This document shows, in pieces, positions 1 to 64,000 of a stretch of DNA of 64,000 nt. How positions within the stretch are numbered: the first letter of the stretch is position 1; each line of letters begins with the position of its first letter. A program made the translations under genes and the position numbers. The DNA comes from Paenibacillus sp. FSL R5-0345. GTDB lineage: Bacteria > Bacillota > Bacilli > Paenibacillales > Paenibacillaceae. The stretch covers positions 4,836,001 through 4,900,000 of the forward strand of contig NZ_CP009281.1 in NCBI RefSeq assembly GCF_000758585.1. Direction: 5' to 3'. Under the pieces are notes generated by a model. That model saw nothing but the letters and a program-made list of their open reading frames with translations. It had not been told where the DNA came from and searched no databases.

Positions 1-383
1 GTTAGCATCGCACCAAACAGCAACAGGATCATAATAACAGACTGTAAGCCTAACTGACTGACGATCCGCGTGAGCATGATTTTCCATACCCCCATGGGAG
101 ACATATATAACTGCTCTAACGTTCCACGCGTCGCTTCCGTGATTACCGAATAACCAATAAAGTTCATCGTCATCATCGTTAAGCTCCAAAAGACTACACT
201 TACAATGGAGTATTGAACATTCATATCAAAGCTGGCTGGATCCCCGATGAACATAATGCCAAAAAATGCACCTAGAAATATAATATAAAACGTGGCTACT
301 AAGGCAATCGTGTTCGGCAGATAACGTTTCATCTCAATATATTCCTTACGAAAATTCGCATTAAATAAATGGAGCCATTTCAT
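1..383 (-). CDS. ABC-2 type transporter permease (partial)
   Basis: This is the N-terminal part of a membrane permease whose 3' end lies beyond base 1. The ATG at 383 is preceded by AGGGAGG about 7 bases upstream. The translation starts MKWLHLFNANFRKEY and continues with hydrophobic stretches typical of ABC-2 type permeases, including a motif like ATRGTLEQLYMSPM that often marks the cytoplasmic loop of this family. It overlaps the end of the upstream ATPase gene by 23 bases, so the two are translationally coupled and form one exporter. The substrate (drug, antimicrobial peptide or sodium) cannot be told from this fragment. Confidence 0.8.
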   Translation of the reverse strand, partial: MKWLHLFNANFRKEYIEMKRYLPNTIALVATFYIIFLGAFFGIMFIGDPASFDMNVQYSIVSVVFWSLTMMTMNFIGYSVITEATRGTLEQLYMSPMGVWKIMLTRIVSQLGLQSVIMILLLFGAML

Positions 384-1344
384 GCGTTTTACCTCCCTTC
401 ACAATCTGAATAAATACTTGTTCAAAATCAATGGTTATACGATCAATGCTTTCCACCATCGTTCCTTCCTCTTTCAGAAGATCGAACAACTCGTAGATAT
501 CCTGACCGTGCTCTAAATTCACTTCCACGATCGTTTCATGAGAGCTTGCTTTATAAGTACTTAAAGGGAATATACTCAACAGTTTTTGCTCCTGTTTTAG
601 GCTTAATTGCTCACCTAATTTAATGGAATATGCCCTTGTTTCAAATAACTTAAGTAGTTTCTCCACCTTGTCGTCAATCACGACTTCACCCTTGTTAATG
701 ATAATGGCACGGTCACACAGCTCCTGAACGACGGGCATATCATGTGAGCTGATAATGATCGTACGTTTTTCTTCCCTTACTATTGTTTTTAGAATATTTC
801 GTAATTCATAACTAACCTCAACATCCAAACCGAGCGTTGGCTCATCCAGTAAGATGACATCCGTATTAGCTAATAACGCAACAGCGATTGCCAGCTTTTG
901 TTGCATCCCCCGAGATAATCCATTGACCAGCTCATTCTCCTTTTCTTTAAGGTTGAATTGCTCTAATAATTTATCTGCTTGACCGGCAATTTGCTTCCGA
1001 GAGTACCCCCGGTTACCTGCAAAATATTCTAAATTTTCCCGTACCGTAAGACGCCAATATAAATTCCGGTTTCCCTCTAATACAGCACTAATATGCTCTA
1101 GCGCTTTGAGTCTCTTCTTGCAAATATCTAAGCCATTAATGGATATAGAACCCCCATCCGATTCTAACAACCCACAGAGCATCTTTATCGTTGATGTTTT
1201 CCCAGCACCATTTGGTCCTAGTAAACCTAGAACCTCTCCACGATTCACATGAAAAGAAACATCACGAACGGCATGGATCTTCTCTTTCGTCTTTCTTTTC
1301 TCGTACACCTTGCTAATCCCGCGTACCTCTATAATTTTCTCCAC
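361..1344 (-). CDS. ABC transporter ATP-binding protein (NatA/CcmA-like exporter)
   Basis: The product is a 327-residue ATPase that powers the adjacent ABC-2 permease. Walker A GPNGAGKTS lies at about residues 43-51, the signature LSRGM at 143-147 and Walker B VILLDEPT at 163-170. A switch histidine follows in IISSHD. The C-terminal 90 residues are the extra domain usual in NatA-type exporters. The start is a GTG with GAGAGGA about 10 bases upstream, and no better ATG is in frame. The gene overlaps the permease by 23 bases. Family assignment is firm; the exported substrate is unknown. Confidence 0.92.
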   Translation of the reverse strand: MEKIIEVRGISKVYEKRKTKEKIHAVRDVSFHVNRGEVLGLLGPNGAGKTSTIKMLCGLLESDGGSISINGLDICKKRLKALEHISAVLEGNRNLYWRLTVRENLEYFAGNRGYSRKQIAGQADKLLEQFNLKEKENELVNGLSRGMQQKLAIAVALLANTDVILLDEPTLGLDVEVSYELRNILKTIVREEKRTIIISSHDMPVVQELCDRAIIINKGEVVIDDKVEKLLKLFETRAYSIKLGEQLSLKQEQKLLSIFPLSTYKASSHETIVEVNLEHGQDIYELFDLLKEEGTMVESIDRITIDFEQVFIQIVKGGKTHEMAPFI

Positions 1345-1507
1345 CTAATAACCATCCTCTCCCGTACGATTTATATAAGTAATTCCATTGATAAATTTAA
1401 TTTTATTTTAGTATCTAGATTTAAATAACTGGCTTCAGATGGAAACTTCCTCCGTCTGAGGGATGAGATTTGGGTATGGGATGTGTTTTTTTACAAATAC
1501 GACGAAA

Positions 1508-1531
1508 AGACACATCTCTTGAGATGTGTCT
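1508..1531 (-). terminator. Rho-independent terminator of the esterase gene
   Basis: A perfect 11-base stem, AGACACATCTC paired with GAGATGTGTCT, has a two-base TT loop. On the minus strand it is followed by TTTTCG. It lies about 50 bases past the stop codon of the esterase gene and separates it from the ABC operon. Confidence 0.75.
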
Positions 1532-1579
1532 GGAATTTTATTTTCTTCACGAAAAAGAACTTCTACTGTCATGCAGTTA

Positions 1580-2683
1580 TTATCCAAAAACGCGCTTAAT
1601 TCCTTTAGCTATTTCGTTCATACAATCCTCCGCTTGTGGGTAAATGCCGATTTTATCCATGAACGCGTGGTCCACTCCATTATAACGGATATATTGTGTA
1701 TTAACGCCTGCACGTTGCAGTTTTCTAGCGTAGGCTTCGCACTCAAGTGTCAAATAATCATACTGTGCAGTAATAATTAACGTGTCAGGCATACCACTTA
1801 AATCTTCTACTAATAAGGGAGAAGTATAAGCGCTTGTTGCAGGAACCTTACCTTGTAAATAAATATTGTCCAGCATAGCCGTCATATCACCCATACCCAT
1901 CAATAACCCCTTGATCAGCTCATGGTGATTGTTAATCGTGTACTCTTCGATATTCCATTCGAAATCATCTGTCGCTGCCCCAGCCATGTTCACCGTCGGA
2001 TAAAGCAATGCTTGGAATTTAATCATACCTGTTCCTAAATCTCTATCCTTCATCGCGCATACCGTTGATAAGTTCCCGCCTGCACTATCGCCACATACTG
2101 CGATTTGATTCGGATTTACATTTAGTTCTGCTGCATGCTCATATACCCAGCGAACAGCATCGAAGCAATCGTTAAATCCTGCAGGGAACGGATGCTCAGG
2201 TGCAAGGCGGTAATCCACCGAAACAACAACTGCATTTGCTTTCTCAGCAATTGCTTTACAAGGATTCTCCACTACATCCAAAGTACCTCCTAGGAAACCG
2301 CCACCATGGAAGAAGACTACCGCTGGGACATTCGAGCCTTCAGCTGGAGAATAGATCCGAACTGGGATAGAGCCCTCTGAACCTTCTATATCTCTCGATT
2401 CTGTACGAATATCCGTTGATGTTACATCTGTATTCGGCCAGCCCATCATTGCGCGCATCCCCTGAACCATTGCCATTAAATCGAACTCTCCCTCAGGTGG
2501 CTTGCCCATCGCAGCCATCTTTTCAGCACTTTCTATTGTTGTCTGCAACACGCGAGCGTCCATTTCTCCCTCAGCATCTGAATCCGGAAGCTTTTTAATC
2601 ATCATATCTAGACCTTTCACGTTCTTAACCTCTGTCCGTCTTTCTAGTTCCGCCAATAGATTTTCATATATATTTTTTTCCAT
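1580..2683 (-). CDS. Alpha/beta-hydrolase, HSL-type esterase/lipase
   Basis: This cytoplasmic carboxylesterase of the hormone-sensitive-lipase group hydrolyses short acyl esters; the natural substrate is unknown. Numbered from the ATG at 2683, the oxyanion-hole motif HGGGF is at about residues 126-130 and the nucleophile motif GDSAGG has its serine near 200. A catalytic Asp in AQYDYL and His in DHAF follow near the C terminus. A longer frame reaches a TTG at 2725, but GGGAG lies 12 bases before the ATG at 2683, which I prefer. The product is 367 residues and has no signal peptide. It has its own terminator, so it is probably monocistronic. Confidence 0.88.
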   Translation of the reverse strand: MEKNIYENLLAELERRTEVKNVKGLDMMIKKLPDSDAEGEMDARVLQTTIESAEKMAAMGKPPEGEFDLMAMVQGMRAMMGWPNTDVTSTDIRTESRDIEGSEGSIPVRIYSPAEGSNVPAVVFFHGGGFLGGTLDVVENPCKAIAEKANAVVVSVDYRLAPEHPFPAGFNDCFDAVRWVYEHAAELNVNPNQIAVCGDSAGGNLSTVCAMKDRDLGTGMIKFQALLYPTVNMAGAATDDFEWNIEEYTINNHHELIKGLLMGMGDMTAMLDNIYLQGKVPATSAYTSPLLVEDLSGMPDTLIITAQYDYLTLECEAYARKLQRAGVNTQYIRYNGVDHAFMDKIGIYPQAEDCMNEIAKGIKRVFG

Positions 2684-2797
2684 GATATGCTTCATCTCCC
2701 TAGTTAAATTCTTTGGTTTTATCAATTATTTGGAATAGATCATCATGTGTTTGCAATGTAAAATGTGATCTCCCTCATTCATTCGCTTCTAAAACCA

Positions 2798-4495
2798 TTA
2801 CAATTTAGTCTCCCAATAGGTACAGAATGGATCTACAGGATTTACCCCTTTGAACGGCGAGCGTCCTAACAACTTCTCCACCAATGCTTCATATACATAC
2901 TCACTTGAAGAGTACGTATTAATAAATGTTTTCACCTGTGGTACATCTTGTAAATGGTAAGGACTTGCTGTGGAAATGAACAAGGTAGGTAACTCTTGTA
3001 AGAACCACGGCATATCAGCACCCATAGGCGGTGCCCAGTTAATTCGCACGACCGTTTGATTACTCATCGTTACGATATTGGCACAATAAATAGCTAGATC
3101 ATATTTATCTGTTAAACTTTTAATGGAAGTCATCATCCAACTAAAGTCCAAATTTTCTCTATTAAAGATATCAACTACAAATCCCTCACGCTCTAGCTGC
3201 TCCACCAAAGTACGATAGGAAACTTCACTGCTATAATGCCCTACCTCATCGCCAAGTGAGAAGAATAATATGCGCTTATGACGTTCTGGACTAATGGGTA
3301 GTAGAGACTGTGTATCTTTCACTAGTGTAATAGCTTGGTCTGCACACTCCTGTGCCCACTTCTCATGCTCTTCACATTTCATCACTGAAAGTGCGTCCAG
3401 ACCTGGAACAAGCTTATCTTCTTGTTGCTTACGATGTAAACCAAGAGAAGCTTTAAGTGCTAGAATACGTGTAACTGCTTCATCGACTCGCTTCATCGTC
3501 AAAATTCCATTCTCGATTCCTTCCTTCATATACTTATAATCTTCAGGCATGTTGCGGTTAAAGAGAAACATATCACAACCTGCAGCAATCGATTTAGGAA
3601 CTGCGATTTCACGTTTCATCGCCATCGTGAACCCTGCCATTGTAGCAGCATCCGTCACGATCATCCCATTAAAGCCAAGCTTGTCACGCAGTAATCCGTT
3701 TAACAATTCAGGTGACAATGTAGCAGGCATTAACTCTTCATCACGAATGTCAGGCGAGAGTGCTCGTGAATAAGCTGGCAACATAATGTGACCAATCATC
3801 ACCGTCATTGCGCCTTCATCAATCAATCCCTTATATACCATGCCGTATGTTTGATCCCAATCCTCTACTGAAAGCGAATTGATTGAAATGTGTAAATGTT
3901 GATCCCTATCATCCACACCATCCCCAGGGAAATGCTTAATGGATGCAGCAACGCCGTTCTCTTGTACCCCTTTAACATAAGCCTTACCCATACGTAAAAC
4001 CCTCTCAGGATCAGAGCCGTAGGTACGTATATTTGTAATCGGATTTCTAAAATTCATATCGATGTCTACAACGGGCGCGAATGCCCAGTTGCAACCTACT
4101 GCTTTCCCTTCCCGCCCTGCAATCTGCCCAAGGCGGTACCCCATCTCTTCGTTGTCAGTTGCTGCAACCTGCATTTGCTTACCAAAGTAGGTACCTTCAG
4201 AAGCGATCCCATTACCTCCAGCTTCCAAATTCGCCGATACAAGCAAAGGTATTCGAGAATTTTCTTGCAGATAACGATGAGTGGATTGAACGCCTACACC
4301 CTCCCCAGGCCGATACATAATACCACCTGGCTGATAGTTCTCAAGCATATCTTGTAATTCAGTTTGATCATCATTCATCCCTAGGGGGCAGAATAGCTGC
4401 CCAACCTTAGCATCCAAATCCATTGACTCCAGCGTGTTCTTAACCCACTGAATATCCTCATTTTGTAAATAAAATGGCTTTCCCTTCAAGTCCAT
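2798..4495 (-). CDS. Glycoside hydrolase family 3, beta-N-acetylhexosaminidase-like
   Basis: The product is a 565-residue cytoplasmic GH3 enzyme, probably a retaining beta-N-acetylglucosaminidase or related exo-glycosidase. The substrate-binding motif KHFPGDG is at residues 187-193, followed by the Asp-x-His loop DRDQH that replaces the usual acid/base glutamate in this GH3 subgroup. The nucleophile is Asp282 in VTDAATM. A C-terminal domain of about 200 residues follows the barrel. No signal peptide is present. It lies 39 bases after the start region of the sugar symporter gene, same strand, so imported disaccharide is the likely substrate. Beta-glucosidase activity is less likely, given the NagZ-like loop. 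Confidence 0.88.
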   Translation of the reverse strand: MDLKGKPFYLQNEDIQWVKNTLESMDLDAKVGQLFCPLGMNDDQTELQDMLENYQPGGIMYRPGEGVGVQSTHRYLQENSRIPLLVSANLEAGGNGIASEGTYFGKQMQVAATDNEEMGYRLGQIAGREGKAVGCNWAFAPVVDIDMNFRNPITNIRTYGSDPERVLRMGKAYVKGVQENGVAASIKHFPGDGVDDRDQHLHISINSLSVEDWDQTYGMVYKGLIDEGAMTVMIGHIMLPAYSRALSPDIRDEELMPATLSPELLNGLLRDKLGFNGMIVTDAATMAGFTMAMKREIAVPKSIAAGCDMFLFNRNMPEDYKYMKEGIENGILTMKRVDEAVTRILALKASLGLHRKQQEDKLVPGLDALSVMKCEEHEKWAQECADQAITLVKDTQSLLPISPERHKRILFFSLGDEVGHYSSEVSYRTLVEQLEREGFVVDIFNRENLDFSWMMTSIKSLTDKYDLAIYCANIVTMSNQTVVRINWAPPMGADMPWFLQELPTLFISTASPYHLQDVPQVKTFINTYSSSEYVYEALVEKLLGRSPFKGVNPVDPFCTYWETKL

Positions 4496-4534
4496 TATGA
4501 TATACCCTCCACTTTAATTAATTATAATTCTTAT

Positions 4535-5887
4535 TTAGGCTTCAATTCCCGTGTTGCCTCTACGAGCTGTCAAGTCACTAATCATTTGGGGCTCATCTTT
4601 ATCTAGCTTATAGAACAGGAATAATAGAATAACAACGATATTCGCAATTAAGGGTAACCATACAAAATTGAATTCAATTGCTAGCAAAGCCGATGGCGCT
4701 TGCACTTGATTCGGTGCATATTTCCCTAAGGCTAGAACCCAAGCTGCAATCGCACCCCCGAGCCCCATTCCGAACTTAGCACCAAAACTGCTTGCGGCAG
4801 ATAGTAAGCCTGGTGCCCTTACTCCTGATTTCCATTCTCCATAATCAATCGTGTCAGCAATCATCGCGAACAGTAGACCAAATGCAAAGCCCCCACCAAA
4901 ATTACTGATTATGACACCCGTTAATGCAACAGGAACAGACATCATCTGTGCACCTAGATAGATAATGACTTGCCCCACGATACCAATGCTCATACCTATA
5001 AAGACCGCATTACGTTTACCTAATTTCTTACTTAAGAAAGGAACTAGTACAATCGCAAGCAACATTAGAACATTAAGGCCATTAACAAGCGGAATTAAGT
5101 CTTCTCTACCTAGGTTATATTTAAAGTAATAAATCGTAGCAGGACCCTTTGCTGTAACTCCGATAAATACGAACAGCCCAGTAGCCAAAAGGATCCACCA
5201 AGGTGTGTTCCCTTTAATTGCTTTTATTCCTTCTTTAAAAGGGACTGGACGATTGCCGTCAATTTGAACACGTTCCTTTACATTTTTAAATGTAATCAGA
5301 AAAAATACGACCGCTACACCAGCATAGATCATCATCGTTAACATAAAACCCTGTTTTTGATTGCCTTTTCCTAACGCATCAACAAGAGGCAGAGTCGCAA
5401 TACTGACAAATATAGCGCCTACTTGCGCCAGAATCATACGAACCGATGACACTACCGTTCTTTCCTGTGAATCACTTGACATGCTTGGCAAAATCGAAGT
5501 GAGTGGCAAGTTAATACCTGCGTATAAAACATTCAGTAGAATATAGGTAACATACGCATAAGCCAATTTTCCTGTATCCCCGAAATCCGGCGACAGAAAT
5601 GCAAGAATTGCAATTGCCGCGAACGGAAACGATAACCAAAGGAACCAGGGTCTGGATTTCCCATATTTTGAAGTCGTACGGTCAATCAACACTCCAAATA
5701 TCGGTCCGTCGAACGCATCAATAATTCTCGCTAAAAGGAATAAGGTTCCTACAGCTGCGACATTCAACCCATATACATCTGTGTAGTAAAACATTAAATA
5801 TAAGGTAACCGTTTGGAAAATAAGATTAGAAGCCGTATCTCCTAGACCATAGCTAATTCTTTCTTTCCATGAAACTTGTTTATTCAT
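4535..5887 (-). CDS. GPH-family sugar:cation symporter (MelB/YicJ-like)
   Basis: This is a polytopic membrane transporter of about 450 residues from the glycoside-pentoside-hexuronide:cation symporter family. The sequence starts MNKQVSWKERISYGLGD, matching the usual amphipathic start of the family. Loop motifs such as DRTTSKYGKSRPW (cytoplasmic loop 2-3) and GEWKSGVRAPG in the second half are diagnostic. I place the start at 5887 because AGGGGG sits 7 bases upstream; longer readings to 5968 have no ribosome site. It probably imports the substrate of the downstream GH3 enzyme. A cre-like site lies about 150 bases upstream. Confidence 0.9.
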   Translation of the reverse strand: MNKQVSWKERISYGLGDTASNLIFQTVTLYLMFYYTDVYGLNVAAVGTLFLLARIIDAFDGPIFGVLIDRTTSKYGKSRPWFLWLSFPFAAIAILAFLSPDFGDTGKLAYAYVTYILLNVLYAGINLPLTSILPSMSSDSQERTVVSSVRMILAQVGAIFVSIATLPLVDALGKGNQKQGFMLTMMIYAGVAVVFFLITFKNVKERVQIDGNRPVPFKEGIKAIKGNTPWWILLATGLFVFIGVTAKGPATIYYFKYNLGREDLIPLVNGLNVLMLLAIVLVPFLSKKLGKRNAVFIGMSIGIVGQVIIYLGAQMMSVPVALTGVIISNFGGGFAFGLLFAMIADTIDYGEWKSGVRAPGLLSAASSFGAKFGMGLGGAIAAWVLALGKYAPNQVQAPSALLAIEFNFVWLPLIANIVVILLFLFYKLDKDEPQMISDLTARRGNTGIEA

Positions 5888-6036
5888 ACACATACCCCCT
5901 GTAAATATCATAGTAAGGAAGCTTCGAGAACCGTAAATGTAATCCCTTACATTTGTGATTATAGACAATTTTTATCCATTCAACTTTCCGTTTCTTAATC
6001 AAAAATAGACCAAATTTCATGATTTTTTTATCAGTA

Positions 6037-6052
6037 AATTAAACGCTTTCAA
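6037..6052 (-). promoter_or_regulatory. cre-like catabolite-repression site
   Basis: The minus strand reads TTGAAAGCGTTTAATT, which matches the CcpA consensus WTGNAANCGNWWNCAW except at two positions near the 3' end. It lies about 150 bases upstream of the symporter start, and a TATAAT-like box is at 5958-5963. This suggests glucose repression of the symporter/GH3 pair. The match is imperfect. Confidence 0.4.
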
Positions 6053-6061
6053 TAAAATCAT

Positions 6062-6112
6062 AAAAAAGGGCTGACCCAAATCCATGAAATGGATTGCTTG
6101 GGTCAGCCCTTT
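6062..6112 (-). terminator. Rho-independent terminator of the AraC-GH39 gene
   Basis: AGGGCTGACCCAA (6067-6079) pairs with TTGGGTCAGCCCT (6098-6110). A second short inner palindrome ATCCAT/ATGGAT forms the loop. On the minus strand a T-run follows. It lies 23 bases past the stop of the 6135-8633 gene. Confidence 0.8.
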
Positions 6113-6134
6113 CTGAGTGTAATGATTAAAAGTA

Positions 6135-8633
6135 CTATGCATCATACACAGGCCATAGTTCATATAATCGAACCTCATGAGGGTTCAATTCACATTTAAT
6201 ATCAAGCGAGCCTTGGATATCAATCGTCTTCCTCACTTGATTGGGTACAGCCTTACGATTCAAATAGGCCACTTCATCTGCATCTAGTGAACTTGGAGCA
6301 CCCATCTCAAGCCATGTATCATAGGCGCTGCCGTGATCCCGATTTATAGTAGTTTGACGAAGCTTGTATATACCACTTGGTATTCCTTGGATTGCAAAAC
6401 TCATCTCTAAATTATTCGTGTCTCTGAAGACGTGATATCGATTCAAGGCGTCAATTCCTAGTGAATCAGACGTACCATACAATCGATCAAAATGACAATA
6501 ATGGTAGACCATCAATTGATAGCCTTGCGACGATTTAGTGAGACAATATCCAGCGCCAAGCTCCATTAGGCGATCACCAAGCTTACCTAACAACTCATAA
6601 GCATAATAACCTGGCTTTTGGATTCCATTGCTCGTTATTAAGCCTAATCCACCATGAAACGTTTCCTCTGCTGGTGGCAGCTCCTCCAGTAAGTCCGTCA
6701 AGGACCAGTAAGCTAAGCTCTGCAGTTCATCTAGATTCTCAAGTACATTCTTCACAATATAAGCTGCTTTATAACAGGTATCATTCGTCAAATCGCGATG
6801 AAATGGTGTTGAATTCCATTCCGTTACATGAATATCAGGCAGGTGCGAGAGCTTTGCTTTCAGTTTATTTTTTAACAAATGAATCGTTTCATTCAAATAA
6901 TTATCATTACTTAAGTGTATCCAAGATATTGGTTTATCTATTAATCGCTGCTCTCGTACTGGATAACTGTGAAACGAAATAACGTCGGGAATACAATGAT
7001 TTGTGATACAGAAATCTAAATAATGATCTAACCAAGACTCTTGATATACCGTTTCTGAAAAAAGATCCGGACCCCCCATTTGGAATTTAGGGCAGCTCAC
7101 TTTAACAGCTTGATAAGTCTGAATATACATTTCTCCATAATCCTCAAATGTATCCGGCCAAAAAATTTGCAGATCAGGTTCATTCCAGCATGCAAAATAC
7201 CAATGCTTCATCTCTTCTTCGCCATACCGGTTTTTGCAGAACAAGAGTAATTGTTCCACGAGCTTTCTCCACTTTCCTATATCCTTGGGTTTACTTAGAT
7301 TACTCTTCTTATAGAAGAAAGAAGACTCACTACTCGCTAAATCTTTAGGCATGAAACCAAATTCAATATAAGGGCGAAGTCCAATGCTTCGTATGAAATC
7401 TATTAATTGTCCGACATAGAAGAAATTAAATATCGGATTGCCTTGTGTATCCTCACGATAGACCATCATCTCATCATCAAATATCCCATGAAACCTAATA
7501 TGACTAAACTGGACCTTTCCCTGAATCAACTTTAAATGGGATTGCACTTCACTCATTAAAATTTCCTTCGCCTTGCTTATCGTACATATTTTTCGCCAAT
7601 AAGGTTTAAACACCTTACTCTTACTGGAGAGCTGCACCCTAATTTCTTTTGTGACTACACCTTTTTCAAGCGTCTTATCGGCGATTTGCTGACCAGATGA
7701 AGGTAGATACTTGAACAACGCCTCATACGCATTCTCACGATCAAAATCCAAGTAAGTTGCATAATCATTTGAAGTCGGGCCTTCATGCGCTTCATGCCTT
7801 TGCAAATCCTTACGGTATTGGATCGGTGTTATTTTATAAACTTCCTTAAACACCTTGTGAAATGACTTCAAACTCGGAAATCCATGATCCATAGCAATTT
7901 GAGTAATAGAATGATCCGTGTAAGTAATATCTCTGACAGCATGCCTCAATCGAAGCTGATTGACATACTGGCTAAAGGACTTCCCCATACTTTTCTGAAA
8001 AAAACTAGATAAATACGGAACCGATAAGTGTTCCTGCTCCGCAATATCGAACAAGCTTAGTGATTTCATATAGTTGCCTTGGATGTAGTTCACAATACTT
8101 AACATACGCTCTGTATACTTGGAACCAATTCGACTACTACTATCTTCGCGACTCTCTCTGAATTTCCAAAGAAGTACGTATATCAGCTGTAATAATAACG
8201 ACTTTATTTTGATCTCATAGCTATAATTTTCTTTGTTATACACCCACATCATTTCGGCTAATAAAGAGCGAATTTCATTAAATTTCTCTTGTTCTTCCTC
8301 TCCATATAGAAAGGATTTGCATAGGAACCTAACTTGATCGATTTCTGCAAATTCAGTTTTAATGAATGAAATGGGAATTTGCAAGGCAAGTACCAAATTA
8401 TTCTCATGGGATTGGATGGAATGAACTTCATTGCTGTTGATGATCAAGACATCCTCTTCTTGTAGAGTAAATCTTTTCTTTTCAATATAGACATCGACTT
8501 TCCCTTTCAGAACGAACAGTAACTCAATGCTGTCATGCCAGTGGTCCTCCACAAATTGCGCATTATGAAGAAATATATTAATTGGTAAATCATTGTTCAT
8601 TTGAATGCTTTCATAAACGTAATCCAAAGCCAC
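6135..8633 (-). CDS. AraC-family regulator fused to a GH39-like glycosidase domain
   Basis: An 832-residue chimera. Residues 1-100 form an AraC-type cupin sensor (DHWHDSIELLFVLKG...VHSIQS), and 175-285 hold the double helix-turn-helix (FDIAEQEHLSVPYLSSFFQK, then ITQIAMDHGFPSLKSFHKVF). From about 330 to the end is a TIM-barrel region with C-terminal beta domain like GH39 beta-xylosidases. It keeps the acid/base in WNEPD (about 483-487) and a nucleophile candidate in VTEWNS (about 603-608). The start is a GTG with AGAGG 6 bases upstream. Such fusions are known in Paenibacillus annotations; whether the domain is catalytic or a sugar sensor is not settled. It probably controls the neighbouring symporter/GH3 genes, and a xyloside or related glycoside is the likely ligand (inference). 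Confidence 0.85.
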   Translation of the reverse strand: MALDYVYESIQMNNDLPINIFLHNAQFVEDHWHDSIELLFVLKGKVDVYIEKKRFTLQEEDVLIINSNEVHSIQSHENNLVLALQIPISFIKTEFAEIDQVRFLCKSFLYGEEEQEKFNEIRSLLAEMMWVYNKENYSYEIKIKSLLLQLIYVLLWKFRESREDSSSRIGSKYTERMLSIVNYIQGNYMKSLSLFDIAEQEHLSVPYLSSFFQKSMGKSFSQYVNQLRLRHAVRDITYTDHSITQIAMDHGFPSLKSFHKVFKEVYKITPIQYRKDLQRHEAHEGPTSNDYATYLDFDRENAYEALFKYLPSSGQQIADKTLEKGVVTKEIRVQLSSKSKVFKPYWRKICTISKAKEILMSEVQSHLKLIQGKVQFSHIRFHGIFDDEMMVYREDTQGNPIFNFFYVGQLIDFIRSIGLRPYIEFGFMPKDLASSESSFFYKKSNLSKPKDIGKWRKLVEQLLLFCKNRYGEEEMKHWYFACWNEPDLQIFWPDTFEDYGEMYIQTYQAVKVSCPKFQMGGPDLFSETVYQESWLDHYLDFCITNHCIPDVISFHSYPVREQRLIDKPISWIHLSNDNYLNETIHLLKNKLKAKLSHLPDIHVTEWNSTPFHRDLTNDTCYKAAYIVKNVLENLDELQSLAYWSLTDLLEELPPAEETFHGGLGLITSNGIQKPGYYAYELLGKLGDRLMELGAGYCLTKSSQGYQLMVYHYCHFDRLYGTSDSLGIDALNRYHVFRDTNNLEMSFAIQGIPSGIYKLRQTTINRDHGSAYDTWLEMGAPSSLDADEVAYLNRKAVPNQVRKTIDIQGSLDIKCELNPHEVRLYELWPVYDA

Positions 8634-8789
8634 CGTTCACCTCTCTTCATCCGTTGCTCGTATATTCATTTTTATATAATAGCTTTTTTTAATTTGGATA
8701 TATAAGTACATCTCACATTCATACGAAACACGAGAAAATACGCCTTAATTTTGCTTAAAAAATGGATATTTTGAATTTGATCCCCTCGA

Positions 8790-8815
8790 TATAATTACAA
8801 TGTTAACGCTTTCAA
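8790..8815 (+). promoter_or_regulatory. -10 box overlapped downstream by a cre-like site
   Basis: TATAAT is at 8790-8795. ATGTTAACGCTTTCAA at 8800-8815 differs from the cre consensus at one position only. A poor TTGAAT -35 lies 13 bases before the -10. The cre site would sit at about +1, where CcpA binding normally represses. The target is the secreted phosphatase gene starting at 8841. Confidence 0.5.
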
Positions 8816-8840
8816 AATAGATAGTAAAGGGGATATATGT

Positions 8841-10181
8841 ATGAACAAGCGTTTATCTAAGTTATTTACTGTCATGATGACTTTCTTCGTTTTAAGTTCA
8901 TTTAGTGTAGGCAATGTAGGTGCAAATGCAGATAATACCGCTAAAAAGGAAGACCAAGGGATTACTTTCTATCTGGTACGGCATGGAGAAACGATATTTA
9001 ATGTACAAGAACGTATGCAAGGGTTCTCCGACTCTCCTCTAACAGAGAAGGGAATTGAAGTAGCCGAGAATCTAAGCAGAGGCTTGAAGAACATTCCGTT
9101 CGTTGCCGCGTACAGCAGTTCGAGCGAACGGGCAAGCGACACGGCCGATCTCGTTCTTGAAGGCCGCAATCTCAAGCTGATCAAAGACAAGCGTTTGAGA
9201 GAAATCAATTTCGGTGACTTGGAAGGCGCTTATCAAACAGATGTTATGAAGCATACAAATGTTGCTTCGTTCAAGAAATTCGATTACACCTCGATGAACG
9301 GTGAGAATATGCAAGGCGTGTTCGAGCGGGCTAAAGCATCGCTGGATCAAATGGTTGAAGCAAACAAAACAAAAGGCGGGAATGTGCTTGTCGTTTCGCA
9401 TGGCATCACCATTCTCGATTTGGTCATGGGTCTCGACCCGAAAGCATGGGATATGAGCAAGGGCGGCTTGCCGAATTCCAGCGTAACGAAGATTCAGTGG
9501 AAAGACGGCAAATATACGGTGCAAAAAGTCGGCGATCAGAGCTATGCGGAAAATGGTCAAAACAAGCTCACGTTCTACTTCGTTCGTCACGGCGAAACGC
9601 TGTTTAACGTGCAAAAACGGATGCAGGGCCTCTCGGATGCTCCGCTCACGGAAGAAGGCATCAAGGTGGCCGAGGACCTGGCACGAGGCTTGCATGACAT
9701 TCCGTTCAGCGCAGCATACAGCAGCTCAAGCGGACGTGCGATAGATACGGCCGATTCCATTTTGGAAGGCCGAAACATGATTCTGAAAACGGATAAACGC
9801 TTGAGAGAAATGAACTTCGGTGACTTGGAAGGCGCTTATCAAGCAGATATTATGAAGCATACAAACGTTGCTTCGTTCCAGAAACTCGATTACACCTCGG
9901 TGAACGGAGAAAACATGGCTCAGGTTTTTGCCCGGACAAAAGCGGCAGTAGACCAGATCATTGCCGATAACCAAGGGTCGAAAAAGAATATCATTGTCGT
10001 TTCCCACGGCATCACCATTTTGGATTTGGTCATGGGACTTGATCCTAACGCTTGGGATATGGGCAAAGGTGGTTTGCCGAATTCCAGCGTGACGATCGTG
10101 GAATGGGAGAACGGCAAATTTACGGTAGGAAAAGTTGGCGACACCAGCTATTTGGAAAAGGGCAAGGCACTTTCACATTAA
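8841..10181 (+). CDS. Secreted tandem histidine-phosphatase (phosphoglycerate-mutase-like) protein
   Basis: The product is a 446-residue exported protein with a signal peptide at residues 1 to about 30 (positive MNKRLSK, hydrophobic core, then VGANA). Two full histidine-phosphatase domains follow at about 40-240 and 242-445. Each has the phosphohistidine motif RHGET, a second catalytic arginine in SSSxRAxDTA, the acidic residue in FGDLEGAY, and the second histidine in VVSHGIT. Both domains therefore look catalytically competent. Likely role: extracellular phosphomonoesterase or phytase-like scavenging of phosphate from sugar phosphates (inference). RBS AAAGGGG precedes the ATG. Base composition from about 9070 on is visibly more GC-rich than the neighbours. 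Confidence 0.88.
   Translation: MNKRLSKLFTVMMTFFVLSSFSVGNVGANADNTAKKEDQGITFYLVRHGETIFNVQERMQGFSDSPLTEKGIEVAENLSRGLKNIPFVAAYSSSSERASDTADLVLEGRNLKLIKDKRLREINFGDLEGAYQTDVMKHTNVASFKKFDYTSMNGENMQGVFERAKASLDQMVEANKTKGGNVLVVSHGITILDLVMGLDPKAWDMSKGGLPNSSVTKIQWKDGKYTVQKVGDQSYAENGQNKLTFYFVRHGETLFNVQKRMQGLSDAPLTEEGIKVAEDLARGLHDIPFSAAYSSSSGRAIDTADSILEGRNMILKTDKRLREMNFGDLEGAYQADIMKHTNVASFQKLDYTSVNGENMAQVFARTKAAVDQIIADNQGSKKNIIVVSHGITILDLVMGLDPNAWDMGKGGLPNSSVTIVEWENGKFTVGKVGDTSYLEKGKALSH
8958..10169 (+). repeat. Tandem 606-bp in-gene duplication (two units)
   Basis: Unit 1 (8958-9563) and unit 2 (9564-10169) encode residues 40-241 and 242-443 in an exact 202-codon register. Identity is very high at DNA level in the middle of the units: 9211-9250 and 9817-9856 are almost the same, including synonymous positions. 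This indicates a recent duplication or ongoing gene conversion between the two phosphatase domains. Confidence 0.85.
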
Positions 10182-10192
10182 GAAGTAGAACT

Positions 10193-10227
10193 GGTGCACA
10201 CCTGTCTGCACAAGACAGGTGTGCACC
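10193..10227 (+). terminator. Stem-loop after the phosphatase gene
   Basis: A perfect 15-base stem GGTGCACACCTGTCT/AGACAGGTGTGCACC encloses a five-base loop, 12 bases after the stop codon. Only a weak AAATTAAA follows, so it may act together with the next hairpin. Confidence 0.6.
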
Positions 10228-10232
10228 AAATT

Positions 10233-10270
10233 AAAGGGAGGGGGCAGCTAGACTGCCCCCTCCCTTTCCC
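10233..10270 (+). terminator. Second stem-loop, GC-rich terminator
   Basis: A 15-base stem AAAGGGAGGGGGCAG/CTGCCCCCTCCCTTT around loop CTAGA is the second of two tandem hairpins that insulate the phosphatase gene. It is followed by a pyrimidine-rich TTTCCCCTTCCC tract. Confidence 0.65.
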
Positions 10271-10306
10271 CTTCCCACTGAATTGACTTCCTGTTCATTT
10301 GAATAA

Positions 10307-10483
10307 AGATCTCAAGGAAATGAATTGGGGAACATGGAAATTACGGTAGCTTCAGGTGGTATATTCGGAGCTATGCTTCAACCTATGGCAGGTAACTTAA
10401 TCGCTAGCGAAGGCTGGAGATATACCTACATCTTTTTGGGCATATTAGTAATGGCAGTTGTTATTCCAACAGTTATCTTTTAA
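10307..10483 (+). pseudogene. Remnant of an MFS transporter gene
   Basis: An open stretch after an in-frame TAA (10304-10306) encodes SQGNELGN, then MEITVASGGIFGAML, MAGNLIASEGWRYTYIF and LGILVMAVVIPTVIF before TAA at 10481. The pattern (glycine-rich helix, SEGWRYTY loop, hydrophobic helix) is that of one internal helix-loop-helix piece of a major-facilitator transporter. The rest of the gene is missing on both sides. An ATG occurs at 10334, but no convincing ribosome site precedes it. The remnant ends 19 bases before the SDR start, so the SDR was probably once in an operon with this transporter. Confidence 0.6.
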
Positions 10484-10502
10484 TTCGTTAGGAGAAAATA
10501 AA

Positions 10503-11237
10503 ATGAGAAGATTAGATAATAAAGTGGCTATTATTACAGGTGGGGCTTCCGGTATTGGTGAAAGCATGGCAGATCTGTTTGCTCAAGAAGGCGCTATCGT
10601 TATTGCCGCAGATATCAATGAGGCAGCGCTAGAGAAAGTAAGCCAGAAACAGAATGTTTATGGAATGAAATTGAATGTTGCCTCAGATGAGGATTGGAAA
10701 GTGCTGGCAAAGGAAGTACATGATCGTTTTGGTAAGATTGATATTCTTGTCAATAACGCAGGCATCTCTTCTGAAAAACCATTTGATCAAATCGATATTG
10801 AGGATTGGCAGAAAATCAATTCCATCAATGGTTATGGCCCGTTCGCTGGGATTAAACATGTCACGCCTTATATGGCAGCTCAAAAGAAAGGTTCGATCAT
10901 CAATATTTCTTCTTATACAGCTCTGATCGGTCAAGGCTTTAATCACTACTCGGCATCCAAAGGTGCAGTTCGTGCATTATCTAAAGCGGCTGCTACAACC
11001 TTCGGCCGTCAAGGCGTACGGGTAAACACTCTATTCCCTGGAATTATTGAAACGCCAATGACTCAAGCTTTAAGTACTTCAAAGGATTTGCTAGACCAAT
11101 TGATTCAGGCAACACCTTTGCAGCGTTTGGGTCAAGCCATCGATATTGCCCAAGCGGCGTTATTTCTGGCAACAGATGAATCTTCATACATTACAGGTTC
11201 GGAAATAGTCATCGACGGAGGATACTCAGCTCAATAA
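10503..11237 (+). CDS. Short-chain dehydrogenase/reductase (SDR)
   Basis: A 244-residue classical SDR oxidoreductase using NAD(P). The cofactor motif TGGASGIG is at 12-19, NNAG at 84-87, the catalytic Ser near 136, and Tyr149 and Lys153 in YSASKGA. The acidic residue after beta-2 (AADINE) favours NAD over NADP. The C-terminal ITGSEIVIDGGYSAQ is typical. The start at 10503 has TTAGGAG 7-8 bases upstream; a longer frame to 10458 runs back into the MFS remnant and is not used. The substrate is unknown; the best general match is 3-oxoacyl-reductase/glucose-dehydrogenase-like SDRs. Confidence 0.9.
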   Translation: MRRLDNKVAIITGGASGIGESMADLFAQEGAIVIAADINEAALEKVSQKQNVYGMKLNVASDEDWKVLAKEVHDRFGKIDILVNNAGISSEKPFDQIDIEDWQKINSINGYGPFAGIKHVTPYMAAQKKGSIINISSYTALIGQGFNHYSASKGAVRALSKAAATTFGRQGVRVNTLFPGIIETPMTQALSTSKDLLDQLIQATPLQRLGQAIDIAQAALFLATDESSYITGSEIVIDGGYSAQ

Positions 11238-11241
11238 CGAT

Positions 11242-11280
11242 AATGACAGCCCTCAAGTTAAATGAGGGCTGTCATTTTTT
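11242..11280 (+). terminator. Rho-independent terminator of the SDR gene
   Basis: A 14-base perfect stem AATGACAGCCCTCA/TGAGGGCTGTCATT with a seven-base loop is followed by TTTT, 4 bases past the SDR stop. Confidence 0.9.
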
Positions 11281-11293
11281 CATTACAAGACCA

Positions 11294-11482
11294 TTAGAAG
11301 ATCCATATGAGTAAGAAAATAACTGCAATTATTGCCACCACGATGAACAGATTGATTACCTCGCTCCAAAATCCAGGAACACCTTGTGTATGATATTTTT
11401 GCGCATTGACATCATGGTTTGCTTTATGACCGCCAGGGTCCGTCACATTCGGATTAGGTCCTGGATCAAAAAAGTCAGACAT
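11294..11482 (-). CDS. Small single-pass membrane protein, unknown function
   Basis: A 62-residue protein. A polar Pro/Gly/Asn-rich N-terminal half (MSDFFDPGPNPNVTDPGG) is followed by one C-terminal transmembrane segment (INLFIVVAIIAVIFLLIWIF). I take the ATG at 11482, with AAAGG about 11 bases upstream; a GTG at 11494 is possible. It is similar in shape to small tail-anchored proteins of Bacillaceae. No function can be assigned, and it stands alone between two convergent or unrelated genes. Confidence 0.6.
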   Translation of the reverse strand: MSDFFDPGPNPNVTDPGGHKANHDVNAQKYHTQGVPGFWSEVINLFIVVAIIAVIFLLIWIF

Positions 11483-11556
11483 AGAAATCAACACCTTTCT
11501 CGATTATAAACCATATTATACAAGTTAATTCCCTATTTAAAAATAATCTCCATTGC

Positions 11557-12180
11557 TCAAATCATTTGAGAATAAAAATAAGGTAAGTGTTTCTTTGATA
11601 GAGCTTTTTCGATTAGTTCTTGATCGTAGCCATATTTTTGCAATGCAGTAATAATCGCTTGTGTCCTGTCTGATCGTTGTCTTCTTAAATTTGATTCTAG
11701 CTGTATTTCTAGAGGAACTGTAGGAATAGTATACCGTCCGATTGTCACATTCCTAAAATGATTCCAAATGAATTGTCCACCTTCCCATATTCCATCGCCA
11801 TCCATAGAATCAGGAATGCCCGCTGAATTGGAGATATGAACGACTTCCACTTTAAACCCATCGATGATCCAACTCCCCTTTGTCCATGAGAAGCCCGAAG
11901 AAAAGGTCTGAGTGTATGCAGGTTCTTCTAAAGAGGATAACCAGCTCTCCCCATGAGGGAATTCACATTTATCCAGCAAGGAATATTCCTTCAGAAGTTC
12001 TGCAAATTGTGCAATCCCTTCTTTATTTTTTGTATAAATATCAACGTCTCCCGGAGTCATTTCACAGCCCTGTAAAACCGAACCCACTGAGCCCACCAAG
12101 ATCCATTCTAATTTCGAATTTACTTCCGATGAAAAATAAAGCTCACATACCTTTGACAATGCTGTTTCCCAGCTATTCAT
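11557..12180 (-). CDS. Nucleotidyltransferase-fold (MNT/AbiEii-like) protein
   Basis: A 207-residue cytoplasmic protein with the Pol-beta superfamily nucleotidyltransferase signature. VGSVGSVLQG (Gly-Ser motif, about residues 28-37) is followed by GDVDIYT (Asp-x-Asp metal ligands, about 44-50). The rest has no HEPN or antitoxin domain that I recognise. Proteins like this are often annotated as aminoglycoside-type or antitoxin-like nucleotidyltransferases. No partner toxin gene is adjacent, so a toxin-antitoxin role is not supported. The ATG at 12180 is clear. Confidence 0.75.
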   Translation of the reverse strand: MNSWETALSKVCELYFSSEVNSKLEWILVGSVGSVLQGCEMTPGDVDIYTKNKEGIAQFAELLKEYSLLDKCEFPHGESWLSSLEEPAYTQTFSSGFSWTKGSWIIDGFKVEVVHISNSAGIPDSMDGDGIWEGGQFIWNHFRNVTIGRYTIPTVPLEIQLESNLRRQRSDRTQAIITALQKYGYDQELIEKALSKKHLPYFYSQMI

Positions 12181-12277
12181 AATTCCACCCCAAATTGACT
12201 AGTAAGTTCGAGTACATGAAACCTCAATAACCTCAGGTGCGTTAAAGAACTATACAAATTCACAGGAGGTTTTTAAA

Positions 12278-12478
12278 ATGAGATACAGTGCTGCAGGCGC
12301 GCGAATAACCTGTCCTTGTTGTCAAAACGATACCTTTGATCTGGATTATAAACTGCTTAACACAAGCGGAGCATCCTTTCTAGGATTTGACTGGGCGAAT
12401 AAAAACGCTGCTATACTTATTTGTAAGAGATGCACCCATATCTCATGGTTTATGGAAGAACCAACATCAGATAACTAA
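12278..12478 (+). CDS. Small zinc-ribbon protein, unknown function
   Basis: A 66-residue protein with two Cys pairs, CPCC near residues 12-15 and CKRC near 49-52, spaced as in a zinc ribbon. The perfect AGGAGG with an 8-base spacer before the ATG supports translation. The central FLGFDWANKNAAILICKRCTH resembles small nucleic-acid-binding or zinc-ribbon proteins of Bacillaceae. It is divergent from the nucleotidyltransferase gene, with about 100 bases between them. Function unknown. Confidence 0.75.
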   Translation: MRYSAAGARITCPCCQNDTFDLDYKLLNTSGASFLGFDWANKNAAILICKRCTHISWFMEEPTSDN

Positions 12479-12540
12479 ACACTACCAGATTTTTCTACAT
12501 CTTCATTATAAAAAATTTCTATAGACTATGCGTCCTTGAG

Positions 12541-12568
12541 CTGGATGCAATTGTTCTTTTGCATCCAG
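12541..12568. terminator. Stem-loop between convergent genes
   Basis: A perfect 10-base stem CTGGATGCAA/TTGCATCCAG lies between the zinc-ribbon gene (plus strand) and the end of the LysR gene (minus strand). No strong T-run follows on either side, so termination is plausible but weak. Confidence 0.4.
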
Positions 12569-12601
12569 TTAAATACCTCTAGATACCCATCCCCAATTGT
12601 C

Positions 12602-13486
12602 TCAAACCTCTTTGGATAACGATCCGAAATATTCTACAACTACCTCACGAAATTCCAAAGCAGCCCGAGAAATGTACCGACTCTTGTGCCATATTAAAGC
12701 AATTTCCCTTACCAATTCATGATTCTCTATCTGGAGATATTTGATGTCTTCCCTTGAATTTCTTGCTGTACTTGGTATGAAGGCAAGACCAATCTCAGCT
12801 TCCACAAGCGTGATCAACCTTGCAGGTTCATCCCCCTCATACACATATTTAGGCGTAAATCCAACCGATTGGCACACAGAGTCTATTAAATCCCGAGTTC
12901 CGTAACCACTCTTAACCCCGACGAACCATTCATCTCTTAGCTCTATCAAAGATACACTGCTTCGATCTGCCAAACGATGTCCCTTAGGAACCGCTACAAG
13001 GATAGGGTCGATAAACACGACTTGGCATTCAATGTCGTCCCCTTCTATAGGGGGTGAGGACAAGCAGAAATCCACCTCTCCTCGATCCAAAAGTGTAACC
13101 ATTTCCTTGGTAGTCAGCATCTGCACGTGAAATTGAATATCAGGTCGCTTTTTCCGAAACTCGCGAAGGATGTTGGGTAATGTACTGGCGGTGGTCACCG
13201 CTAATTCGAGCATGTTATGTTCCGGGTGAGATAAATCGCTAAGCTCCTGCTTCCCCTGTTCCAATTCAAACAAGGCTCTTTCTGCACGGCGAAGGAATCT
13301 GCTTCCGAACTCATTCAGACGCAGGTTCCGCCCTACTCGATCGAATAAAGGGACCCCTAGATCCTCCTCCAAACGCTGGATTGTTTTGCTGAGTGATGAT
13401 TGAGTAACGTGCAGATTCCGGGCAGCTTCTGTCACATGTTCCAGTCGAGCTACCGCGAGAAAATATTGCAGCTGTAGAAGTTCCAT
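12602..13486 (-). CDS. LysR-family transcriptional regulator
   Basis: A 294-residue regulator. The winged helix-turn-helix is at residues about 3-60 (MELLQLQYFLAVARLEHVTE...LHVTQSSLSKTIQRLEEDLG), and the periplasmic-binding-like effector domain is at about 90-290. The start MELLQLQYF fits LysR family convention. An ATG 12 bases upstream (13498) also has AAAGG at good distance and cannot be excluded. It is transcribed divergently from the MFS gene at 13597 with about 100 bases between, the usual layout in which a LysR protein controls its neighbour. The effector is unknown. Confidence 0.9.
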   Translation of the reverse strand: MELLQLQYFLAVARLEHVTEAARNLHVTQSSLSKTIQRLEEDLGVPLFDRVGRNLRLNEFGSRFLRRAERALFELEQGKQELSDLSHPEHNMLELAVTTASTLPNILREFRKKRPDIQFHVQMLTTKEMVTLLDRGEVDFCLSSPPIEGDDIECQVVFIDPILVAVPKGHRLADRSSVSLIELRDEWFVGVKSGYGTRDLIDSVCQSVGFTPKYVYEGDEPARLITLVEAEIGLAFIPSTARNSREDIKYLQIENHELVREIALIWHKSRYISRAALEFREVVVEYFGSLSKEV

Positions 13487-13596
13487 TTCGCACCCCATTC
13501 ATTCCTTTAAGTCAATGAGAATATAACATAAAATGCGTTGGAATGAATAATTAAAATCAAGTAGGATGACATTAATACGCTTTAGGGGGACCCAAA

Positions 13597-14986
13597 ATGA
13601 GTGTTCGGAATTGGTGGTTAATGATTTCAGTGGGTCTAGGGATACTATTGAACCCATTAAATTCTTCAATGGTTTCTGTGGCTATTCCAAGATTGCAAAA
13701 TGTATTCCAACTTGACTATACAGGTGTTTCCTGGATTATTTTTTCTTTCTACATTGCTAGTAGCATCGCTCAACCTGTCATGGGAAAGGCCAGCGATTTA
13801 TTTGGTAGGAGAAAAATATTTCTTTCCGGGCTTATAGTAGCCTTCATTGCCTCATTATTAGCTCCTTTCGCACCAAGCTTCGCGTGGCTCATCGTGTTTC
13901 GTATTGTGCAAGCTATTGGAACAAGCATGATGGTTGCCGTTGGGATGGCCATAGTGCGAATTCATGTAACGGAAAAACAAGCGACAGCGCTGTCTGTTTT
14001 GTCCATCTTCCTATCCGGTGCGGCAGCCATCGGCCCCTTTATTGGCGGGGTTATCATACACTGGTGGGGCTGGCCTGCTATCTTTTTCGTCAATATTCCA
14101 TTTGTGGTATTGAGCTTTCTATTGTCTTGGAGAAATATTCCTAAGGAAAACTCTTCATTAACCGTTTCATCGGGCATGTCCCTTCGCAAATGGTTCAATT
14201 GGATAGATGGATCAGGGATCCTGCTCTTCACAGTGGGACTGGTTGCCCTGCTCATTGGATTACTCTCAGCAAAATCATCCGGGCACATCGCTGTAGGAAA
14301 TGTCGTTGTTTCACTGATAGGACTTGCTCTGCTAGGGGTATTCGTACGACATGAGTTAAAAGCGGCTTCGCCTTTTATCCCTTTACGCACATTCGCCAAA
14401 TATCCTGCGATGACTTGGGTTAATGTGGAGTTCATGCTCGTTAACGTACTTTATTACTCACTCTTTTTCGGAGTTCCGTCCTACTTGCAAGTGGTTCGCC
14501 ATCAGCGAATATCAAACAGGGATACTTATGCTAACCTTAGGCCTATGCTCTCTAGTTACTTCTCCAATAGCAGGACGATGGATCGATAAATCCGGACCAA
14601 GACCGGCATTGCTAGTGTCTGCAATATTGATGACTGCGGGATCAGTATGGCTCGTGACCTTGAATCAATCTTCACCGGTTATTAGCGTGTGCCTGGCGTT
14701 GGCTGCATTCGGGATTAGCAATGGGTTGAATAATGTAGGCATGCAAGCAGCTTTGTTCCAAAGTTCACCCAAAGAAATCATCGGAGTAGCATCCGGATTA
14801 TTTAATACATCAAGATATCTGGGAACCATTCTCTCTTCCTTATTGATAGGAATCATAATGAGAGGTAAGTTCAGCTTTGAGGGATTTCAAGTCCTTGGGA
14901 TTATTCTCACGATCATTGCATTGGCTTTGGTATTCATGAGTCGGCGGCGCCGGAAGTCTGGGGATATGCGGGAGCAATTCAATTGA
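13597..14986 (+). pseudogene. DHA2-type MFS drug exporter, frameshifted
   Basis: Two overlapping frames encode one 14-helix-type multidrug transporter. The first (13597-14589) begins MSVRNWWLMISVGLGILLNPLNSSMVSVAIP and contains the family motif GKASDLFGRRK. The second frame (open from 14423) carries ISEYQTGILMLTLG onward to TAA at 14984-14986. The join is at about 14499-14500: dropping one C from CGCC gives QVVR-ISEYQTGIL, as expected for the family. Restored length is about 463 residues. It is either a genuine disruption or an assembly error, and there is no slippery heptamer. It is divergent from the LysR gene, its likely regulator. Confidence 0.75.
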
Positions 14987-14992
14987 TTAACT

Positions 14993-15325
14993 TTAACTAT
15001 TAATAAGTTTGCGAATTTCTTTATAATCTTCCTCCGTTATCAGTCCATCATAACTTGAGAAATCTAAAGTGAATCGCTGACCATCTGTGTATTCATATTG
15101 AATAATATACAATCCAGAGCCTATGTCCTTGCTGGCGCCTAAAATACTAATCACTTCTTCATAAGTCATTTTAGCTGTCACTTTGCTTAATTGCTCTTTT
15201 GTAGCTGTTTTTATTTCAGTGGGTTCTGATGAATTTTGCTGTACCGGATTCTTTGAATTTTGACAGCCAACCGTGAACACCGCGAGCATTAGTAATACCA
15301 TTGTTGCAGTTAATAAAACTCTCAT
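14993..15325 (-). CDS. Small lipoprotein with BamE/SmpA-like fold
   Basis: A 110-residue predicted lipoprotein. The signal peptide MRVLLTATMVLLMLAVFTVG is followed by Cys21. A polar linker (about 22-45) precedes a compact domain: MTYEEVISILGAS (helix with glycine turn), then IIQYEYTDGQRFTLDF. That motif order recalls the SmpA/OmlA-like or beta-lactamase-inhibitor-like two-layer fold seen in many Firmicute lipoproteins of unknown role. It is convergent with the MFS gene, with a 6-base gap. Confidence 0.7.
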   Translation of the reverse strand: MRVLLTATMVLLMLAVFTVGCQNSKNPVQQNSSEPTEIKTATKEQLSKVTAKMTYEEVISILGASKDIGSGLYIIQYEYTDGQRFTLDFSSYDGLITEEDYKEIRKLINS

Positions 15326-15389
15326 TCAAACACCTCCGGATTGTGGGGCTTCCATAGGACTAATATATGCGAAAATAGCTTTTTAATAA

Positions 15390-15428
15390 AGAAAGTCCCT
15401 ATGACCAATCACATCATAGGGACTTTCT
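15390..15428 (-). terminator. Terminator hairpin after the exported-protein gene
   Basis: A perfect 15-base stem AGAAAGTCCCTATGA/TCATAGGGACTTTCT with a nine-base loop lies about 50 bases past the stop of the 15481-16410 gene. On the minus strand it is followed by TTATTAAAAA rather than a clean T-run. Confidence 0.6.
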
Positions 15429-15480
15429 AATTGCATTCTTTTAGTTGTTCCACACTTACATATTCAACGCAACGGGATCT

Positions 15481-16410
15481 TTAATCACGATGTCCGTATT
15501 CATCGCCCTCTTTCACCTGCTGCACTTGTTTACCTGAGAGGTCAATAGACTCTGGTGTAGTCGCATTGAATGCGGAGAGCTGAACATCCACACTAGCAGC
15601 CAAAGTATGGGAGGCTCCTTGCGCATCCTGACCCACAAACGTTAGATCTAACTGTTGGTGCTGAAGCTCATTAGCCGGAGTGATATCAGCATTCAAACGG
15701 ATGCTTTGAATCTGTACACCGTTCGTCAGAGCAATTGCTTGGAAATCAAACAGGTTATGCTGAATTAAATCCTCTGGATCATTTGAATCGACAATCGTTT
15801 CTTTACTGGACTCATGATCTTTCTCTTCCCAAAGATCTTGAACAGAACTGGGGCTAACGCTGCACCACTGCCGGGATTTGTGCATTGTCAAGATGCATCG
15901 AGATATGCTTGGACCGTCTTTATCGGTAGTAGAGGTGATCTCATTCTTCAAATTGCCGATCAAAGCATCCATGATCGTCTCTTCTTGGCTGCTAAGCCAA
16001 ACTGCTTCCTTCGGTTCTGCTCCTGTTTCCTGATCCTTCTTATCCTTAATATCCTGCTTTACGTAATAAATATCGGAAGCATCGCTCTTCCAGACCTGTC
16101 CGTCAGGCTGACTATAGAGGTTAAGTTCATGGGAACCTTGTGACCCACTAATCTTCACAGCGCCTCTTACGGCTTCATTCGGCAAGCTTACTTTTATACT
16201 TCCTTGTGCCTGACTCAGAATACTCCCGTTATCTTTAAGCATCGCATCAGCTTGTACGGTAACAGTTTGCATATTCTCTGCAGTATTCTTAAATGCGGCT
16301 TTGTAATCGTCATACCCAGAGGTTCCCGCAAACGCCGTCATTCCGGTAATCAGCATGATCGCCCCGCTAATCCCTGCTGCACCTCCGGTAAGTAGCCATT
16401 TCTTCTTCAT
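15481..16410 (-). CDS. Exported protein of unknown function, possibly frame-damaged
   Basis: A protein of about 309 residues. It has a signal peptide or N-terminal anchor (MKKKWLLTGGAAGISGAIMLITGMTAFA) and an extracytoplasmic domain rich in beta-like stretches, for example MQTVTVQADAMLKDNGSI and VQIQSIRLNADITPANE. The ATG at 16410 has GAAGGGAAG upstream. The segment encoded by about 15815-15910 reads oddly in the main frame (RCILTMHKSRQWCSV), while adjacent frames give the more protein-like MHLDNAQIPAVVQ and LAPVLFKIFGK. This suggests three compensating single-base changes. Function unknown. Confidence 0.6.
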   Translation of the reverse strand: MKKKWLLTGGAAGISGAIMLITGMTAFAGTSGYDDYKAAFKNTAENMQTVTVQADAMLKDNGSILSQAQGSIKVSLPNEAVRGAVKISGSQGSHELNLYSQPDGQVWKSDASDIYYVKQDIKDKKDQETGAEPKEAVWLSSQEETIMDALIGNLKNEITSTTDKDGPSISRCILTMHKSRQWCSVSPSSVQDLWEEKDHESSKETIVDSNDPEDLIQHNLFDFQAIALTNGVQIQSIRLNADITPANELQHQQLDLTFVGQDAQGASHTLAASVDVQLSAFNATTPESIDLSGKQVQQVKEGDEYGHRD

Positions 16411-16505
16411 TTTTGTTCTTCCCTTCATTACTTATTTAGTCTTGTATATTAAGCTTAGGTGCAATTCCTAAATTCGTTGTGAAGAGTCTATTAAATAAAT
16501 CTTAA

Positions 16506-17717
16506 CTACGATACATTTGGAAGCTTCTCCATCCCTCTGTTTCTGTGAATAAATAATCGGGCGGGGGATAGCAAGTAGACAACACTAATCAATCCAAACA
16601 AACAGGCACTGACTTGAAAAGGCAGCAATTGATTCCCTGTGCTTCCCAGCCACCCTCCAATTAGAGGACCAATAACCACCCCTAAACCTTCTATGGAAAA
16701 CAATAATCCCCAGCTGATCCCCACGGAATCTTCGGGAATGTAACTGGCCATTAACGCATTCCATGAAGGAAGCAAAGCAGCATAAGCACACCCCAGCAGA
16801 AGCGCGAGCCCAATGGCAGCGGAGAAGGAGTTAATAGAAGTTAGACCGAACAAGGCAAGCGCAAACACGCCGAATCCAACGACAAGGAACCATTTGCCTC
16901 CAACTTGATCAAACCATTTTCCCATAGGGACAAGAAATAGAACTACACCTGCTCCTCCCATAAATAGCACGATAGACAGCTGTGAATGAGACAAACCCAG
17001 ATGTGAGATCGCAAAGCTTGTTAAAAAAGGGACCAATATCCCGCCCGCTGTAGTCTGCAGCAGCATGCCGGGGACCAAAAATCCCCCCTTCTTCACTTTG
17101 TTCCATAGAGATACAAACTGCCCGCCTACAGATATATTCACACTCTGCACCGAGACATTTTTCATCTTTACAAGACCTACCATAATCCAGCCCGCTACAA
17201 AAAATAATCCAATGACAGCAAGGGACAGCGACAACCCGCCGCCAATTAATAAATTCATCATTACAGGACCCAGACCTAAACCAGCCATCCAGTATACGTA
17301 CAGGGTTCCCATCTGCTGTGCTCGTTTTTCTTCTGATACCTGGCTCATACATAAGATCCAGATCGGTGAGAATCCGGCACCCAAGCAAGCAGAGGCTACA
17401 ATAAGCATCCAAGAACTATGCGTTGTCACCATCACTAACAGTCCAACGAATCCAAGAAAAAACCCTCCATGAAGCACGGTGCGCCCAGGATATCTATCCA
17501 AGAGATAGCCGATGAAGCTTTTGATCAAGCTGTCCGTTAAATAGTGCGCGGAGACCGCAACACCGACTACTGACGTTGTAAGCCCCAAACTCGTCAATAC
17601 ATACGTAGGTAAGAAAGCGATCAGGACAGCCCCTCTTATCCATTCTATAAAAAAGAGAATCATTGCGAGGCAGGTAAACGTCTGCTGTGGTCTTTCTTTT
17701 TGGCTAATAATATCCAT
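16506..17717 (-). CDS. MFS transporter, candidate LtaA-like glycolipid flippase
   Basis: A polytopic 12-helix major-facilitator protein of about 403 residues. Its start overlaps the end of the UgtP-like glucosyltransferase gene by 14 bases, so the two are translationally coupled. In staphylococci and relatives the ypfP/ugtP gene is followed by ltaA, an MFS-type flippase that moves diglucosyl-diacylglycerol across the membrane for lipoteichoic acid assembly. Length and gene order fit that role. An ordinary drug exporter remains possible. I choose the ATG at 17717 (MDIISQKERPQQ); longer starts lie inside the upstream gene. Only a weak AGG precedes it, which fits coupling. Confidence 0.7.
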   Translation of the reverse strand: MDIISQKERPQQTFTCLAMILFFIEWIRGAVLIAFLPTYVLTSLGLTTSVVGVAVSAHYLTDSLIKSFIGYLLDRYPGRTVLHGGFFLGFVGLLVMVTTHSSWMLIVASACLGAGFSPIWILCMSQVSEEKRAQQMGTLYVYWMAGLGLGPVMMNLLIGGGLSLSLAVIGLFFVAGWIMVGLVKMKNVSVQSVNISVGGQFVSLWNKVKKGGFLVPGMLLQTTAGGILVPFLTSFAISHLGLSHSQLSIVLFMGGAGVVLFLVPMGKWFDQVGGKWFLVVGFGVFALALFGLTSINSFSAAIGLALLLGCAYAALLPSWNALMASYIPEDSVGISWGLLFSIEGLGVVIGPLIGGWLGSTGNQLLPFQVSACLFGLISVVYLLSPARLFIHRNRGMEKLPNVS

Positions 17718-18888
17718 GAATTGTCTTCGCCTGCCCTTCAACAACCGCAGATTTTGCTAAAGGAACAGAAGGCTGACGCAATTTAATAGCTTCTAAAGCT
17801 TCAGTAACGATAGCATCCGAGGCTGATTTTCGCGAAAAGACCTTCAGCTGCTGTTCCCTTTCATCTCTATACGCCATATGCTCCAATCGCTGAAGCTGCT
17901 CTACTAATTGCTCCTCATTTCGTGCGATCTCAATCAAATTGTGCCCGGCTAACCATTCTGCATTACCTGCCTCCTGACCAGGGAGTGGTCGATAGACGAT
18001 AACCGGAAGTGCTTGAGCCATCGCCTCAGTCAAGGTAATTCCACCTGCTTTGGTCAATAGACAGGAAGCTATGCACATCAGTTCCTGCATTTCTTCCGTA
18101 TATCCCAAGATGTGAACTCGGGGGTTCTCTTGAAAAAGCTCTACCGTAGCTGCTTGAAGCTTATGATTATTCCCGCACAATACGATGACATCGAAGCTCG
18201 ATTGAAGCAGTACTCGTTTTATTAAACTGCTAATGTCACTTAATACGCCGTAAGCCCCTGCCGCCAGTAGTAGATATTGACGATCTCCGCTTAACCCATG
18301 TTTGCGTAAAAGCGCTTCACGATCCTGAGTCTGCTCAAATACCTCGCGAATTGGAATCCCACTGACCACAAGCTTCTCTTCAGCGACCCCTGCCGACATC
18401 AGCGTTGTCTTCATGTCTTCTGAAGCGATAAAATATTTTGTCGTTTGTGGATGAAGCCACCTGCCATGAACTACATAATCCGTCATAACTGTGAACAGAG
18501 GCATTCTACTACCTGTTGTGGATGCTAGCTCAGCAGCAGCCAAATAAGGAAAGGTATGAATAATAATATCCGGCTGTATCTCGTCGATGATCCTTTGTAC
18601 TTTTCGTTTGCCCATAGAATGGATGAGTCTACCCATGAACTGCTCTGGTCTCATCTTGCTCGTCATTGTGTACAAGAATCCATAAAATTCTTGCGTATAC
18701 CCCGTGTTGTTTAAATAGAACCTTCGGGATAGCTCATTCAAGGTAGGGTGGACTGCAGCGAATAGATCCAGAGTTGTAATCCGACTAATCCCCCGACGTC
18801 TAAATGAATCTTCGATGGCCTCAGCCACTTTCATATGCCCGTCCCCAAATGCCGACGTAACAATAAGTACTTTAGGATCTGTGTTCAT
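17704..18888 (-). CDS. ugtP: UgtP/MGDG-synthase-like diacylglycerol glucosyltransferase
   Basis: A GT28-type (GT-B fold) glycosyltransferase of 394 residues, like processive diacylglycerol beta-glucosyltransferases. It would transfer glucose from UDP-glucose to diacylglycerol at the inner membrane face. The N-terminal KVLIVTSAFGDGHMKVAEAI is the lipid-acceptor glycine/histidine motif. The middle DYVVHGRWLHP and VSGIPIREVF are characteristic. The nucleotide-sugar site includes LTKAGGITLTEAMAQALPVI followed by PGQEAGNAEWL. The ATG at 18888 has AGGAG 8 bases upstream. The downstream overlap with an MFS gene supports a glycolipid anchor pathway. The exact number of glucoses added cannot be read from sequence. 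Confidence 0.85.
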   Translation of the reverse strand: MNTDPKVLIVTSAFGDGHMKVAEAIEDSFRRRGISRITTLDLFAAVHPTLNELSRRFYLNNTGYTQEFYGFLYTMTSKMRPEQFMGRLIHSMGKRKVQRIIDEIQPDIIIHTFPYLAAAELASTTGSRMPLFTVMTDYVVHGRWLHPQTTKYFIASEDMKTTLMSAGVAEEKLVVSGIPIREVFEQTQDREALLRKHGLSGDRQYLLLAAGAYGVLSDISSLIKRVLLQSSFDVIVLCGNNHKLQAATVELFQENPRVHILGYTEEMQELMCIASCLLTKAGGITLTEAMAQALPVIVYRPLPGQEAGNAEWLAGHNLIEIARNEEQLVEQLQRLEHMAYRDEREQQLKVFSRKSASDAIVTEALEAIKLRQPSVPLAKSAVVEGQAKTIHGYY

Positions 18889-19023
18889 GACAAAGCTCCT
18901 TTTTCTCATGGCCTCCTTTAACTCTAACTCTGAATCGTAAACTGATAGTGAAGGGATTCTTAACTGAATATTAATTTCAATATTTTCTAAAAAGAGACCT
19001 CGTCACAGCCAGTTTTTGCCCAC

Positions 19024-19066
19024 AAAAAAAACGATGACCTTTGGCAAAATAGCCAATAGTCATCGC
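19024..19066 (-). terminator. Rho-independent terminator of the mannoside operon
   Basis: On the minus strand CGATGAC...TTGGC pairs with GCCAA...GTCATCG and is followed by eight Ts. It lies about 27 bases past the dehydrogenase stop and ends the long 19-29.5 kb operon. Confidence 0.85.
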
Positions 19067-19092
19067 TTGATATACGCTACTATGATTTAGCA

Positions 19093-20106
19093 CTACCTCT
19101 CGTGCACAATAACCCCTTTAGAAACACGCAGATTCGTATACTCCTCCATGATCTCTGGAACATCTTTCAACGAAAACCGGTGGCTAATCAATGACTCAAT
19201 CTGAACGATCCCCTTCTCAATTAACGCAATCGATTCCTCATGGGTATAAGGATTAATAAAAGAGCCCATGATGACCAGCTCTTTCGTGAAAATTTCGAAT
19301 GGGGAGACTTGAATACATGTGTCAGGGGAAGCAACACCAAACATTAATACTTGTCCACCCTTACGTGATGCCTTAACCGCCAGCTCCATGGAATCCGCCC
19401 GGCCTACACATTCAATCACAATATCAAATTGATGATGAAGAGCTTCCATCACACCTGCTGCTGCAGGAGATACCGCTTCATCCGCACCTAATTCAACTAA
19501 TCGGTCATGTTTGAACATTTCCGTCTCACTGACAATGATCCCTTTAACACCCGCAGCTTTTACGAGCTGCAAGAACAATTGACCAATAAAACCACCACCG
19601 ATAATCAGGACTTGGTGAGCCCTACGAATGTCGAGCTTCTTATAGCCATGAAGAACACAACCTAGAGGTTCAATCATTGCCCCTTCGATCCAGCTCATTT
19701 CATCAGGTAACAAGTAACAGTTCGCGGCAGGTACTACGCAATATTCTCCCATGCCTCCATCACGAGTTACTCCAACAGCCTGCAAGTTATCGCACAGATG
19801 CACTTTTCCATTCCGGCAAAAATAACAGTTCCCACAATAGATGTTAGGATCCACGGATACACGGTCCCCAACCTGAAGAGCCGTAACCTCGTCACCCACA
19901 GCAACCACTTCCCCTGCGAGCTCATGCCCTAACACAACCGGAGCGGTCACCTCCGCAGACCCAGGATATCCATGATAAATATGCTGATCTGTACCACAGA
20001 TCCCGCAGCATTTCACACGAAGTTTAACTTCTTTGAGGCCTACAGCTGGAGCTTCCCATTCCATAAAATCAATGCGCTTATTTCCCTGAAATACAGCCGC
20101 CTTCAT
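19093..20106 (-). CDS. Zinc-dependent medium-chain dehydrogenase (polyol/threonine-DH-like)
   Basis: A 337-residue NAD(P)-dependent sugar-alcohol or related dehydrogenase. Catalytic zinc ligands are Cys37 in CGICGTD and His61/Glu62 in GHE. The structural zinc lobe has Cys91, 94, 97 and 105. The Rossmann motif GGGFIG lies near residue 170. Its ATG overlaps the stop of the beta-mannosidase gene by 4 bases (ATGA), so it is the last gene of the mannoside operon. Possible roles are oxidation of a hexitol or of a sugar released by GH130/GH2; the substrate is unknown. Confidence 0.88.
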   Translation of the reverse strand: MKAAVFQGNKRIDFMEWEAPAVGLKEVKLRVKCCGICGTDQHIYHGYPGSAEVTAPVVLGHELAGEVVAVGDEVTALQVGDRVSVDPNIYCGNCYFCRNGKVHLCDNLQAVGVTRDGGMGEYCVVPAANCYLLPDEMSWIEGAMIEPLGCVLHGYKKLDIRRAHQVLIIGGGFIGQLFLQLVKAAGVKGIIVSETEMFKHDRLVELGADEAVSPAAAGVMEALHHQFDIVIECVGRADSMELAVKASRKGGQVLMFGVASPDTCIQVSPFEIFTKELVIMGSFINPYTHEESIALIEKGIVQIESLISHRFSLKDVPEIMEEYTNLRVSKGVIVHER

Positions 20107-22694
20107 ATTAGTACATCTCCTTCAGTTCTAAGCTTCTGTATAGATGCATCATTCATCGCCGTCACACGTAGGGTTTCCCAAGGAAGTTCCCCTGCAGCAG
20201 CATGATGTACATGAACCGTCTTCTCCTCACCTGGGATCAGATCAAAGAAATTATCATCCATGATCACCCAAGGAGCATCCAGTTCAATCATCACCATCCG
20301 GGCAACACGATCCGAGATCAAACGGATATGTCCTTTTACTTCATCCACAGAGATCTGAATATGTGCTTCTTGATAATCCATATCTTTATAATCTCTTAAA
20401 TAGAGAACATACTCTTCTGTCATCTGTTTCTTCGAACGAAGCACGGCCACAACCTCGCGCGGACTATACTGTTGCAGCACCTCAGCCTCAGGTAAATTGG
20501 CAAAATTAATTTTACCGTTCGCTTCAACGGTCACATCGAATGCACGCTGATATACAATCGTACCATCCATCTGATAGATTGTTAATTCCGCCTCATCCTC
20601 ATAAATCTCACGCCGATCATTAACAGCCCATAACTGCAGCTGCCCATTCGGATCATGATCTACACATAAGAGTACCGGTGCAAAGAATTTACGCGCATAG
20701 TGATAGCTTGCTTTTGGCAAGCCATAGTAATCGATGACAGACCAGCTTGTTCCCGGCCAGCAATCATTAAACTGCCAGAACAAAGCCCCGCTCGTATCCG
20801 GCTTATTACGGCGATAATGCTCAATACCATATCTTAACCCTTCTGCCTGGGTAAGCATCGAGAATTGAATATATTCATAGATATCCTTCGGAATTCCAGT
20901 AAAACCTTCCATGAGCATAATGCCCTTTGGATAATGGATATCTTTATTACGGTATTTCATTTCATCGCTATCCCAGTAGAACTGATTGTCCGGCATGTTC
21001 TTCGCTAAAGTATAACGATTGGAAGCGGCATGCAGTCCGAATTCACTGGCGAATTTCGTGAAATCTGACTTGAATCGTTTGAACGATATCCCTTCAACAC
21101 TATAATCCTGTGTCTGTGGTTCACCAAATTGACGAGGCTCATTATTCCCATGCCAAACTTGCCAGTTATGTGTATCGCCCACATCACGCGAATTATGATC
21201 ATTTCCGCCAAAAGGGGAACTAGGCCAAAACGTTCGCGTTGGATCGAGCTGCTCCAACACCGCAGGCATGAGCTCATGATATATTTTCTCTCCATAAAAA
21301 GGATGTGTAATCTCGCCGCTAGAGGAGAGTGCCTCATACAACCAATCATTCTCGTTATTCCCGCACCATAAGGCAAGACTCGTACGACTGCGAAGACGTG
21401 TTACGACCTGCTCAATTTCTCGGTGAACATTATTCATGAAATTACGATTATAATCTGGATACAACGCACAAGCGAACATGAAGTCCTGCCAGATTAAGAT
21501 TCCTAACCGGTCACATTCATCAAAGAAAATATCCCGCTCATAAATGCCTCCGCCCCAAGCGCGAATCATATTCATATTGGCAGCCTTGGCCATTTGAAGG
21601 AGATGCGTATATCGGCTATCCGGTACGGTCGCAATAAAGCTATCAATAGGGATCCAATTTGCACCTTTGGCAAAAACCTTTACACCGTTCAATACAAACG
21701 TAAAAGCATGGCGCCCCTCTTCATCAAGCTGCATTAACTCGATCTTACGAATCCCAAATCGCTGCTCATAAGTATCGATTGGCTCCCCATCTGCAAATAA
21801 CGTAACACGTAATTGATATAAGAAAGGCGTTCCTAGATCATGCGTCCACCATAGCTTCGGATCTATCACCCGCAAAGTAACTGAATGATGAAGCGTGCGT
21901 GCTGTAATCGCCCCGTCAACCGTAATCCCTGAAGCTCTGTCTAAAGAGACATACGCTTCCGCAACGCGCTCTGTACCTTCTAAGAGTTCCACACACGCCG
22001 TATATGAACACTCGCGATCAAAGGCATGTGCGCATAAATCCACATCAACGATACCTACTTGATCCTGGATCGAAGTTGTTCGAGCAAACACATGATCTAA
22101 ATGTGCATGACGGCGTTTAATTAAATGCACCTCTTTCCAAATCCCTGCACAGACCAGACGTGGACCCCAGTCCCAGCCAAAATGACTCTGCGCTTTACGT
22201 GTCCAGATCCGCTTCTTGCTAAAGCCTGACCAATAATATTGGATCTTATCGCCTGCGTGCACATGAATAGGATCAATTTTTACGGCAAGCGTATTCTTCC
22301 CTTGATTTAATTCACGGGTTACATCAAAAGAATGGCTGATGAACATATTATCCGTTGATCCAAGCTCCACACCGTTAAGATATACGGTCGCATAGGTATC
22401 TAACCCTTCGAACAATAGCTCCATCTTCTCACCAGGTTGAGGATCAGAATCGTATGAAAAGACCGTTCGATACCACCATACCTTTTCTTCAACCCAACGG
22501 CATTTCTGATCTTGGTGGCCAAAGAAAGGATCCTCAATGATGCCTTTCTCCCGAAGCGTCGTATGGATATCACCGGGCACTGTGGTGGTCATCCAGAAAT
22601 AATCAATGAACTCTGGGGATGCAACTTCAAGATCCCGGACTTCCCCGACATTAAAATCACGAAGTTTCCAGTTTTCAGTTAATTTGATATTCAT
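20103..22694 (-). CDS. Glycoside hydrolase family 2 beta-mannosidase
   Basis: A cytoplasmic exo-beta-mannosidase of about 863 residues that releases mannose from non-reducing ends. It has an N-terminal jelly roll with the family pattern WKLRDFN...TTVPGDIHTTL, immunoglobulin-like domains, a TIM barrel, and C-terminal beta domains. The acid/base Glu is in NNENDW (about residue 454, counted from the upstream-most start) and the nucleophile Glu in ASEFG (about 558). IRAWGGGIYE is also typical. Possible starts are TTG 22715, ATG 22706 or ATG 22694; I use the last, with GGGAGAG 12 bases upstream. It is followed by the dehydrogenase with a 4-base overlap. Confidence 0.92.
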   Translation of the reverse strand: MNIKLTENWKLRDFNVGEVRDLEVASPEFIDYFWMTTTVPGDIHTTLREKGIIEDPFFGHQDQKCRWVEEKVWWYRTVFSYDSDPQPGEKMELLFEGLDTYATVYLNGVELGSTDNMFISHSFDVTRELNQGKNTLAVKIDPIHVHAGDKIQYYWSGFSKKRIWTRKAQSHFGWDWGPRLVCAGIWKEVHLIKRRHAHLDHVFARTTSIQDQVGIVDVDLCAHAFDRECSYTACVELLEGTERVAEAYVSLDRASGITVDGAITARTLHHSVTLRVIDPKLWWTHDLGTPFLYQLRVTLFADGEPIDTYEQRFGIRKIELMQLDEEGRHAFTFVLNGVKVFAKGANWIPIDSFIATVPDSRYTHLLQMAKAANMNMIRAWGGGIYERDIFFDECDRLGILIWQDFMFACALYPDYNRNFMNNVHREIEQVVTRLRSRTSLALWCGNNENDWLYEALSSSGEITHPFYGEKIYHELMPAVLEQLDPTRTFWPSSPFGGNDHNSRDVGDTHNWQVWHGNNEPRQFGEPQTQDYSVEGISFKRFKSDFTKFASEFGLHAASNRYTLAKNMPDNQFYWDSDEMKYRNKDIHYPKGIMLMEGFTGIPKDIYEYIQFSMLTQAEGLRYGIEHYRRNKPDTSGALFWQFNDCWPGTSWSVIDYYGLPKASYHYARKFFAPVLLCVDHDPNGQLQLWAVNDRREIYEDEAELTIYQMDGTIVYQRAFDVTVEANGKINFANLPEAEVLQQYSPREVVAVLRSKKQMTEEYVLYLRDYKDMDYQEAHIQISVDEVKGHIRLISDRVARMVMIELDAPWVIMDDNFFDLIPGEEKTVHVHHAAAGELPWETLRVTAMNDASIQKLRTEGDVLI

Positions 22695-22718
22695 TATCTT
22701 CGTCATCTCTCCCAAATT

Positions 22719-22752
22719 AAAACGCCAAAACCACTACGGTTTTGACGTTTTA
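22719..22752 (-). terminator. Intercistronic hairpin before the beta-mannosidase gene
   Basis: AAAACGCCAAAACC pairs with GGTTTTGACGTTTT (one mismatch) just past the GH130 stop, followed by TTTTAATTT on the minus strand. It may attenuate or stabilise the operon mRNA rather than fully terminate it, because GH2 and the dehydrogenase follow only tens of bases later. Confidence 0.55.
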
Positions 22753-22755
22753 TTG

Positions 22756-23817
22756 TTATACGTATACCAAGCTGTCTAGAATTTCTTGTACACTAAGTTC
22801 TGCGCAAGCCATTGATGTATCCGCAACTCCGTAATACATTTTGACGACATCGCCTTCCACAAGTGCACCGCAAGAGAATACAACATCTCCGAAGAATCCA
22901 TTCTTCTCATAATCCGCTTCCGGCTCCATAATCGGAGCATTGGAACGCGCAATCACTTTCGAGGGATCATTTAGATCTAACAAGACTGCCCCCATGCAAT
23001 AGCGATGTTCCAGTGTTGCCCCGTGATACAACTCCAGCCAACCTTTATCGGTCTTGAATGGAACCGCACCGCCGCCAATCCGGCCACTATCCCACATCCC
23101 GTCACGCAAACCGATCAGATGCTTATGATTGCCCCAATATAATAAATTGTCCGATTCTGCAATCCATATTTCAGGATTTCCCGTGCTTTTCGTCGTTGGA
23201 CGGTGCAATGCATAATATTTGCCGTTAATTTTCTCTGGGAAAATCAATACGTCTTTATTATCCGGCCCAAAGATCATGCCGTGATGAGTTACATTCACGA
23301 AATCTTTAGTTGATACCAGCGATTCTCCAACGCCCACTGGGGAGACTGCCGAGAAATATATATAGTAGGTATCCGCAATTTGGGTTACGCGGGGATCTTC
23401 TACCCCGAAGGTTTCCAGTGAATTGGAAGGGTACACAAATGGCTTCTCATCCACCGTAAAATGATGTCCATCCTTACTTCGAGCAATTCGGATATAAGAT
23501 AATGAAGTCAAGTACTGGAATGTAGCACTGGCGGATCTATTCTTGATCACACGCGGATCAGAGAAATCGAAACGCTCGTCATCCGTATTCAGATCCAAAA
23601 TATCTAATTCATTGGTCTCCGGATTATAAATCGGAGCTTTCACAATTTTAGGGTCCTTACTGATTGGACGTTCTGCTACTCGAAGAAACATTAATATTTC
23701 ACCATTATAGCTAGCGATACCGGCATTAAATGCACCGATCACTTCAAAGTCCTCGTGATACGGCTTGACGTCCGCCGGTGTAATCAGCGGATTTTGTTCA
23801 TAACGATAGATTTTCAT
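22756..23817 (-). CDS. Glycoside hydrolase family 130 mannoside phosphorylase/mannosidase
   Basis: A 353-residue five-bladed beta-propeller of GH130. Family motifs are RVAERP (about 46-51), the proton-donor Asp in GVEDPR (138-143), HRP (205-207) and LYHGAT near 260. Characterised members either phosphorolyse beta-mannosides (mannosyl-glucose, mannosyl-GlcNAc or beta-1,2/1,4-mannooligosaccharides) to mannose-1-phosphate, or hydrolyse beta-1,2-mannosides. The phosphate-binding residues present (Arg46, Arg50, His205, Arg206) favour a phosphorylase, but subfamily cannot be fixed by eye. No signal peptide. AGGGAG precedes the ATG. It sits between DUF1861 and beta-mannosidase. Confidence 0.88.
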   Translation of the reverse strand: MKIYRYEQNPLITPADVKPYHEDFEVIGAFNAGIASYNGEILMFLRVAERPISKDPKIVKAPIYNPETNELDILDLNTDDERFDFSDPRVIKNRSASATFQYLTSLSYIRIARSKDGHHFTVDEKPFVYPSNSLETFGVEDPRVTQIADTYYIYFSAVSPVGVGESLVSTKDFVNVTHHGMIFGPDNKDVLIFPEKINGKYYALHRPTTKSTGNPEIWIAESDNLLYWGNHKHLIGLRDGMWDSGRIGGGAVPFKTDKGWLELYHGATLEHRYCMGAVLLDLNDPSKVIARSNAPIMEPEADYEKNGFFGDVVFSCGALVEGDVVKMYYGVADTSMACAELSVQEILDSLVYV

Positions 23818-23852
23818 GTTGTAATAACTCCCTTAACCAAATGGATTTCATG

Positions 23853-24797
23853 CTATAAAATTTCAAATTGAGCAAATGGATCAGGGATTGTCGCACGTTG
23901 TGCTTCGGCATCGCTGATTCCTGCATATATGTGAGCTGTGCCGTCTTGATGACGTACGAGCCCGCCGCTGAATACGACATCTTCTAAATCAGGACGTTTG
24001 GCAACACCTGGCAAGAACTGATTGCGTACAGCGATTAATTGAATATCCGAATAATTACCTGTTTCCGGATCGATAGCGAATACCATGGGGTAGTAGTGAC
24101 GATCACCCGCCTCATCAAAAGATGCGATATGCCCAAGGACACCGAGAAGCCCGTTCTTCAGCAAGTGTGCTTCATTCGCGCCGCCCCACTCTTCATCAAC
24201 GAACTGCCCTTCCAACAACGGTGTTTCTTCGATCAACGGAATGGATAACGCCTCCAACGAGGCAATGCGGGTAAAACCGATTTTCCCGCGTCCTCCTTTA
24301 TCTCCTTGAGGGCGGGTCAGCACTCCAATGCTATCTTTCAGGTCAACCAGCCGCAAATCTTTCATACCATCCGGACCAATAAAGAATAATTCTAAGCTAG
24401 CGATGTTCTTCCCGCGGTAGAATACTGTACGCCACATTAAGGCATCAGCTTTTACCGGATGCGGGTAAATTTGAACACCTCCAACAATTAATTCGCCATT
24501 GATTTTCGTAAAAAACGGATCTTGAAGTTTAAGAATAGGCGCTCCTTCACGAGGAGCCCACTGTCCATCACGCTCGACGAAAAAAACGACATTGGAATGC
24601 TCGCTGTCACGGGCTTCAACCCGACCTGCTATCACCCATTCACCTTCATCTTGGAAAGGTGCTGTAATGTTATAGACATCTTTGTGATCTACACCGGTGA
24701 AATTTAATTTCTGCGTATCTGTTACGAACACGTCTTTCATCGCGTATTCCATGAGCAATTGTTCACATGTTTTCACAGCAGTTTTGTGCAGCTTCAT
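23853..24797 (-). CDS. DUF1861 family protein (beta-propeller-like, unknown function)
   Basis: A 314-residue cytoplasmic protein that I recognise as the DUF1861 type. Repeating blade-like segments include FTGVDHKDVYNITAPF, VIAGRVEARDSEHSNVVFF, DPFFTKINGELIVGGVQ and GFTRI...EEWGGANEAHLLKNGLLGVLGHI. Repeated acidic residues at blade edges recall the GH43/GH130/GH32 five-bladed propeller enzymes. No catalytic function has been established to my knowledge. Position between GH13 and GH130 in a mannoside operon makes a glycoside-processing role likely (inference). The ATG at 24797 has AGAGAGGA upstream, and it lies 17 bases after the GH13 stop. Confidence 0.75.
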   Translation of the reverse strand: MKLHKTAVKTCEQLLMEYAMKDVFVTDTQKLNFTGVDHKDVYNITAPFQDEGEWVIAGRVEARDSEHSNVVFFVERDGQWAPREGAPILKLQDPFFTKINGELIVGGVQIYPHPVKADALMWRTVFYRGKNIASLELFFIGPDGMKDLRLVDLKDSIGVLTRPQGDKGGRGKIGFTRIASLEALSIPLIEETPLLEGQFVDEEWGGANEAHLLKNGLLGVLGHIASFDEAGDRHYYPMVFAIDPETGNYSDIQLIAVRNQFLPGVAKRPDLEDVVFSGGLVRHQDGTAHIYAGISDAEAQRATIPDPFAQFEIL

Positions 24798-24814
24798 AAT
24801 AATAACGATCCTCT

Positions 24815-26470
24815 CTAATCAAATAATAGCGGCTCGCACATCCATATTGCGGCTTCATTCGGCAATAAGGTGACCAAGTCTGTGCCGCTCACTGTCTCTC
24901 GGCGGCTTGATAATATACAGGCTGCTTGCCCATCCAACAACATACTAGGATCAATCTGTACGCTTTGCTTGTCAAAATTCAAAGCTACGAGTGCTCTAGT
25001 ATTGAGTGCTTTCAACGTTCTTACATATAAAATAAGATTGCCTCTGCGTTCCAGCACGTCATAATCTCCGAACTGAAACACGTCCTGTGTATTGCGCAAG
25101 CGGAGAAGCTTTTTATAATAATGAAGTAATGAATTCGGTTGACTTGATTCGGACTGCACGTTTAATTGCTCATAATTTGGGCCCATGTCAATCCATGGTT
25201 TCCCTGAAGTAAACCCGCCCTGGGGACCTGCGTTCCATTGCATCGGAGAACGGGATGCATCTCTTCCCTTCGCATTCGCAATTTCCAAGGCTTCTGCCCG
25301 GGTAGCCCCCCGCTGTAGTGCAATTTCATATGCGTTTAATCCTTGGATATCCCGCATATCCTCCAGCTTATGGGCTACGAAATTCCGCATCCCAATCTCT
25401 TCACCGAAATATAGGAAAGGTACCCCTTTTGCGGTCAAGGCCAGCGTGGCCATCAGACGAGCCCGTTCCTCCTCAATCTCCGCATCTCCTTCGCCAAAAC
25501 GCGAAATCACGCGATCCATATCATGACTGCCGAAGAATAACGTTGGAATCTGATCCTCACGGTGTACCTGCTCCATCGTCTTAAGCTCCGTGAATAAATT
25601 TTCTGGACTAAATTCCTTCTGGCTTCCCAAATTGAAATTAAAGACCACATCCAACTTACCCGCTCCGCTGTAATGCCTCAGCATGTCCATGTCTTCAGAT
25701 CCGACCTCACCTACCATGAACATCCCGCTATGCGCATGAACAAACTCACTAATTTCCTCGATGGCCTCTATAATTCCATTTTGATTCTGGTCATGCACAT
25801 TCTTTTGTTCACCCGTTAATTCATCCATCGGGTTATCCGGAAATTGATCGGACACCGACAAGAAGTTGATCACATCTAGCCGGAAACCGCTAACGCCTTT
25901 GCCTAGCCAATAAGCCATGACATCCTTCATCGCTTCTTTTACTTCCGGATTCGCCCAGTTCAAATCGACCTGTTCTTTCGCAAACCCATGATAGTAATAC
26001 TGTTCCGTAGCAGCATCCCATTCCCACGCTGTTCCGCCAAAAAAAGACTCCCAGTTATTTGGAACCCCGCCGTTCACAGCGTCCTTCCAAATGTACCAAT
26101 CCCGCTTCGGATTTGTTCTTGAGGATCGGGATTCCTTGAACCACGCATGCTCTGAAGACGTATGATTCAAGACAAGATCGGCAATCACTCTGATTCCGCG
26201 AGTCTTTGCTTCCTGAATAAAGCGTTCAAAGTCTTCCATCGTTCCATAATCCGGGTCAATCTGGTAATAATCCGCAATGTCATACCCGTTATCTACTTTT
26301 GGAGACTTATAGAACGGTGTAAGCCAGATGCCCCCGATTCCAAGATCCCTCAAATAATCCAGCTTGGAAGTAAGACCGTCGAAATCACCAATCCCATCTC
26401 CGTTACTGTCACAGAAGCTTGGCATATACACTTCATAGAATACCGCCTTTTTCCACCACGGCTGTTCCAA
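24815..26470 (-). CDS. GH13 alpha-glucosidase (oligo-1,6-glucosidase-like)
   Basis: A 551-residue cytoplasmic GH13 enzyme acting on alpha-glucosidic bonds of short oligosaccharides. The N-terminal VYMPSFCDSNGDGIGDFDG carries the calcium-like loop. LVLNHTS is at about 99-105, the nucleophile Asp199 in GFRLDV, the acid/base Glu255 in VGEVG and the third acid Asp317 in GSHDMD. HDMD replaces the more usual HDQPR. The start is TTG at 26470 with strong AGGAGGGG 7-8 bases upstream; no ATG gives full coverage. Its presence among beta-mannoside enzymes suggests a mixed substrate, or a sucrose/trehalose-like gluco-side part. Confidence 0.88.
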   Translation of the reverse strand: MEQPWWKKAVFYEVYMPSFCDSNGDGIGDFDGLTSKLDYLRDLGIGGIWLTPFYKSPKVDNGYDIADYYQIDPDYGTMEDFERFIQEAKTRGIRVIADLVLNHTSSEHAWFKESRSSRTNPKRDWYIWKDAVNGGVPNNWESFFGGTAWEWDAATEQYYYHGFAKEQVDLNWANPEVKEAMKDVMAYWLGKGVSGFRLDVINFLSVSDQFPDNPMDELTGEQKNVHDQNQNGIIEAIEEISEFVHAHSGMFMVGEVGSEDMDMLRHYSGAGKLDVVFNFNLGSQKEFSPENLFTELKTMEQVHREDQIPTLFFGSHDMDRVISRFGEGDAEIEEERARLMATLALTAKGVPFLYFGEEIGMRNFVAHKLEDMRDIQGLNAYEIALQRGATRAEALEIANAKGRDASRSPMQWNAGPQGGFTSGKPWIDMGPNYEQLNVQSESSQPNSLLHYYKKLLRLRNTQDVFQFGDYDVLERRGNLILYVRTLKALNTRALVALNFDKQSVQIDPSMLLDGQAACILSSRRETVSGTDLVTLLPNEAAIWMCEPLLFD

Positions 26471-26493
26471 TCGCTATCCCCTCCTGTGCTAGC

Positions 26494-27333
26494 CTATTTC
26501 AAGTTAAATTGCATACCTTCCTGGAATTTCTTGCCGAAGATGATGAACAAGATAATGATTGGCAAGGTGAGCATCACTGCACCGGCATACATCGGACCTG
26601 GATACGATTGATACGGACCAAACATCTGAGATAATAAAACGTTCAATGTTAACATGCCGTCACTTCGGACGACGATCATATCCCATAGGAGCTCTGTCCA
26701 ACGTTCCATTAGCAGGAATAGGAATACAACGGTCGTAATGGACTTCGACATAGGCATCATAATCTTATACAGGATTTTGAAATCGGATGCCCCATCCAGC
26801 TTGGCGGCTTCAATGAAAGCGTCGGGTACCGCCTTAAAGAAGTTGGTGTACATGAAGATCCCCCATAAACTCATCGCCTTGGGAATAATGAGCGCCCAAT
26901 ACGTATCGAACAGTCCTACTTTTTGAATAATCAAAAAGTTAGGGATGATCAGAATGATTGCCGGGAAGAACATATGAAACAACACAAAATTGTTAATAGA
27001 GTCTCTCCCGCGAAATTTCAGCTTCGAGAGCGCATAAGCGACCATAATCGCGAACATCATCATTAAGGCTGTAGATATCAGGGAAACGAACACACTGTTA
27101 AAGAAGGCGTGAATCCATGGTCTTGTAATCCCGGTCTCACCACCTGTAAAGAGCCATTGATACGAGCGCAGCGTAAATTTCGTCGGTATCAGCTTCCGGT
27201 CTACCTGTGACCAATCTGCAAGTGAATTCAATACCATATATAAATAGGGGAATACCATAATCACGAGCAGTACGATCGCAATCAGATAGCGGATCGACAG
27301 CCGGAGCTTGATGTTTGAATTAGACCCAACCAT
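26494..27333 (-). CDS. ABC sugar importer permease (MalG-type)
   Basis: A 279-residue inner permease of a CUT1-type importer. It has six membrane segments and the EAA loop EAAKLDGASDFKILYKIMMP that contacts the ATPase. It overlaps the upstream MalF-type permease by 14 bases. Together with the lipoprotein at 28201 it imports the oligosaccharide handled by GH13, DUF1861, GH130 and GH2. There is no ATPase gene in the operon. Confidence 0.9.
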   Translation of the reverse strand: MVGSNSNIKLRLSIRYLIAIVLLVIMVFPYLYMVLNSLADWSQVDRKLIPTKFTLRSYQWLFTGGETGITRPWIHAFFNSVFVSLISTALMMMFAIMVAYALSKLKFRGRDSINNFVLFHMFFPAIILIIPNFLIIQKVGLFDTYWALIIPKAMSLWGIFMYTNFFKAVPDAFIEAAKLDGASDFKILYKIMMPMSKSITTVVFLFLLMERWTELLWDMIVVRSDGMLTLNVLLSQMFGPYQSYPGPMYAGAVMLTLPIIILFIIFGKKFQEGMQFNLK

Positions 27334-28201
27334 TGCGCTTACCCCACATTTCCAGAATTTTTCGGATCACGAAGATGGATATAAATGTCGCAACCGCAGC
27401 CATAATAGCGATAGCTGATGCATAACCTGCCTGCAGGTTCTTAAATGCTTGACTGTATATTTCCATTTGCCATGTATTCGTTGCATAGTTTGGTCCGCCG
27501 CCTGTTAATTGGTAGACCTCAGTAAAGATACCGAATGTTGCACCAAAGGATAAAATTAAGGTTGTATAAATCGCAGGGTACAGCAAAGGCAAAGTAATTT
27601 TCCAGAATCTTTGGCTGTCCTTCACACCATCAATTGCCGCTGCTTCATATACTTCCTGATCAATACTTTCTAAACCTGAAGTAAGAATTAACGCATAGTA
27701 ACCTGTAAATTTCCAAGCCATAATCATCGCAACGACGAATAATGCCGAAAAAGATCCGCCGAGCCAGTCAATATCAAGACCTAACCGTTCACGCAAGAAC
27801 GTCTGAACAGGACTTGTATGTGACAAAAAACCTTTAACAATAAGGGATGCAACAACCCCTGAGGATAGATATGGTAAAAAGAATCCAATAAGAAATACGG
27901 ATTTTAATTTAGGTAAGCCCTTTACAATTACCGCTACAAAAAGCGACATCGCTGTGACAATCGGTACAAACACGATCATAAATTTGTACGTTACCCAAAA
28001 TGCCGATCTTACCCCTGGTGTGCCTAATGCTTTGGTAAAATTCTTGAATCCTACAAAATCATAAGTTGGTGAAATCAAGTCCCAGTTAGTAAAAGACAAA
28101 TATAGAGACCAGATAAGCGGGCCCAAGAAAAAAACAGTCGAAAAAATAAGGTAAGGGCTGGCAAAAAGCCAGCCTAACCGATTATTATTTTTTTCAATCA
28201 T
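27320..28201 (-). CDS. ABC sugar importer permease (MalF-type)
   Basis: A 293-residue CUT1 permease with an N-terminal helix (GWLFASPYLIFSTVFFLGPL), an extracellular loop, and the EAA loop YEAAAIDGVKDSQRFWKITL. Its ATG shares one base with the stop of the binding-protein gene (TAATG), and AGGGGA inside that gene's end acts as ribosome site. This is tight coupling with the binding protein. It pairs with the 26494-27333 permease. Confidence 0.9.
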   Translation of the reverse strand: MIEKNNNRLGWLFASPYLIFSTVFFLGPLIWSLYLSFTNWDLISPTYDFVGFKNFTKALGTPGVRSAFWVTYKFMIVFVPIVTAMSLFVAVIVKGLPKLKSVFLIGFFLPYLSSGVVASLIVKGFLSHTSPVQTFLRERLGLDIDWLGGSFSALFVVAMIMAWKFTGYYALILTSGLESIDQEVYEAAAIDGVKDSQRFWKITLPLLYPAIYTTLILSFGATFGIFTEVYQLTGGGPNYATNTWQMEIYSQAFKNLQAGYASAIAIMAAVATFISIFVIRKILEMWGKRNGWV

Positions 28202-29514
28202 TATTGAAGTTCCCCTTCAATCGCCTTCTTCATATTGTCCCAACCCGTTTTTGGATCAATCTCACCACGAACGATTTTGTTAAAGGCCTCTTGACCAATA
28301 AAGGTTTGCAATTCGTTGAATTTCGGATTGTCCATGGATGGAACAGCATTCGGGATTGCTTTTGCATACTCTTGCAATACAGGCGTTTTTTCAAATACTG
28401 GTTTAAATACTTCATTAGTACCTACATCATCACGTGCTGGAGGCAAGTTTGTTTCTTGGAAAAAGGCAACATCGTTTTGGTCATCTGAATATACCCACTT
28501 GATGAATTCTATTGCAGCAGCCTGTTGTTCTGGGCTTGCCGATGCATAGATAACAATCCCTTTAGCATCCGCAAATGTTTTAGCATTCGCTGGATCCATA
28601 CCGTCAGGTACAGGAGGCAATGATACTTCAAAGTTCTCCTTGTACTGAAGCTCTGGATATTTCTCAGCCCATGTGCTGAATGTCCAAGGTCCTACATCCG
28701 TAAATACGCCCACGCCATTTTCAAAAGGTTCTGTTACATTCTGAGACAACAACCCTTTCTCCTTACGAAGATTGTCCACGAAAGTAAGAACGTCTACACC
28801 CGCTTTTTCATCGCCAACAAACTGGCTACCTTCAATGAATTTGTTGCCATCTGAAGCTGCATTGTACAGCATAAAGAAGTCGAACCATCTTTTCCAAGAG
28901 GTAGGGTCTGCTAAGTCAGGTTTCGCCCAAAGATATTTATCCGGGTATTTTGCTTTTAATTTTTTCGTTGCCTCAATCACTTCACTGTATGTTCTTGGAA
29001 CTTCGTTCACACCAGCTTCTTTCAAGATATCCGTTCTCCATCCGAACAACATCGCATTCGAGTAGATCGGGAGAACATATTGATGACCATCCGCAAATTC
29101 CCAAGGCTCAATCGTTTTGGTCATATTACGTTTTGTGACAATATCACTGAAGCCTGCTATTGTATCCAAAGGAACTAACGCTTTACTGTTCGCAAGTTGT
29201 GCTGCAAAACCACGGCTAATATTCTCAGTCATCGTTGGAGCACTTCCACCCGCGATTGCAGCTTGGATACTCGCCTCAGAAGTAGGGGACTCCTTGATCG
29301 CACTTACATTGATTTTTACTTTAGGATTAACAGTCTCATACTCTTTGGCGATTTTTTGCCAATATGCTTGTTGAGTCGGGTTAGGTGCAGCCCAGAACTC
29401 AATAGTTGTTACTCCATCTGCTGAAGTGCCTGAATTACTACTCTTCGATCCACAACCGGCAAGAATCGTGAATACAAGCGTAAGTGACATTAATACTGCA
29501 AGCTTTTTCTTCAT
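28201..29514 (-). CDS. ABC sugar-binding lipoprotein of the mannoside importer
   Basis: A 437-residue extracytoplasmic solute-binding protein (SBP family 1, MalE/UgpB fold). The signal ends with lipobox LAGC, Cys21, then a Ser/Gly linker and FWAAPNPTQQAYW at the start of lobe 1. It is anchored in the outer leaflet of the membrane and delivers oligosaccharide to the two following permeases. The ATG at 29514 has AGGGAGG 9 bases upstream; longer frames toward 29577 have no ribosome site. It is the first gene of the operon, transcribed from the promoter with LacI-type operators at 29579-29662. Confidence 0.92.
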   Translation of the reverse strand: MKKKLAVLMSLTLVFTILAGCGSKSSNSGTSADGVTTIEFWAAPNPTQQAYWQKIAKEYETVNPKVKINVSAIKESPTSEASIQAAIAGGSAPTMTENISRGFAAQLANSKALVPLDTIAGFSDIVTKRNMTKTIEPWEFADGHQYVLPIYSNAMLFGWRTDILKEAGVNEVPRTYSEVIEATKKLKAKYPDKYLWAKPDLADPTSWKRWFDFFMLYNAASDGNKFIEGSQFVGDEKAGVDVLTFVDNLRKEKGLLSQNVTEPFENGVGVFTDVGPWTFSTWAEKYPELQYKENFEVSLPPVPDGMDPANAKTFADAKGIVIYASASPEQQAAAIEFIKWVYSDDQNDVAFFQETNLPPARDDVGTNEVFKPVFEKTPVLQEYAKAIPNAVPSMDNPKFNELQTFIGQEAFNKIVRGEIDPKTGWDNMKKAIEGELQ

Positions 29515-29578
29515 AAAATAAAACCTCCCTAAAGTATAGATGCACTTTCGTACAGCATTTAGTAATCTATAAATCAAT

Positions 29579-29662
29579 TTTTGTAACGTTACAAAATTAC
29601 TTAAAACGATGTTTTGTAAGCGTTACATTTGCTATTATTATAGTTTTAAGCGAAATTGTCAA
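29579..29662 (-). promoter_or_regulatory. Promoter and two operators of the mannoside operon
   Basis: On the minus strand -35 TTGACA is at 29662-29657. The -10 can be AATAAT (29639-29634, 17-base spacer) or TATAAT (29642-29637, 14-base spacer). Downstream lies TGTAA-GCG-TTACA (29627-29615) and the 18-base perfect palindrome TTTTGTAACGTTACAAAA (29579-29596). Both carry TGTAA/TTACA arms as in LacI-family operators, with 3- and 2-base centres. Their place downstream of the -10 implies repression. The regulator is most likely the divergent LacI protein. Confidence 0.8.
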
Positions 29663-29716
29663 CCTGTTCTTCGATTATTTATACAATCGACACAATTACA
29701 CATACTACTCATTAAC

Positions 29717-29745
29717 TTTACAATAATATTTTGTAATGTTATAAT
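29717..29745 (+). promoter_or_regulatory. Promoter of the LacI-type regulator with overlapping operator-like half site
   Basis: -35 TTTACA (29717-29722) and -10 TATAAT (29740-29745) are separated by exactly 17 bases. TTTTGTAATGTTATAA (29729-29744) overlaps the spacer and the -10, and resembles the operators of the divergent operon with one degraded arm. This suggests weaker autorepression. Confidence 0.7.
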
Positions 29746-29849
29746 AATTTAGAATTGTAATGTAGTTTTGCGGCATAATCTTTAGTATTATGAGAGACAG
29801 TATGGAAGAATATTCATTACACTTCTTATTAGAAAGGACGTATCTTCGC

Positions 29850-30860
29850 ATGAAGGTGAAGGTAACTATGCAAGATATCGCCGATCGATTAAATATATCT
29901 AAGAACTCTGTTTCTCAGGCTCTGTCTGGTAAAGACGGTGTCAGCGAAGAAACAAGGCAATTAATTATCGATACAGCGAATGAGATGGGTTACATCTATT
30001 CGCGAGGGCGTAAAAGCACTGAAGAAGAAGTAGGAACCTTTGCCATCTTGGCATCGGAATTTGCATTTTCCAAACGCAACTTTTTTGGAGAAATTTATTT
30101 AAGCATTGAGAAGGAAGCAGCGAAGCGAAACAAGCGTATGGTTATTCAATCTATTGATAAGCATTCTTCTGAGAATTTAATCCTGCCTCCTATTTTATTG
30201 GATCAATCCGTTGAAGGGATCTTGATTCTGTCCCATATTACGAACCCTTATATTCAGGCAGTGACCAATACAGGTATTCCCACCGTGTTAATTGATCATC
30301 ATCATCCTGATCTTATGGCCGACAGTATTCTCACTAATAATCGCTATGCCGCTTATACAGCGGTGCAGCATTTAATAGAATTGGGACATACTCATATTGG
30401 TTTTATCGGCAATATACAGTTCTCTCCCAGCTATTACGAGCGCCTGGAGGGTTATCGCCTGGCCTTATACCAGGCTGGAATTGAATACAACCCGATGTGG
30501 GTAATTGATCGTGTAACAGAAGAAATGGATGATGTATTCAACGCTGTACAAGCGCTCGATAAGCAGCCTACGGCATGGTTCTGTGTCAATGACGGATTTG
30601 GATTCTTGATCAATTCCGTTGTGTACAAGCTTGGGTATCGTATTCCCCAAGATGTATCCATTGTCAGCTTCGATAATGGACAATTGTCACGAATAACCAC
30701 ACCGTTGACTACAACGATGAATGTAGATTTGTCTTACTTTGGACGTAAAGCTGTTGAACAGCTCTTCTGGCGTATTGACCATCCTGATGAACCTTTTGTT
30801 GAAATTCTCCTTCCGTCTAATCTGATCGTTCGGGAATCCACACAACATCCAATTGGATAG
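29850..30860 (+). CDS. LacI-family transcriptional regulator
   Basis: A 336-residue repressor with an N-terminal helix-turn-helix and hinge helix, residues about 5-55: TMQDIADRLNISKNSVSQAL then ETRQLIIDTANEMGY. A periplasmic-binding-like sensor domain follows (FAILASEF..., HTHIGFIGN, WFCVNDGFGFLI, IVSFDN). I place the start at ATG 29850 (MKVKVTMQD), with AAAGGA upstream; the frame is open from 29790. It is divergent from the mannoside operon and sits next to its TGTAA/TTACA operators. The inducer is probably a mannoside or its breakdown product (inference). Confidence 0.9.
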   Translation: MKVKVTMQDIADRLNISKNSVSQALSGKDGVSEETRQLIIDTANEMGYIYSRGRKSTEEEVGTFAILASEFAFSKRNFFGEIYLSIEKEAAKRNKRMVIQSIDKHSSENLILPPILLDQSVEGILILSHITNPYIQAVTNTGIPTVLIDHHHPDLMADSILTNNRYAAYTAVQHLIELGHTHIGFIGNIQFSPSYYERLEGYRLALYQAGIEYNPMWVIDRVTEEMDDVFNAVQALDKQPTAWFCVNDGFGFLINSVVYKLGYRIPQDVSIVSFDNGQLSRITTPLTTTMNVDLSYFGRKAVEQLFWRIDHPDEPFVEILLPSNLIVRESTQHPIG

Positions 30861-30895
30861 AGATAATACATCAATCTAGTAAAAACGTATAAAAT

Positions 30896-30936
30896 AAAAA
30901 ACCTCACCCAAACCAATTCAAATGGGTGAGGTTTTT
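30896..30936 (+). terminator. Rho-independent terminator of the LacI-type gene
   Basis: AAAAACCTCACCCA pairs with TGGGTGAGGTTTTT and ends in a T-run, about 35 bases after the stop codon. Confidence 0.9.
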
Positions 30937-30938
30937 CA

Positions 30939-30965
30939 GATGCTTTGGAAGCGTGAGTGATAGAA
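30939..30965 (+). repeat. 27-bp direct repeat, copy 1
   Basis: The segment beginning GATGCTTTGGAAGCGTG matches 40535-40561 at 25 of 27 positions, in the same orientation. Both copies sit in noncoding DNA at the two ends of the arabinoside cluster. This suggests remnants of a mobile element. Confidence 0.7.
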
Positions 30966-31004
30966 TATCTTAAGCAAGCAGAGAGTACAGCCATCACACA
31001 ATAA

Positions 31005-31047
31005 AGCAGGACCCCTTCCTCGATTTTATTGAGGAAGGGGTCCTGCT
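31005..31047 (-). terminator. Strong hairpin past the deacetylase gene
   Basis: A perfect 17-base stem AGCAGGACCCCTTCCTC/GAGGAAGGGGTCCTGCT with a nine-base loop is followed on the minus strand by TTTATT. It lies about 100 bases past the stop at 31144 and can end the arabinoside operon. The same hairpin region also resembles 40311-40370, so it may be the end of a decayed mobile element used as a terminator. The remaining bases up to 31143 hold nothing else that I recognise. Confidence 0.7.
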
Positions 31048-31143
31048 AGTAGGTTATGAAGGAATCATTAATCGCTAAAAGCGAAACAATCAGAAAATCC
31101 GGAGACAAAAGCGGCTGGAAATTTGATTGCCTTCGGCTAATCT

Positions 31144-31773
31144 TTATAGCTGGAGATCAGCAATCCCAAACAGTTCACTTAAAGTCACGAATCGATAACC
31201 CTCGGCATCAAGCTCTTCCACCAATACCCGGACAGCTTCAATGGTTTGAGCTCGTTCGCCATACCCGTCATGAAACAAGAAAATGCTTCCGTTTTCGATG
31301 GTTGGTCTCGTATGGTCCAGAATAAAATCGACACCGGGCTGTTCCCAATCCTTGGCCTCACCGTTTACAGCGCCAATCGAATGGTATCCAAATTCTGCAG
31401 CAAGCATAAGAATATCATCGTTAACACCAAAAAAAGGTGGTCTAAAGTTCAATACATGCTTTCCCGTCACTTTACGAATCGTATCATCCGCCCGCTGTAA
31501 TTCAGCTCTTGCTTCGTCTAAAGTCAGTGTTGTCAAATCAGGATGGGAGTAAGTATGATTGCCAATCTCATGTCCGGCCATATGAACCTGTGCTGCGATA
31601 GCCTCGTACATATTGAGCTCTTCACCGATCATAAAAAAAGTCGCTTTACCATTATGTTTATGGAAGATATCCAACAACTCTTTCGTATATAATGGATGTG
31701 GCCCATCGTCGAACGTAAAAGCGACTACCTTTTCCTGAGTTGGGACCTTATGAACTAATGATAATTTAGCCAT
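31144..31773 (-). CDS. Polysaccharide deacetylase (NodB, CE4), no signal peptide
   Basis: A 209-residue CE4 metal-dependent deacetylase with all main motifs. TFDDGPH (20-26) gives the base and a metal Asp. HEIGNHTYSH (68-77) gives His73 and His77. RPPFFG follows near 115 and LFHDGYG near 180. It lacks a signal peptide, so it should act inside the cell, perhaps removing O-acetyl groups from imported oligosaccharides rather than N-acetyl groups of the wall (inference). AAGGAG lies 8 bases before the ATG. It is the last gene behind GH51 with about 100 bases between. Confidence 0.88.
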   Translation of the reverse strand: MAKLSLVHKVPTQEKVVAFTFDDGPHPLYTKELLDIFHKHNGKATFFMIGEELNMYEAIAAQVHMAGHEIGNHTYSHPDLTTLTLDEARAELQRADDTIRKVTGKHVLNFRPPFFGVNDDILMLAAEFGYHSIGAVNGEAKDWEQPGVDFILDHTRPTIENGSIFLFHDGYGERAQTIEAVRVLVEELDAEGYRFVTLSELFGIADLQL

Positions 31774-31871
31774 TATATTACTCCTTCCGGTTCACATCCT
31801 ATAAATGCTCATGTACATCCATTATTGCTGCGGTATAATGCCATGTCAACGCGCATCTAAGCGCACAATCC

Positions 31872-33356
31872 TTAATTGAGTGTCAACACGACCACGGACA
31901 TCGGCGGCAGCGTTGCCAGTAAACCGTCGTCACTTACACTCGTAACGCCGTTAAATGACTGTGGCTTCACCCTCTCCGGTTGCCCAAATGTGTTGTGAGC
32001 ATTCATATCGGTATGCGTCAGTACCCGGCCGCTAACATTCAACATCCCCCCCAACCCACGTAACCCTAGAGATACATCTACTTGGTGATGGGGGTCGATG
32101 TTACATAGGCTGATGTCGATCGTTCCGTTAGGCCGCTTCGATGCCGATGCACTGACTTGCGGAAGCGATTCATCGCCCACACGGTATTCGCCAATCTCCA
32201 GGTGAATCGCGAGCGCCTCTGCATCCTGGTGCACCTTAAACATTTCGAACACGTGATAGGTTGGCGTCAGCAACATCTTATCACCTTCCGTTAGAATCAT
32301 CGCCTGTAGCACGTTGACTGTCTGGGCAATGTTCGCCATGTGGACACGGTCGCAATGACGGTGGAAGACGTGGAAATGCAGTCCCGCAACAAGCGCATCA
32401 CGCAGCGTATTCTGCTGGTACAAGAAGCCAGGATTTGTACCCGGTTCTACTTGGAACCAGGTACCCCACTCGTCGACAATTAAGCCCACACGTTTCTTCG
32501 GATCGTGTTGATCCATGATCGCCGTGTGTCGGGTAATGAGCTCGTCCATGTGGAGCGCGAGCTGCATGGTCTCGAACCATTCCGCTTCATCAAAGCCAGT
32601 CGCCGGCCGCTTGATCTCAAATCCTCCAGGCACCGTGTAGTTGTGCAGACTGAGACCATCCATAAGTCCACCGGCTTCACGTATTAACGTCTCCGTCCAG
32701 TGGTAATCATCAACGTTAGCACCGCCAGCGATCTTATAGACTTGATTATGTCCGTAATTACGGACATACGTTTGGAAACGGCGGTATTCGTCGGCGTAGT
32801 ACTCCGCCCGCATGTTGCCTCCACAACCCCAATTCTCATTTCCGACGCCAAAATATTTGAGCTTCCAAGGCTTCTCCCGGCCATTAGCCTTCCGCCATTT
32901 GGCCATAGGTGATTCGCCATCAAAGGTCATATACTCCACCCACTCCTGCATCTCCTGAACGGTGCCACTGCCAACATTTCCGCAGATATAAGGCTCCGTG
33001 TCCAGCAGTTCACAAAGGTCGAAGAATTCATGGGTACCGAAGTGATTGTTCTCCACAACACCTCCCCAGTTCGTATTAACCATATGCTTGCGCGCCTCAC
33101 GTGGACCAACGCCATCCTTCCAGTGATACTCATCAGCATAGCACCCGCCCGGCCATCTGAGCACCGGTATGCTAAGACCTCGCAGCGCCTCTAGAACATC
33201 ATTCCGAATACCACGGGTATTAGGAATCGGCGAATCCTCGCCTACCCAGATTCCTTCGTAGATACAACGTCCAAGATGCTCGGCGAAATGCCCATAAATA
33301 TGACGACTGATCGTACCGCACGACTGATCAGTGTTGACAGTAATAGTAGCATTCAT
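31872..33356 (-). CDS. abfA: Alpha-L-arabinofuranosidase, GH51
   Basis: A 494-residue intracellular exo-arabinofuranosidase that removes terminal arabinofuranose from arabino-oligosaccharides. The acid/base Glu174 is in [11 protein letters not shown] and the nucleophile Glu296 in [21 protein letters not shown] (67-79) and the C-terminal beta domain are diagnostic of GH51, and the length is typical (about 500). AAGGGGGAT precedes the ATG. It follows the two permease genes of the arabinoside importer with a 29-base gap. This gene has a visibly higher GC content than its neighbours. Confidence 0.95.
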
Positions 33357-33385
33357 TAAAAGATCCCCCTTCTATTTTTCAACCC

Positions 33386-34243
33386 TTATCCCTTGATTGC
33401 GCCTGCGATCATACTCTTCTGTACCTGTTTGTTGAGCAACAAGTAGATTACAATCGTTGGAATCGTAGCAATCATGAGCCCCGCCCCAATAATCCCCCAC
33501 TGTGTGATGTAGGTCCCCACCATGGACATCATACCCACTGTTAAAGTCTGATAGAGTGAGTCATTGATAAACGTAGTCGCAAACATCAGCTCGTTCCAAC
33601 AAGATAGGAATGTAAATATCGCAACCGTTGCAATAGCAGGACTTATAAGCGGCAACATAATGGAAAAGAACGTTCTGTAAATGCCGCATCCATCAATGAC
33701 CGCTGATTCTTCCAATTCACGGGGAAGTCCCTTAAAGAAGCTACTGACGATGAACACGGCCAAAGGGATACCGAAAGCAACATAAGGAATAATCAAGGAC
33801 CAATAAGTATTCAGCAAATGTAAGTTCTTCAGGACCATAAACAGCGGCAGCAGGGCCGCATGAATCGGCACCATCATCCCTAGGAGGATCAGGGTCATCG
33901 TTAATTCACTGAATTTCCAGTTCATCCTCGCGACGGCATAACCAGTCATAGAAGCAAGAATCAGTACCAGAATAATGGATACAGACGTTACCAACACGCT
34001 GTTAAAAAAATAAGTTAATACATTACCGTCTGATAAGGCTTTAACATAGTTGCTCCAGAGAAATTCCTTAGGAAGGCCTACGACATCACCACTGAATATT
34101 TCACTATTATCTTTAAGCGAGAAAAATGCCAGCCAGATAAGGGGATAAATTTGTACGATTGCCACAATGATTAGAAACACTTGCAGTAGTATTTTCCCAA
34201 AATAATTCGACCTTTTTCGCAACACCACTTTTGCAGTACTCAC
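33386..34243 (-). CDS. ABC sugar importer permease (MalG-type), arabinoside cluster
   Basis: A CUT1 permease of about 285 residues with six membrane helices and the EAA loop ESAVIDGCGIYRTFFSIMLP. The frame opens with a GTG at 34252, but AGAGG lies 8 bases before a second GTG at 34243, which I choose. It lies 11 bases after the preceding permease gene and before GH51. It partners the 34255-35124 permease. Confidence 0.9.
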   Translation of the reverse strand: MSTAKVVLRKRSNYFGKILLQVFLIIVAIVQIYPLIWLAFFSLKDNSEIFSGDVVGLPKEFLWSNYVKALSDGNVLTYFFNSVLVTSVSIILVLILASMTGYAVARMNWKFSELTMTLILLGMMVPIHAALLPLFMVLKNLHLLNTYWSLIIPYVAFGIPLAVFIVSSFFKGLPRELEESAVIDGCGIYRTFFSIMLPLISPAIATVAIFTFLSCWNELMFATTFINDSLYQTLTVGMMSMVGTYITQWGIIGAGLMIATIPTIVIYLLLNKQVQKSMIAGAIKG

Positions 34244-34254
34244 TTTTCTCACCT

Positions 34255-35124
34255 CTATTCAGTCTTAAAAAATTTATTAATAACTACTGTAAACACTAAA
34301 CATTCCAGAATTATGAAAACAGATACCGCACTACCATATCCATATCTGTAAGTGTCAAAAATAGTTGTATACATCAACGTGCTCGGTACTTCAGTGGAGA
34401 ATAAAGGACCTCCGCCCGTCAATACATAAATTAGATCGAATACCTTAAAGGCACCAATGACTGAAAAGACAAGACATACTTTCAGAATAGGCCTCATTAG
34501 TGGAATGGTAATGGAGAATGCAGTTCTTATACGGGAAGCTCCGTCAATTTTTGCTGCTTCGAGAATATCTTGTGAAACGGACTTTGCCCCAGCATACATC
34601 AGTAACATATGATAGCCGACATACTGCCAAAGCGTTGGAATAAAGGACGCCACAAGGGCGGTATCTTTTTTACCAAGCCAATCTTGTGCCAGATTTGAAA
34701 GACCCACGCTTTCCAGTAACCAATTCAAAAGTCCGTAATCCGCATTATAAATTTTGGACCACAGTTGCGCGATTACAACGGTTGAGATAAGCACTGGAAT
34801 GAAGTATATTGCACGATAAAATCCTTCACCCTTGACCGAAGAGGCCAATATAAGAGCAAGTAAAAGCGATATAGGCAACTGAATGAAAATTGATGCTGCC
34901 GCGAACAGCATAGAATTTTTTATGGAATTTAATGCTCGTGAGTCTGTGAACATTTCCACATAATTGTCTAGTCCGATAAACGTACCTTTACCGATGCCAT
35001 TCCAATCTAATAAACTATAGTAACTGGAGATAAAGATCGGAACTAATACAATGGAACAAAATATGAGGAGGGTAGGCAGGACAAATATAGCAATGGCCCT
35101 CTTGTTCGAAAATACAGAGTTCAT
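34255..35124 (-). CDS. ABC sugar importer permease (MalF-type), arabinoside cluster
   Basis: A 289-residue CUT1 permease. It starts MNSVFSNKRAIAIFVLPTLL and has the EAA loop LEAAKIDGASRIRTAFSITIP and the late motif LTGGGP typical of MalF-type subunits. The ATG at 35124 has GAGAGGAG 7 bases upstream; the longer frame to 35172 lacks a ribosome site. It is preceded by the binding-protein gene. Confidence 0.9.
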   Translation of the reverse strand: MNSVFSNKRAIAIFVLPTLLIFCSIVLVPIFISSYYSLLDWNGIGKGTFIGLDNYVEMFTDSRALNSIKNSMLFAAASIFIQLPISLLLALILASSVKGEGFYRAIYFIPVLISTVVIAQLWSKIYNADYGLLNWLLESVGLSNLAQDWLGKKDTALVASFIPTLWQYVGYHMLLMYAGAKSVSQDILEAAKIDGASRIRTAFSITIPLMRPILKVCLVFSVIGAFKVFDLIYVLTGGGPLFSTEVPSTLMYTTIFDTYRYGYGSAVSVFIILECLVFTVVINKFFKTE

Positions 35125-35194
35125 CAGGGTTCTCCTCTCAAAAATGTGGCCAGAGACAGTCTCTGACCACATCTCGCTTCATTTTTTTCACAGA

Positions 35195-36505
35195 TCAGAG
35201 GCTTAATTCCGTTGGTTTAAGCTGTGCCATCTGTTTACAGAATTCATCAGGAGTGATGTCTCCTGCCAAGAGTTGCGCGATTAAGTTCTTGTGAGCTTCC
35301 GCAGAATCAGCCGGGAGAATATTGTCCCACCATGCAATAAAAGAAGTTGCTGTTTTCATAATATCTGCTGCTGATTTATCAAGTGTGGACAGACCAGAAG
35401 TATCAAGAGCGTCAATGTTCCAGCTAGGAAGCCCTGCTCCGGCAAGGAAGCCTTGTGTACCGAGCTGCTCGCTTAGATACATAAGAAACTCAACGGCTTC
35501 TTTGGGTTGCTTCGTGGTATTGCTGACATAAAAGCCATCCACCGCTCCTCCGAAAATTTCAGTACTCTTTCCCTTACCGTCTTCAAATACCGGGAATGGA
35601 ATCACCTTGACCTTGCCTTTGACGGCCGAGGATGGATCTTCGATACCTGCATTTACCCAGTTGGCTTGAAACATCATAGCCCCTTGTCCTGCATTAAACG
35701 CTCCAAGCATTTCATCATAGCTCATGCTGAACATACTGCTATTGAAGAAGCCTGTTTTTCCAAGTTCCTGCATTTTAGTAGCTGCAGCAACGAAATCTGG
35801 TGAATTCCATTTGGAAGGATCCTTAAATGCCTCAATAACAGCATCATTTCCTGCCTGGCGCATCGCAATCATATCGTACCAATACATACCGGGCCAGCGG
35901 TCCTTCTCTCCAATGAGAGCCGGGGTGATCCCCGCTGCCTTTAGTTTCTCTCCCGCATCGAGCAGCTCTGAATAGGTTGTCGGAATTTTGGCTCCTGCTT
36001 TATCGAACAACTCCGTATTTACAAAAAGATTAGCGATATGGGTATAGACAGGCAGTGTATAGATTTTTCCATCAACCTCGATAGCTTCAGACATACCTGG
36101 AGCCATCTTCGATTTAATTTCGTCCGTTAAATAGCTGCTAATTTCAAGCACATTGCCGGATTCGATATAAGGCTGCATGAAGCTGCCTCCGCCCATTCCA
36201 TAAAAAATGTCAGGTGCTTCACCTGCGGCAAGTGAAGTCTTAATTTTGGTTTTATACTGCTCGCCAGTCGTTCCTGATCGTACAACTTGAATTTCTGGAT
36301 GCTCTTTGTTCCACTTCTCAACGATTTCCGGCAATAATTTTGCAGATGGATCAGTATTACCTACGGATTGGTCCCATAATGTCAACTTAACACTTCCACT
36401 TTTAGACTGAGTTCCTCCAGATGATTCGGATGAACATGCAGTTACACTGCCTACGATTCCTATAGCCAACGTTATGCTCATCGTCTTTCTTAATAACGCT
36501 TTCAT
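35195..36505 (-). CDS. ABC sugar-binding lipoprotein, arabinoside cluster
   Basis: A 436-residue solute-binding protein of SBP family 1. The signal peptide has lipobox VTAC (Cys24), a Ser/Gly linker follows, then VKLTLWDQS. Typical mid motifs are YTLPVYTHIANLFVNTELF and FQANW. GGGGGG lies about 8 bases before the ATG at 36505. It feeds the two downstream permeases. Upstream is a YesM/YesN-type pair on the same strand with only a 116-base gap, so it is probably the target of that response regulator. Confidence 0.92.
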   Translation of the reverse strand: MKALLRKTMSITLAIGIVGSVTACSSESSGGTQSKSGSVKLTLWDQSVGNTDPSAKLLPEIVEKWNKEHPEIQVVRSGTTGEQYKTKIKTSLAAGEAPDIFYGMGGGSFMQPYIESGNVLEISSYLTDEIKSKMAPGMSEAIEVDGKIYTLPVYTHIANLFVNTELFDKAGAKIPTTYSELLDAGEKLKAAGITPALIGEKDRWPGMYWYDMIAMRQAGNDAVIEAFKDPSKWNSPDFVAAATKMQELGKTGFFNSSMFSMSYDEMLGAFNAGQGAMMFQANWVNAGIEDPSSAVKGKVKVIPFPVFEDGKGKSTEIFGGAVDGFYVSNTTKQPKEAVEFLMYLSEQLGTQGFLAGAGLPSWNIDALDTSGLSTLDKSAADIMKTATSFIAWWDNILPADSAEAHKNLIAQLLAGDITPDEFCKQMAQLKPTELSL

Positions 36506-36621
36506 CAATAAACCCCCCAAATGAAATTTGTTCTTTCTAGTATTAGTTTAGGGAAGATACCATGATAACTCCATTCAAAATACCAACATGTACCTTTCAT
36601 TATTCGAACATATCCTCTTAA

Positions 36622-38202
36622 TCATTTACCGTTTCTGTACTGATTCATCGACATCCCCGTAAATCTCTTAAACAAGATGCTAAAATAGTGCGCATCCTTG
36701 ATTCCAACCTGCTCACCAACCTCGTATCCTTTTAAATCCGTATTCTTCAGCAGGCTTTCCGCCTTTTTCATACGCATGTTCGTAAGATACTCCACAAAGG
36801 TCTGCCCTGTTTCTTTCTTCATAAGTCGTCCCAAATGACCTGGACTGACGAAGAAAGTCCCAGCTGTACTAGCTAATCCTAGTTTGGGATCATCCAAATT
36901 CTTCTCGAGATACTCTTTCACCTGACTGATGAGGTCCCCTTCTTTTGTTTGGTTTTTTGAATATATAATTCTTGATACGTGTAGGACATAACTCTCCAAT
37001 AGGTTCATTAATTCCGGTAAATTGTCTGCTGTGAGAATAGAGACCCATGTTTCTTTATTGGACACTTCTTCATCCTCGACCTGTTGCTCTATCGCGGCAC
37101 GTTGGCATTCATTGATCACATCCATCGCTGCTAGACGAAACTGAGCTATACTGGAGAAAGCAACATCAAAGATCTGCGTTAGACTTTGAATTGCCTGCTC
37201 GCCCGAACCGACGCTGATGTAGAACTGCAGCTGCTGAAGACGATCTGGATTCGACTGGTAATGTGCCTCCCTGTTTCCTACAATATCCTCGAAGCAAACA
37301 ACCTGATTATTTCCAACAAAGACCTTGTATTGCACCGCACGACATGCTTCCTGATATCCAAGGTGCGCTTCTTCTATATGTATACGTTTGCGCCCGATCC
37401 CGATGTTAACATAGCATTTGTAGGATTCGCACAGATTGGTTATAAGTGATTCACAATCGCTGACAAGATTCGTAGCTTGGTTAAATGAAATGACTACAAT
37501 TTGGTTTCGAGTATCTGTTAAAATAATCACTTGATTGTCGTTCTGGAAGAACGATTCCACTTTGTATCTGCATTCCATTCCCAAGAGAATCAACTGTTCT
37601 TCTGATTGCTTCACGGATGATGAGGTAATTTCTAAAATGGCGATTTGAAAGGCCTCTTTGCTTAGGAACACCGGCAGTTTAAAATAGTCCGCTTTTTCAT
37701 GAATCTCTTCTTTGGAAAGATCGCCCTTTAACCACTGATATAAATATTTTTCTCTGAGATATGGAAAATTCCGCTCTAAATCTTCTTTCAATCTCTCTAA
37801 TTCCTTATCTCTCGTACGCTCCTCGTATATTTTATTTTTCAGCTTATCAATCACATTGAGCAGATCTGAAGCACGAATCGGTTTTAGAATGAAATCAGAA
37901 ATTCCCATTTTGATGCTCTGATGTGCATATTCAAATTCGTCATGACCTGTAACGATAACAATTTTTATATCCGGATACTTTGCTAAAACTTCCCTGCTAA
38001 ACTCAATTCCGTTGATAGAGGGCATATAAATATCCGTAAAAATAATGTCCGGTCTCTGTTCATCCACCATATCCAAAGCTTCGAGTGCATTGGAAGCTTC
38101 TCCTATAATAGTCAGGCCTTGCTTTTCCCAGTCAATACGCATCCTAAGCAGGTTCCTTATCAAATATTCATCATCAACAATCAAAACCTTTAATTTTTCC
38201 AT
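36622..38202 (-). CDS. YesN-type response regulator with AraC output domain
   Basis: A 526-residue response regulator. The receiver domain is at 1-120 with Asp10/Asp11, the phospho-acceptor Asp57 in FTDIYMP and the Lys in LKPIR. A variable middle of about 280 residues follows. The C-terminal AraC double helix-turn-helix covers about 425-526 (LASTAGTFFVSPGHLGRLMK, GEQVGIKDAHYFSILFKRF). It is controlled by the histidine kinase 7 bases upstream. It probably activates the binding-protein operon at 36505 when extracellular arabinosides are present (inference). Confidence 0.93.
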   Translation of the reverse strand: MEKLKVLIVDDEYLIRNLLRMRIDWEKQGLTIIGEASNALEALDMVDEQRPDIIFTDIYMPSINGIEFSREVLAKYPDIKIVIVTGHDEFEYAHQSIKMGISDFILKPIRASDLLNVIDKLKNKIYEERTRDKELERLKEDLERNFPYLREKYLYQWLKGDLSKEEIHEKADYFKLPVFLSKEAFQIAILEITSSSVKQSEEQLILLGMECRYKVESFFQNDNQVIILTDTRNQIVVISFNQATNLVSDCESLITNLCESYKCYVNIGIGRKRIHIEEAHLGYQEACRAVQYKVFVGNNQVVCFEDIVGNREAHYQSNPDRLQQLQFYISVGSGEQAIQSLTQIFDVAFSSIAQFRLAAMDVINECQRAAIEQQVEDEEVSNKETWVSILTADNLPELMNLLESYVLHVSRIIYSKNQTKEGDLISQVKEYLEKNLDDPKLGLASTAGTFFVSPGHLGRLMKKETGQTFVEYLTNMRMKKAESLLKNTDLKGYEVGEQVGIKDAHYFSILFKRFTGMSMNQYRNGK

Positions 38203-38209
38203 TGCGTTT

Positions 38210-40048
38210 CTATCCCTTCGGTATAATTATCGTTATTGTCATCCCTTTTCCTAATTCGCTTTCGATTTTAATACAGTTTTTATTTCCATAAAAAATACGC
38301 AAGCGCTCCATAGTTCCCCATAATCCAAAGCTCTTTAATTGATCCTTTCTTTCAAGAATTTGCATAATCTCTTCTTCCAACATCCCAACACCATCATCAG
38401 ATATGGATATTCTCACTTCATCTTTCATACTTCGCGCGCTGATTGTAATCGTTCCTCTCGTTCCTTTAGGCCGAATACCATGATAAAGCGCATTTTCAAC
38501 CAATGGTTGTATAACCAGCTTGGGTATAGGATATTGAAGGCAGTCTTCATCCACGTCGAACTGAGCCTCAAAGACATCCTGATAACGTATATTTTGGATT
38601 TTCAAATAATTACGAACCATTTCAATCTCTTCACCGACCGTGATAACGTCTAAGCCCTTGCTGACACTCATACGATAATAGTTTCCCAATGCCTCAATCA
38701 TTTCACATAGCTGATCGTTTAATCCAGACAACGCCAACGAAGTAATGGAGTCCAGCGTGTTATATAAAAAATGCGGTTTGATCTGGGATTGCAGTGTATT
38801 CAATTCAGCTTTACGAATCATCTTCTGCTCTTCGACGATTCGGGTCAGAAGCTGATCCATTTCCTCAATCATGTGATTATAACCGTTAAACAACTGTTCG
38901 AATTCATAAATATTGCGTTCTACTTTTACTTTCATAAAATTACCCCTAGGAGCTTTGTTCATGGATCGGAGGAGCTTATGTATCGGATTAATAATACTGC
39001 GCGAAATGATGAAGGAACTAAAAAAGAAAATACTTCCGTTGATAATCAATAGAAGCAATGCCAAGAGTACAAGCGATTTATTCCGCGAATCAATCGTATT
39101 GTAGGGTGTAATACTTACAAATTTCCAATTAAATTCTCCACCTGAGAGATAAGAGAATCTATACTTCTGTGAACCAGAATTCAATGTAAGAGATCCTGAG
39201 TTGCTTTTCTGAAATTGTTGTTCCAGGCTCTCTCTGTTTGTCATAAGGATCTCTTTATAGACTGCATTATGTTGATCTTGGGTGGAATCGGATACGATGA
39301 TATGATTATTTTCATCTAAAATAGCAATCTCAAAGGAACTCTGATTCAGCAGATTGGAATACGCCTGTACAAAGGCGTCGTCTTTGATATTAATGACCAA
39401 CACCCCTAGGGGAGAAGTGTTATCAATATCCCGAATTAATCGTATAAAAGATACGAAATTTTCATCGGCTCCCATTCTTGAAAAAGCTCCGCTGCCATTT
39501 AATCTTAGAATATATTTCCCTTTATTACTTACAACTTGCTCATACCATGAGGCATCCTTTATGTCCGCTTCCATAAAAGTTGGTAATTCCTGTGTTCCGA
39601 CGGAAAAACGATGCCCCGTATTGTCGAAAATATTAACAGAATCAATTATAGGAACCGCTTGCATAAGATTATACAAATAGGCGCTAACTTTAGATTGTGT
39701 ATCCAGATTGGAATACACCCCTCCCTGCCTTAACAAGTTTTGCAGATTACGATCGGAAAATATCATTTTAGAGTAATTGTTTACGTTTTCAATCATTAAA
39801 TCAACGTTTGTCTGTATAGAAGTAATCGTTTGCAAAGAAGCCTCGTTAATTTTCTTTTGGGCTGAATTAGTAGATATTTGATTCAACACCCCATAACTGA
39901 AACCCACCGTAAGCAAAATGACCAAAAAATAAGCGAATGGTATTTTAAATGCTAATTTTTTTGAGTTAGTGTAAATTAGAGACTTTATACTTCTTATAAT
40001 CCGTACCATCAACGTTCGATCCTCCATTTGTATACCGTAATCTATCAT
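38210..40048 (-). CDS. YesM-type sensor histidine kinase
   Basis: A 612-residue membrane sensor kinase. A first transmembrane helix (FAYFLVILLTVGFSYGVL) is followed by an extracellular sensor of about 260 residues, a second helix (LVLLALLLLIINGSIFFFSSFI), a HAMP-like linker, the His_kinase domain with phospho-acceptor His in KPHFLYNTL (near residue 426), and an HATPase domain with DDGVGM. AGGAG lies 7 bases before the ATG at 40048. It pairs with the response regulator just downstream. The ligand is unknown; YesM kinases usually sense plant polysaccharide fragments. Confidence 0.92.
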   Translation of the reverse strand: MIDYGIQMEDRTLMVRIIRSIKSLIYTNSKKLAFKIPFAYFLVILLTVGFSYGVLNQISTNSAQKKINEASLQTITSIQTNVDLMIENVNNYSKMIFSDRNLQNLLRQGGVYSNLDTQSKVSAYLYNLMQAVPIIDSVNIFDNTGHRFSVGTQELPTFMEADIKDASWYEQVVSNKGKYILRLNGSGAFSRMGADENFVSFIRLIRDIDNTSPLGVLVINIKDDAFVQAYSNLLNQSSFEIAILDENNHIIVSDSTQDQHNAVYKEILMTNRESLEQQFQKSNSGSLTLNSGSQKYRFSYLSGGEFNWKFVSITPYNTIDSRNKSLVLLALLLLIINGSIFFFSSFIISRSIINPIHKLLRSMNKAPRGNFMKVKVERNIYEFEQLFNGYNHMIEEMDQLLTRIVEEQKMIRKAELNTLQSQIKPHFLYNTLDSITSLALSGLNDQLCEMIEALGNYYRMSVSKGLDVITVGEEIEMVRNYLKIQNIRYQDVFEAQFDVDEDCLQYPIPKLVIQPLVENALYHGIRPKGTRGTITISARSMKDEVRISISDDGVGMLEEEIMQILERKDQLKSFGLWGTMERLRIFYGNKNCIKIESELGKGMTITIIIPKG

Positions 40049-40128
40049 TACTATTCTCCTAGCACCGATAAAAGCAATAATATAACATATATTTATCCGG
40101 AGCTAGCACTAACTCATACTGTATAATC

Positions 40129-40314
40129 TTACACAGAGTAAGCTCTAGCGGTTCGAATGGGAGGTCCTGCATTGCAGACAATATCCAGGCAATCGTTGTT
40201 CTGTAATTCTTCATGAACAAAGGAGAAATTTACGATATCATTTATTTGTCCTAGCATATTGCTTAGAAAGCTTCCGAATCTCCGCTTGAAATTAGTACAC
40301 CCATCGTACAACAA
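40129..40314 (-). pseudogene. Probable transposase N-terminal remnant (IS1182-like)
   Basis: A 61-codon frame reads GSFLSNMLGQINDIVNFSFV then HEELQNNDCLDIVCNAGPPI. This resembles the N terminus of IS1182/IS4-type transposases as I remember it (IDFSFVYEEL...CLDNGRNAV.PIRMFKYL). The conserved DNGR-like stretch is replaced by DIVCNA, and the frame stops straight after. I read it as the decayed start of an insertion sequence. Without a database search this is a memory-based match. Confidence 0.4.
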
Positions 40315-40370
40315 AGAAGCCCCTTCCTCGGATTATCGAGAAAGGGGCACTGCTAATAGGAAATGACGGG
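40311..40370 (+). repeat. Hairpin-bearing repeat similar to 30998-31062
   Basis: CCCCTTCCTCG...CGAGAAAGGGG forms a 12-base stem with one mismatch at 40319-40348. It is followed by CTGCTAATAGG, which parallels CTGCTAGTAGG after the hairpin near 31047. The two copies lie in the same orientation on either side of the arabinoside cluster. They are likely ends of related, decayed mobile elements. Confidence 0.55.
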
Positions 40371-40534
40371 CTCCATTGACCGCATTTCTAATATAACTTT
40401 TCTTGAAAATAACATAGAAGTAGAGTTGCAAAGAGACCACTTGGAACAGCAGGAGCATAGCGACCGCCTAGTTAGCTTTCCGTAAGAAGGAAAGCTTGCT
40501 TCGAAAGCTTCCATCGAATAGGTGAAATTTTGTG
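40371..40534. other. Noncoding stretch, no recognised gene
   Basis: Together with its flanks this forms a 520-base gap (40049-40568) between the kinase and GH88 genes. Between the hairpin repeat and the 27-bp repeat I see no open frame with a ribosome site. There is only a short inverted pattern of GGAAAGC/GCTTTCC type near 40476-40500. The sequence is probably the inside of a decayed insertion element. Confidence 0.4.
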
Positions 40535-40561
40535 GATGCTTTGGAAGCGTGCGTGTTAGAA
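40535..40561 (+). repeat. 27-bp direct repeat, copy 2
   Basis: This is a near-identical partner of 30939-30965 (25 of 27 positions). It lies immediately next to the stop codon of the GH88 gene. Confidence 0.7.
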
Positions 40562-40568
40562 GCTCATA

Positions 40569-41684
40569 CTACCAATAGCCTCGGATGCCGGTCTGCATGC
40601 GGATCAATGCTTCTAAATAATAATAATCTCCCCAAATCATATGACCATCAGGCACGCGTCCGCCTCTGACATGATAGGACCCATGCTTTAGAAGTCCCTC
40701 CGCCTCTGGATCTTCAGATGTCTCATAATGTTCCACCAGAGATTTCATGCTGCGGAGTAATGCCTCTTCATAAATAGCGCGGTCCGGGTCATCTGCGTCC
40801 AGAATGTCCAGCAGTTCCAAGAGGCCGGAAGCCGCGATCGCAGAAGCTGAGCTGTCACGAGGGGTCCCCCCTTCCACAGGCACATCGAAATCCCAATAAG
40901 CTACACTATCCTCCGGAAGATGGCTTATAAAATAATGAGCCAGATTTTTGGAAGTAATAAGAAAATCCTCATTCTGCGTATAGCGATACGCCAGCGCAAA
41001 ACCGTATATTCCCCAGGCTTGACCACGAGTCCAGGTCGATCCATCTTCATACCCTTGATGAGTTCCTCCACGAATCGCACTCCCCGTAGCCGGATCAAAG
41101 TAAAAAGTATGATAAGAGGAATCATCTCCGCGCACAAGAAATTTTCGGCTCTTTAACGCATGCTGAAGGGCTATATCATAGTAGCGATTGTCCCCCGTTT
41201 CCTCCGCAGCCCAGAACAGCAGAGGCAAATTCATCAAACAGTCAATAATGATACGCCCCCCGTTCTCAGGATCACTCTCTAGACCCCAAGCCTGGAGGAT
41301 TCCAGCTGTTTCACGCCAGCGTTTACACAACGTATCTGCAGCCTGCAGACCGACAGCCCGCGCCGCTTCACTGCCTGTTATTTTCCACTCCGCTACTGCA
41401 GTTAGTGAATACAAAAAGCCAATATCATGATGATCTAAGGCGATGTGCTGATCCAAACGATTCTTGAAGTCCCCTAGCCATGAGGCTGCCGCCTCCTTAA
41501 AGAATGAATCTTTACCATATTCGTAGGCAAGCCACATCATGCCCACATAGAATCCCTCTATCCAATCATCATTGTCTCCCCATTCGTACTGTTGCCCCTC
41601 GGCGATATGGGGCAATTTGCCCGGATGGTTAGTAATGTTACTCCCAATTTTGTGAATCGCATCCTCAATGGCCTTAGTCCACAT
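40569..41684 (-). CDS. Unsaturated glucuronyl hydrolase, GH88
   Basis: A 371-residue cytoplasmic enzyme that hydrates and cleaves 4,5-unsaturated glucuronyl groups from oligosaccharide ends made by polysaccharide lyases. The two key acids fall almost exactly as in characterised UGL: Asp87 in HHDIGF and Asp148 in IIIDCLMN (88 and 149 in the Bacillus enzyme, from memory). The start is ATG 41684 (MWTKAIEDAIHKIG), which overlaps the DUF2264 gene by 11 bases; the longer frame to 41831 lies inside that gene. It is the last gene of the seven-gene glucuronide operon. No lyase gene is visible in this window. Confidence 0.9.
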   Translation of the reverse strand: MWTKAIEDAIHKIGSNITNHPGKLPHIAEGQQYEWGDNDDWIEGFYVGMMWLAYEYGKDSFFKEAAASWLGDFKNRLDQHIALDHHDIGFLYSLTAVAEWKITGSEAARAVGLQAADTLCKRWRETAGILQAWGLESDPENGGRIIIDCLMNLPLLFWAAEETGDNRYYDIALQHALKSRKFLVRGDDSSYHTFYFDPATGSAIRGGTHQGYEDGSTWTRGQAWGIYGFALAYRYTQNEDFLITSKNLAHYFISHLPEDSVAYWDFDVPVEGGTPRDSSASAIAASGLLELLDILDADDPDRAIYEEALLRSMKSLVEHYETSEDPEAEGLLKHGSYHVRGGRVPDGHMIWGDYYYLEALIRMQTGIRGYW

Positions 41685-43539
41685 CTTTGTTGCTCCTTTC
41701 CAATAAATCAACAGTATGCAAAAGTGCATCGTTACTAGGATCGTATACAGCAATCCTTCCGTCTGACTGCCACTGAATAAGCGGCGGCGAAGCCAGACTA
41801 GCCTGATTCTCCGGAGTATTCGTTGCTCCAAAGACAGCAGATATCAGTACTTGATCTCCCGGCTCCAGTCTGGAGCATAAGCTTGGAAGAAACGTCCGCG
41901 GCTTCAGCAGATTGGTATTCGGCTCAGGCACTACACATTCCCCACGGTCAAAACCGCTTAGCATATGTATGGCACTGATTCCCCAGGGCAATTGCACCGA
42001 GACAGCAGTGTTAGATACATGAATGATTTCCCGTTCACTACGGGTGAAGCCGGCAGACTGGCCAATGGCAAATCCACCCTCCGCTACGTCGAGACACCGG
42101 GCGCTGTGAATGCTGTGAATACGGACATGCCACAGACCTGCTGAAATAATCCATGTCTCTACATGTACATCGCTCCAGGGATGCCAGCGTGAATATACAT
42201 AATTCTCTCCAATTTCCCACGTCTCGCAGAATCTGCGTACCCGGTAATATTCATCGCATTCACACAGCGCTAGTGTGGAGTCATAAGCACCTTGAACTAA
42301 GCCATAACCCGCCTTCGGCACACTGAAGCCGAACAGCGTGGAGTAAGCAAACTTGGAATATTTAGCCCCACTATGGGCCATATCAAAGTTAGCCATCTGA
42401 CCAGAGGTATAGGCAATAACATGCTTATTCCCTTCCGGACGGCTCACCAGCATACGTGCCTCTTCGAGTGGCAATAGCTCTTTCAATACAGGCAGTGGTT
42501 CTTCTTCCGCTTGCCAAAAAGGATGATCATCTGGCAAGGCAAGAATAAGCATAGCTTTAAAGGCCCAATACGGTGATCCGGGGGCGTTGTAGTTCTCTGT
42601 CATTACTAGGTTCGGATACGCATATCCGATACTTAGAAGTCCGTCTATTCCCACAATAGGTTTATCAAACCACCAACGAAAATGACGCATTATAATTCCT
42701 TTGAGAACGCCATATGAAAAAGGAAGTACATCGGCATATACCAGCGCACTCCAGAAAGAGACCTGTGCAAAATGATAGGTCAGACTACGTCCGAAAGGAA
42801 TTGCACTTCCGTCCTCAGCAAACCAATAAATAAACTCTTTGGCAAATTGCGCGGATCTTTCCCGGTAAACTGCAGCCCTCTGAGGATCTTCATCCGCCAT
42901 CAATTTAGCATATATCAACGTATAATAGTGCATAGCAAAAGCAATATAATAGTCCCTCTGATCGGTCAGCCCATCGGAATACCAACCATCACTCAAGTAG
43001 TAGGTATCAATCTTGTCCAAATAATCATCCATTATCTCTTGATCGTAGGGTAACCCAAGCTTCTTAAAGCCCACATTCACAAGTACCGTGAACATTAGCC
43101 AGTTATTCGGGTTAGATCGATCGACATGGTTGATCTGATTCAACCAGTTATATACATGCATTTTCTGTGTATCATTCAATGGCTCCCACATCTTATGTGG
43201 TGCAAGAGCAAGCCCCAGTCCTAGTACAGCTTGCTCAACCATTCGCTGATCTTTAGTCGAGAATTCACCCCAATATTCATCATGCTCTGGGTCTGTCCCG
43301 TTGATGATCCCCTCGAGGAACATCGGCCAAAGTACACTTTCACCGCCGCCGCTAGCATGGGGGACAAGCCCCCATAAAGGACGGGCAAAGGCTTCCATAA
43401 GCGCGGTAGCTTCATTGTAAATAGATCCTGTAGCCCCCATCTCAATTCCTGCACATCCAGCAGTAAATCGACTCTCTAGCGGAGCATATAGATCATTTAG
43501 GAACATCTGTAATTCCTTTTTAGTACCCTTCATTTCCAC
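41674..43539 (-). CDS. DUF2264 family protein, probable uronic-acid glycosidase
   Basis: A cytoplasmic protein of about 621 residues. The N-terminal alpha/alpha-barrel-like half has GATGSIYNEATALMEAFARPLWGL, NNWLMFTVLVNVGFKKLGL and DGWYSDGLTDQRDYYIAFAM, which mark DUF2264. A beta-rich C-terminal part of about 240 residues follows. From memory some members are now in CAZy GH154 as beta-glucuronidases; I cannot verify this here. The neighbouring GH88 supports uronic-acid substrates. The start is probably GTG 43539, 8 bases after AGGAGGG; an ATG at 43533 is the alternative. Confidence 0.8.
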   Translation of the reverse strand: MEMKGTKKELQMFLNDLYAPLESRFTAGCAGIEMGATGSIYNEATALMEAFARPLWGLVPHASGGGESVLWPMFLEGIINGTDPEHDEYWGEFSTKDQRMVEQAVLGLGLALAPHKMWEPLNDTQKMHVYNWLNQINHVDRSNPNNWLMFTVLVNVGFKKLGLPYDQEIMDDYLDKIDTYYLSDGWYSDGLTDQRDYYIAFAMHYYTLIYAKLMADEDPQRAAVYRERSAQFAKEFIYWFAEDGSAIPFGRSLTYHFAQVSFWSALVYADVLPFSYGVLKGIIMRHFRWWFDKPIVGIDGLLSIGYAYPNLVMTENYNAPGSPYWAFKAMLILALPDDHPFWQAEEEPLPVLKELLPLEEARMLVSRPEGNKHVIAYTSGQMANFDMAHSGAKYSKFAYSTLFGFSVPKAGYGLVQGAYDSTLALCECDEYYRVRRFCETWEIGENYVYSRWHPWSDVHVETWIISAGLWHVRIHSIHSARCLDVAEGGFAIGQSAGFTRSEREIIHVSNTAVSVQLPWGISAIHMLSGFDRGECVVPEPNTNLLKPRTFLPSLCSRLEPGDQVLISAVFGATNTPENQASLASPPLIQWQSDGRIAVYDPSNDALLHTVDLLERSNKDVD

Positions 43540-43562
43540 AGCTGGGTCCCTCCTATCCACAC

Positions 43563-45161
43563 TCAATGCCAAGCTGCATATTCACTTGGCCTCATGCCCA
43601 TTTCCCGTTTAAACAACTTAATGAAATAACTTTTATTCGCATATCCCAGATACTCGGAGATTTCTTCCACAGTCTTTCCTGACTGATTAAGCAGCTCTTT
43701 TGCCTTCTGAAGCTTTAGCATATTTACATATTCAATGAAATTCTGGTTTGTTTCCCTTTTGAAGAGGCGGCTGAAATAGCTGGCATTCAAGTTCAGGCGT
43801 CCAGCCATGTCTTCTAGTGTTATTTTCTCCGTTACATGACTAATCACGAACTGCTGGGCTTTGATAACCTCACTCCGTTTGGACTTAATGGAGAATATAC
43901 TTATTTTCCGAGCTAATTCCTCCAAGTACTGAACTAACCAATCTTCCAAGTGCTCAAGAGTTTCAATGTCACCCACCACGTTAAACAGCTTCTCTTCAGC
44001 CATAGGCAATGGTGATTGCAGCAGTTGTTTCGTCTTCATCTGCAAATCCATCAGCAAGCGGAGTACACATTCCTTGACTTCATTTGGATGGAATTTTTGC
44101 GAGGCCACCCATTCTCTCCATTCCTTGATATGAACGCGAAGCTCCGTGTCCCTGTTCAGAGCAATATCATCATTGATAACAGCGTACACACTTCCATATT
44201 CGGCATAAATATCTTCCTTTGAAAAGCAAATCTCTTCAAAACGGTGGATTCCTGCCGTAGGAAGATAAAAGCGTTGAATCTTCTCCCTTAGCATCCGCTG
44301 CAGTGTTCCTCGAATCTCTTCAGGACTGCGCGCCTCAGCGCCAAAGATGCAAGAGACGGACAGCTTTAGATATTTCTGCACGGCAGAAGCTGCATTTTGA
44401 ATAGAATGATAGATTGCTTGGTGGTCTTTAGATGGCTTGTCACTGCAAAAGAGAATGACAATTTCCTTATTACTGTATCTCGAAATAAATAGACTGTGAT
44501 CAGCCTCAAGCACTTCCTGCATGATATTCTCAACTGCAAAAGAAATCGTATATTCACTCATCCGGCGTACCCTTGAAACTTCCTCCGGACGGTCAATCAC
44601 AATAACCAGCGGAATATAATTTTTGGCATGGATCATAATTCCGTTTGACCGGGCCTGTTCGATCCAAGCCTCCTTGTCCCAGGATTGATACAGTGTATCT
44701 TTTAGAAACTTTTCCTTAAGTGCGGCACGGTTTTGAGACTGCTTTTGCTTATAAACGAGCATCTCTGTATGCTGCTGCCTATTCAGACCCACTTCCGTCA
44801 CAAGCGTTCTGAGTGCTTGCACCAGCTGATCGATATCCAGTGATTCCTTTAAAATATATTCTCCTACGTTTAATTTCAGCGCCTGCTGAGCGTATTTGAA
44901 TTCGTTGTGGCAGGACAAAATAATCGCTCGGATTCCAGGATTCACTGCTCTGAATTTCTCAAGCATCTCCAGTCCGTTCATCTTGGGCATACCAATATCG
45001 GTAATAATCAAATCCGGTGGATTCTGCTGTGCTTTTTCCCAAGCCTCAAGACCGCTATAATAACTTCCTATGAGTTCAATACCGATCTCACTCCAAGGTA
45101 CGGCCTGCGACAAATAACGGATAACCGGATAGTCATCATCCACCAAGATTGCCGTCAGCAT
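43563..45161 (-). CDS. YesN-type response regulator, glucuronide cluster
   Basis: A 532-residue response regulator. The receiver domain has Asp8-Asp10 in VDDDY and the phospho-acceptor Asp55 in ITDIGMP. A long middle domain precedes the C-terminal AraC double helix-turn-helix (LEDMAGRLNLNASYFSRLFK, then VEEISEYLGYANKSYFIKLFK). I take ATG 45161 (MLTAILVDDDY); longer starts overlap more of the kinase gene. It overlaps the end of the kinase gene by 26 bases, an unusual coupling for this pair. It lies inside the operon it probably regulates. Confidence 0.92.
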   Translation of the reverse strand: MLTAILVDDDYPVIRYLSQAVPWSEIGIELIGSYYSGLEAWEKAQQNPPDLIITDIGMPKMNGLEMLEKFRAVNPGIRAIILSCHNEFKYAQQALKLNVGEYILKESLDIDQLVQALRTLVTEVGLNRQQHTEMLVYKQKQSQNRAALKEKFLKDTLYQSWDKEAWIEQARSNGIMIHAKNYIPLVIVIDRPEEVSRVRRMSEYTISFAVENIMQEVLEADHSLFISRYSNKEIVILFCSDKPSKDHQAIYHSIQNAASAVQKYLKLSVSCIFGAEARSPEEIRGTLQRMLREKIQRFYLPTAGIHRFEEICFSKEDIYAEYGSVYAVINDDIALNRDTELRVHIKEWREWVASQKFHPNEVKECVLRLLMDLQMKTKQLLQSPLPMAEEKLFNVVGDIETLEHLEDWLVQYLEELARKISIFSIKSKRSEVIKAQQFVISHVTEKITLEDMAGRLNLNASYFSRLFKRETNQNFIEYVNMLKLQKAKELLNQSGKTVEEISEYLGYANKSYFIKLFKREMGMRPSEYAAWH

Positions 45162-47001
45162 TCTCCACACCTGCCTTTCCATCATCCAGAGGAAACTCCA
45201 AACAAATCTCCGTACCCACATCAGGTTCGCTTTGGATATTCAGCTTGAAAGAAGCGCCATAAATCATACTGAGACGTTGGGCCACATTGCGTAAGCCTAT
45301 ACCGGAGAAACCTTTTCTGTCTTCTTCTGCTATTTGCTCGCTGCTGTATGCGGTTTCATGAAGTCTTTTTAAATTTTCCGGTGACATGCCGATGCCATTA
45401 TCCTTAATCGTGATCACCAGCGTTCCTGTAGTTGCAATTATATGAGCACCAATGTAAATCTCACCACCAAACTGCTCGAAACCATGAATAATAGCATTCT
45501 CGATCATAGGCTGAATCATAAACCGGGGTACCAGCGCTTCAGCACTTCCATCCGCTAAATTCATCTCTAGTCTGACCTGATTCGCGTGGCGAAAATTCAT
45601 CAACGTCACATAATGAGATATCGTGTCTGTCTCCTCGCGAAGCGGGATAAACTCATTGTCCCTGTTAAAGGTCATGCGGAGCAAAGACGACAGCGAACCA
45701 ATCAGCTCAGCGTTCTCCTTGTCTCCTTGCATCAAAATATTTAACCGGATCGAATTCAGTAAATTAAACATAAAGTGTGGATTGATCTGTGCCTGCAGCA
45801 TTTCTAGCTCGGCTTTTCTTTTTCCCATTTGCTCATAAGTGATTTGTTCAATCATAGACTCGATACGGTCTAGCATTTGGTCGATGGTGCGGGCAAGCTG
45901 AGCTGCCTCATTCTTCCCTCGAATGAAGGAACGTTCGTCCAATTGACCACGACCTATTCCCTTTACAAAAGCACTTAATTTTACGATAGGTTGAGTTAGT
46001 TTAGAGATAAGGACGGTTAAGAGCACGGAAAACAAAGTAAAGAAAAGAATCTGCACAGCCAAGCTGATAAATAAAATCTGTTTATTCTTCGACAAAGCAG
46101 CCTTCATTGGAATAATGCTTACCATCCGCCATTTGTTGCTGCTCAGCTCCTGGTCAACATATAAGAATTTCTCCCCATCGATTTCGACAGTGTCAAGCCC
46201 GCCATCTTTCTTCCACCATGTCGTCAATTCACCAATTCGGGCCTTGTCAGCATGCGACACGACAGTGCCTTTATCGTCCAAAAGCATCATTTCTTTACCG
46301 TTATCATTATTTAGATAAGGGCGGAGTTTACGCTCATTGATGTTAATAATCATATATCCGATCGTACTGCTGGAAGTTGATTGAATGGGTCTCGCAATGG
46401 TTACCCAATTAGTTGAGCCCTTATCCGAGTAATTATAGTAAGTATCGTGTTCTGCTTTCCAATAGGTCGAGATAGGTTGAATTTGTTTCATCAGCGACAT
46501 CCATTGCTCGTTATAAAAGGTTGTCGGATTAAAGTCACTATAAGGATAGCTGGTATAAATAAATCCATTTTTTCCGATTAGCGTCACTTTCAAATATTCG
46601 GTTAATACGAACATATCATCCAGCATCCGCGACATACGGTTATACTGGATGATCTCCTTCGCTGAACGTAGCGACTCTGGATCAGCGGACATCATCTGCC
46701 TAATTTCATTGTTCTGGAGCACGAAATTGGACTGCTCTAGCGTCTGTTCAAAAATGGCATTCATATTGGCACTGGACGCATTGAGCGATTCTCTTGCGCT
46801 GCCAACGGCCTTCTCCAGAATCAGATCCCGAGTTAAATAATCTGTAACCATGTAAATACAGACCAGTGGAATCAATACGCAGATCAGTGAAGACCAGACA
46901 AGTTTCATTCGAAGTGATTGATGCTTTCTAAACACGGATGACAGGCCCCATATCTGTTTGAATTTGGAGCAGGAGGCAGAAATGCTTTCCTGCCCCCACA
47001 T
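45136..47001 (-). CDS. YesM-type sensor histidine kinase, glucuronide cluster
   Basis: A 621-residue membrane kinase. The first helix is SLICVLIPLVCIYMV, followed by an extracellular sensor with dCache-like character (about 250 residues), a second helix (FISLAVQILFFTLFSVLLTVLI), a HAMP domain, and the His_kinase domain with His in NPHFMFNLL near residue 409. The HATPase domain contains DNGIGMS and GIGLRN. GGGGG lies 7 bases before the ATG at 47001. It lies 38 bases after the binding-protein gene. It probably senses an acidic oligosaccharide outside the cell (inference). Confidence 0.92.
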   Translation of the reverse strand: MWGQESISASCSKFKQIWGLSSVFRKHQSLRMKLVWSSLICVLIPLVCIYMVTDYLTRDLILEKAVGSARESLNASSANMNAIFEQTLEQSNFVLQNNEIRQMMSADPESLRSAKEIIQYNRMSRMLDDMFVLTEYLKVTLIGKNGFIYTSYPYSDFNPTTFYNEQWMSLMKQIQPISTYWKAEHDTYYNYSDKGSTNWVTIARPIQSTSSSTIGYMIININERKLRPYLNNDNGKEMMLLDDKGTVVSHADKARIGELTTWWKKDGGLDTVEIDGEKFLYVDQELSSNKWRMVSIIPMKAALSKNKQILFISLAVQILFFTLFSVLLTVLISKLTQPIVKLSAFVKGIGRGQLDERSFIRGKNEAAQLARTIDQMLDRIESMIEQITYEQMGKRKAELEMLQAQINPHFMFNLLNSIRLNILMQGDKENAELIGSLSSLLRMTFNRDNEFIPLREETDTISHYVTLMNFRHANQVRLEMNLADGSAEALVPRFMIQPMIENAIIHGFEQFGGEIYIGAHIIATTGTLVITIKDNGIGMSPENLKRLHETAYSSEQIAEEDRKGFSGIGLRNVAQRLSMIYGASFKLNIQSEPDVGTEICLEFPLDDGKAGVENADGNLGG

Positions 47002-47039
47002 TATAAGCCCCCTTGGGGAAGCGTACAATCAGTCTCCGC

Positions 47040-48404
47040 CTACTTTCCGCTGTTGTTCTGAACGACTTCCGAGATTTTTTTATCAATATTGTTAACTGTC
47101 ACATCCAGATCCTGTTGGCCAAGGAGATACATCTCTGCTTCTGGAATAACGTTGTTCTTAGCTTCATCCGCATATTTAGCGGGAACTTGCGTCGCACCAG
47201 GTGTCGAGTTCTCCATCGTAAATTTCAGGGAATCGACATCAATCTTAGATGGATCCTTGGAACCATTCACAATCGTATCCACCAATTTATTCGTATCTGA
47301 TTTCGCCCAGCCAGAGAAGACACGCCCTCCAATTTCCAGTCCTTCTGAGGTATACCAGCGCACAAAGGTATAAGCAGCTTCCTTATTCTTCGATTTAGCA
47401 GCTATCCCCATATAAGTCGGCTGCACAGGTGAGTAATGTTTGCTTTCACTATCCAATCGAGGGATTGGAGCAAACGCTGTAACGAAAGTTGCCGGAATAG
47501 CCTCCGTTCCTCCCGATTCCGCAACCATCCAGTCTCCCATCGGAAGCATCGCTGCTAAACCATTGAAATACTGATTCCGGTAGGCAAGCTTCTGCGAAAT
47601 AATATCTTCATAAGGAGTGGCACTCTTATCTTCGTACATCATTTTCTTCATCATCTGCAGATTAGCCTTAAACTGCGGGTCTAGCGCATTCGAGGTTCCG
47701 TCAGCTTTTAGGAATGTATTATCCTCAGGCTTACTCATCAGCTGGAGCTGGAAATAATCCGGCCAATTATGCAAATATGCGCCAAAACGCTTCGTTGCAC
47801 CCTCACCCTTGGTCAATTTCTTCGCATACTCTTCGAAATCAGCCCAAGTCCAGTCCGTCGGAACCGGCAGACCAGCCTCATCTAGCATTTCTTTGTTAAG
47901 GAGCACGAACCAGCGTTGCATAGAAGACGGCAACGCATAGATTTTGCCATTGACCGAAGTGTCTACCAGATATTCATCGGAGAGCTTATACCCTTCTTTC
48001 TGAATATATTCATCCATTGGTGCTAACAAACCGATATCTGCACGCTGCGAATAGTTGGTATAAGGCAGTTCGACAATATCCAGCGGGTCACTTGCAGCAG
48101 CCATCAAGTCCAGCTTTTGCATGGAGGCTACAGAATCACCTTTTTCATTCAGTAGATCTACTTCTACATTTATGTCGGGATGCGTCTTCTCAAACTCTGC
48201 GATAATCGTGCTCCATTTCGCTTTCGCTTCCGTCTGCCAGGTACTCAGCTTCAGCGTAACCTTCTCTGCAGCAGGCTCTTTATTCCCACCAGCTTCAGGT
48301 GCATTTGTCGCCCCTGCATTATTGGTTTTCGCATTTCCACCGCATGCGGTGAGTGACAACGCCATCGATGAGATAACAAGCACGGATAATAATTTCTTTT
48401 TCAT
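47040..48404 (-). CDS. ABC sugar-binding lipoprotein, glucuronide cluster
   Basis: A 454-residue SBP-family-1 lipoprotein. The signal peptide ends in LTAC (Cys21), followed by an Asn/Ala/Glu-rich linker and KLSTWQTEAKAKW. Binding-lobe motifs include YALPSSMQRWFVLLN and MGDWM. AGGAGGG precedes the ATG at 48404; the frame extends to 48485 without a ribosome site. Unlike the other clusters, the two permease genes lie upstream of it rather than downstream. Confidence 0.92.
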   Translation of the reverse strand: MKKKLLSVLVISSMALSLTACGGNAKTNNAGATNAPEAGGNKEPAAEKVTLKLSTWQTEAKAKWSTIIAEFEKTHPDINVEVDLLNEKGDSVASMQKLDLMAAASDPLDIVELPYTNYSQRADIGLLAPMDEYIQKEGYKLSDEYLVDTSVNGKIYALPSSMQRWFVLLNKEMLDEAGLPVPTDWTWADFEEYAKKLTKGEGATKRFGAYLHNWPDYFQLQLMSKPEDNTFLKADGTSNALDPQFKANLQMMKKMMYEDKSATPYEDIISQKLAYRNQYFNGLAAMLPMGDWMVAESGGTEAIPATFVTAFAPIPRLDSESKHYSPVQPTYMGIAAKSKNKEAAYTFVRWYTSEGLEIGGRVFSGWAKSDTNKLVDTIVNGSKDPSKIDVDSLKFTMENSTPGATQVPAKYADEAKNNVIPEAEMYLLGQQDLDVTVNNIDKKISEVVQNNSGK

Positions 48405-48543
48405 ATAGACCCTCCTATAAATGTGTTGGGTATACCTCGCTTTACAGCTAGTGCTATGTAACTGCTTACAAGAACATCCTAACATGCGGGATAGTCGAGG
48501 AAAGTTCTCATATTCTACCGAAGAGAAACTATTTTGACTTTTA

Positions 48544-49368
48544 TTATCCCTTCACGCCTCCGAGGGCAATTCCCTCAATAACTTGCTTCTGTCCGAGAGC
48601 AAAAATAATTAACAGAGGCAAAATTGCAGATACCGCACCAGCCATCATGAGTGAATAGACATCCCCGTATTGATCCCCAAACAACCGAATACCTAACTGA
48701 ATCGTAAACAGCTCTTTAGATTTCAAAAAAATGAGTGGATACTGATAGTCGTTCCAGGTCCAGATAAACCGCAAAATAGCATAAGTGGCTACAGCCGGAC
48801 GGATTAACGGAAATGCAATTTGTAGAAAAGAGCGAAAATGACCTGCTCCATCCATCCGCGCCGATTCAAGATACTCGTTGTTTACCCCCATAAAAAACTG
48901 CTTGAGCATAAACGCACCGATAATACTAAAGCTGTTAATTAAGATCAATCCTATATGCGTATCAATCAGATTCAGCCAGTTAAACAGTAGAAACTGTGGA
49001 ACTAACGAAGCCTGCGGAGGTACCATATAGAGGGCTAATACTACTACAAACATCGCATCTCTACCCGGAAAACGCAGCTTGGAGAATCCATAAGCAGCAA
49101 GTGCGCATATCAGCACATTAATTATAGTCGTCGTCAGCGTAATATAAATGGAATTTCCGTAATAACGAGCGAAATCACCTGACCACACCTGTTTGTAATT
49201 CTCAATAAGATTCCACTGCTGCGGCAGCCATTGTATTGGAAAATTAAACACATCTTTCTCCAGTTTAAAGGAAGTAGATAACATCCATAGAAACGGTAAA
49301 AGAAATGCAATACCTAGCAGTCCCATTGCGATTGTCCAGAAGGTTCTGGATAGAAGCTCTTTTCTCAC
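48544..49368 (-). CDS. ABC sugar importer permease (MalG-type), glucuronide cluster
   Basis: A 274-residue CUT1 permease with the EAA loop LESARMDGAGHFRSFLQIAFP and C-terminal VKG ending. GTG start at 49368 with AAAGGAGA 7-8 bases upstream. It follows the MalF-type gene by 21 bases. Confidence 0.9.
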   Translation of the reverse strand: MRKELLSRTFWTIAMGLLGIAFLLPFLWMLSTSFKLEKDVFNFPIQWLPQQWNLIENYKQVWSGDFARYYGNSIYITLTTTIINVLICALAAYGFSKLRFPGRDAMFVVVLALYMVPPQASLVPQFLLFNWLNLIDTHIGLILINSFSIIGAFMLKQFFMGVNNEYLESARMDGAGHFRSFLQIAFPLIRPAVATYAILRFIWTWNDYQYPLIFLKSKELFTIQLGIRLFGDQYGDVYSLMMAGAVSAILPLLIIFALGQKQVIEGIALGGVKG

Positions 49369-49389
49369 TGTAAATTCTCCTTTCTGCCT

Positions 49390-50289
49390 TTAGTAATTGA
49401 CCCATTTTTTTTGCGCTAACATCTGCAGGGCTGTAATGATCAGGCAGATGAGGAACAGGACAAGTGCCATACTAGAGGCATAACCCGTCTTCAACTGGTT
49501 GAAGGCAGTGTCATATAGCTCATATACGATAACTGTCGTGGAGTTAGCAGGTCCACCTTGTGTCAGTACTTGTATTAGATCAAAGATCTTAAAGGAGCCA
49601 ATGACCCCAGTAACCAGCAAGAAAAAGGTGGTCGGCGAAATGCAAGGCACTGTGATATTGCGAAATTTCCGCCAGACATTGGCGCCATCAATATCAGCCG
49701 CTTCATAAAGGTCCCTTGGAATACTCTGTAAACCCGCGATAAAAATAATAATGTTATACCCGAGCTGAATCCAAATCTGGATGAGCATAAGTGACGGCAG
49801 AGCATAATGAATATCAGCCAGCCATTTCGGCGGATTATCCCATCCCAGCGACATCAGAAATTGATTAACAGGTCCCAGCGAGGGATGAAACATAACCTGC
49901 CAGACCATAGCGATAGCAACTACGCTGGAGATGTATGGAAGGAAATATATTACTTTAAACAAATCCTTCAGGAACACCTGTTTATCAATCAGGATAGCCA
50001 GCAATAGCGCAACGATGATCGTAACCGGAACTGTGATAATAAAGAGCAGATTGTTCAGCAAGCTTTTCATAAAAGCATCATCATGAAACAGCCTTATGAA
50101 ATTATCCACGCCCGCGAACTTAATCCCCCCTAACCCAGCCACAAAGTTCCAGTTCGTGAAGCTTAACAACAGTGAGCCCAGCACCGGGATCAACGTCAAG
50201 ATGATCAGCCCCAACATCAGTGGAGCGACGAATAAATACCCGGCGATCGCTTCGCGCGTATCCATTTTAAGATGAAATTTTCGTATCAT
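49390..50289 (-). CDS. ABC sugar importer permease (MalF-type), glucuronide cluster
   Basis: A 299-residue CUT1 permease with N-terminal GYLFVAPLMLGLIILTLIPV, the EAA loop YEAADIDGANVWRKFRNITVP, and LTQGGP near the end. AGGAGGAG lies 5 bases before the ATG at 50289. It is the first gene of the glucuronide operon. No convincing promoter pair stands out in the 130 bases upstream, although AT-rich sequence is present. Confidence 0.9.
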   Translation of the reverse strand: MIRKFHLKMDTREAIAGYLFVAPLMLGLIILTLIPVLGSLLLSFTNWNFVAGLGGIKFAGVDNFIRLFHDDAFMKSLLNNLLFIITVPVTIIVALLLAILIDKQVFLKDLFKVIYFLPYISSVVAIAMVWQVMFHPSLGPVNQFLMSLGWDNPPKWLADIHYALPSLMLIQIWIQLGYNIIIFIAGLQSIPRDLYEAADIDGANVWRKFRNITVPCISPTTFFLLVTGVIGSFKIFDLIQVLTQGGPANSTTVIVYELYDTAFNQLKTGYASSMALVLFLICLIITALQMLAQKKWVNY

Positions 50290-50416
50290 AGTTCTCCTCC
50301 TTTACTTATCCATAATTGTAGAAAAAGTAAGCATTGATCATAAGAACTATAATTGTTCATTTTGGAACTAATTTTACCGATCCTTTAGTTGCGAAACCTT
50401 TTAGACTACCAAGTAA

Positions 50417-50456
50417 AAACACCTTTGGCGTCCTTATAAGGACGCCAAAGGTGTTT
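50417..50456 (-). terminator. Terminator 1 after the MATE gene
   Basis: A perfect 17-base stem AAACACCTTTGGCGTCC/GGACGCCAAAGGTGTTT is followed by TTACTT on the minus strand. It is the second of two hairpins met by transcription leaving the MATE gene, and it insulates the glucuronide operon promoter. Confidence 0.8.
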
Positions 50457-50513
50457 ATGCGAGAAATATAAGACATAAAGTATATTGTAAAACTTATACT
50501 TTCTTATAATTGC

Positions 50514-50539
50514 AAAAAAAGCGCGAGCCAAGCTCCCGC
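50514..50539 (-). terminator. Terminator 2 after the MATE gene
   Basis: GCGGGAGC pairs with GCTCGCGC (one mismatch) around TTG and is followed by seven Ts on the minus strand, about 45 bases past the MATE stop. The rest of the 50290-50582 gap holds no other feature that I recognise. Confidence 0.75.
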
Positions 50540-50582
50540 CATCCACTACATTCCTATTTTTCCACGTATAGTAGAGATCGTT

Positions 50583-51965
50583 TTACACGGACGCAACCTC
50601 TACAACACCTTTTCCATCCCCACCCGTACTTTTCAGCTTTTTACTAAAAATAATAAACAAGATAACGCCCATCAAGCTCGTTATAACTTCTGTTATGGTC
50701 ATAGACCAGATCACGCCGTGAAGTCCAAAGACAGAATGTAATACGATAATCATAGGGATAAACAGTACGCCTTGTGTGATGGCCATAATGTTAGTTGGAA
50801 TCCCCTGTCCGGTCGCTTGAAAAATACTCATGAACAAACCCGTAAATCCATTAAATAAAGCAGAAATCAGCATGGCTACCAAAATATAAGTTCCCATACT
50901 TAACACCGAAGGATCATTAGAGAAGAAATGTAGAATCGTTCCTCTGAACAAAAATACCAGGCCTACAAATACAACAGCAATACCTCCGATATAGGCAAAA
51001 GCATGTTTAATCGTTGATTTAAGTCTCGCCATATTTTGACTAGCAAAGTTAAACGCAAACAGTGGAATCAATCCTAAGAATAAACCCATTGATAAAAATT
51101 CCGGAACCTGCACAATTCTTAAGGCCACACCAAATCCAGCAACCACATTCTCCCCATATTGAATCGCAAAGTTATTTAACAAAAGCGTGCTCACAATCAC
51201 AAAACTAAATTGCAATAACTCCGATACACCTATTTTGTACACTTCTAATTGATCTCGAACAGATATCTTGAAATGCTTCAAAAATCCTCTTAAGTGCTCA
51301 CTTTTCGTTTCTAAAAAATAGACATAATAAATCGCGGAACCCACATTCGCTAAAACCATTGCCAACGCAGCACCTGCCACATGCCAGTTCAACACTAGAA
51401 TAAAGAGGGGATCAAAAATTAAACTTAAAGCCGTACTGATGAAGATGCCATACATCGATTCCTTCGAGGCACCTTCCGAACGGACTAGCTGCTCCAAGGC
51501 AAAATTAAGTACAATCGCGAATCCACCGGCAAAAAGAGTCAAGGCATAAGCCTTAGTAAAGTCTAGAGTAGCAGCATCCGCCCCCAGCAATCGCGTAATT
51601 GGATCAATCGCTAACATCGCCATTAGAGCAATAAGAATACCCACTATAATGCTTCCATAAAAAGTGTATCCGGCAACCTTCTTTCCCTTCTCCGTATCTT
51701 TTTGCCCTGCCAGCCTTGTAATAAATGTTCCTCCGCCTACGCCAAGCATATTCCCAAAGGCCATTAAGACTGTGAAAATGGGCAGACCCAGCGTAATGGC
51801 CGTCAGCATACTAGTATTGTGGAGTAAGCCGATGAAATAAGCATTGATTACATTATAGATGGTACCTACAGACATCCCGATCATCATAGGAATAGATAAA
51901 TGAGCAATTGCCTTCTTGATCGGCGCCGATTCTAAATAATATTGATTTGAACCTTCTGTTTTCAT
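50583..51965 (-). CDS. MATE-family multidrug efflux transporter
   Basis: A 460-residue polytopic membrane protein with the MATE two-bundle layout. The first bundle begins SAPIKKAIAHLSIPMMIGMSVGTIYNVINAYFIG, and the second half repeats the pattern near residue 235. It exports cationic drugs or dyes in exchange for sodium or protons; the actual substrate is unknown. GGAGGAA precedes the ATG. It lies 18 bases after the MarR gene, same strand, so it is co-transcribed and repressed by MarR. Confidence 0.92.
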   Translation of the reverse strand: MKTEGSNQYYLESAPIKKAIAHLSIPMMIGMSVGTIYNVINAYFIGLLHNTSMLTAITLGLPIFTVLMAFGNMLGVGGGTFITRLAGQKDTEKGKKVAGYTFYGSIIVGILIALMAMLAIDPITRLLGADAATLDFTKAYALTLFAGGFAIVLNFALEQLVRSEGASKESMYGIFISTALSLIFDPLFILVLNWHVAGAALAMVLANVGSAIYYVYFLETKSEHLRGFLKHFKISVRDQLEVYKIGVSELLQFSFVIVSTLLLNNFAIQYGENVVAGFGVALRIVQVPEFLSMGLFLGLIPLFAFNFASQNMARLKSTIKHAFAYIGGIAVVFVGLVFLFRGTILHFFSNDPSVLSMGTYILVAMLISALFNGFTGLFMSIFQATGQGIPTNIMAITQGVLFIPMIIVLHSVFGLHGVIWSMTITEVITSLMGVILFIIFSKKLKSTGGDGKGVVEVASV

Positions 51966-51983
51966 GATTCTTCCTCCAAACTT

Positions 51984-52415
51984 TTATAGACTTGAATTAA
52001 CTTTTTGCAGTAAAGACTTTAAGGTTGCAGTTTCTTCCGGACGGAGTGCTTTTGTAATGCTTGCTTCTACCTCAGAAAATATTTCATTGAACTCCTCGAC
52101 CAAAAGAGCACCCTTTTCCAAAACAAAAATACTCTTCTGTCGTTCATCATTCTCAGGTGTGACACGTTTGATATAACCTTTCTTTTCTAAACCTTGGAGC
52201 ATGCTGGTGATACTTGCCCCTTTTCTATTAAAGACCTCCGCCAAATCCTTTTGAATAACACCTTTTTCTTGATGCTCAAAAATATAGCCGATCATGCGCC
52301 CTTGCTGTGAATTCAGACCTAACTCATTTAGTCTGGCATCGGCTGTACTTTTTAGTTTCATCCCGATCTCTCGAATCAAATTAGAAAAGGGTGTGTTTTC
52401 AACGTGTTTATTCAT
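51984..52415 (-). CDS. MarR-family repressor of the MATE exporter
   Basis: A 143-residue MarR regulator with winged-helix core GRMIGYIFEHQEKGVIQKDL, then RKGASITSMLQGLEKKGYIKR and the wing VTPENDERQKSIF. The ATG at 52415 has AGGAGGAA 7-8 bases upstream; the open frame to 52559 passes through the promoter and is not used. The promoter at 52465-52493 contains an operator between -35 and -10, which supports autorepression. Inducers are usually aromatic drugs, unknown here. Confidence 0.93.
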   Translation of the reverse strand: MNKHVENTPFSNLIREIGMKLKSTADARLNELGLNSQQGRMIGYIFEHQEKGVIQKDLAEVFNRKGASITSMLQGLEKKGYIKRVTPENDERQKSIFVLEKGALLVEEFNEIFSEVEASITKALRPEETATLKSLLQKVNSSL

Positions 52416-52440
52416 AATTACTTCCTCCTCAATCGAATTA

Positions 52441-52502
52441 GTTAGAACTCTAAGTAACATCATTATCATAATAGTTAGAACTCTAACTGTCAATGTTCTA
52501 AC
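52441..52502 (-). promoter_or_regulatory. marR-mate promoter with MarR operators
   Basis: -35 TTGACA (52493-52488) and -10 TATGAT (52470-52465) are 17 bases apart. GTTAGAACTCTAAC (52474-52487) fills the spacer exactly. A second copy GTTAGAACTCTAAG lies downstream at 52441-52454, and a half site GTTCTAAC lies just upstream at about 52494-52501. Inverted GTTAGA arms with a two-base centre fit a MarR dimer. Spacing between full sites is 33 bases, about three helix turns. Confidence 0.85.
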
Positions 52503-52507
52503 TAAAT

Positions 52508-52557
52508 AAAAAAGCCCCTCTCCAGCCCATGCCCGTAGACATGTACTGAAAAGGAGC
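52508..52557 (-). terminator. Terminator of the M16 peptidase gene
   Basis: GCTCCTTTTCAGTACATG pairs with CATGGGCTGGAGAGGGGC, with G-U pairs, and is followed by six Ts on the minus strand. It lies 13 bases past the peptidase stop and just before the marR promoter. Confidence 0.75.
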
Positions 52558-52569
52558 AATTAGAGAAGC

Positions 52570-55500
52570 TTACTTCACAAGTTCCTCCAGCTTTCCGAAT
52601 AAAGCGGTTTTCGATTTCAGCTTGGACGCGTTGCCGACCACAGCGAAATAATTCTGTTCCGTCACAGCCTTAAGTAAGTCGGTGTACTGTCTGATGTCTT
52701 CCGGTGTTGTCGACAAGATTTCATCCCGTTCTTGCTGGAGTTCGGCCTCCGTCACCTGTTCGAAATAATGCCGGTCCGCCCTCCGCCCCTGAGCACTCGG
52801 ACTTAGCGGCTGGTCCAGCATGGACAAGGTGCCGATAATCGCTTTGGTCATCTCGTCGGCATCTGCTTCATACCCCTCAGCAAAACGGTACGCCTGATCA
52901 TACACCTCCAGCGTCTCCTGCAAATTCGGATCACGGTAGGAAGTGAACATCATTATCCCGTCTCTGCGCAGAATCAGATTTCCGCCGTAAGCACCACCCT
53001 TCACACGCACCGCATTCCATAGATAGGTGAGGCTCAAGATTTTTTTGAGCACCTGCATTTTGCCTGAATATGTGAATCCTAGCTTAGTGAAGTTGTATCC
53101 CTTGACCACATACTGCACCTGACTGGAAGACATGAATCCTTCATTGTCCGCATGGCCTTGCGCGGTAATCTTAGGCATATCCACTACCGGTTGGTCCTGG
53201 ATATCCAGCTTCGCAACATTATTGGCGAGTTCCTCATACAAATCAGTTGTTCCGGTCACGCTGATGATCAAATTCTTTTTATTAAATAAAACCGCACAGA
53301 TATTCTTCAGTGTGTCTGCTAGCTGAGCTCCCTGCTGATCGAACGTCTCGGCAAGCTCGCGGATAAAGCGGTAATAAGTTACGCCGCCCTGTTGTTCCTG
53401 ATACGCTCCCATATCCGAGAAATAGGACATCAGGCGGCTGGCCGCAATATCATTCCCTCTTTGGTTCAGAATCGATTCCATCTGCGAGGCTTCCCGGCGG
53501 ACGATTTCCTGCAGCTTAGTCAGATTATCGAGCGCACTAGTATAAAGCATCTCTCTCAGCAGATCCAGCGACTCACCAATATGTCCTGCCATTACTTTCA
53601 CCAGCGCACTGAATTTGGGCTGATAGCTTGCCCCGTTGGTTTTTGCTGCGCCAAAGATCTCATTCCTGAAGTAAATGCCCCCAGTTTTGATCCCGATTTC
53701 ACTGGTGAGCTCTTCGATGCTGTAGGACGCAGTCTCCATTTGACCTAATACCTCTGCCAGCAGCACTAAATAAGGGATTTGCTCAGGAGCGACAACACTC
53801 GTATCCCAATAAAACTTGCAGTAGGCAATCTTCTGGGTAGCTACCTCATGATGAATCACCGTTATGTCCTGATGGGAATGTTCATAGGTAGGTACTTGCG
53901 GTTCTATACTTCGGTTAATATCCTGTAGGGACAAGCTTGGCAGCTTCTGCAAATCCTCGGCTACATCTGGACGGCTCTGCCGTGCCAAGAGGTTCTGTGT
54001 ACGCTGAACCAGCTGCGCCAACTGATCTGGTTGCAGTGACGCTTTGTATTCACTCAATTGATGCTGAGCGGATGCTTCCTTTTCAGCGGCGATCGTCTTG
54101 GACGGGTTCAGCACCACCACACTGCAATGATCACTGTTCAGCAAATAGACTTCAATCAACTTCTCAAAATAACGATCCGCCAGCTTTTCCCGAATGGCAG
54201 TGAACGCCTCTTCATATCGCATATGATTGGTAGGCTGACCGTCATAGAGCCAGGATTTCATCACTTCGATATTGTAAGTAAGACCTTTCGGATACTGATT
54301 AAAGTCCGCTTCCCTCAGTTCAAATTCCTTGCTGTTGACTGCTGCCAGCACCAGCTTCTCATCCAGTCCGTCCTGAGCCAAACGCTTTAATGTAGTCTTC
54401 ACCAGCTCCACGAAGGCATCTTTGGAGGAGGCATTGGAATGCGTCAGTGTAATGCCAAGCAGCGGCTGAACCATACTGTCAGAATAAAAAGCAAACGCAT
54501 CCTTACCCAGTCCGCTTTCGAGCAGGGCTTGCTTGAGCGGAGCTGCATTGCTGTCCATCAGCATGCTTTTTAAAATATCAAAAGCCAGGTTCAATTCCCG
54601 ATCTGTAGAGGTTCCAATCACATAATTAAGACTCAGATAAGTCTTATCTGTAGCAGATTCTGCTTCCAGGATCGGATAATCCGCTACCAGCTCCGTCATT
54701 CCAATCGGCTTTTGCAGGGGGATGGATGTATCAAAGCTGTTTCGTTCATAAGATCCAAGATATTCCTGATCTATAAATTGCAGCTTTTCTTCAATATTAA
54801 CGTCTCCGTAGAGATAAAAATAACTGTTCGACGGATGATAATAATTGCTGTGCGCCTTAAGAAACTGCTCATAGGTTAGTGCTGGAATCTCCTGTGGATC
54901 TCCACCTGAAGAATGACGGTAGATCGTGTCCGGATACAATGACTTTTTGATTCTATCCATCAATACCGTTGTCGGTGAGGAATAAGAACCCTTCATCTCG
55001 TTGTAAACCACGCCTTTATAGATAAGCTCATCTTCGGGATGCTGAAGCTCGTAATGCCAGCCCTCTTGCTCAAAGATTTCTTGCTGCTTATAAATATTCG
55101 GCTGAAAGACACTATCCAGATATACCTCCACCAAGTTGGAGAAGTCTTGATCGTTCCGGCTCGCCACTGGATACATCGTCTTATCCCCAAACGTAAATGC
55201 GTTCAGGAACGTCTGCATCGAGCCTTTCAGTAATTCTACAAAAGGTTCCTTGACCGGATATTTCTCCGACCCACATAATACGGAATGCTCCAAAATATGA
55301 AAAACACCCGTGCTATCCTCAGGCGGAGTTCTGAAGCTTATGCTAAAGACCTTGTTGTCATCCTGATTCTGCACGAACAGCAGCCTGGCGCCACTCTTCA
55401 AATGTTCCATCGTGAATACGGCGGAATCGATCTCCTTAATAAATTCCTCATTAATGACCTGAAATCCATAATAAATGTTCCCTGTGATCAAACGACTCAT
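52570..55500 (-). CDS. M16C zinc metallopeptidase (presequence-protease/insulinase-like)
   Basis: A 976-residue cytoplasmic peptidase built from two M16 halves. The inverted zinc motif HILEH (His68, Glu71, His72) is near the N terminus, with a distal glutamate expected about 75 residues later (EQEGWHYEL near 145-153). The size and layout match the PreP/Cym1 subfamily, clamshell proteases that degrade peptides up to about 70 residues. AGGAGGG precedes the ATG at 55500. Its role is probably peptide clearance. It is monocistronic. Confidence 0.9.
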   Translation of the reverse strand: MSRLITGNIYYGFQVINEEFIKEIDSAVFTMEHLKSGARLLFVQNQDDNKVFSISFRTPPEDSTGVFHILEHSVLCGSEKYPVKEPFVELLKGSMQTFLNAFTFGDKTMYPVASRNDQDFSNLVEVYLDSVFQPNIYKQQEIFEQEGWHYELQHPEDELIYKGVVYNEMKGSYSSPTTVLMDRIKKSLYPDTIYRHSSGGDPQEIPALTYEQFLKAHSNYYHPSNSYFYLYGDVNIEEKLQFIDQEYLGSYERNSFDTSIPLQKPIGMTELVADYPILEAESATDKTYLSLNYVIGTSTDRELNLAFDILKSMLMDSNAAPLKQALLESGLGKDAFAFYSDSMVQPLLGITLTHSNASSKDAFVELVKTTLKRLAQDGLDEKLVLAAVNSKEFELREADFNQYPKGLTYNIEVMKSWLYDGQPTNHMRYEEAFTAIREKLADRYFEKLIEVYLLNSDHCSVVVLNPSKTIAAEKEASAQHQLSEYKASLQPDQLAQLVQRTQNLLARQSRPDVAEDLQKLPSLSLQDINRSIEPQVPTYEHSHQDITVIHHEVATQKIAYCKFYWDTSVVAPEQIPYLVLLAEVLGQMETASYSIEELTSEIGIKTGGIYFRNEIFGAAKTNGASYQPKFSALVKVMAGHIGESLDLLREMLYTSALDNLTKLQEIVRREASQMESILNQRGNDIAASRLMSYFSDMGAYQEQQGGVTYYRFIRELAETFDQQGAQLADTLKNICAVLFNKKNLIISVTGTTDLYEELANNVAKLDIQDQPVVDMPKITAQGHADNEGFMSSSQVQYVVKGYNFTKLGFTYSGKMQVLKKILSLTYLWNAVRVKGGAYGGNLILRRDGIMMFTSYRDPNLQETLEVYDQAYRFAEGYEADADEMTKAIIGTLSMLDQPLSPSAQGRRADRHYFEQVTEAELQQERDEILSTTPEDIRQYTDLLKAVTEQNYFAVVGNASKLKSKTALFGKLEELVK

Positions 55501-55570
55501 AGATTTCCCTCCTCTGTTTAGGGATATGTAACTCTACATGAGCTTATCATATCCCTGGACATTAATTCCA

Positions 55571-57715
55571 TCAGTAGAAGGTTTCCGGGATTAATTTCTG
55601 CAATCTGATTAAAATTGCCGCCGCTTGCTCACGCACCAGAATCTGCTTTGGATCAAAGCGACCTCCGCTGCCGGTCATCACTTCATGTTCATTCACAGCC
55701 TGAATCGCATGGCGGCTTGCCTCTGGTAAGCCCGTCGTATCAGTAAACTTCACACGGTCTGGGCTACCGTAGGTAGCTAACCGTACGGCTTTAGTAACCA
55801 TAACTGCCGCTTCTTCCCGTGTAATACCACGGTCCGGTTCGAACTTGCCGGATGAAGGGCTAACGATCCCCAGTTCCACAGCCTTGGCGATAGTACCGCT
55901 GTACCATTTGCCTGCCTGGACGTCCTTAAAGCTGGAGACGGCCTTGGCATCGGGAAACTCATGCAATAGCCGCAATAGCAAGGTTAGGAATTCAGCTCGG
56001 GTCAGCTTCTGCTTAGGAGCAAGTACATTCCCGCTGGCACTCACGCCCTGAATATATCCGCTGCTAAGCGCCATCGCAATATCCACGCGTGCCCATTCCG
56101 CGGCTTTCCCCGCATCAGTAAAGCTAGCTAGTTCAGGGGAAGAGACATGCAGCGCAAACGTTCGTTTGGATAGCGCTGGTGCGTCATCTTTGCGATATTT
56201 GGTGACTAGCACAGGATAGACACCGGGCTTCATTCCGGCAAAAGACACCATCCCCGTGCTGTCAGCCACTACGCTTTTTCCTTGAAGGGTCACGGTAACG
56301 CCAAAGGCAGGAAGACCGCCTAGTTGGTTGTTTGACTTGGTGATACGGAGGGAAAAAGGCATATTGGCACTTGCGTATCCCCCCATTTCCTGACCATTCT
56401 TGTCTTTCCATTTCACTTCCATCCGATCAAGCAGCTCTGTATCATTCGCGTAATAGACGAGCAGCTTGTCTCCATCACCAATCGTCAGCCTAAAAGGACT
56501 ATTCTCGGGATATAACCACGCACTGCCCCCGCTGAATACAGCAATTTTCCATTCTCCGCGCCCATTGTACCGCCCGTTCTGAATCCCCTCTATAGCGGTG
56601 AAGGCTGGTTTAGCTGCATCCCCATTTAGCTTATAGGCAAGACCTTTCGTCTGTAAAAATGCTGCGGCTACCTTCACTGCATCACCACCGGCAACACGCC
56701 CCTCAGCAAGGGTGCCGCCACCAGGACCTTCAACTTGAATCGTTGCCCGGTCAAGGCCGGTATGATGCAATCCGCTGTACAGCAATCCAGCCTGCTTGGA
56801 TAATAGCTTATACGAGGTCAGGGCTAGATAGGCTTGCGCAGTCGCAGGACCCTCTTTCCCCCCGCCTTCTATCTGTGCAAAACCGCCATCAGAAAGATTC
56901 CGCTTCATTAAATGCTCCAGCAGCGAGACCCCTTTTTCCTTGGCGAAATTCGCTGCATCAACTCCCTGCGACGATAAAGCAACAATCACCTGCGCTGTCG
57001 TTACAGTCTTACCGTCGAATCCACCGTCTAGCTGCTGCTTATCTTTCAGCCACTGCAAAGCCTTCAGGACAGGCTGCGCCGTTTGTTCCGATCCCATTTC
57101 CGAAGCGAGTGCCGTTAACGCTAAGGCAGTTGCTACCGGATCGCCTTGCTTCTGCCCGGCCAGCGGCCAGCTGCCATCCGCCAATTGCATAGCGAGCAAC
57201 TGAGAAAAGAGCATATCGGGATAACGGTTTGTCCACTCCATTGAATTGGAAATAGAGTTTTTCGAGGTAATATAGACGGCTGCCAATGCGGCTGCCCCTT
57301 CCGAATCGATTCCCGCATGGTTCATCAGGAATGGATATAAATCAATACCAGCGATATTGTTCATGTTGCCACCCGCAGCACTATAAGCTAACGCTGTCCG
57401 GGTTAAATCAGCCACCTTGGCGAACTTCCCCCGCCGCTCCAAAATCTTGTCAGCCGTCTGCCCCAAATACCCATCAGGCAGACCATGCCCATTCTTAAAG
57501 AAGCCTACGGCTGCTTCGTCCGGAAATGGCTGTATCGTCATCAGCACATTCTGAGCCCCTTCCAAGGCTCTCTGCATCTCCGCAGTGAACAAAGCAGTTG
57601 TCTTCTGAACCGTAGACGTCTCTGCCATTACCCTGCCATTCAGCAGTATAAGTGATAGACACAAAGCAATAAGCGTAAACTTCCTTATCGTCCGGTTTAA
57701 TTGTGTTGCTCCCAT
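55571..57715 (-). CDS. Surface protein: cyclase-like alpha/alpha repeats, DUF4430-like domain, SLH repeats
   Basis: A protein of about 714 residues. It has a signal peptide (FTLIALCLSLILLNGRVMA), then prenyltransferase/squalene-cyclase-type repeats at about 50-320 (DGSWPLAGQKQGDPVATALALTAL, QQLDGGFDG, LSDGGFAQ). A DUF4430/transcobalamin-C-like domain follows near 380-470, then a beta domain, and two to three SLH motifs at about 540-714 (ADAGKAAEWARVDIAMALSSGYIQG, FKDVQAGKWYSGTIAKAVELGI). SLH anchors it to the wall polymer. Ligand binding, possibly a corrinoid or glycan, is inference. ATG 57715 has GGAGGAG 7 bases upstream. Confidence 0.8.
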   Translation of the reverse strand: MGATQLNRTIRKFTLIALCLSLILLNGRVMAETSTVQKTTALFTAEMQRALEGAQNVLMTIQPFPDEAAVGFFKNGHGLPDGYLGQTADKILERRGKFAKVADLTRTALAYSAAGGNMNNIAGIDLYPFLMNHAGIDSEGAAALAAVYITSKNSISNSMEWTNRYPDMLFSQLLAMQLADGSWPLAGQKQGDPVATALALTALASEMGSEQTAQPVLKALQWLKDKQQLDGGFDGKTVTTAQVIVALSSQGVDAANFAKEKGVSLLEHLMKRNLSDGGFAQIEGGGKEGPATAQAYLALTSYKLLSKQAGLLYSGLHHTGLDRATIQVEGPGGGTLAEGRVAGGDAVKVAAAFLQTKGLAYKLNGDAAKPAFTAIEGIQNGRYNGRGEWKIAVFSGGSAWLYPENSPFRLTIGDGDKLLVYYANDTELLDRMEVKWKDKNGQEMGGYASANMPFSLRITKSNNQLGGLPAFGVTVTLQGKSVVADSTGMVSFAGMKPGVYPVLVTKYRKDDAPALSKRTFALHVSSPELASFTDAGKAAEWARVDIAMALSSGYIQGVSASGNVLAPKQKLTRAEFLTLLLRLLHEFPDAKAVSSFKDVQAGKWYSGTIAKAVELGIVSPSSGKFEPDRGITREEAAVMVTKAVRLATYGSPDRVKFTDTTGLPEASRHAIQAVNEHEVMTGSGGRFDPKQILVREQAAAILIRLQKLIPETFY

Positions 57716-57876
57716 ATCCATTCTCCTCCAGTGCAGCTTGTTAGAACCTATAAAGATTAGACGCAGCTAAATGGAATTTTGTTACTATCTGTGTTATGAA
57801 CATACAGCCATTACAAAAAAAAGACCGCAAAGCCACCCTGGTCAAGCCCCCATTTTATAGACACTGAAAAAAGACC

Positions 57877-58761
57877 CTAGGCAATAAGCTGTTTCCGGTA
57901 CTCTACCGGAGGCAGCTTATTTAACCTTCGTTGTGGCCGATGTTGGTTATAAAATCGAATGTAATCTTCAATTTTCCTTTGTGCCTCATCCATATTTCGG
58001 ATATCATAAGGATAGAGTCCTTCCGTTTTGAGATGCGAGAAGAAGCTCTCCATAGAGGCGTTGTCATAACAATTGCCTCGGCGAGACATGCTGATTCGGG
58101 CCCCAACCTTTGGCAGCATGTCGTGGTATGCATGAGACGTGTATTGGAATCCCTGATCGCTGTGAACGATCAGTCCAGTCACGTCTTTTTGCTGACTCCA
58201 CGCCTGCTCAAAGGTCCGGAGAACCAGTTCGTTGTCGTTCCTAGCGCTCATTTGATAAGCGATAATTTCGTTATTGAATAAATCTTTAATCGCAGAAAGA
58301 TAGAGCCACTTTTCGCCTACACGATATTGCGTAATGTCTGTCACCCATTTTTGGTTGGGAGCATCCGCTTTGAAATCCCGTTTCAAAATATTTTTCGCCA
58401 CACGGTCTCCTTCAGAAGTAGCATAATTACAACGATGTTTTCGGCGGATCCTCGAACGAATGCCTAAATCCTGCATAATTCTGAGTACCTTCTTATGATT
58501 CATCCAAACCCCGTGGTCTTGTAGCAAGAACAATTGAATTTGGCGATAACCGTAGACTCCTTCATACCTTTCATAGACCTTCTGAATGAGCGCCTTTGCT
58601 TCCTGATCCCGATCTGTTCCTTTGCGCTTCAGGAAAGCGTAGTATCCACTTCTAGAGACCCTAAAGAGTTTACACAGGTTGCTAACGGCATACTCTTTTG
58701 CAGCGTTCTCAATGACTCTATATTTGTGCGTTTCACCTCCTGCATCCAGATTTCCAAACAC
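57877..58761 (-). CDS. IS3 transposase OrfB (DDE integrase domain)
   Basis: 294 codons carrying the catalytic DDE triad: Asp in VTDITQY, Asp in VHSDQGFQY and Glu in MESFFSHLKTE. IS3-type RxSGYYAF and YGYRQI occur earlier. The frame opens at a GTG next to the A6G site, so the normal product is an OrfAB fusion made by -1 frameshifting from OrfA. It catalyses excision and insertion of the element. No disruption is seen. Confidence 0.93.
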   Translation of the reverse strand: MFGNLDAGGETHKYRVIENAAKEYAVSNLCKLFRVSRSGYYAFLKRKGTDRDQEAKALIQKVYERYEGVYGYRQIQLFLLQDHGVWMNHKKVLRIMQDLGIRSRIRRKHRCNYATSEGDRVAKNILKRDFKADAPNQKWVTDITQYRVGEKWLYLSAIKDLFNNEIIAYQMSARNDNELVLRTFEQAWSQQKDVTGLIVHSDQGFQYTSHAYHDMLPKVGARISMSRRGNCYDNASMESFFSHLKTEGLYPYDIRNMDEAQRKIEDYIRFYNQHRPQRRLNKLPPVEYRKQLIA

Positions 58762-59027
58762 TTTTTTAGCATTTCATTTTCCCGTTTGAGCTTTTGAACA
58801 TACCTATCTTGATCGATATATTCAATACGACGCCCCCGTTGATCTAGTAGCCCAAATTCCCCTAGCTCTCGGTATTTCTTCATCCATCTCTTTACCCGTC
58901 CTTGATCTTGTATCTCAAAATGCTCCGTAATTTTCCGATAAGTCCATCTTTCCTCCACATGTAAACGAATGGCCTCTTTTTTAATCTCATCTGAGTAATT
59001 TTTAAACTTCTGTCCTTTAATCGCCAT
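58629..59027 (-). CDS. IS3 transposase OrfA (HTH and leucine zipper)
   Basis: 132 codons. The N-terminal helix-turn-helix region (YSDEIKKEAIRLHVEERWTY, then RKITEHFEIQ) binds the IS ends. A heptad-repeat stretch near YVQKLKRENEMLKKCLE mediates multimerisation. It overlaps OrfB by 133 bases in the -1 frame. The ATG at 59027 is close to the inner side of the right inverted repeat. Confidence 0.9.
   Translation of the reverse strand: MAIKGQKFKNYSDEIKKEAIRLHVEERWTYRKITEHFEIQDQGRVKRWMKKYRELGEFGLLDQRGRRIEYIDQDRYVQKLKRENEMLKKCLEIWMQEVKRTNIESLRTLQKSMPLATCVNSLGSLEVDTTLS
58761..58767 (-). other. Programmed -1 frameshift site A6G
   Basis: In the OrfA frame the sequence reads CTA AAA AAG, giving the heptamer A AAA AAG. 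A one-base backward slip continues as GTG TTT GGA AAT, the exact start of the OrfB frame. This is the classical IS3-family mechanism for making the OrfAB transposase. Confidence 0.85.
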
Positions 59028-59163
59028 AAAAATGCACCCCCTAGAATTTCATCGGATAAACCAGGGGTTTTTTCCAATGTCTATTCTAAGGGGTGCACTT
59101 CACCCACTGATGTAGTAGCCCTGCGATCTTTTCAATTAAATACCTAGAATGATGAAATCCTAA

Positions 59164-61161
59164 TTAAAATCCCGTTTTTGGAATCTCTACTGGCACAATA
59201 TTATAGGGTGCTGCCCTCCCCATCCGAACCTGATACATCTGTTCATGAGCCCTTTTTGCTGCTTGAACGAAAGGTATATAGGGCTGGTTACAGACATCCA
59301 CTACACCGATTTGATAGTTTTCTCCATCATAACGTCCGAGCACCGGCTGATCATTCCACTGAAAATAATGAACTCCGATGAGTTGTGGGATGGTTGCAGC
59401 CTGTTCCACAAAATAACGATACGCTCCCCCCCGCTCTTCCTGAGTTGCCACAGCTCGGATTCCATAAGCCAGCATGCCTCCATCGGCCGCACCAAAATGA
59501 TATTCTCCAATCATCACTGGTTTGTTCAACCTGCTGCTAATATGTGCGATTTGCTCCTTGTCTGGGCTGAACTGATAACAGTTTAATGAAAATACATCAA
59601 ACCACTCACAGCCCTCCAGCACATCGTCGCTTCCCACCCAGGCATAGCGCATGCCTAGATTAAGATGATTTGGGTCCACCTGCTTGCAAAGACGCGCTGG
59701 AACTTCCACATACCGACGAATCATGACCCGGTTAAACTGTGAATAGTCTGCTTCACGTACGGAATTAGTAGTAATCTTCATAATATTGCTTACATCGTAT
59801 AAGGACTCAAAATCCTCATAAGTACTCTCCCACGCTATGTTCCATTGCTCCACTGTTCCGTACTTTTCACCAAGCCATTTGATAAACTCCCTCTTACTGG
59901 CATAACAGACCGGAGAGTTCAGCATCAGTTCCGTCAAATCCAGATCATCCACGAATGCCCAATGTGGCTCATTGCGCATGAAATAACCGACCATTCGCTG
60001 ATCATCCCTAAGAGGAAGAAGCTGTTTTGCGAAACGCTCCGCATTCCGCTCATACTCTTGACTAAAGACATCCGGGAAATCACGGAAAATGGTTTGCTCC
60101 GTCGTAGGAAAGTCCTCCAGCGGGTAAACATATGGAAGCTCTGATCCACTAATAAATCGATCATTGGACCAGTTACCGATCGTGTTAAATCCCCATTGTC
60201 TTAATCGGTAATCCGTCAAAGCCTCCCAATCAGAGCGCCACCGTTCACCGAATGCCGTGATCAAGTTGGCAATCTCAAAGCTAAACTCGCGACCTTCTTG
60301 GGACCAGGCTTCTTTATAACTTCCTTCCTGATCCGGCAAAGGTGGGACCAAGTGCTCCATACCCTTAATCCGCATCGGACAAGCTGGACCTACACAGTCC
60401 ATCCCCGTACTGAACAGGGCATATCCATCTGGATCGACAAACCACCAGCGGCTGTCATCAAACTCTGTACGGAAATATCCGGTTGCTTCGAATCTCAACC
60501 CCTTCCAGCCTCCGTAACGGCTGAGGTCCCCTCCACTGAAATCAGCTTCAGCGGCAAGCTGTCGCTCCGCATGCAGCTGATCTCTCAACGCCTCTAAATC
60601 AACCGTTTTTCCTGGCCATTCCCTGCTTTTTAATTGTCCCATCTCATCTATAAAAGGGTGATACTCATACTCGAAGATTGGCTCAGATTGATCAAGAGCG
60701 AGTCCACTGATTTCCACGTTTCTACTCGTTGTCGAAGGAATTGTCTCAACGGTGAATCTAGTGATTTGGTTACGAGCGATACCCGCATCTCCTCTCAGGA
60801 CCGTCTGCATCACGCCTGGATATCGAGGGAGGAACAGCTTTTCCCCATTTAAATGGGTTAACGGTAAACAAATTTTCGTTCTTACACCAGGTAGAATGCC
60901 TAAATGATAAGTTATATAGCGATTATCCTGATCATAGAAACTGAACAGCAAGACCAGAACGTCATGAGACTCATGATAAACCTCTGCGTTAACGTAACTA
61001 TAGTCAGACCAAATAGAACTGTCCAAATGCCCCGCCTGAAGTTCAACTCCTCCACCATCCGGTGTTGTGATCATCCGAAAACCATTAGAAGAGAGAGCAT
61101 CAAGTTGTGTATGATTGTCCGCTTCAAACCAATCCACAGGGAAGGAAATAGATAAGCGCAT
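59164..61161 (-). CDS. Clan-A glycoside hydrolase, agarase-like, family uncertain
   Basis: A 665-residue cytoplasmic protein. The N-terminal beta-sandwich (about 1-170) carries carbohydrate-binding-module-like sequence. A TIM barrel starting at about 215 has RWWFVDPDGYALFSTGMD. The candidate acid/base Glu is in FMRNEPHW (about 398) and the candidate nucleophile in MIGEYHFGA (about 553). The barrel layout recalls GH50/GH42-like beta-galactanases and agarases, but I cannot place it in a family. ATG 61161 has AGAGG 7 bases upstream; a TTG just before is less likely. It follows the GH43-like gene by 27 bases. Confidence 0.7.
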   Translation of the reverse strand: MRLSISFPVDWFEADNHTQLDALSSNGFRMITTPDGGGVELQAGHLDSSIWSDYSYVNAEVYHESHDVLVLLFSFYDQDNRYITYHLGILPGVRTKICLPLTHLNGEKLFLPRYPGVMQTVLRGDAGIARNQITRFTVETIPSTTSRNVEISGLALDQSEPIFEYEYHPFIDEMGQLKSREWPGKTVDLEALRDQLHAERQLAAEADFSGGDLSRYGGWKGLRFEATGYFRTEFDDSRWWFVDPDGYALFSTGMDCVGPACPMRIKGMEHLVPPLPDQEGSYKEAWSQEGREFSFEIANLITAFGERWRSDWEALTDYRLRQWGFNTIGNWSNDRFISGSELPYVYPLEDFPTTEQTIFRDFPDVFSQEYERNAERFAKQLLPLRDDQRMVGYFMRNEPHWAFVDDLDLTELMLNSPVCYASKREFIKWLGEKYGTVEQWNIAWESTYEDFESLYDVSNIMKITTNSVREADYSQFNRVMIRRYVEVPARLCKQVDPNHLNLGMRYAWVGSDDVLEGCEWFDVFSLNCYQFSPDKEQIAHISSRLNKPVMIGEYHFGAADGGMLAYGIRAVATQEERGGAYRYFVEQAATIPQLIGVHYFQWNDQPVLGRYDGENYQIGVVDVCNQPYIPFVQAAKRAHEQMYQVRMGRAAPYNIVPVEIPKTGF

Positions 61162-61188
61162 CAATGTACCTCTTTTCTTGTAATCTGT

Positions 61189-62619
61189 TTACCTTACCGA
61201 AATCAGTTGAAAAAGCTGTGGGTCTCCACCAAGCCGAGGATCATGCAAGTGTTTCGGTTCAAGGCTCACACAGCCCCAGCCATTTCGTTTCTCTCCTGCC
61301 ACTGTAAGGACTCTTCCGTCTCTGCTGCCGATGGTTAGCGAACCCTCTTCTGTCTCTGTAAGCAACCATAGAAATTGATCTTCTTGATCCAGAGTGGGCA
61401 CTAATATCAAGGAATTCTCTGAACCGATAGCTACAGTCATTTCACCGTTTCGAAGCCTTGCCGCGCCATCCCTGCCATAATCAACTCTCCATTGCTGTTG
61501 CTGATCCGTATAAGAAAGAGTACGGACTTCCAGATTAAGCACTTCATCATGATCAATCGAGTGATTCCCTGACGCAAGATAAAGCTCCATCCCTATACTC
61601 TTCATCCTGAATAGCCCACTGCCAGTGCTGCATTCCACAGCTACTATTCCTTTGCATGGGTCAATCCATGTCCGATCTACCCAGTCTAGTGACATTTCAC
61701 GATCAGAAGGAAAACTAAGCGGTAAAAATACATAGGAGGAAGCGTAATAATCCGTAGGATCCCAGCGGTCACCTACATATAAATAAGAGCACTTATTATT
61801 GTCCTTTCCTACAATTGGAACTATGAATGCCGGCTGGCTGTCGTATGTTGTAATGTCACCTAATGGCATCAATGGTGACCAGCGACCCGTCAGTTGCTCC
61901 GCCCAAGCATAGGCTCCCTGATTGGGTAACCAACCCGTACAGGCAGATGAGATGAGAAAATAAACACCATGGCGTTTCATTAATGCCGGAGCTTCGCGTG
62001 CTTGTCCCGGCCATAATGTTTTGACCTGCTCTTCTATACTTAGATAGTCAGGCGAAAGACGATACATGATAAGATCCGCATTCTCCCTTGCCGCCGACAC
62101 AAAATAAGCCGTGCCATCATCATCTTGAAACAGAGTACAGTCGCGTGACATGTTACCTGCCGGATTAAAGCTGCCACGAAAAACATACTCTCCATCAACC
62201 GTCCCACAATCCGCTATCGCGCAGCGAGCATCAGAGTAGTCTCGTCCATTTTCCCAATGCATCCACATCACAAATCTTCCTGTAAGTTCGTTATAGAGCA
62301 CTTTCGGGCGCTCAATGACCGCTCCAGTCCCGAATCCTCGATTCTCCACATCCCTAGGTTCAAGCTCCAAAGAGGTTCGGTGATAGATCGGTTTTACTGG
62401 TGAATCCAGTGTAAGTACATCTTTGCGCCATTCCCAGTTCACTAAATCCATTGAACGATAACAGCTCACTTTCCGCCGATCTATACGGTTCTCGCCAAAC
62501 CAATAATAATATCCATCCTTACAGAGCATGTGACCACCATGTGCATGAACAGGGTCTCCATTCCTATCCATAAGCGGAGCGATGTTCACCAAGGCTTCGC
62601 ATTTCACGTTTACGTCCAT
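61189..62619 (-). CDS. GH43-like enzyme with C-terminal beta-trefoil (exo-beta-1,3-galactanase-like)
   Basis: A 476-residue cytoplasmic protein. The five-bladed propeller covers about 1-320: DPVHAHGGHMLCKDGYYYWFGEN, then ERPKVLYNELTGRFVMWMHWEN, SRDCTLFQDDDGTAYFV and QAREAPALMKRHGVYFLISS. These motifs match the GH43 subfamily 24 pattern of exo-beta-1,3-galactanases as I recall it. The last 150 residues look like a ricin-type trefoil (repeated QxWxxDYG-like and LVPTLDQEDQFLWLL). AGGA precedes the ATG. It lies between a binding-protein gene and the clan-A enzyme, same strand, so a shared galactan-like substrate is plausible. Confidence 0.75.
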   Translation of the reverse strand: MDVNVKCEALVNIAPLMDRNGDPVHAHGGHMLCKDGYYYWFGENRIDRRKVSCYRSMDLVNWEWRKDVLTLDSPVKPIYHRTSLELEPRDVENRGFGTGAVIERPKVLYNELTGRFVMWMHWENGRDYSDARCAIADCGTVDGEYVFRGSFNPAGNMSRDCTLFQDDDGTAYFVSAARENADLIMYRLSPDYLSIEEQVKTLWPGQAREAPALMKRHGVYFLISSACTGWLPNQGAYAWAEQLTGRWSPLMPLGDITTYDSQPAFIVPIVGKDNNKCSYLYVGDRWDPTDYYASSYVFLPLSFPSDREMSLDWVDRTWIDPCKGIVAVECSTGSGLFRMKSIGMELYLASGNHSIDHDEVLNLEVRTLSYTDQQQQWRVDYGRDGAARLRNGEMTVAIGSENSLILVPTLDQEDQFLWLLTETEEGSLTIGSRDGRVLTVAGEKRNGWGCVSLEPKHLHDPRLGGDPQLFQLISVR

Positions 62620-62651
62620 TTTTATCCTCCATGGAATCCAATTTATGAAAC

Positions 62652-62694
62652 AAAAAAGCAGGTCCGGCCAAGGATGACCTTAACTGAACCTGCT
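62652..62694 (-). terminator. Terminator after the LplA-like gene
   Basis: AGCAGGTTCAG pairs with CCGGACCTGCT (minus strand, one mismatch) and is followed by a six-T run, about 40 bases past the binding-protein stop. It may reduce read-through into the two glycosidase genes. Confidence 0.75.
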
Positions 62695-62732
62695 GCTTTA
62701 GAAGAAACTCTTCATTAGTAATCCTATAGAGC

Positions 62733-64000
62733 TTATTTCAACCCCATTTGAGACATAACATCAACCTTACTGGCATTGTTGTACCATTCATTAATTTCTT
62801 CAGTGATTTTCGTGCCTCCTTTTTCATGCCATTGTTTTACGAAATCATCGTACGCACTTAGCGGTTCCTTGCTGTAAATAATTTTGGTGAAGACCTCCTT
62901 TTCCATCGTATTCAATTGTTCCCATGAAGTCTGCATAGTCTTAGTCGGTGGTCCGTTGAATGCGTTTGGAAGCAGGGCTTCACTATTCTCGTAAGAAATT
63001 ACATATCCTTCTTTAGTCGTTTCATCATTCGAAGCTGATCTAATCAAGACTCCATTGCTTGCTTCCATGCCTTTGGAAAGATCATAGAAAGATTGGCCTG
63101 GACCATCCACACTTGGTGTATTCTTGGTAAATGCCATCTTGCCTACACCTTGAGCAGCATCCAACGGAGTATTGAACTTCTTGGAATCAAAGACTACTTC
63201 ATCATTCACGATATCGTAATCATATCCCTGAGCATAACCATACTTGAAATCCCCGGTACCAAAGGCAGCATCATAAAGCTTGTCATAATACAGGAAGAAA
63301 GCTTCCATATTGTTAAAATCTTTATTGAACATGAAGACACCGTCATTTTGTTGACCTGATTGGTAAGTTCGATCGCTATTTACACCCTTAATAGTTGGAT
63401 AGGCTTTGATTTTAGCGCCTTTTACGTTGGTTTCCACATCTTTAACACTGCCATAGAGCCAAGGACGCCCCATTATAATCCCTGCTTTTCCTTCAGTGAA
63501 ATCAGCCAGTGCATCCCATGCACCCTGAGTAGCCAATTCCTTATTTAAATATCCCTTGGAGTACCAATCTTGAAGTTTAGCTAACGCTTCCTTTGTACCG
63601 TCAGCAACAGAACCATAGGTAAGCTTTCCATTGTCGTTATACCATTGACCTGGGAGGTTCTTTCCTGTGAAAGCACTAAAAATCATAACAGAATCACTTA
63701 CCCAACCCGTGTTATAAGAGTCTTTTCCTGAGAAATCAAATCCATAAGTATCGTTCTTTCCATTACCGTCCGGATCATCATTCGTAAAGGCAGCGATAAC
63801 CGTTTCAAATTCATCTATTGTAGTTGGCGCTTTTAAATTAAGTTTATCTAACCAGTCTTGACGGATAAGCAGGACCTGACCTTCGGTTAGATTAGGGGAG
63901 ATCGCCATACCATAAACCTTGCCGTCCTGTACGACCGGATTGAAGGTGGTTGGATATTGCTTATAAATTTCTTTTAGACGATCAGGCATATATTTGTTAA
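62733..64000 (-). CDS. LplA-like large sugar-binding lipoprotein (partial)
   Basis: The C-terminal 420 or more residues of an extracytoplasmic binding protein of the large LplA/YtcQ type (usually about 500-550). The frame is open to the window edge, and codons before the internal ATG at 63989 read NKY, so the true start lies outside. Typical motifs are DGKVYGMAISPN, LLIRQDWLDKLNL and a DPDGNGKNDTYGF calcium-loop-like segment. Such proteins serve LplB/YtcP-type permeases, probably encoded beyond base 64000. It is the first visible gene of the fourth sugar locus. Confidence 0.9.
   Translation of the reverse strand, partial: NKYMPDRLKEIYKQYPTTFNPVVQDGKVYGMAISPNLTEGQVLLIRQDWLDKLNLKAPTTIDEFETVIAAFTNDDPDGNGKNDTYGFDFSGKDSYNTGWVSDSVMIFSAFTGKNLPGQWYNDNGKLTYGSVADGTKEALAKLQDWYSKGYLNKELATQGAWDALADFTEGKAGIIMGRPWLYGSVKDVETNVKGAKIKAYPTIKGVNSDRTYQSGQQNDGVFMFNKDFNNMEAFFLYYDKLYDAAFGTGDFKYGYAQGYDYDIVNDEVVFDSKKFNTPLDAAQGVGKMAFTKNTPSVDGPGQSFYDLSKGMEASNGVLIRSASNDETTKEGYVISYENSEALLPNAFNGPPTKTMQTSWEQLNTMEKEVFTKIIYSKEPLSAYDDFVKQWHEKGGTKITEEINEWYNNASKVDVMSQMGLK

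What the first reader, a model, noticed from the sequence alone, without database searches (positions are those of the whole stretch)
22756..24797. DUF1861 protein next to GH130: candidate new partner enzyme in beta-mannoside breakdown
The sequence shows a DUF1861 gene 35 bases upstream of a GH130 gene, in an operon with GH13, GH2 beta-mannosidase, a sugar importer and a dehydrogenase. GH130 members are mannoside phosphorylases or mannosidases. DUF1861 has propeller-like blade repeats and, to my knowledge, no assigned reaction. The inference is that it acts on a glycoside step linked to GH130, for example an unusual mannoside linkage or a glucosyl-mannose unit that GH13 could finish.
Basis: partly seen in the sequence, partly recalled or inferred. 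Interest (0 to 1): 0.72.

Follow-up and report, generated by a model that had tools for sequence, protein, structure and literature searches.

The report
Bacterial beta-1,2-mannan phosphorylase gene pair
A bacterial gene still labelled 'unknown function' is a relative of the enzymes that Leishmania parasites use to build and burn a mannose storage sugar, and in this bacterium it very probably works with the next gene to break imported beta-1,2-linked mannose chains into mannose-1-phosphate.

Summary
In detail: a PF08950 (DUF1861) gene ends 35 bases before a GH130 gene, on the minus strand, in a LacI/ABC-importer operon. The claim 'no assigned reaction' does not hold. DUF1861 is the family of the Leishmania MTP enzymes (CAZy GT108): beta-1,2-mannosyltransferase/phosphorylases with solved structures. 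The window protein gives E=4e-44 to MTP4; its model matches 6q50 at TM 0.87 and keeps the Asp that is mutated in the inactive MTP2 D94N structure. At two discriminating positions it matches the phosphorylase MTP4, not the GDP-mannose-dependent MTP1/MTP2. Its neighbour is specifically a beta-1,2-mannobiose phosphorylase (closest structure Lin0857). The pairing is real: 55 of 56 Paenibacillaceae genomes with this GH130 type have DUF1861, 47 adjacent. The core is LacI + importer + DUF1861 + GH130; GH13, GH2 and dehydrogenase are optional. In 19 of 52 GH130-bearing loci, but 0 of 25 others, phosphomannomutase-type, mannose-6-phosphate isomerase or ROK kinase genes lie nearby. Best explanation: DUF1861 phosphorolyses longer beta-1,2-oligomannan to mannose-1-phosphate and GH130 finishes mannobiose, as Teth514_1788/1789 do with two GH130s. 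Known family; the bacterial catabolic pairing appears undescribed in the papers held here. No activity was measured.

The parts
23853..24797 (-). DUF1861 / GT108-family protein (314 aa), predicted beta-1,2-oligomannan phosphorylase; catalytic Asp93, MTP4-like R162-P163 and G222-H223
   Evidence: PF08950 411 bits; phmmer 6q50 E=4e-44, 2b4w, 6q4x-z, 6q4w; AF2 model pLDDT 94.5, TM 0.87 to 6q50; residue patterns
22756..23817 (-). GH130 beta-1,2-mannobiose phosphorylase (Lin0857 type)
   Evidence: NCBIfam NF050092 672.9 bits against a cut-off of 550; closest solved structure Lin0857 5b0p E=2e-164
24815..26470 (-). GH13 alpha-glucosidase/oligo-1,6-glucosidase-like protein, optional accessory
   Evidence: PF00128; closest structures are alpha-glucosidase and oligo-1,6-glucosidase; motifs FRLDV, GEVG, SHD present; in 26 of 39 pair loci
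26494..27333 (-). ABC sugar permease B
   Evidence: ORF; conserved in synteny; assignment from sequence resemblance to binding-protein-dependent sugar permeases
27320..28201 (-). ABC sugar permease A
   Evidence: ORF; conserved in synteny
28201..29514 (-). Solute-binding lipoprotein (likely ATG at 29514; longest ORF starts at 29577)
   Evidence: SBP_bac_8 124.9 bits; start read from sequence
20103..22715 (-). GH2 beta-mannosidase-like protein, optional accessory
   Evidence: Pfam GH2 and mannosidase domains; closest structure beta-mannosidase 5n6u; in 16 of 39 pair loci
19093..20106 (-). Zinc-dependent medium-chain dehydrogenase, optional accessory
   Evidence: ADH_N, ADH_zinc_N; in 11 of 39 pair loci
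29790..30860 (+). Divergent LacI-family regulator
   Evidence: PF00356, PF13377; in 38 of 39 pair loci
29580..29595 (.). Predicted LacI operator TTTGTAACGTTACAAA (perfect palindrome)
   Evidence: 14-mer core (1 mismatch or fewer) in 34 of 40 pair loci; only site in the 6.79 Mb genome at 1 mismatch or fewer
29730..29745 (.). Weaker second operator-like site (2 mismatches)

Best explanation
The DUF1861 protein is a bacterial GT108 enzyme working in the breakdown direction as a cytoplasmic, inverting beta-1,2-oligomannan phosphorylase. Beta-1,2-mannooligosaccharides enter through the operon's ABC importer, using an ATPase encoded elsewhere. DUF1861 removes terminal mannose from chains of three or more units with phosphate, giving alpha-mannose-1-phosphate; the adjacent GH130 enzyme splits the remaining mannobiose into mannose-1-phosphate and mannose. 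A phosphomannomutase, a ROK-type kinase and mannose-6-phosphate isomerase then feed both products into glycolysis. A LacI repressor bound to TTTGTAACGTTACAAA shuts the operon off until substrate arrives. GH13, GH2 and the dehydrogenase handle optional decorations. Shown here: family membership, fold (as a model), residue patterns, gene pairing, operator conservation and neighbouring mannose genes. Inferred: direction, linkage, chain-length split and regulation.
For: Homology to Leishmania MTPs over the whole domain and same fold, best match the phosphorylase 6q50. Catalytic Asp (MTP2 D94) aligns with D93, present in all rows except one truncated ORF. R162 and G222 as in MTP4 in every bacterial row; His and Ser in the GDP-Man-dependent MTP1/MTP2. 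Neighbour is a beta-1,2-mannobiose phosphorylase. 55 of 56 genomes with that GH130 type carry DUF1861, 47 adjacent; 102 of 111 versus 46 of 189 with a looser GH130 threshold. PGM/PMM, mannose-6-phosphate isomerase or ROK genes in 19 of 52 GH130-bearing loci and 0 of 25 without, including a PGM/PMM gene overlapping the GH130 gene in L118. Precedent: Teth514_1788 (DP 3 or more) and Teth514_1789 (mannobiose) with an ABC importer (PMC4264767).
Against: No activity was measured. The DUF1861-GH130 profile alignment is weak (3% probability); their relation rests on the fold match. 25 of 77 loci have DUF1861 without GH130 nearby, mostly in Cohnella, though all 10 such genomes tested hold some GH130 elsewhere. 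The window protein lies outside the clade that holds the MTPs and two Paenibacillaceae paralogues. The source of beta-1,2-mannan for these bacteria is unknown. The genomes are related, so Fisher values overstate independence. In the window itself no mutase, isomerase or kinase gene lies beside the operon.
Confidence: 0.68

Rival explanations
1. DUF1861 is a beta-mannoside phosphorylase, but for another substrate than plain beta-1,2-oligomannan: for example a beta-mannosyl-glucose or a beta-1,2-mannose cap on an alpha-linked glycan, whose remainder GH13 or GH2 then trims.
For: GH13 and GH2 occur in 26 and 16 of 39 pair loci. Within GH130 close relatives differ in acceptor: Uhgb_MS, near the window GH130, is listed as a mixed-linkage synthase (PMC8950772). 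The window's DUF1861 subfamily has no characterised member known to me and lies outside the MTP clade.
Against: Minimal systems in Fictibacillus and Geobacillus keep only LacI, importer, DUF1861 and GH130. All listed GT108 enzymes act on beta-1,2-mannan.
Confidence: 0.17
2. DUF1861 is a synthetic enzyme: it builds beta-1,2-mannan inside the cell from mannose-1-phosphate or GDP-mannose as a reserve, and GH130 recycles it, a bacterial counterpart of Leishmania mannogen.
For: GT108 enzymes are dual transferase/phosphorylases (PMC8950772). In L116 a DUF1861 gene is divergent from a mannose-1-phosphate guanylyltransferase and a GT4 gene.
Against: The operon has an importer and a divergent LacI gene with a conserved operator and no GDP-mannose genes; the R162 and G222 pattern is that of the phosphorylase MTP4, not of the GDP-mannose-dependent MTP1/MTP2.
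Confidence: 0.07
3. DUF1861 is a hydrolase or non-catalytic sugar-binding protein within the operon.
For: GH130 contains hydrolases that lost the phosphate-binding residues (PMC4599007).
Against: Catalytic Asp and the MTP4-like basic residues are kept in nearly all rows; PGM/PMM genes beside the pair imply a sugar-1-phosphate product; no signal peptide is visible in the sequence, whereas the GH130 hydrolases are secreted.
Confidence: 0.06

Closest known systems
Leishmania MTP enzymes (CAZy GT108), above all MTP4 (6q50)
   Same: PF08950-family homologues, same fold (TM 0.87, 34% identity), same catalytic Asp, same R162 and G222 positions as MTP4
   Different: Bacterial, single copy in this genome, in an importer operon with GH130; lies outside the clade of the MTPs and two Paenibacillaceae paralogues
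Teth514_1788 / Teth514_1789 pair of Thermoanaerobacter (1,2-beta-oligomannan phosphorylase plus beta-1,2-mannobiose phosphorylase)
   Same: Two neighbouring phosphorylase genes with an ABC importer; one enzyme prefers mannobiose, the other longer chains (PMC4264767)
   Different: Both Teth514 enzymes are GH130 and the cluster is proposed to lead to GDP-mannose; here the proposed long-chain role falls to a GT108 protein and the neighbours in related loci point to glycolysis
Listeria innocua Lin0857 (GH130, 5b0p)
   Same: Closest solved structure to the window GH130, full-length match
   Different: That is the partner gene; whether lin0857 itself has a DUF1861 neighbour could not be checked. A close relative of Lin0857 (E=1e-171) does have one (L118)
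GH130 beta-1,2-mannosidases BT3780 / BACOVA_03624
   Same: Related propeller and linkage
   Different: Secreted hydrolases lacking the phosphate-binding basic residues (PMC4599007)

Membership tests
GT108 / DUF1861 (PF08950) | Full-length sequence homology to the family profile and to Leishmania MTPs | tested here: met
   PF08950 411 bits, profile 9-295 of 296; 6q50 E=4e-44 over residues 27-309
GT108 / DUF1861 (PF08950) | Five-bladed beta-propeller fold | tested here: met
   Predicted model pLDDT 94.5, TM 0.87 to 6q50; 6q50 described as 5-fold propeller in PMC8950772
GT108 / DUF1861 (PF08950) | Catalytic aspartate (D94 of MTP2) | tested here: met
   The N of the D94N chain 6q4z aligns with window D93; present in all rows except one truncated ORF
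GT108, phosphorylase type (MTP4-like) | Residues shared with MTP4 and replaced in GDP-Man-dependent MTP1/MTP2 | tested here: met
   R162 (His in MTP1/2) and G222 (Ser in MTP1/2) in every bacterial row; R170 in all but three bacterial rows. That these residues bind phosphate was not tested.
GT108 | Phosphorolysis or synthesis of beta-1,2-mannan | not testable with these tools
   Needs enzyme assay
GH130 (for the DUF1861 protein) | Match to the GH130 profile PF04041 | tested here: not met
   No PF04041 hit for the DUF1861 protein; profile comparison weak; only the fold is shared
beta-1,2-mannobiose phosphorylase NF050092 (the neighbouring GH130) | Score above the equivalog cut-off | tested here: met
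   672.9 bits against 550
beta-1,2-linked-mannoside GH130 | Lysine that contacts O2 of the +1 mannose (Lys199 of BT3780) | tested here: inconclusive
   Window GH130 K188 (NKD motif) is shared with Lin0857 and the 1,2-beta-oligomannan phosphorylase 9fj8 and replaced in paralogues L002/L003; equivalence to Lys199 (PMC4599007) is inferred. DUF1861 K146 aligns to it only in the weak profile alignment.

The most novel reading that the evidence does not exclude
Firmicutes make and consume their own intracellular beta-1,2-mannan reserve, a bacterial mannogen, with DUF1861 proteins as the synthetic/phosphorolytic switch; the Leishmania system would be a borrowed bacterial storage pathway rather than a repurposed catabolic enzyme.
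Probability: 0.06. Interest if true: 0.85.

Novelty: new member of a known kind. Interest (0 to 1): 0.45.

Why it matters
A Pfam 'unknown function' label hides a family whose chemistry was worked out in a parasite. About half of the sampled Paenibacillaceae genomes carry it (148 of 300). If the bacterial enzymes are catabolic beta-1,2-oligomannan phosphorylases, they give the GT108 family a physiological role outside Leishmania, show what the bacterial relatives of the parasite enzymes do, and supply tools for making beta-1,2-mannosides, which are hard to synthesise. The prediction is precise enough for one enzyme assay.

Tried and rejected
1) DUF1861 as a family without known reaction: rejected, it is GT108. 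2) GH13 as a required partner for a glucosyl-mannose unit: rejected as a core step, since 13 of 39 pair loci lack it. 3) DUF1861 as a divergent GH130: rejected, no PF04041 match and a weak profile alignment. 4) Folding without an alignment gave a useless model (pLDDT 39.8). 5) Search of the Leishmania GT108 paper: not held; its conclusions are taken second-hand from PMC8950772 and PDB titles. 6) Search for a paper on bacterial GT108 or DUF1861 enzymes: none in the library. 7) Attempt to find the Lin0857 genome and its neighbours through the family of G244: not found. 8) Substrate from the neighbours of stand-alone DUF1861 genes (Cohnella): they sit beside a phosphate transporter and a PhoU-like gene, which names no sugar.

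Full report
What is there. On the minus strand, transcription order is solute-binding lipoprotein, two permeases, GH13, DUF1861 (23853-24797), GH130 (22756-23817), GH2, dehydrogenase, with a divergent LacI gene. The DUF1861-GH130 gap is 35 bases.

What DUF1861 is. Pfam gives PF08950 at 411 bits. The only PDB relatives by sequence are the Leishmania proteins 6q50 (MTP4), 6q4x/6q4y/6q4z (MTP2), 6q4w (MTP1) and 2b4w. A model built from 38 window and locus sequences has pLDDT 94.5; its best PDB matches are these same proteins (TM 0.83-0.87), followed by GH130 phosphorylases at TM about 0.6. PMC8950772 describes GT108 as inverting mannogen-acting dual transferase/phosphorylases with the GH130 fold. 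PDB titles call 6q50 a mannose phosphorylase and 6q4x/6q4w GDP-Man-dependent mannosyltransferases. So the family has a known reaction; only the bacterial members lack one in the literature held here.

Residues. In the MTP2 D94N chain the Asn sits at window position D93. D93 is present in every row of the 110-row alignment except one truncated ORF. R162 and G222 are shared by MTP4, 2b4w and every bacterial row, but are His and Ser in both GDP-Man-dependent enzymes MTP1 and MTP2; R170 is kept in all but three bacterial rows. The simplest reading is that the bacterial enzymes are phosphorylases. That these residues contact phosphate is inference.

The partner. The GH130 scores 672.9 bits in NCBIfam's model NF050092 (cut-off 550), and its closest structure is Lin0857, a beta-1,2-mannobiose phosphorylase.

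Pairing. Of 77 loci examined, 47 have DUF1861 and GH130 adjacent on the same strand, 5 have both in the locus, and 25 lack GH130 nearby. In 300 Paenibacillaceae genomes, 56 carry a GH130 at least 69% identical to the window's; 55 of them carry DUF1861, 47 adjacent. With a looser threshold it is 102 of 111 against 46 of 189. In a phylum sample, 4 of 5 genomes with this GH130 type have DUF1861, while 12 of 398 have it overall. DUF1861 is also adjacent to a different GH130 subtype in Clostridia-type genomes (L053, L079, L115, L119). Genomes are related, so these numbers are not independent trials.

Core and accessories. Among 39 loci in the order DUF1861-GH130, LacI is in 38, importer genes in 32, GH13 in 26, GH2 in 16 and dehydrogenase in 11. 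The minimal system is therefore regulator, importer, DUF1861 and GH130.

Downstream metabolism. Three gene types that would use the predicted products occur within the fetched loci: PGM/PMM (L118, overlapping the GH130 gene; L033), mannose-6-phosphate isomerase (L031, L033) and ROK kinase (L033, L117), confirmed by Pfam. By BLAST, 19 of 52 GH130-bearing loci have at least one; none of the 25 others does. A mutase beside the pair suits a sugar-1-phosphate product, that is, phosphorolysis. The window's own genome has type I mannose-6-phosphate isomerases elsewhere.

Regulation. A perfect palindrome TTTGTAACGTTACAAA lies at 29580-29595. Its 14-base core with at most one mismatch is found in 34 of 40 pair loci and only once in the 6.79 Mb genome. 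A LacI repressor dedicated to this locus is the natural reading.

Mechanism. By analogy with Teth514_1788 (DP 3 or more) and Teth514_1789 (mannobiose), which share a cluster with an importer (PMC4264767), DUF1861 should shorten imported beta-1,2-oligomannan and GH130 should finish mannobiose. Shown: homology, fold (model), residue patterns, pairing, operator, neighbours. Inferred: linkage, direction, chain-length division.

Evolution. In the tree, the Leishmania MTPs group with two Paenibacillaceae paralogues (L125, L126; support 100/100), apart from the window's subfamily. That fits acquisition of MTP genes from Gram-positive bacteria, which I recall as the published view; the paper was not available. 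Long branches are involved, so placement is provisional.

Verdict. A good, testable reannotation of a gene family still called unknown, within a known enzyme kind.

Noticed in passing
L125:8882-9832 and L126:7744-8706: A second, deep bacterial DUF1861 subfamily (38-39% identical to the window protein) clusters with the Leishmania MTPs. In L126 its gene, a window-like DUF1861 and a dehydrogenase lie together, with operator palindromes at 8959 and 15426.
   Followed up: partly
L055-L068 (for example L059:8300-9983): In Cohnella a stand-alone DUF1861 gene sits next to a Pit-type phosphate transporter and a PhoU-like gene, with no GH130 nearby. This may be inherited synteny or a link to phosphate supply.
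   Followed up: partly
L116:5202-9984: DUF1861 divergent from a GT4 glycosyltransferase, an unassigned 368-aa protein and a ManC-type mannose-1-phosphate guanylyltransferase, in the same genus as the window; it recalls the Thermoanaerobacter GDP-mannose cluster.
   Followed up: partly
L042:16488-17498 (also L043, L047, L048): Geobacillus carries two DUF1861 copies a few kilobases apart; the second is not beside GH130, and in three of these four copies the position of window S295 is Gly.
   Followed up: no
window:31144-36520: Next to the LacI gene lie a polysaccharide deacetylase and a separate arabinofuranosidase operon with its own solute-binding protein and permeases.
   Followed up: no
window:13597-14986: An MFS transporter gene appears split into two overlapping ORFs (13597-14589 and 14423-14986), which looks like a frameshift.
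   Followed up: no
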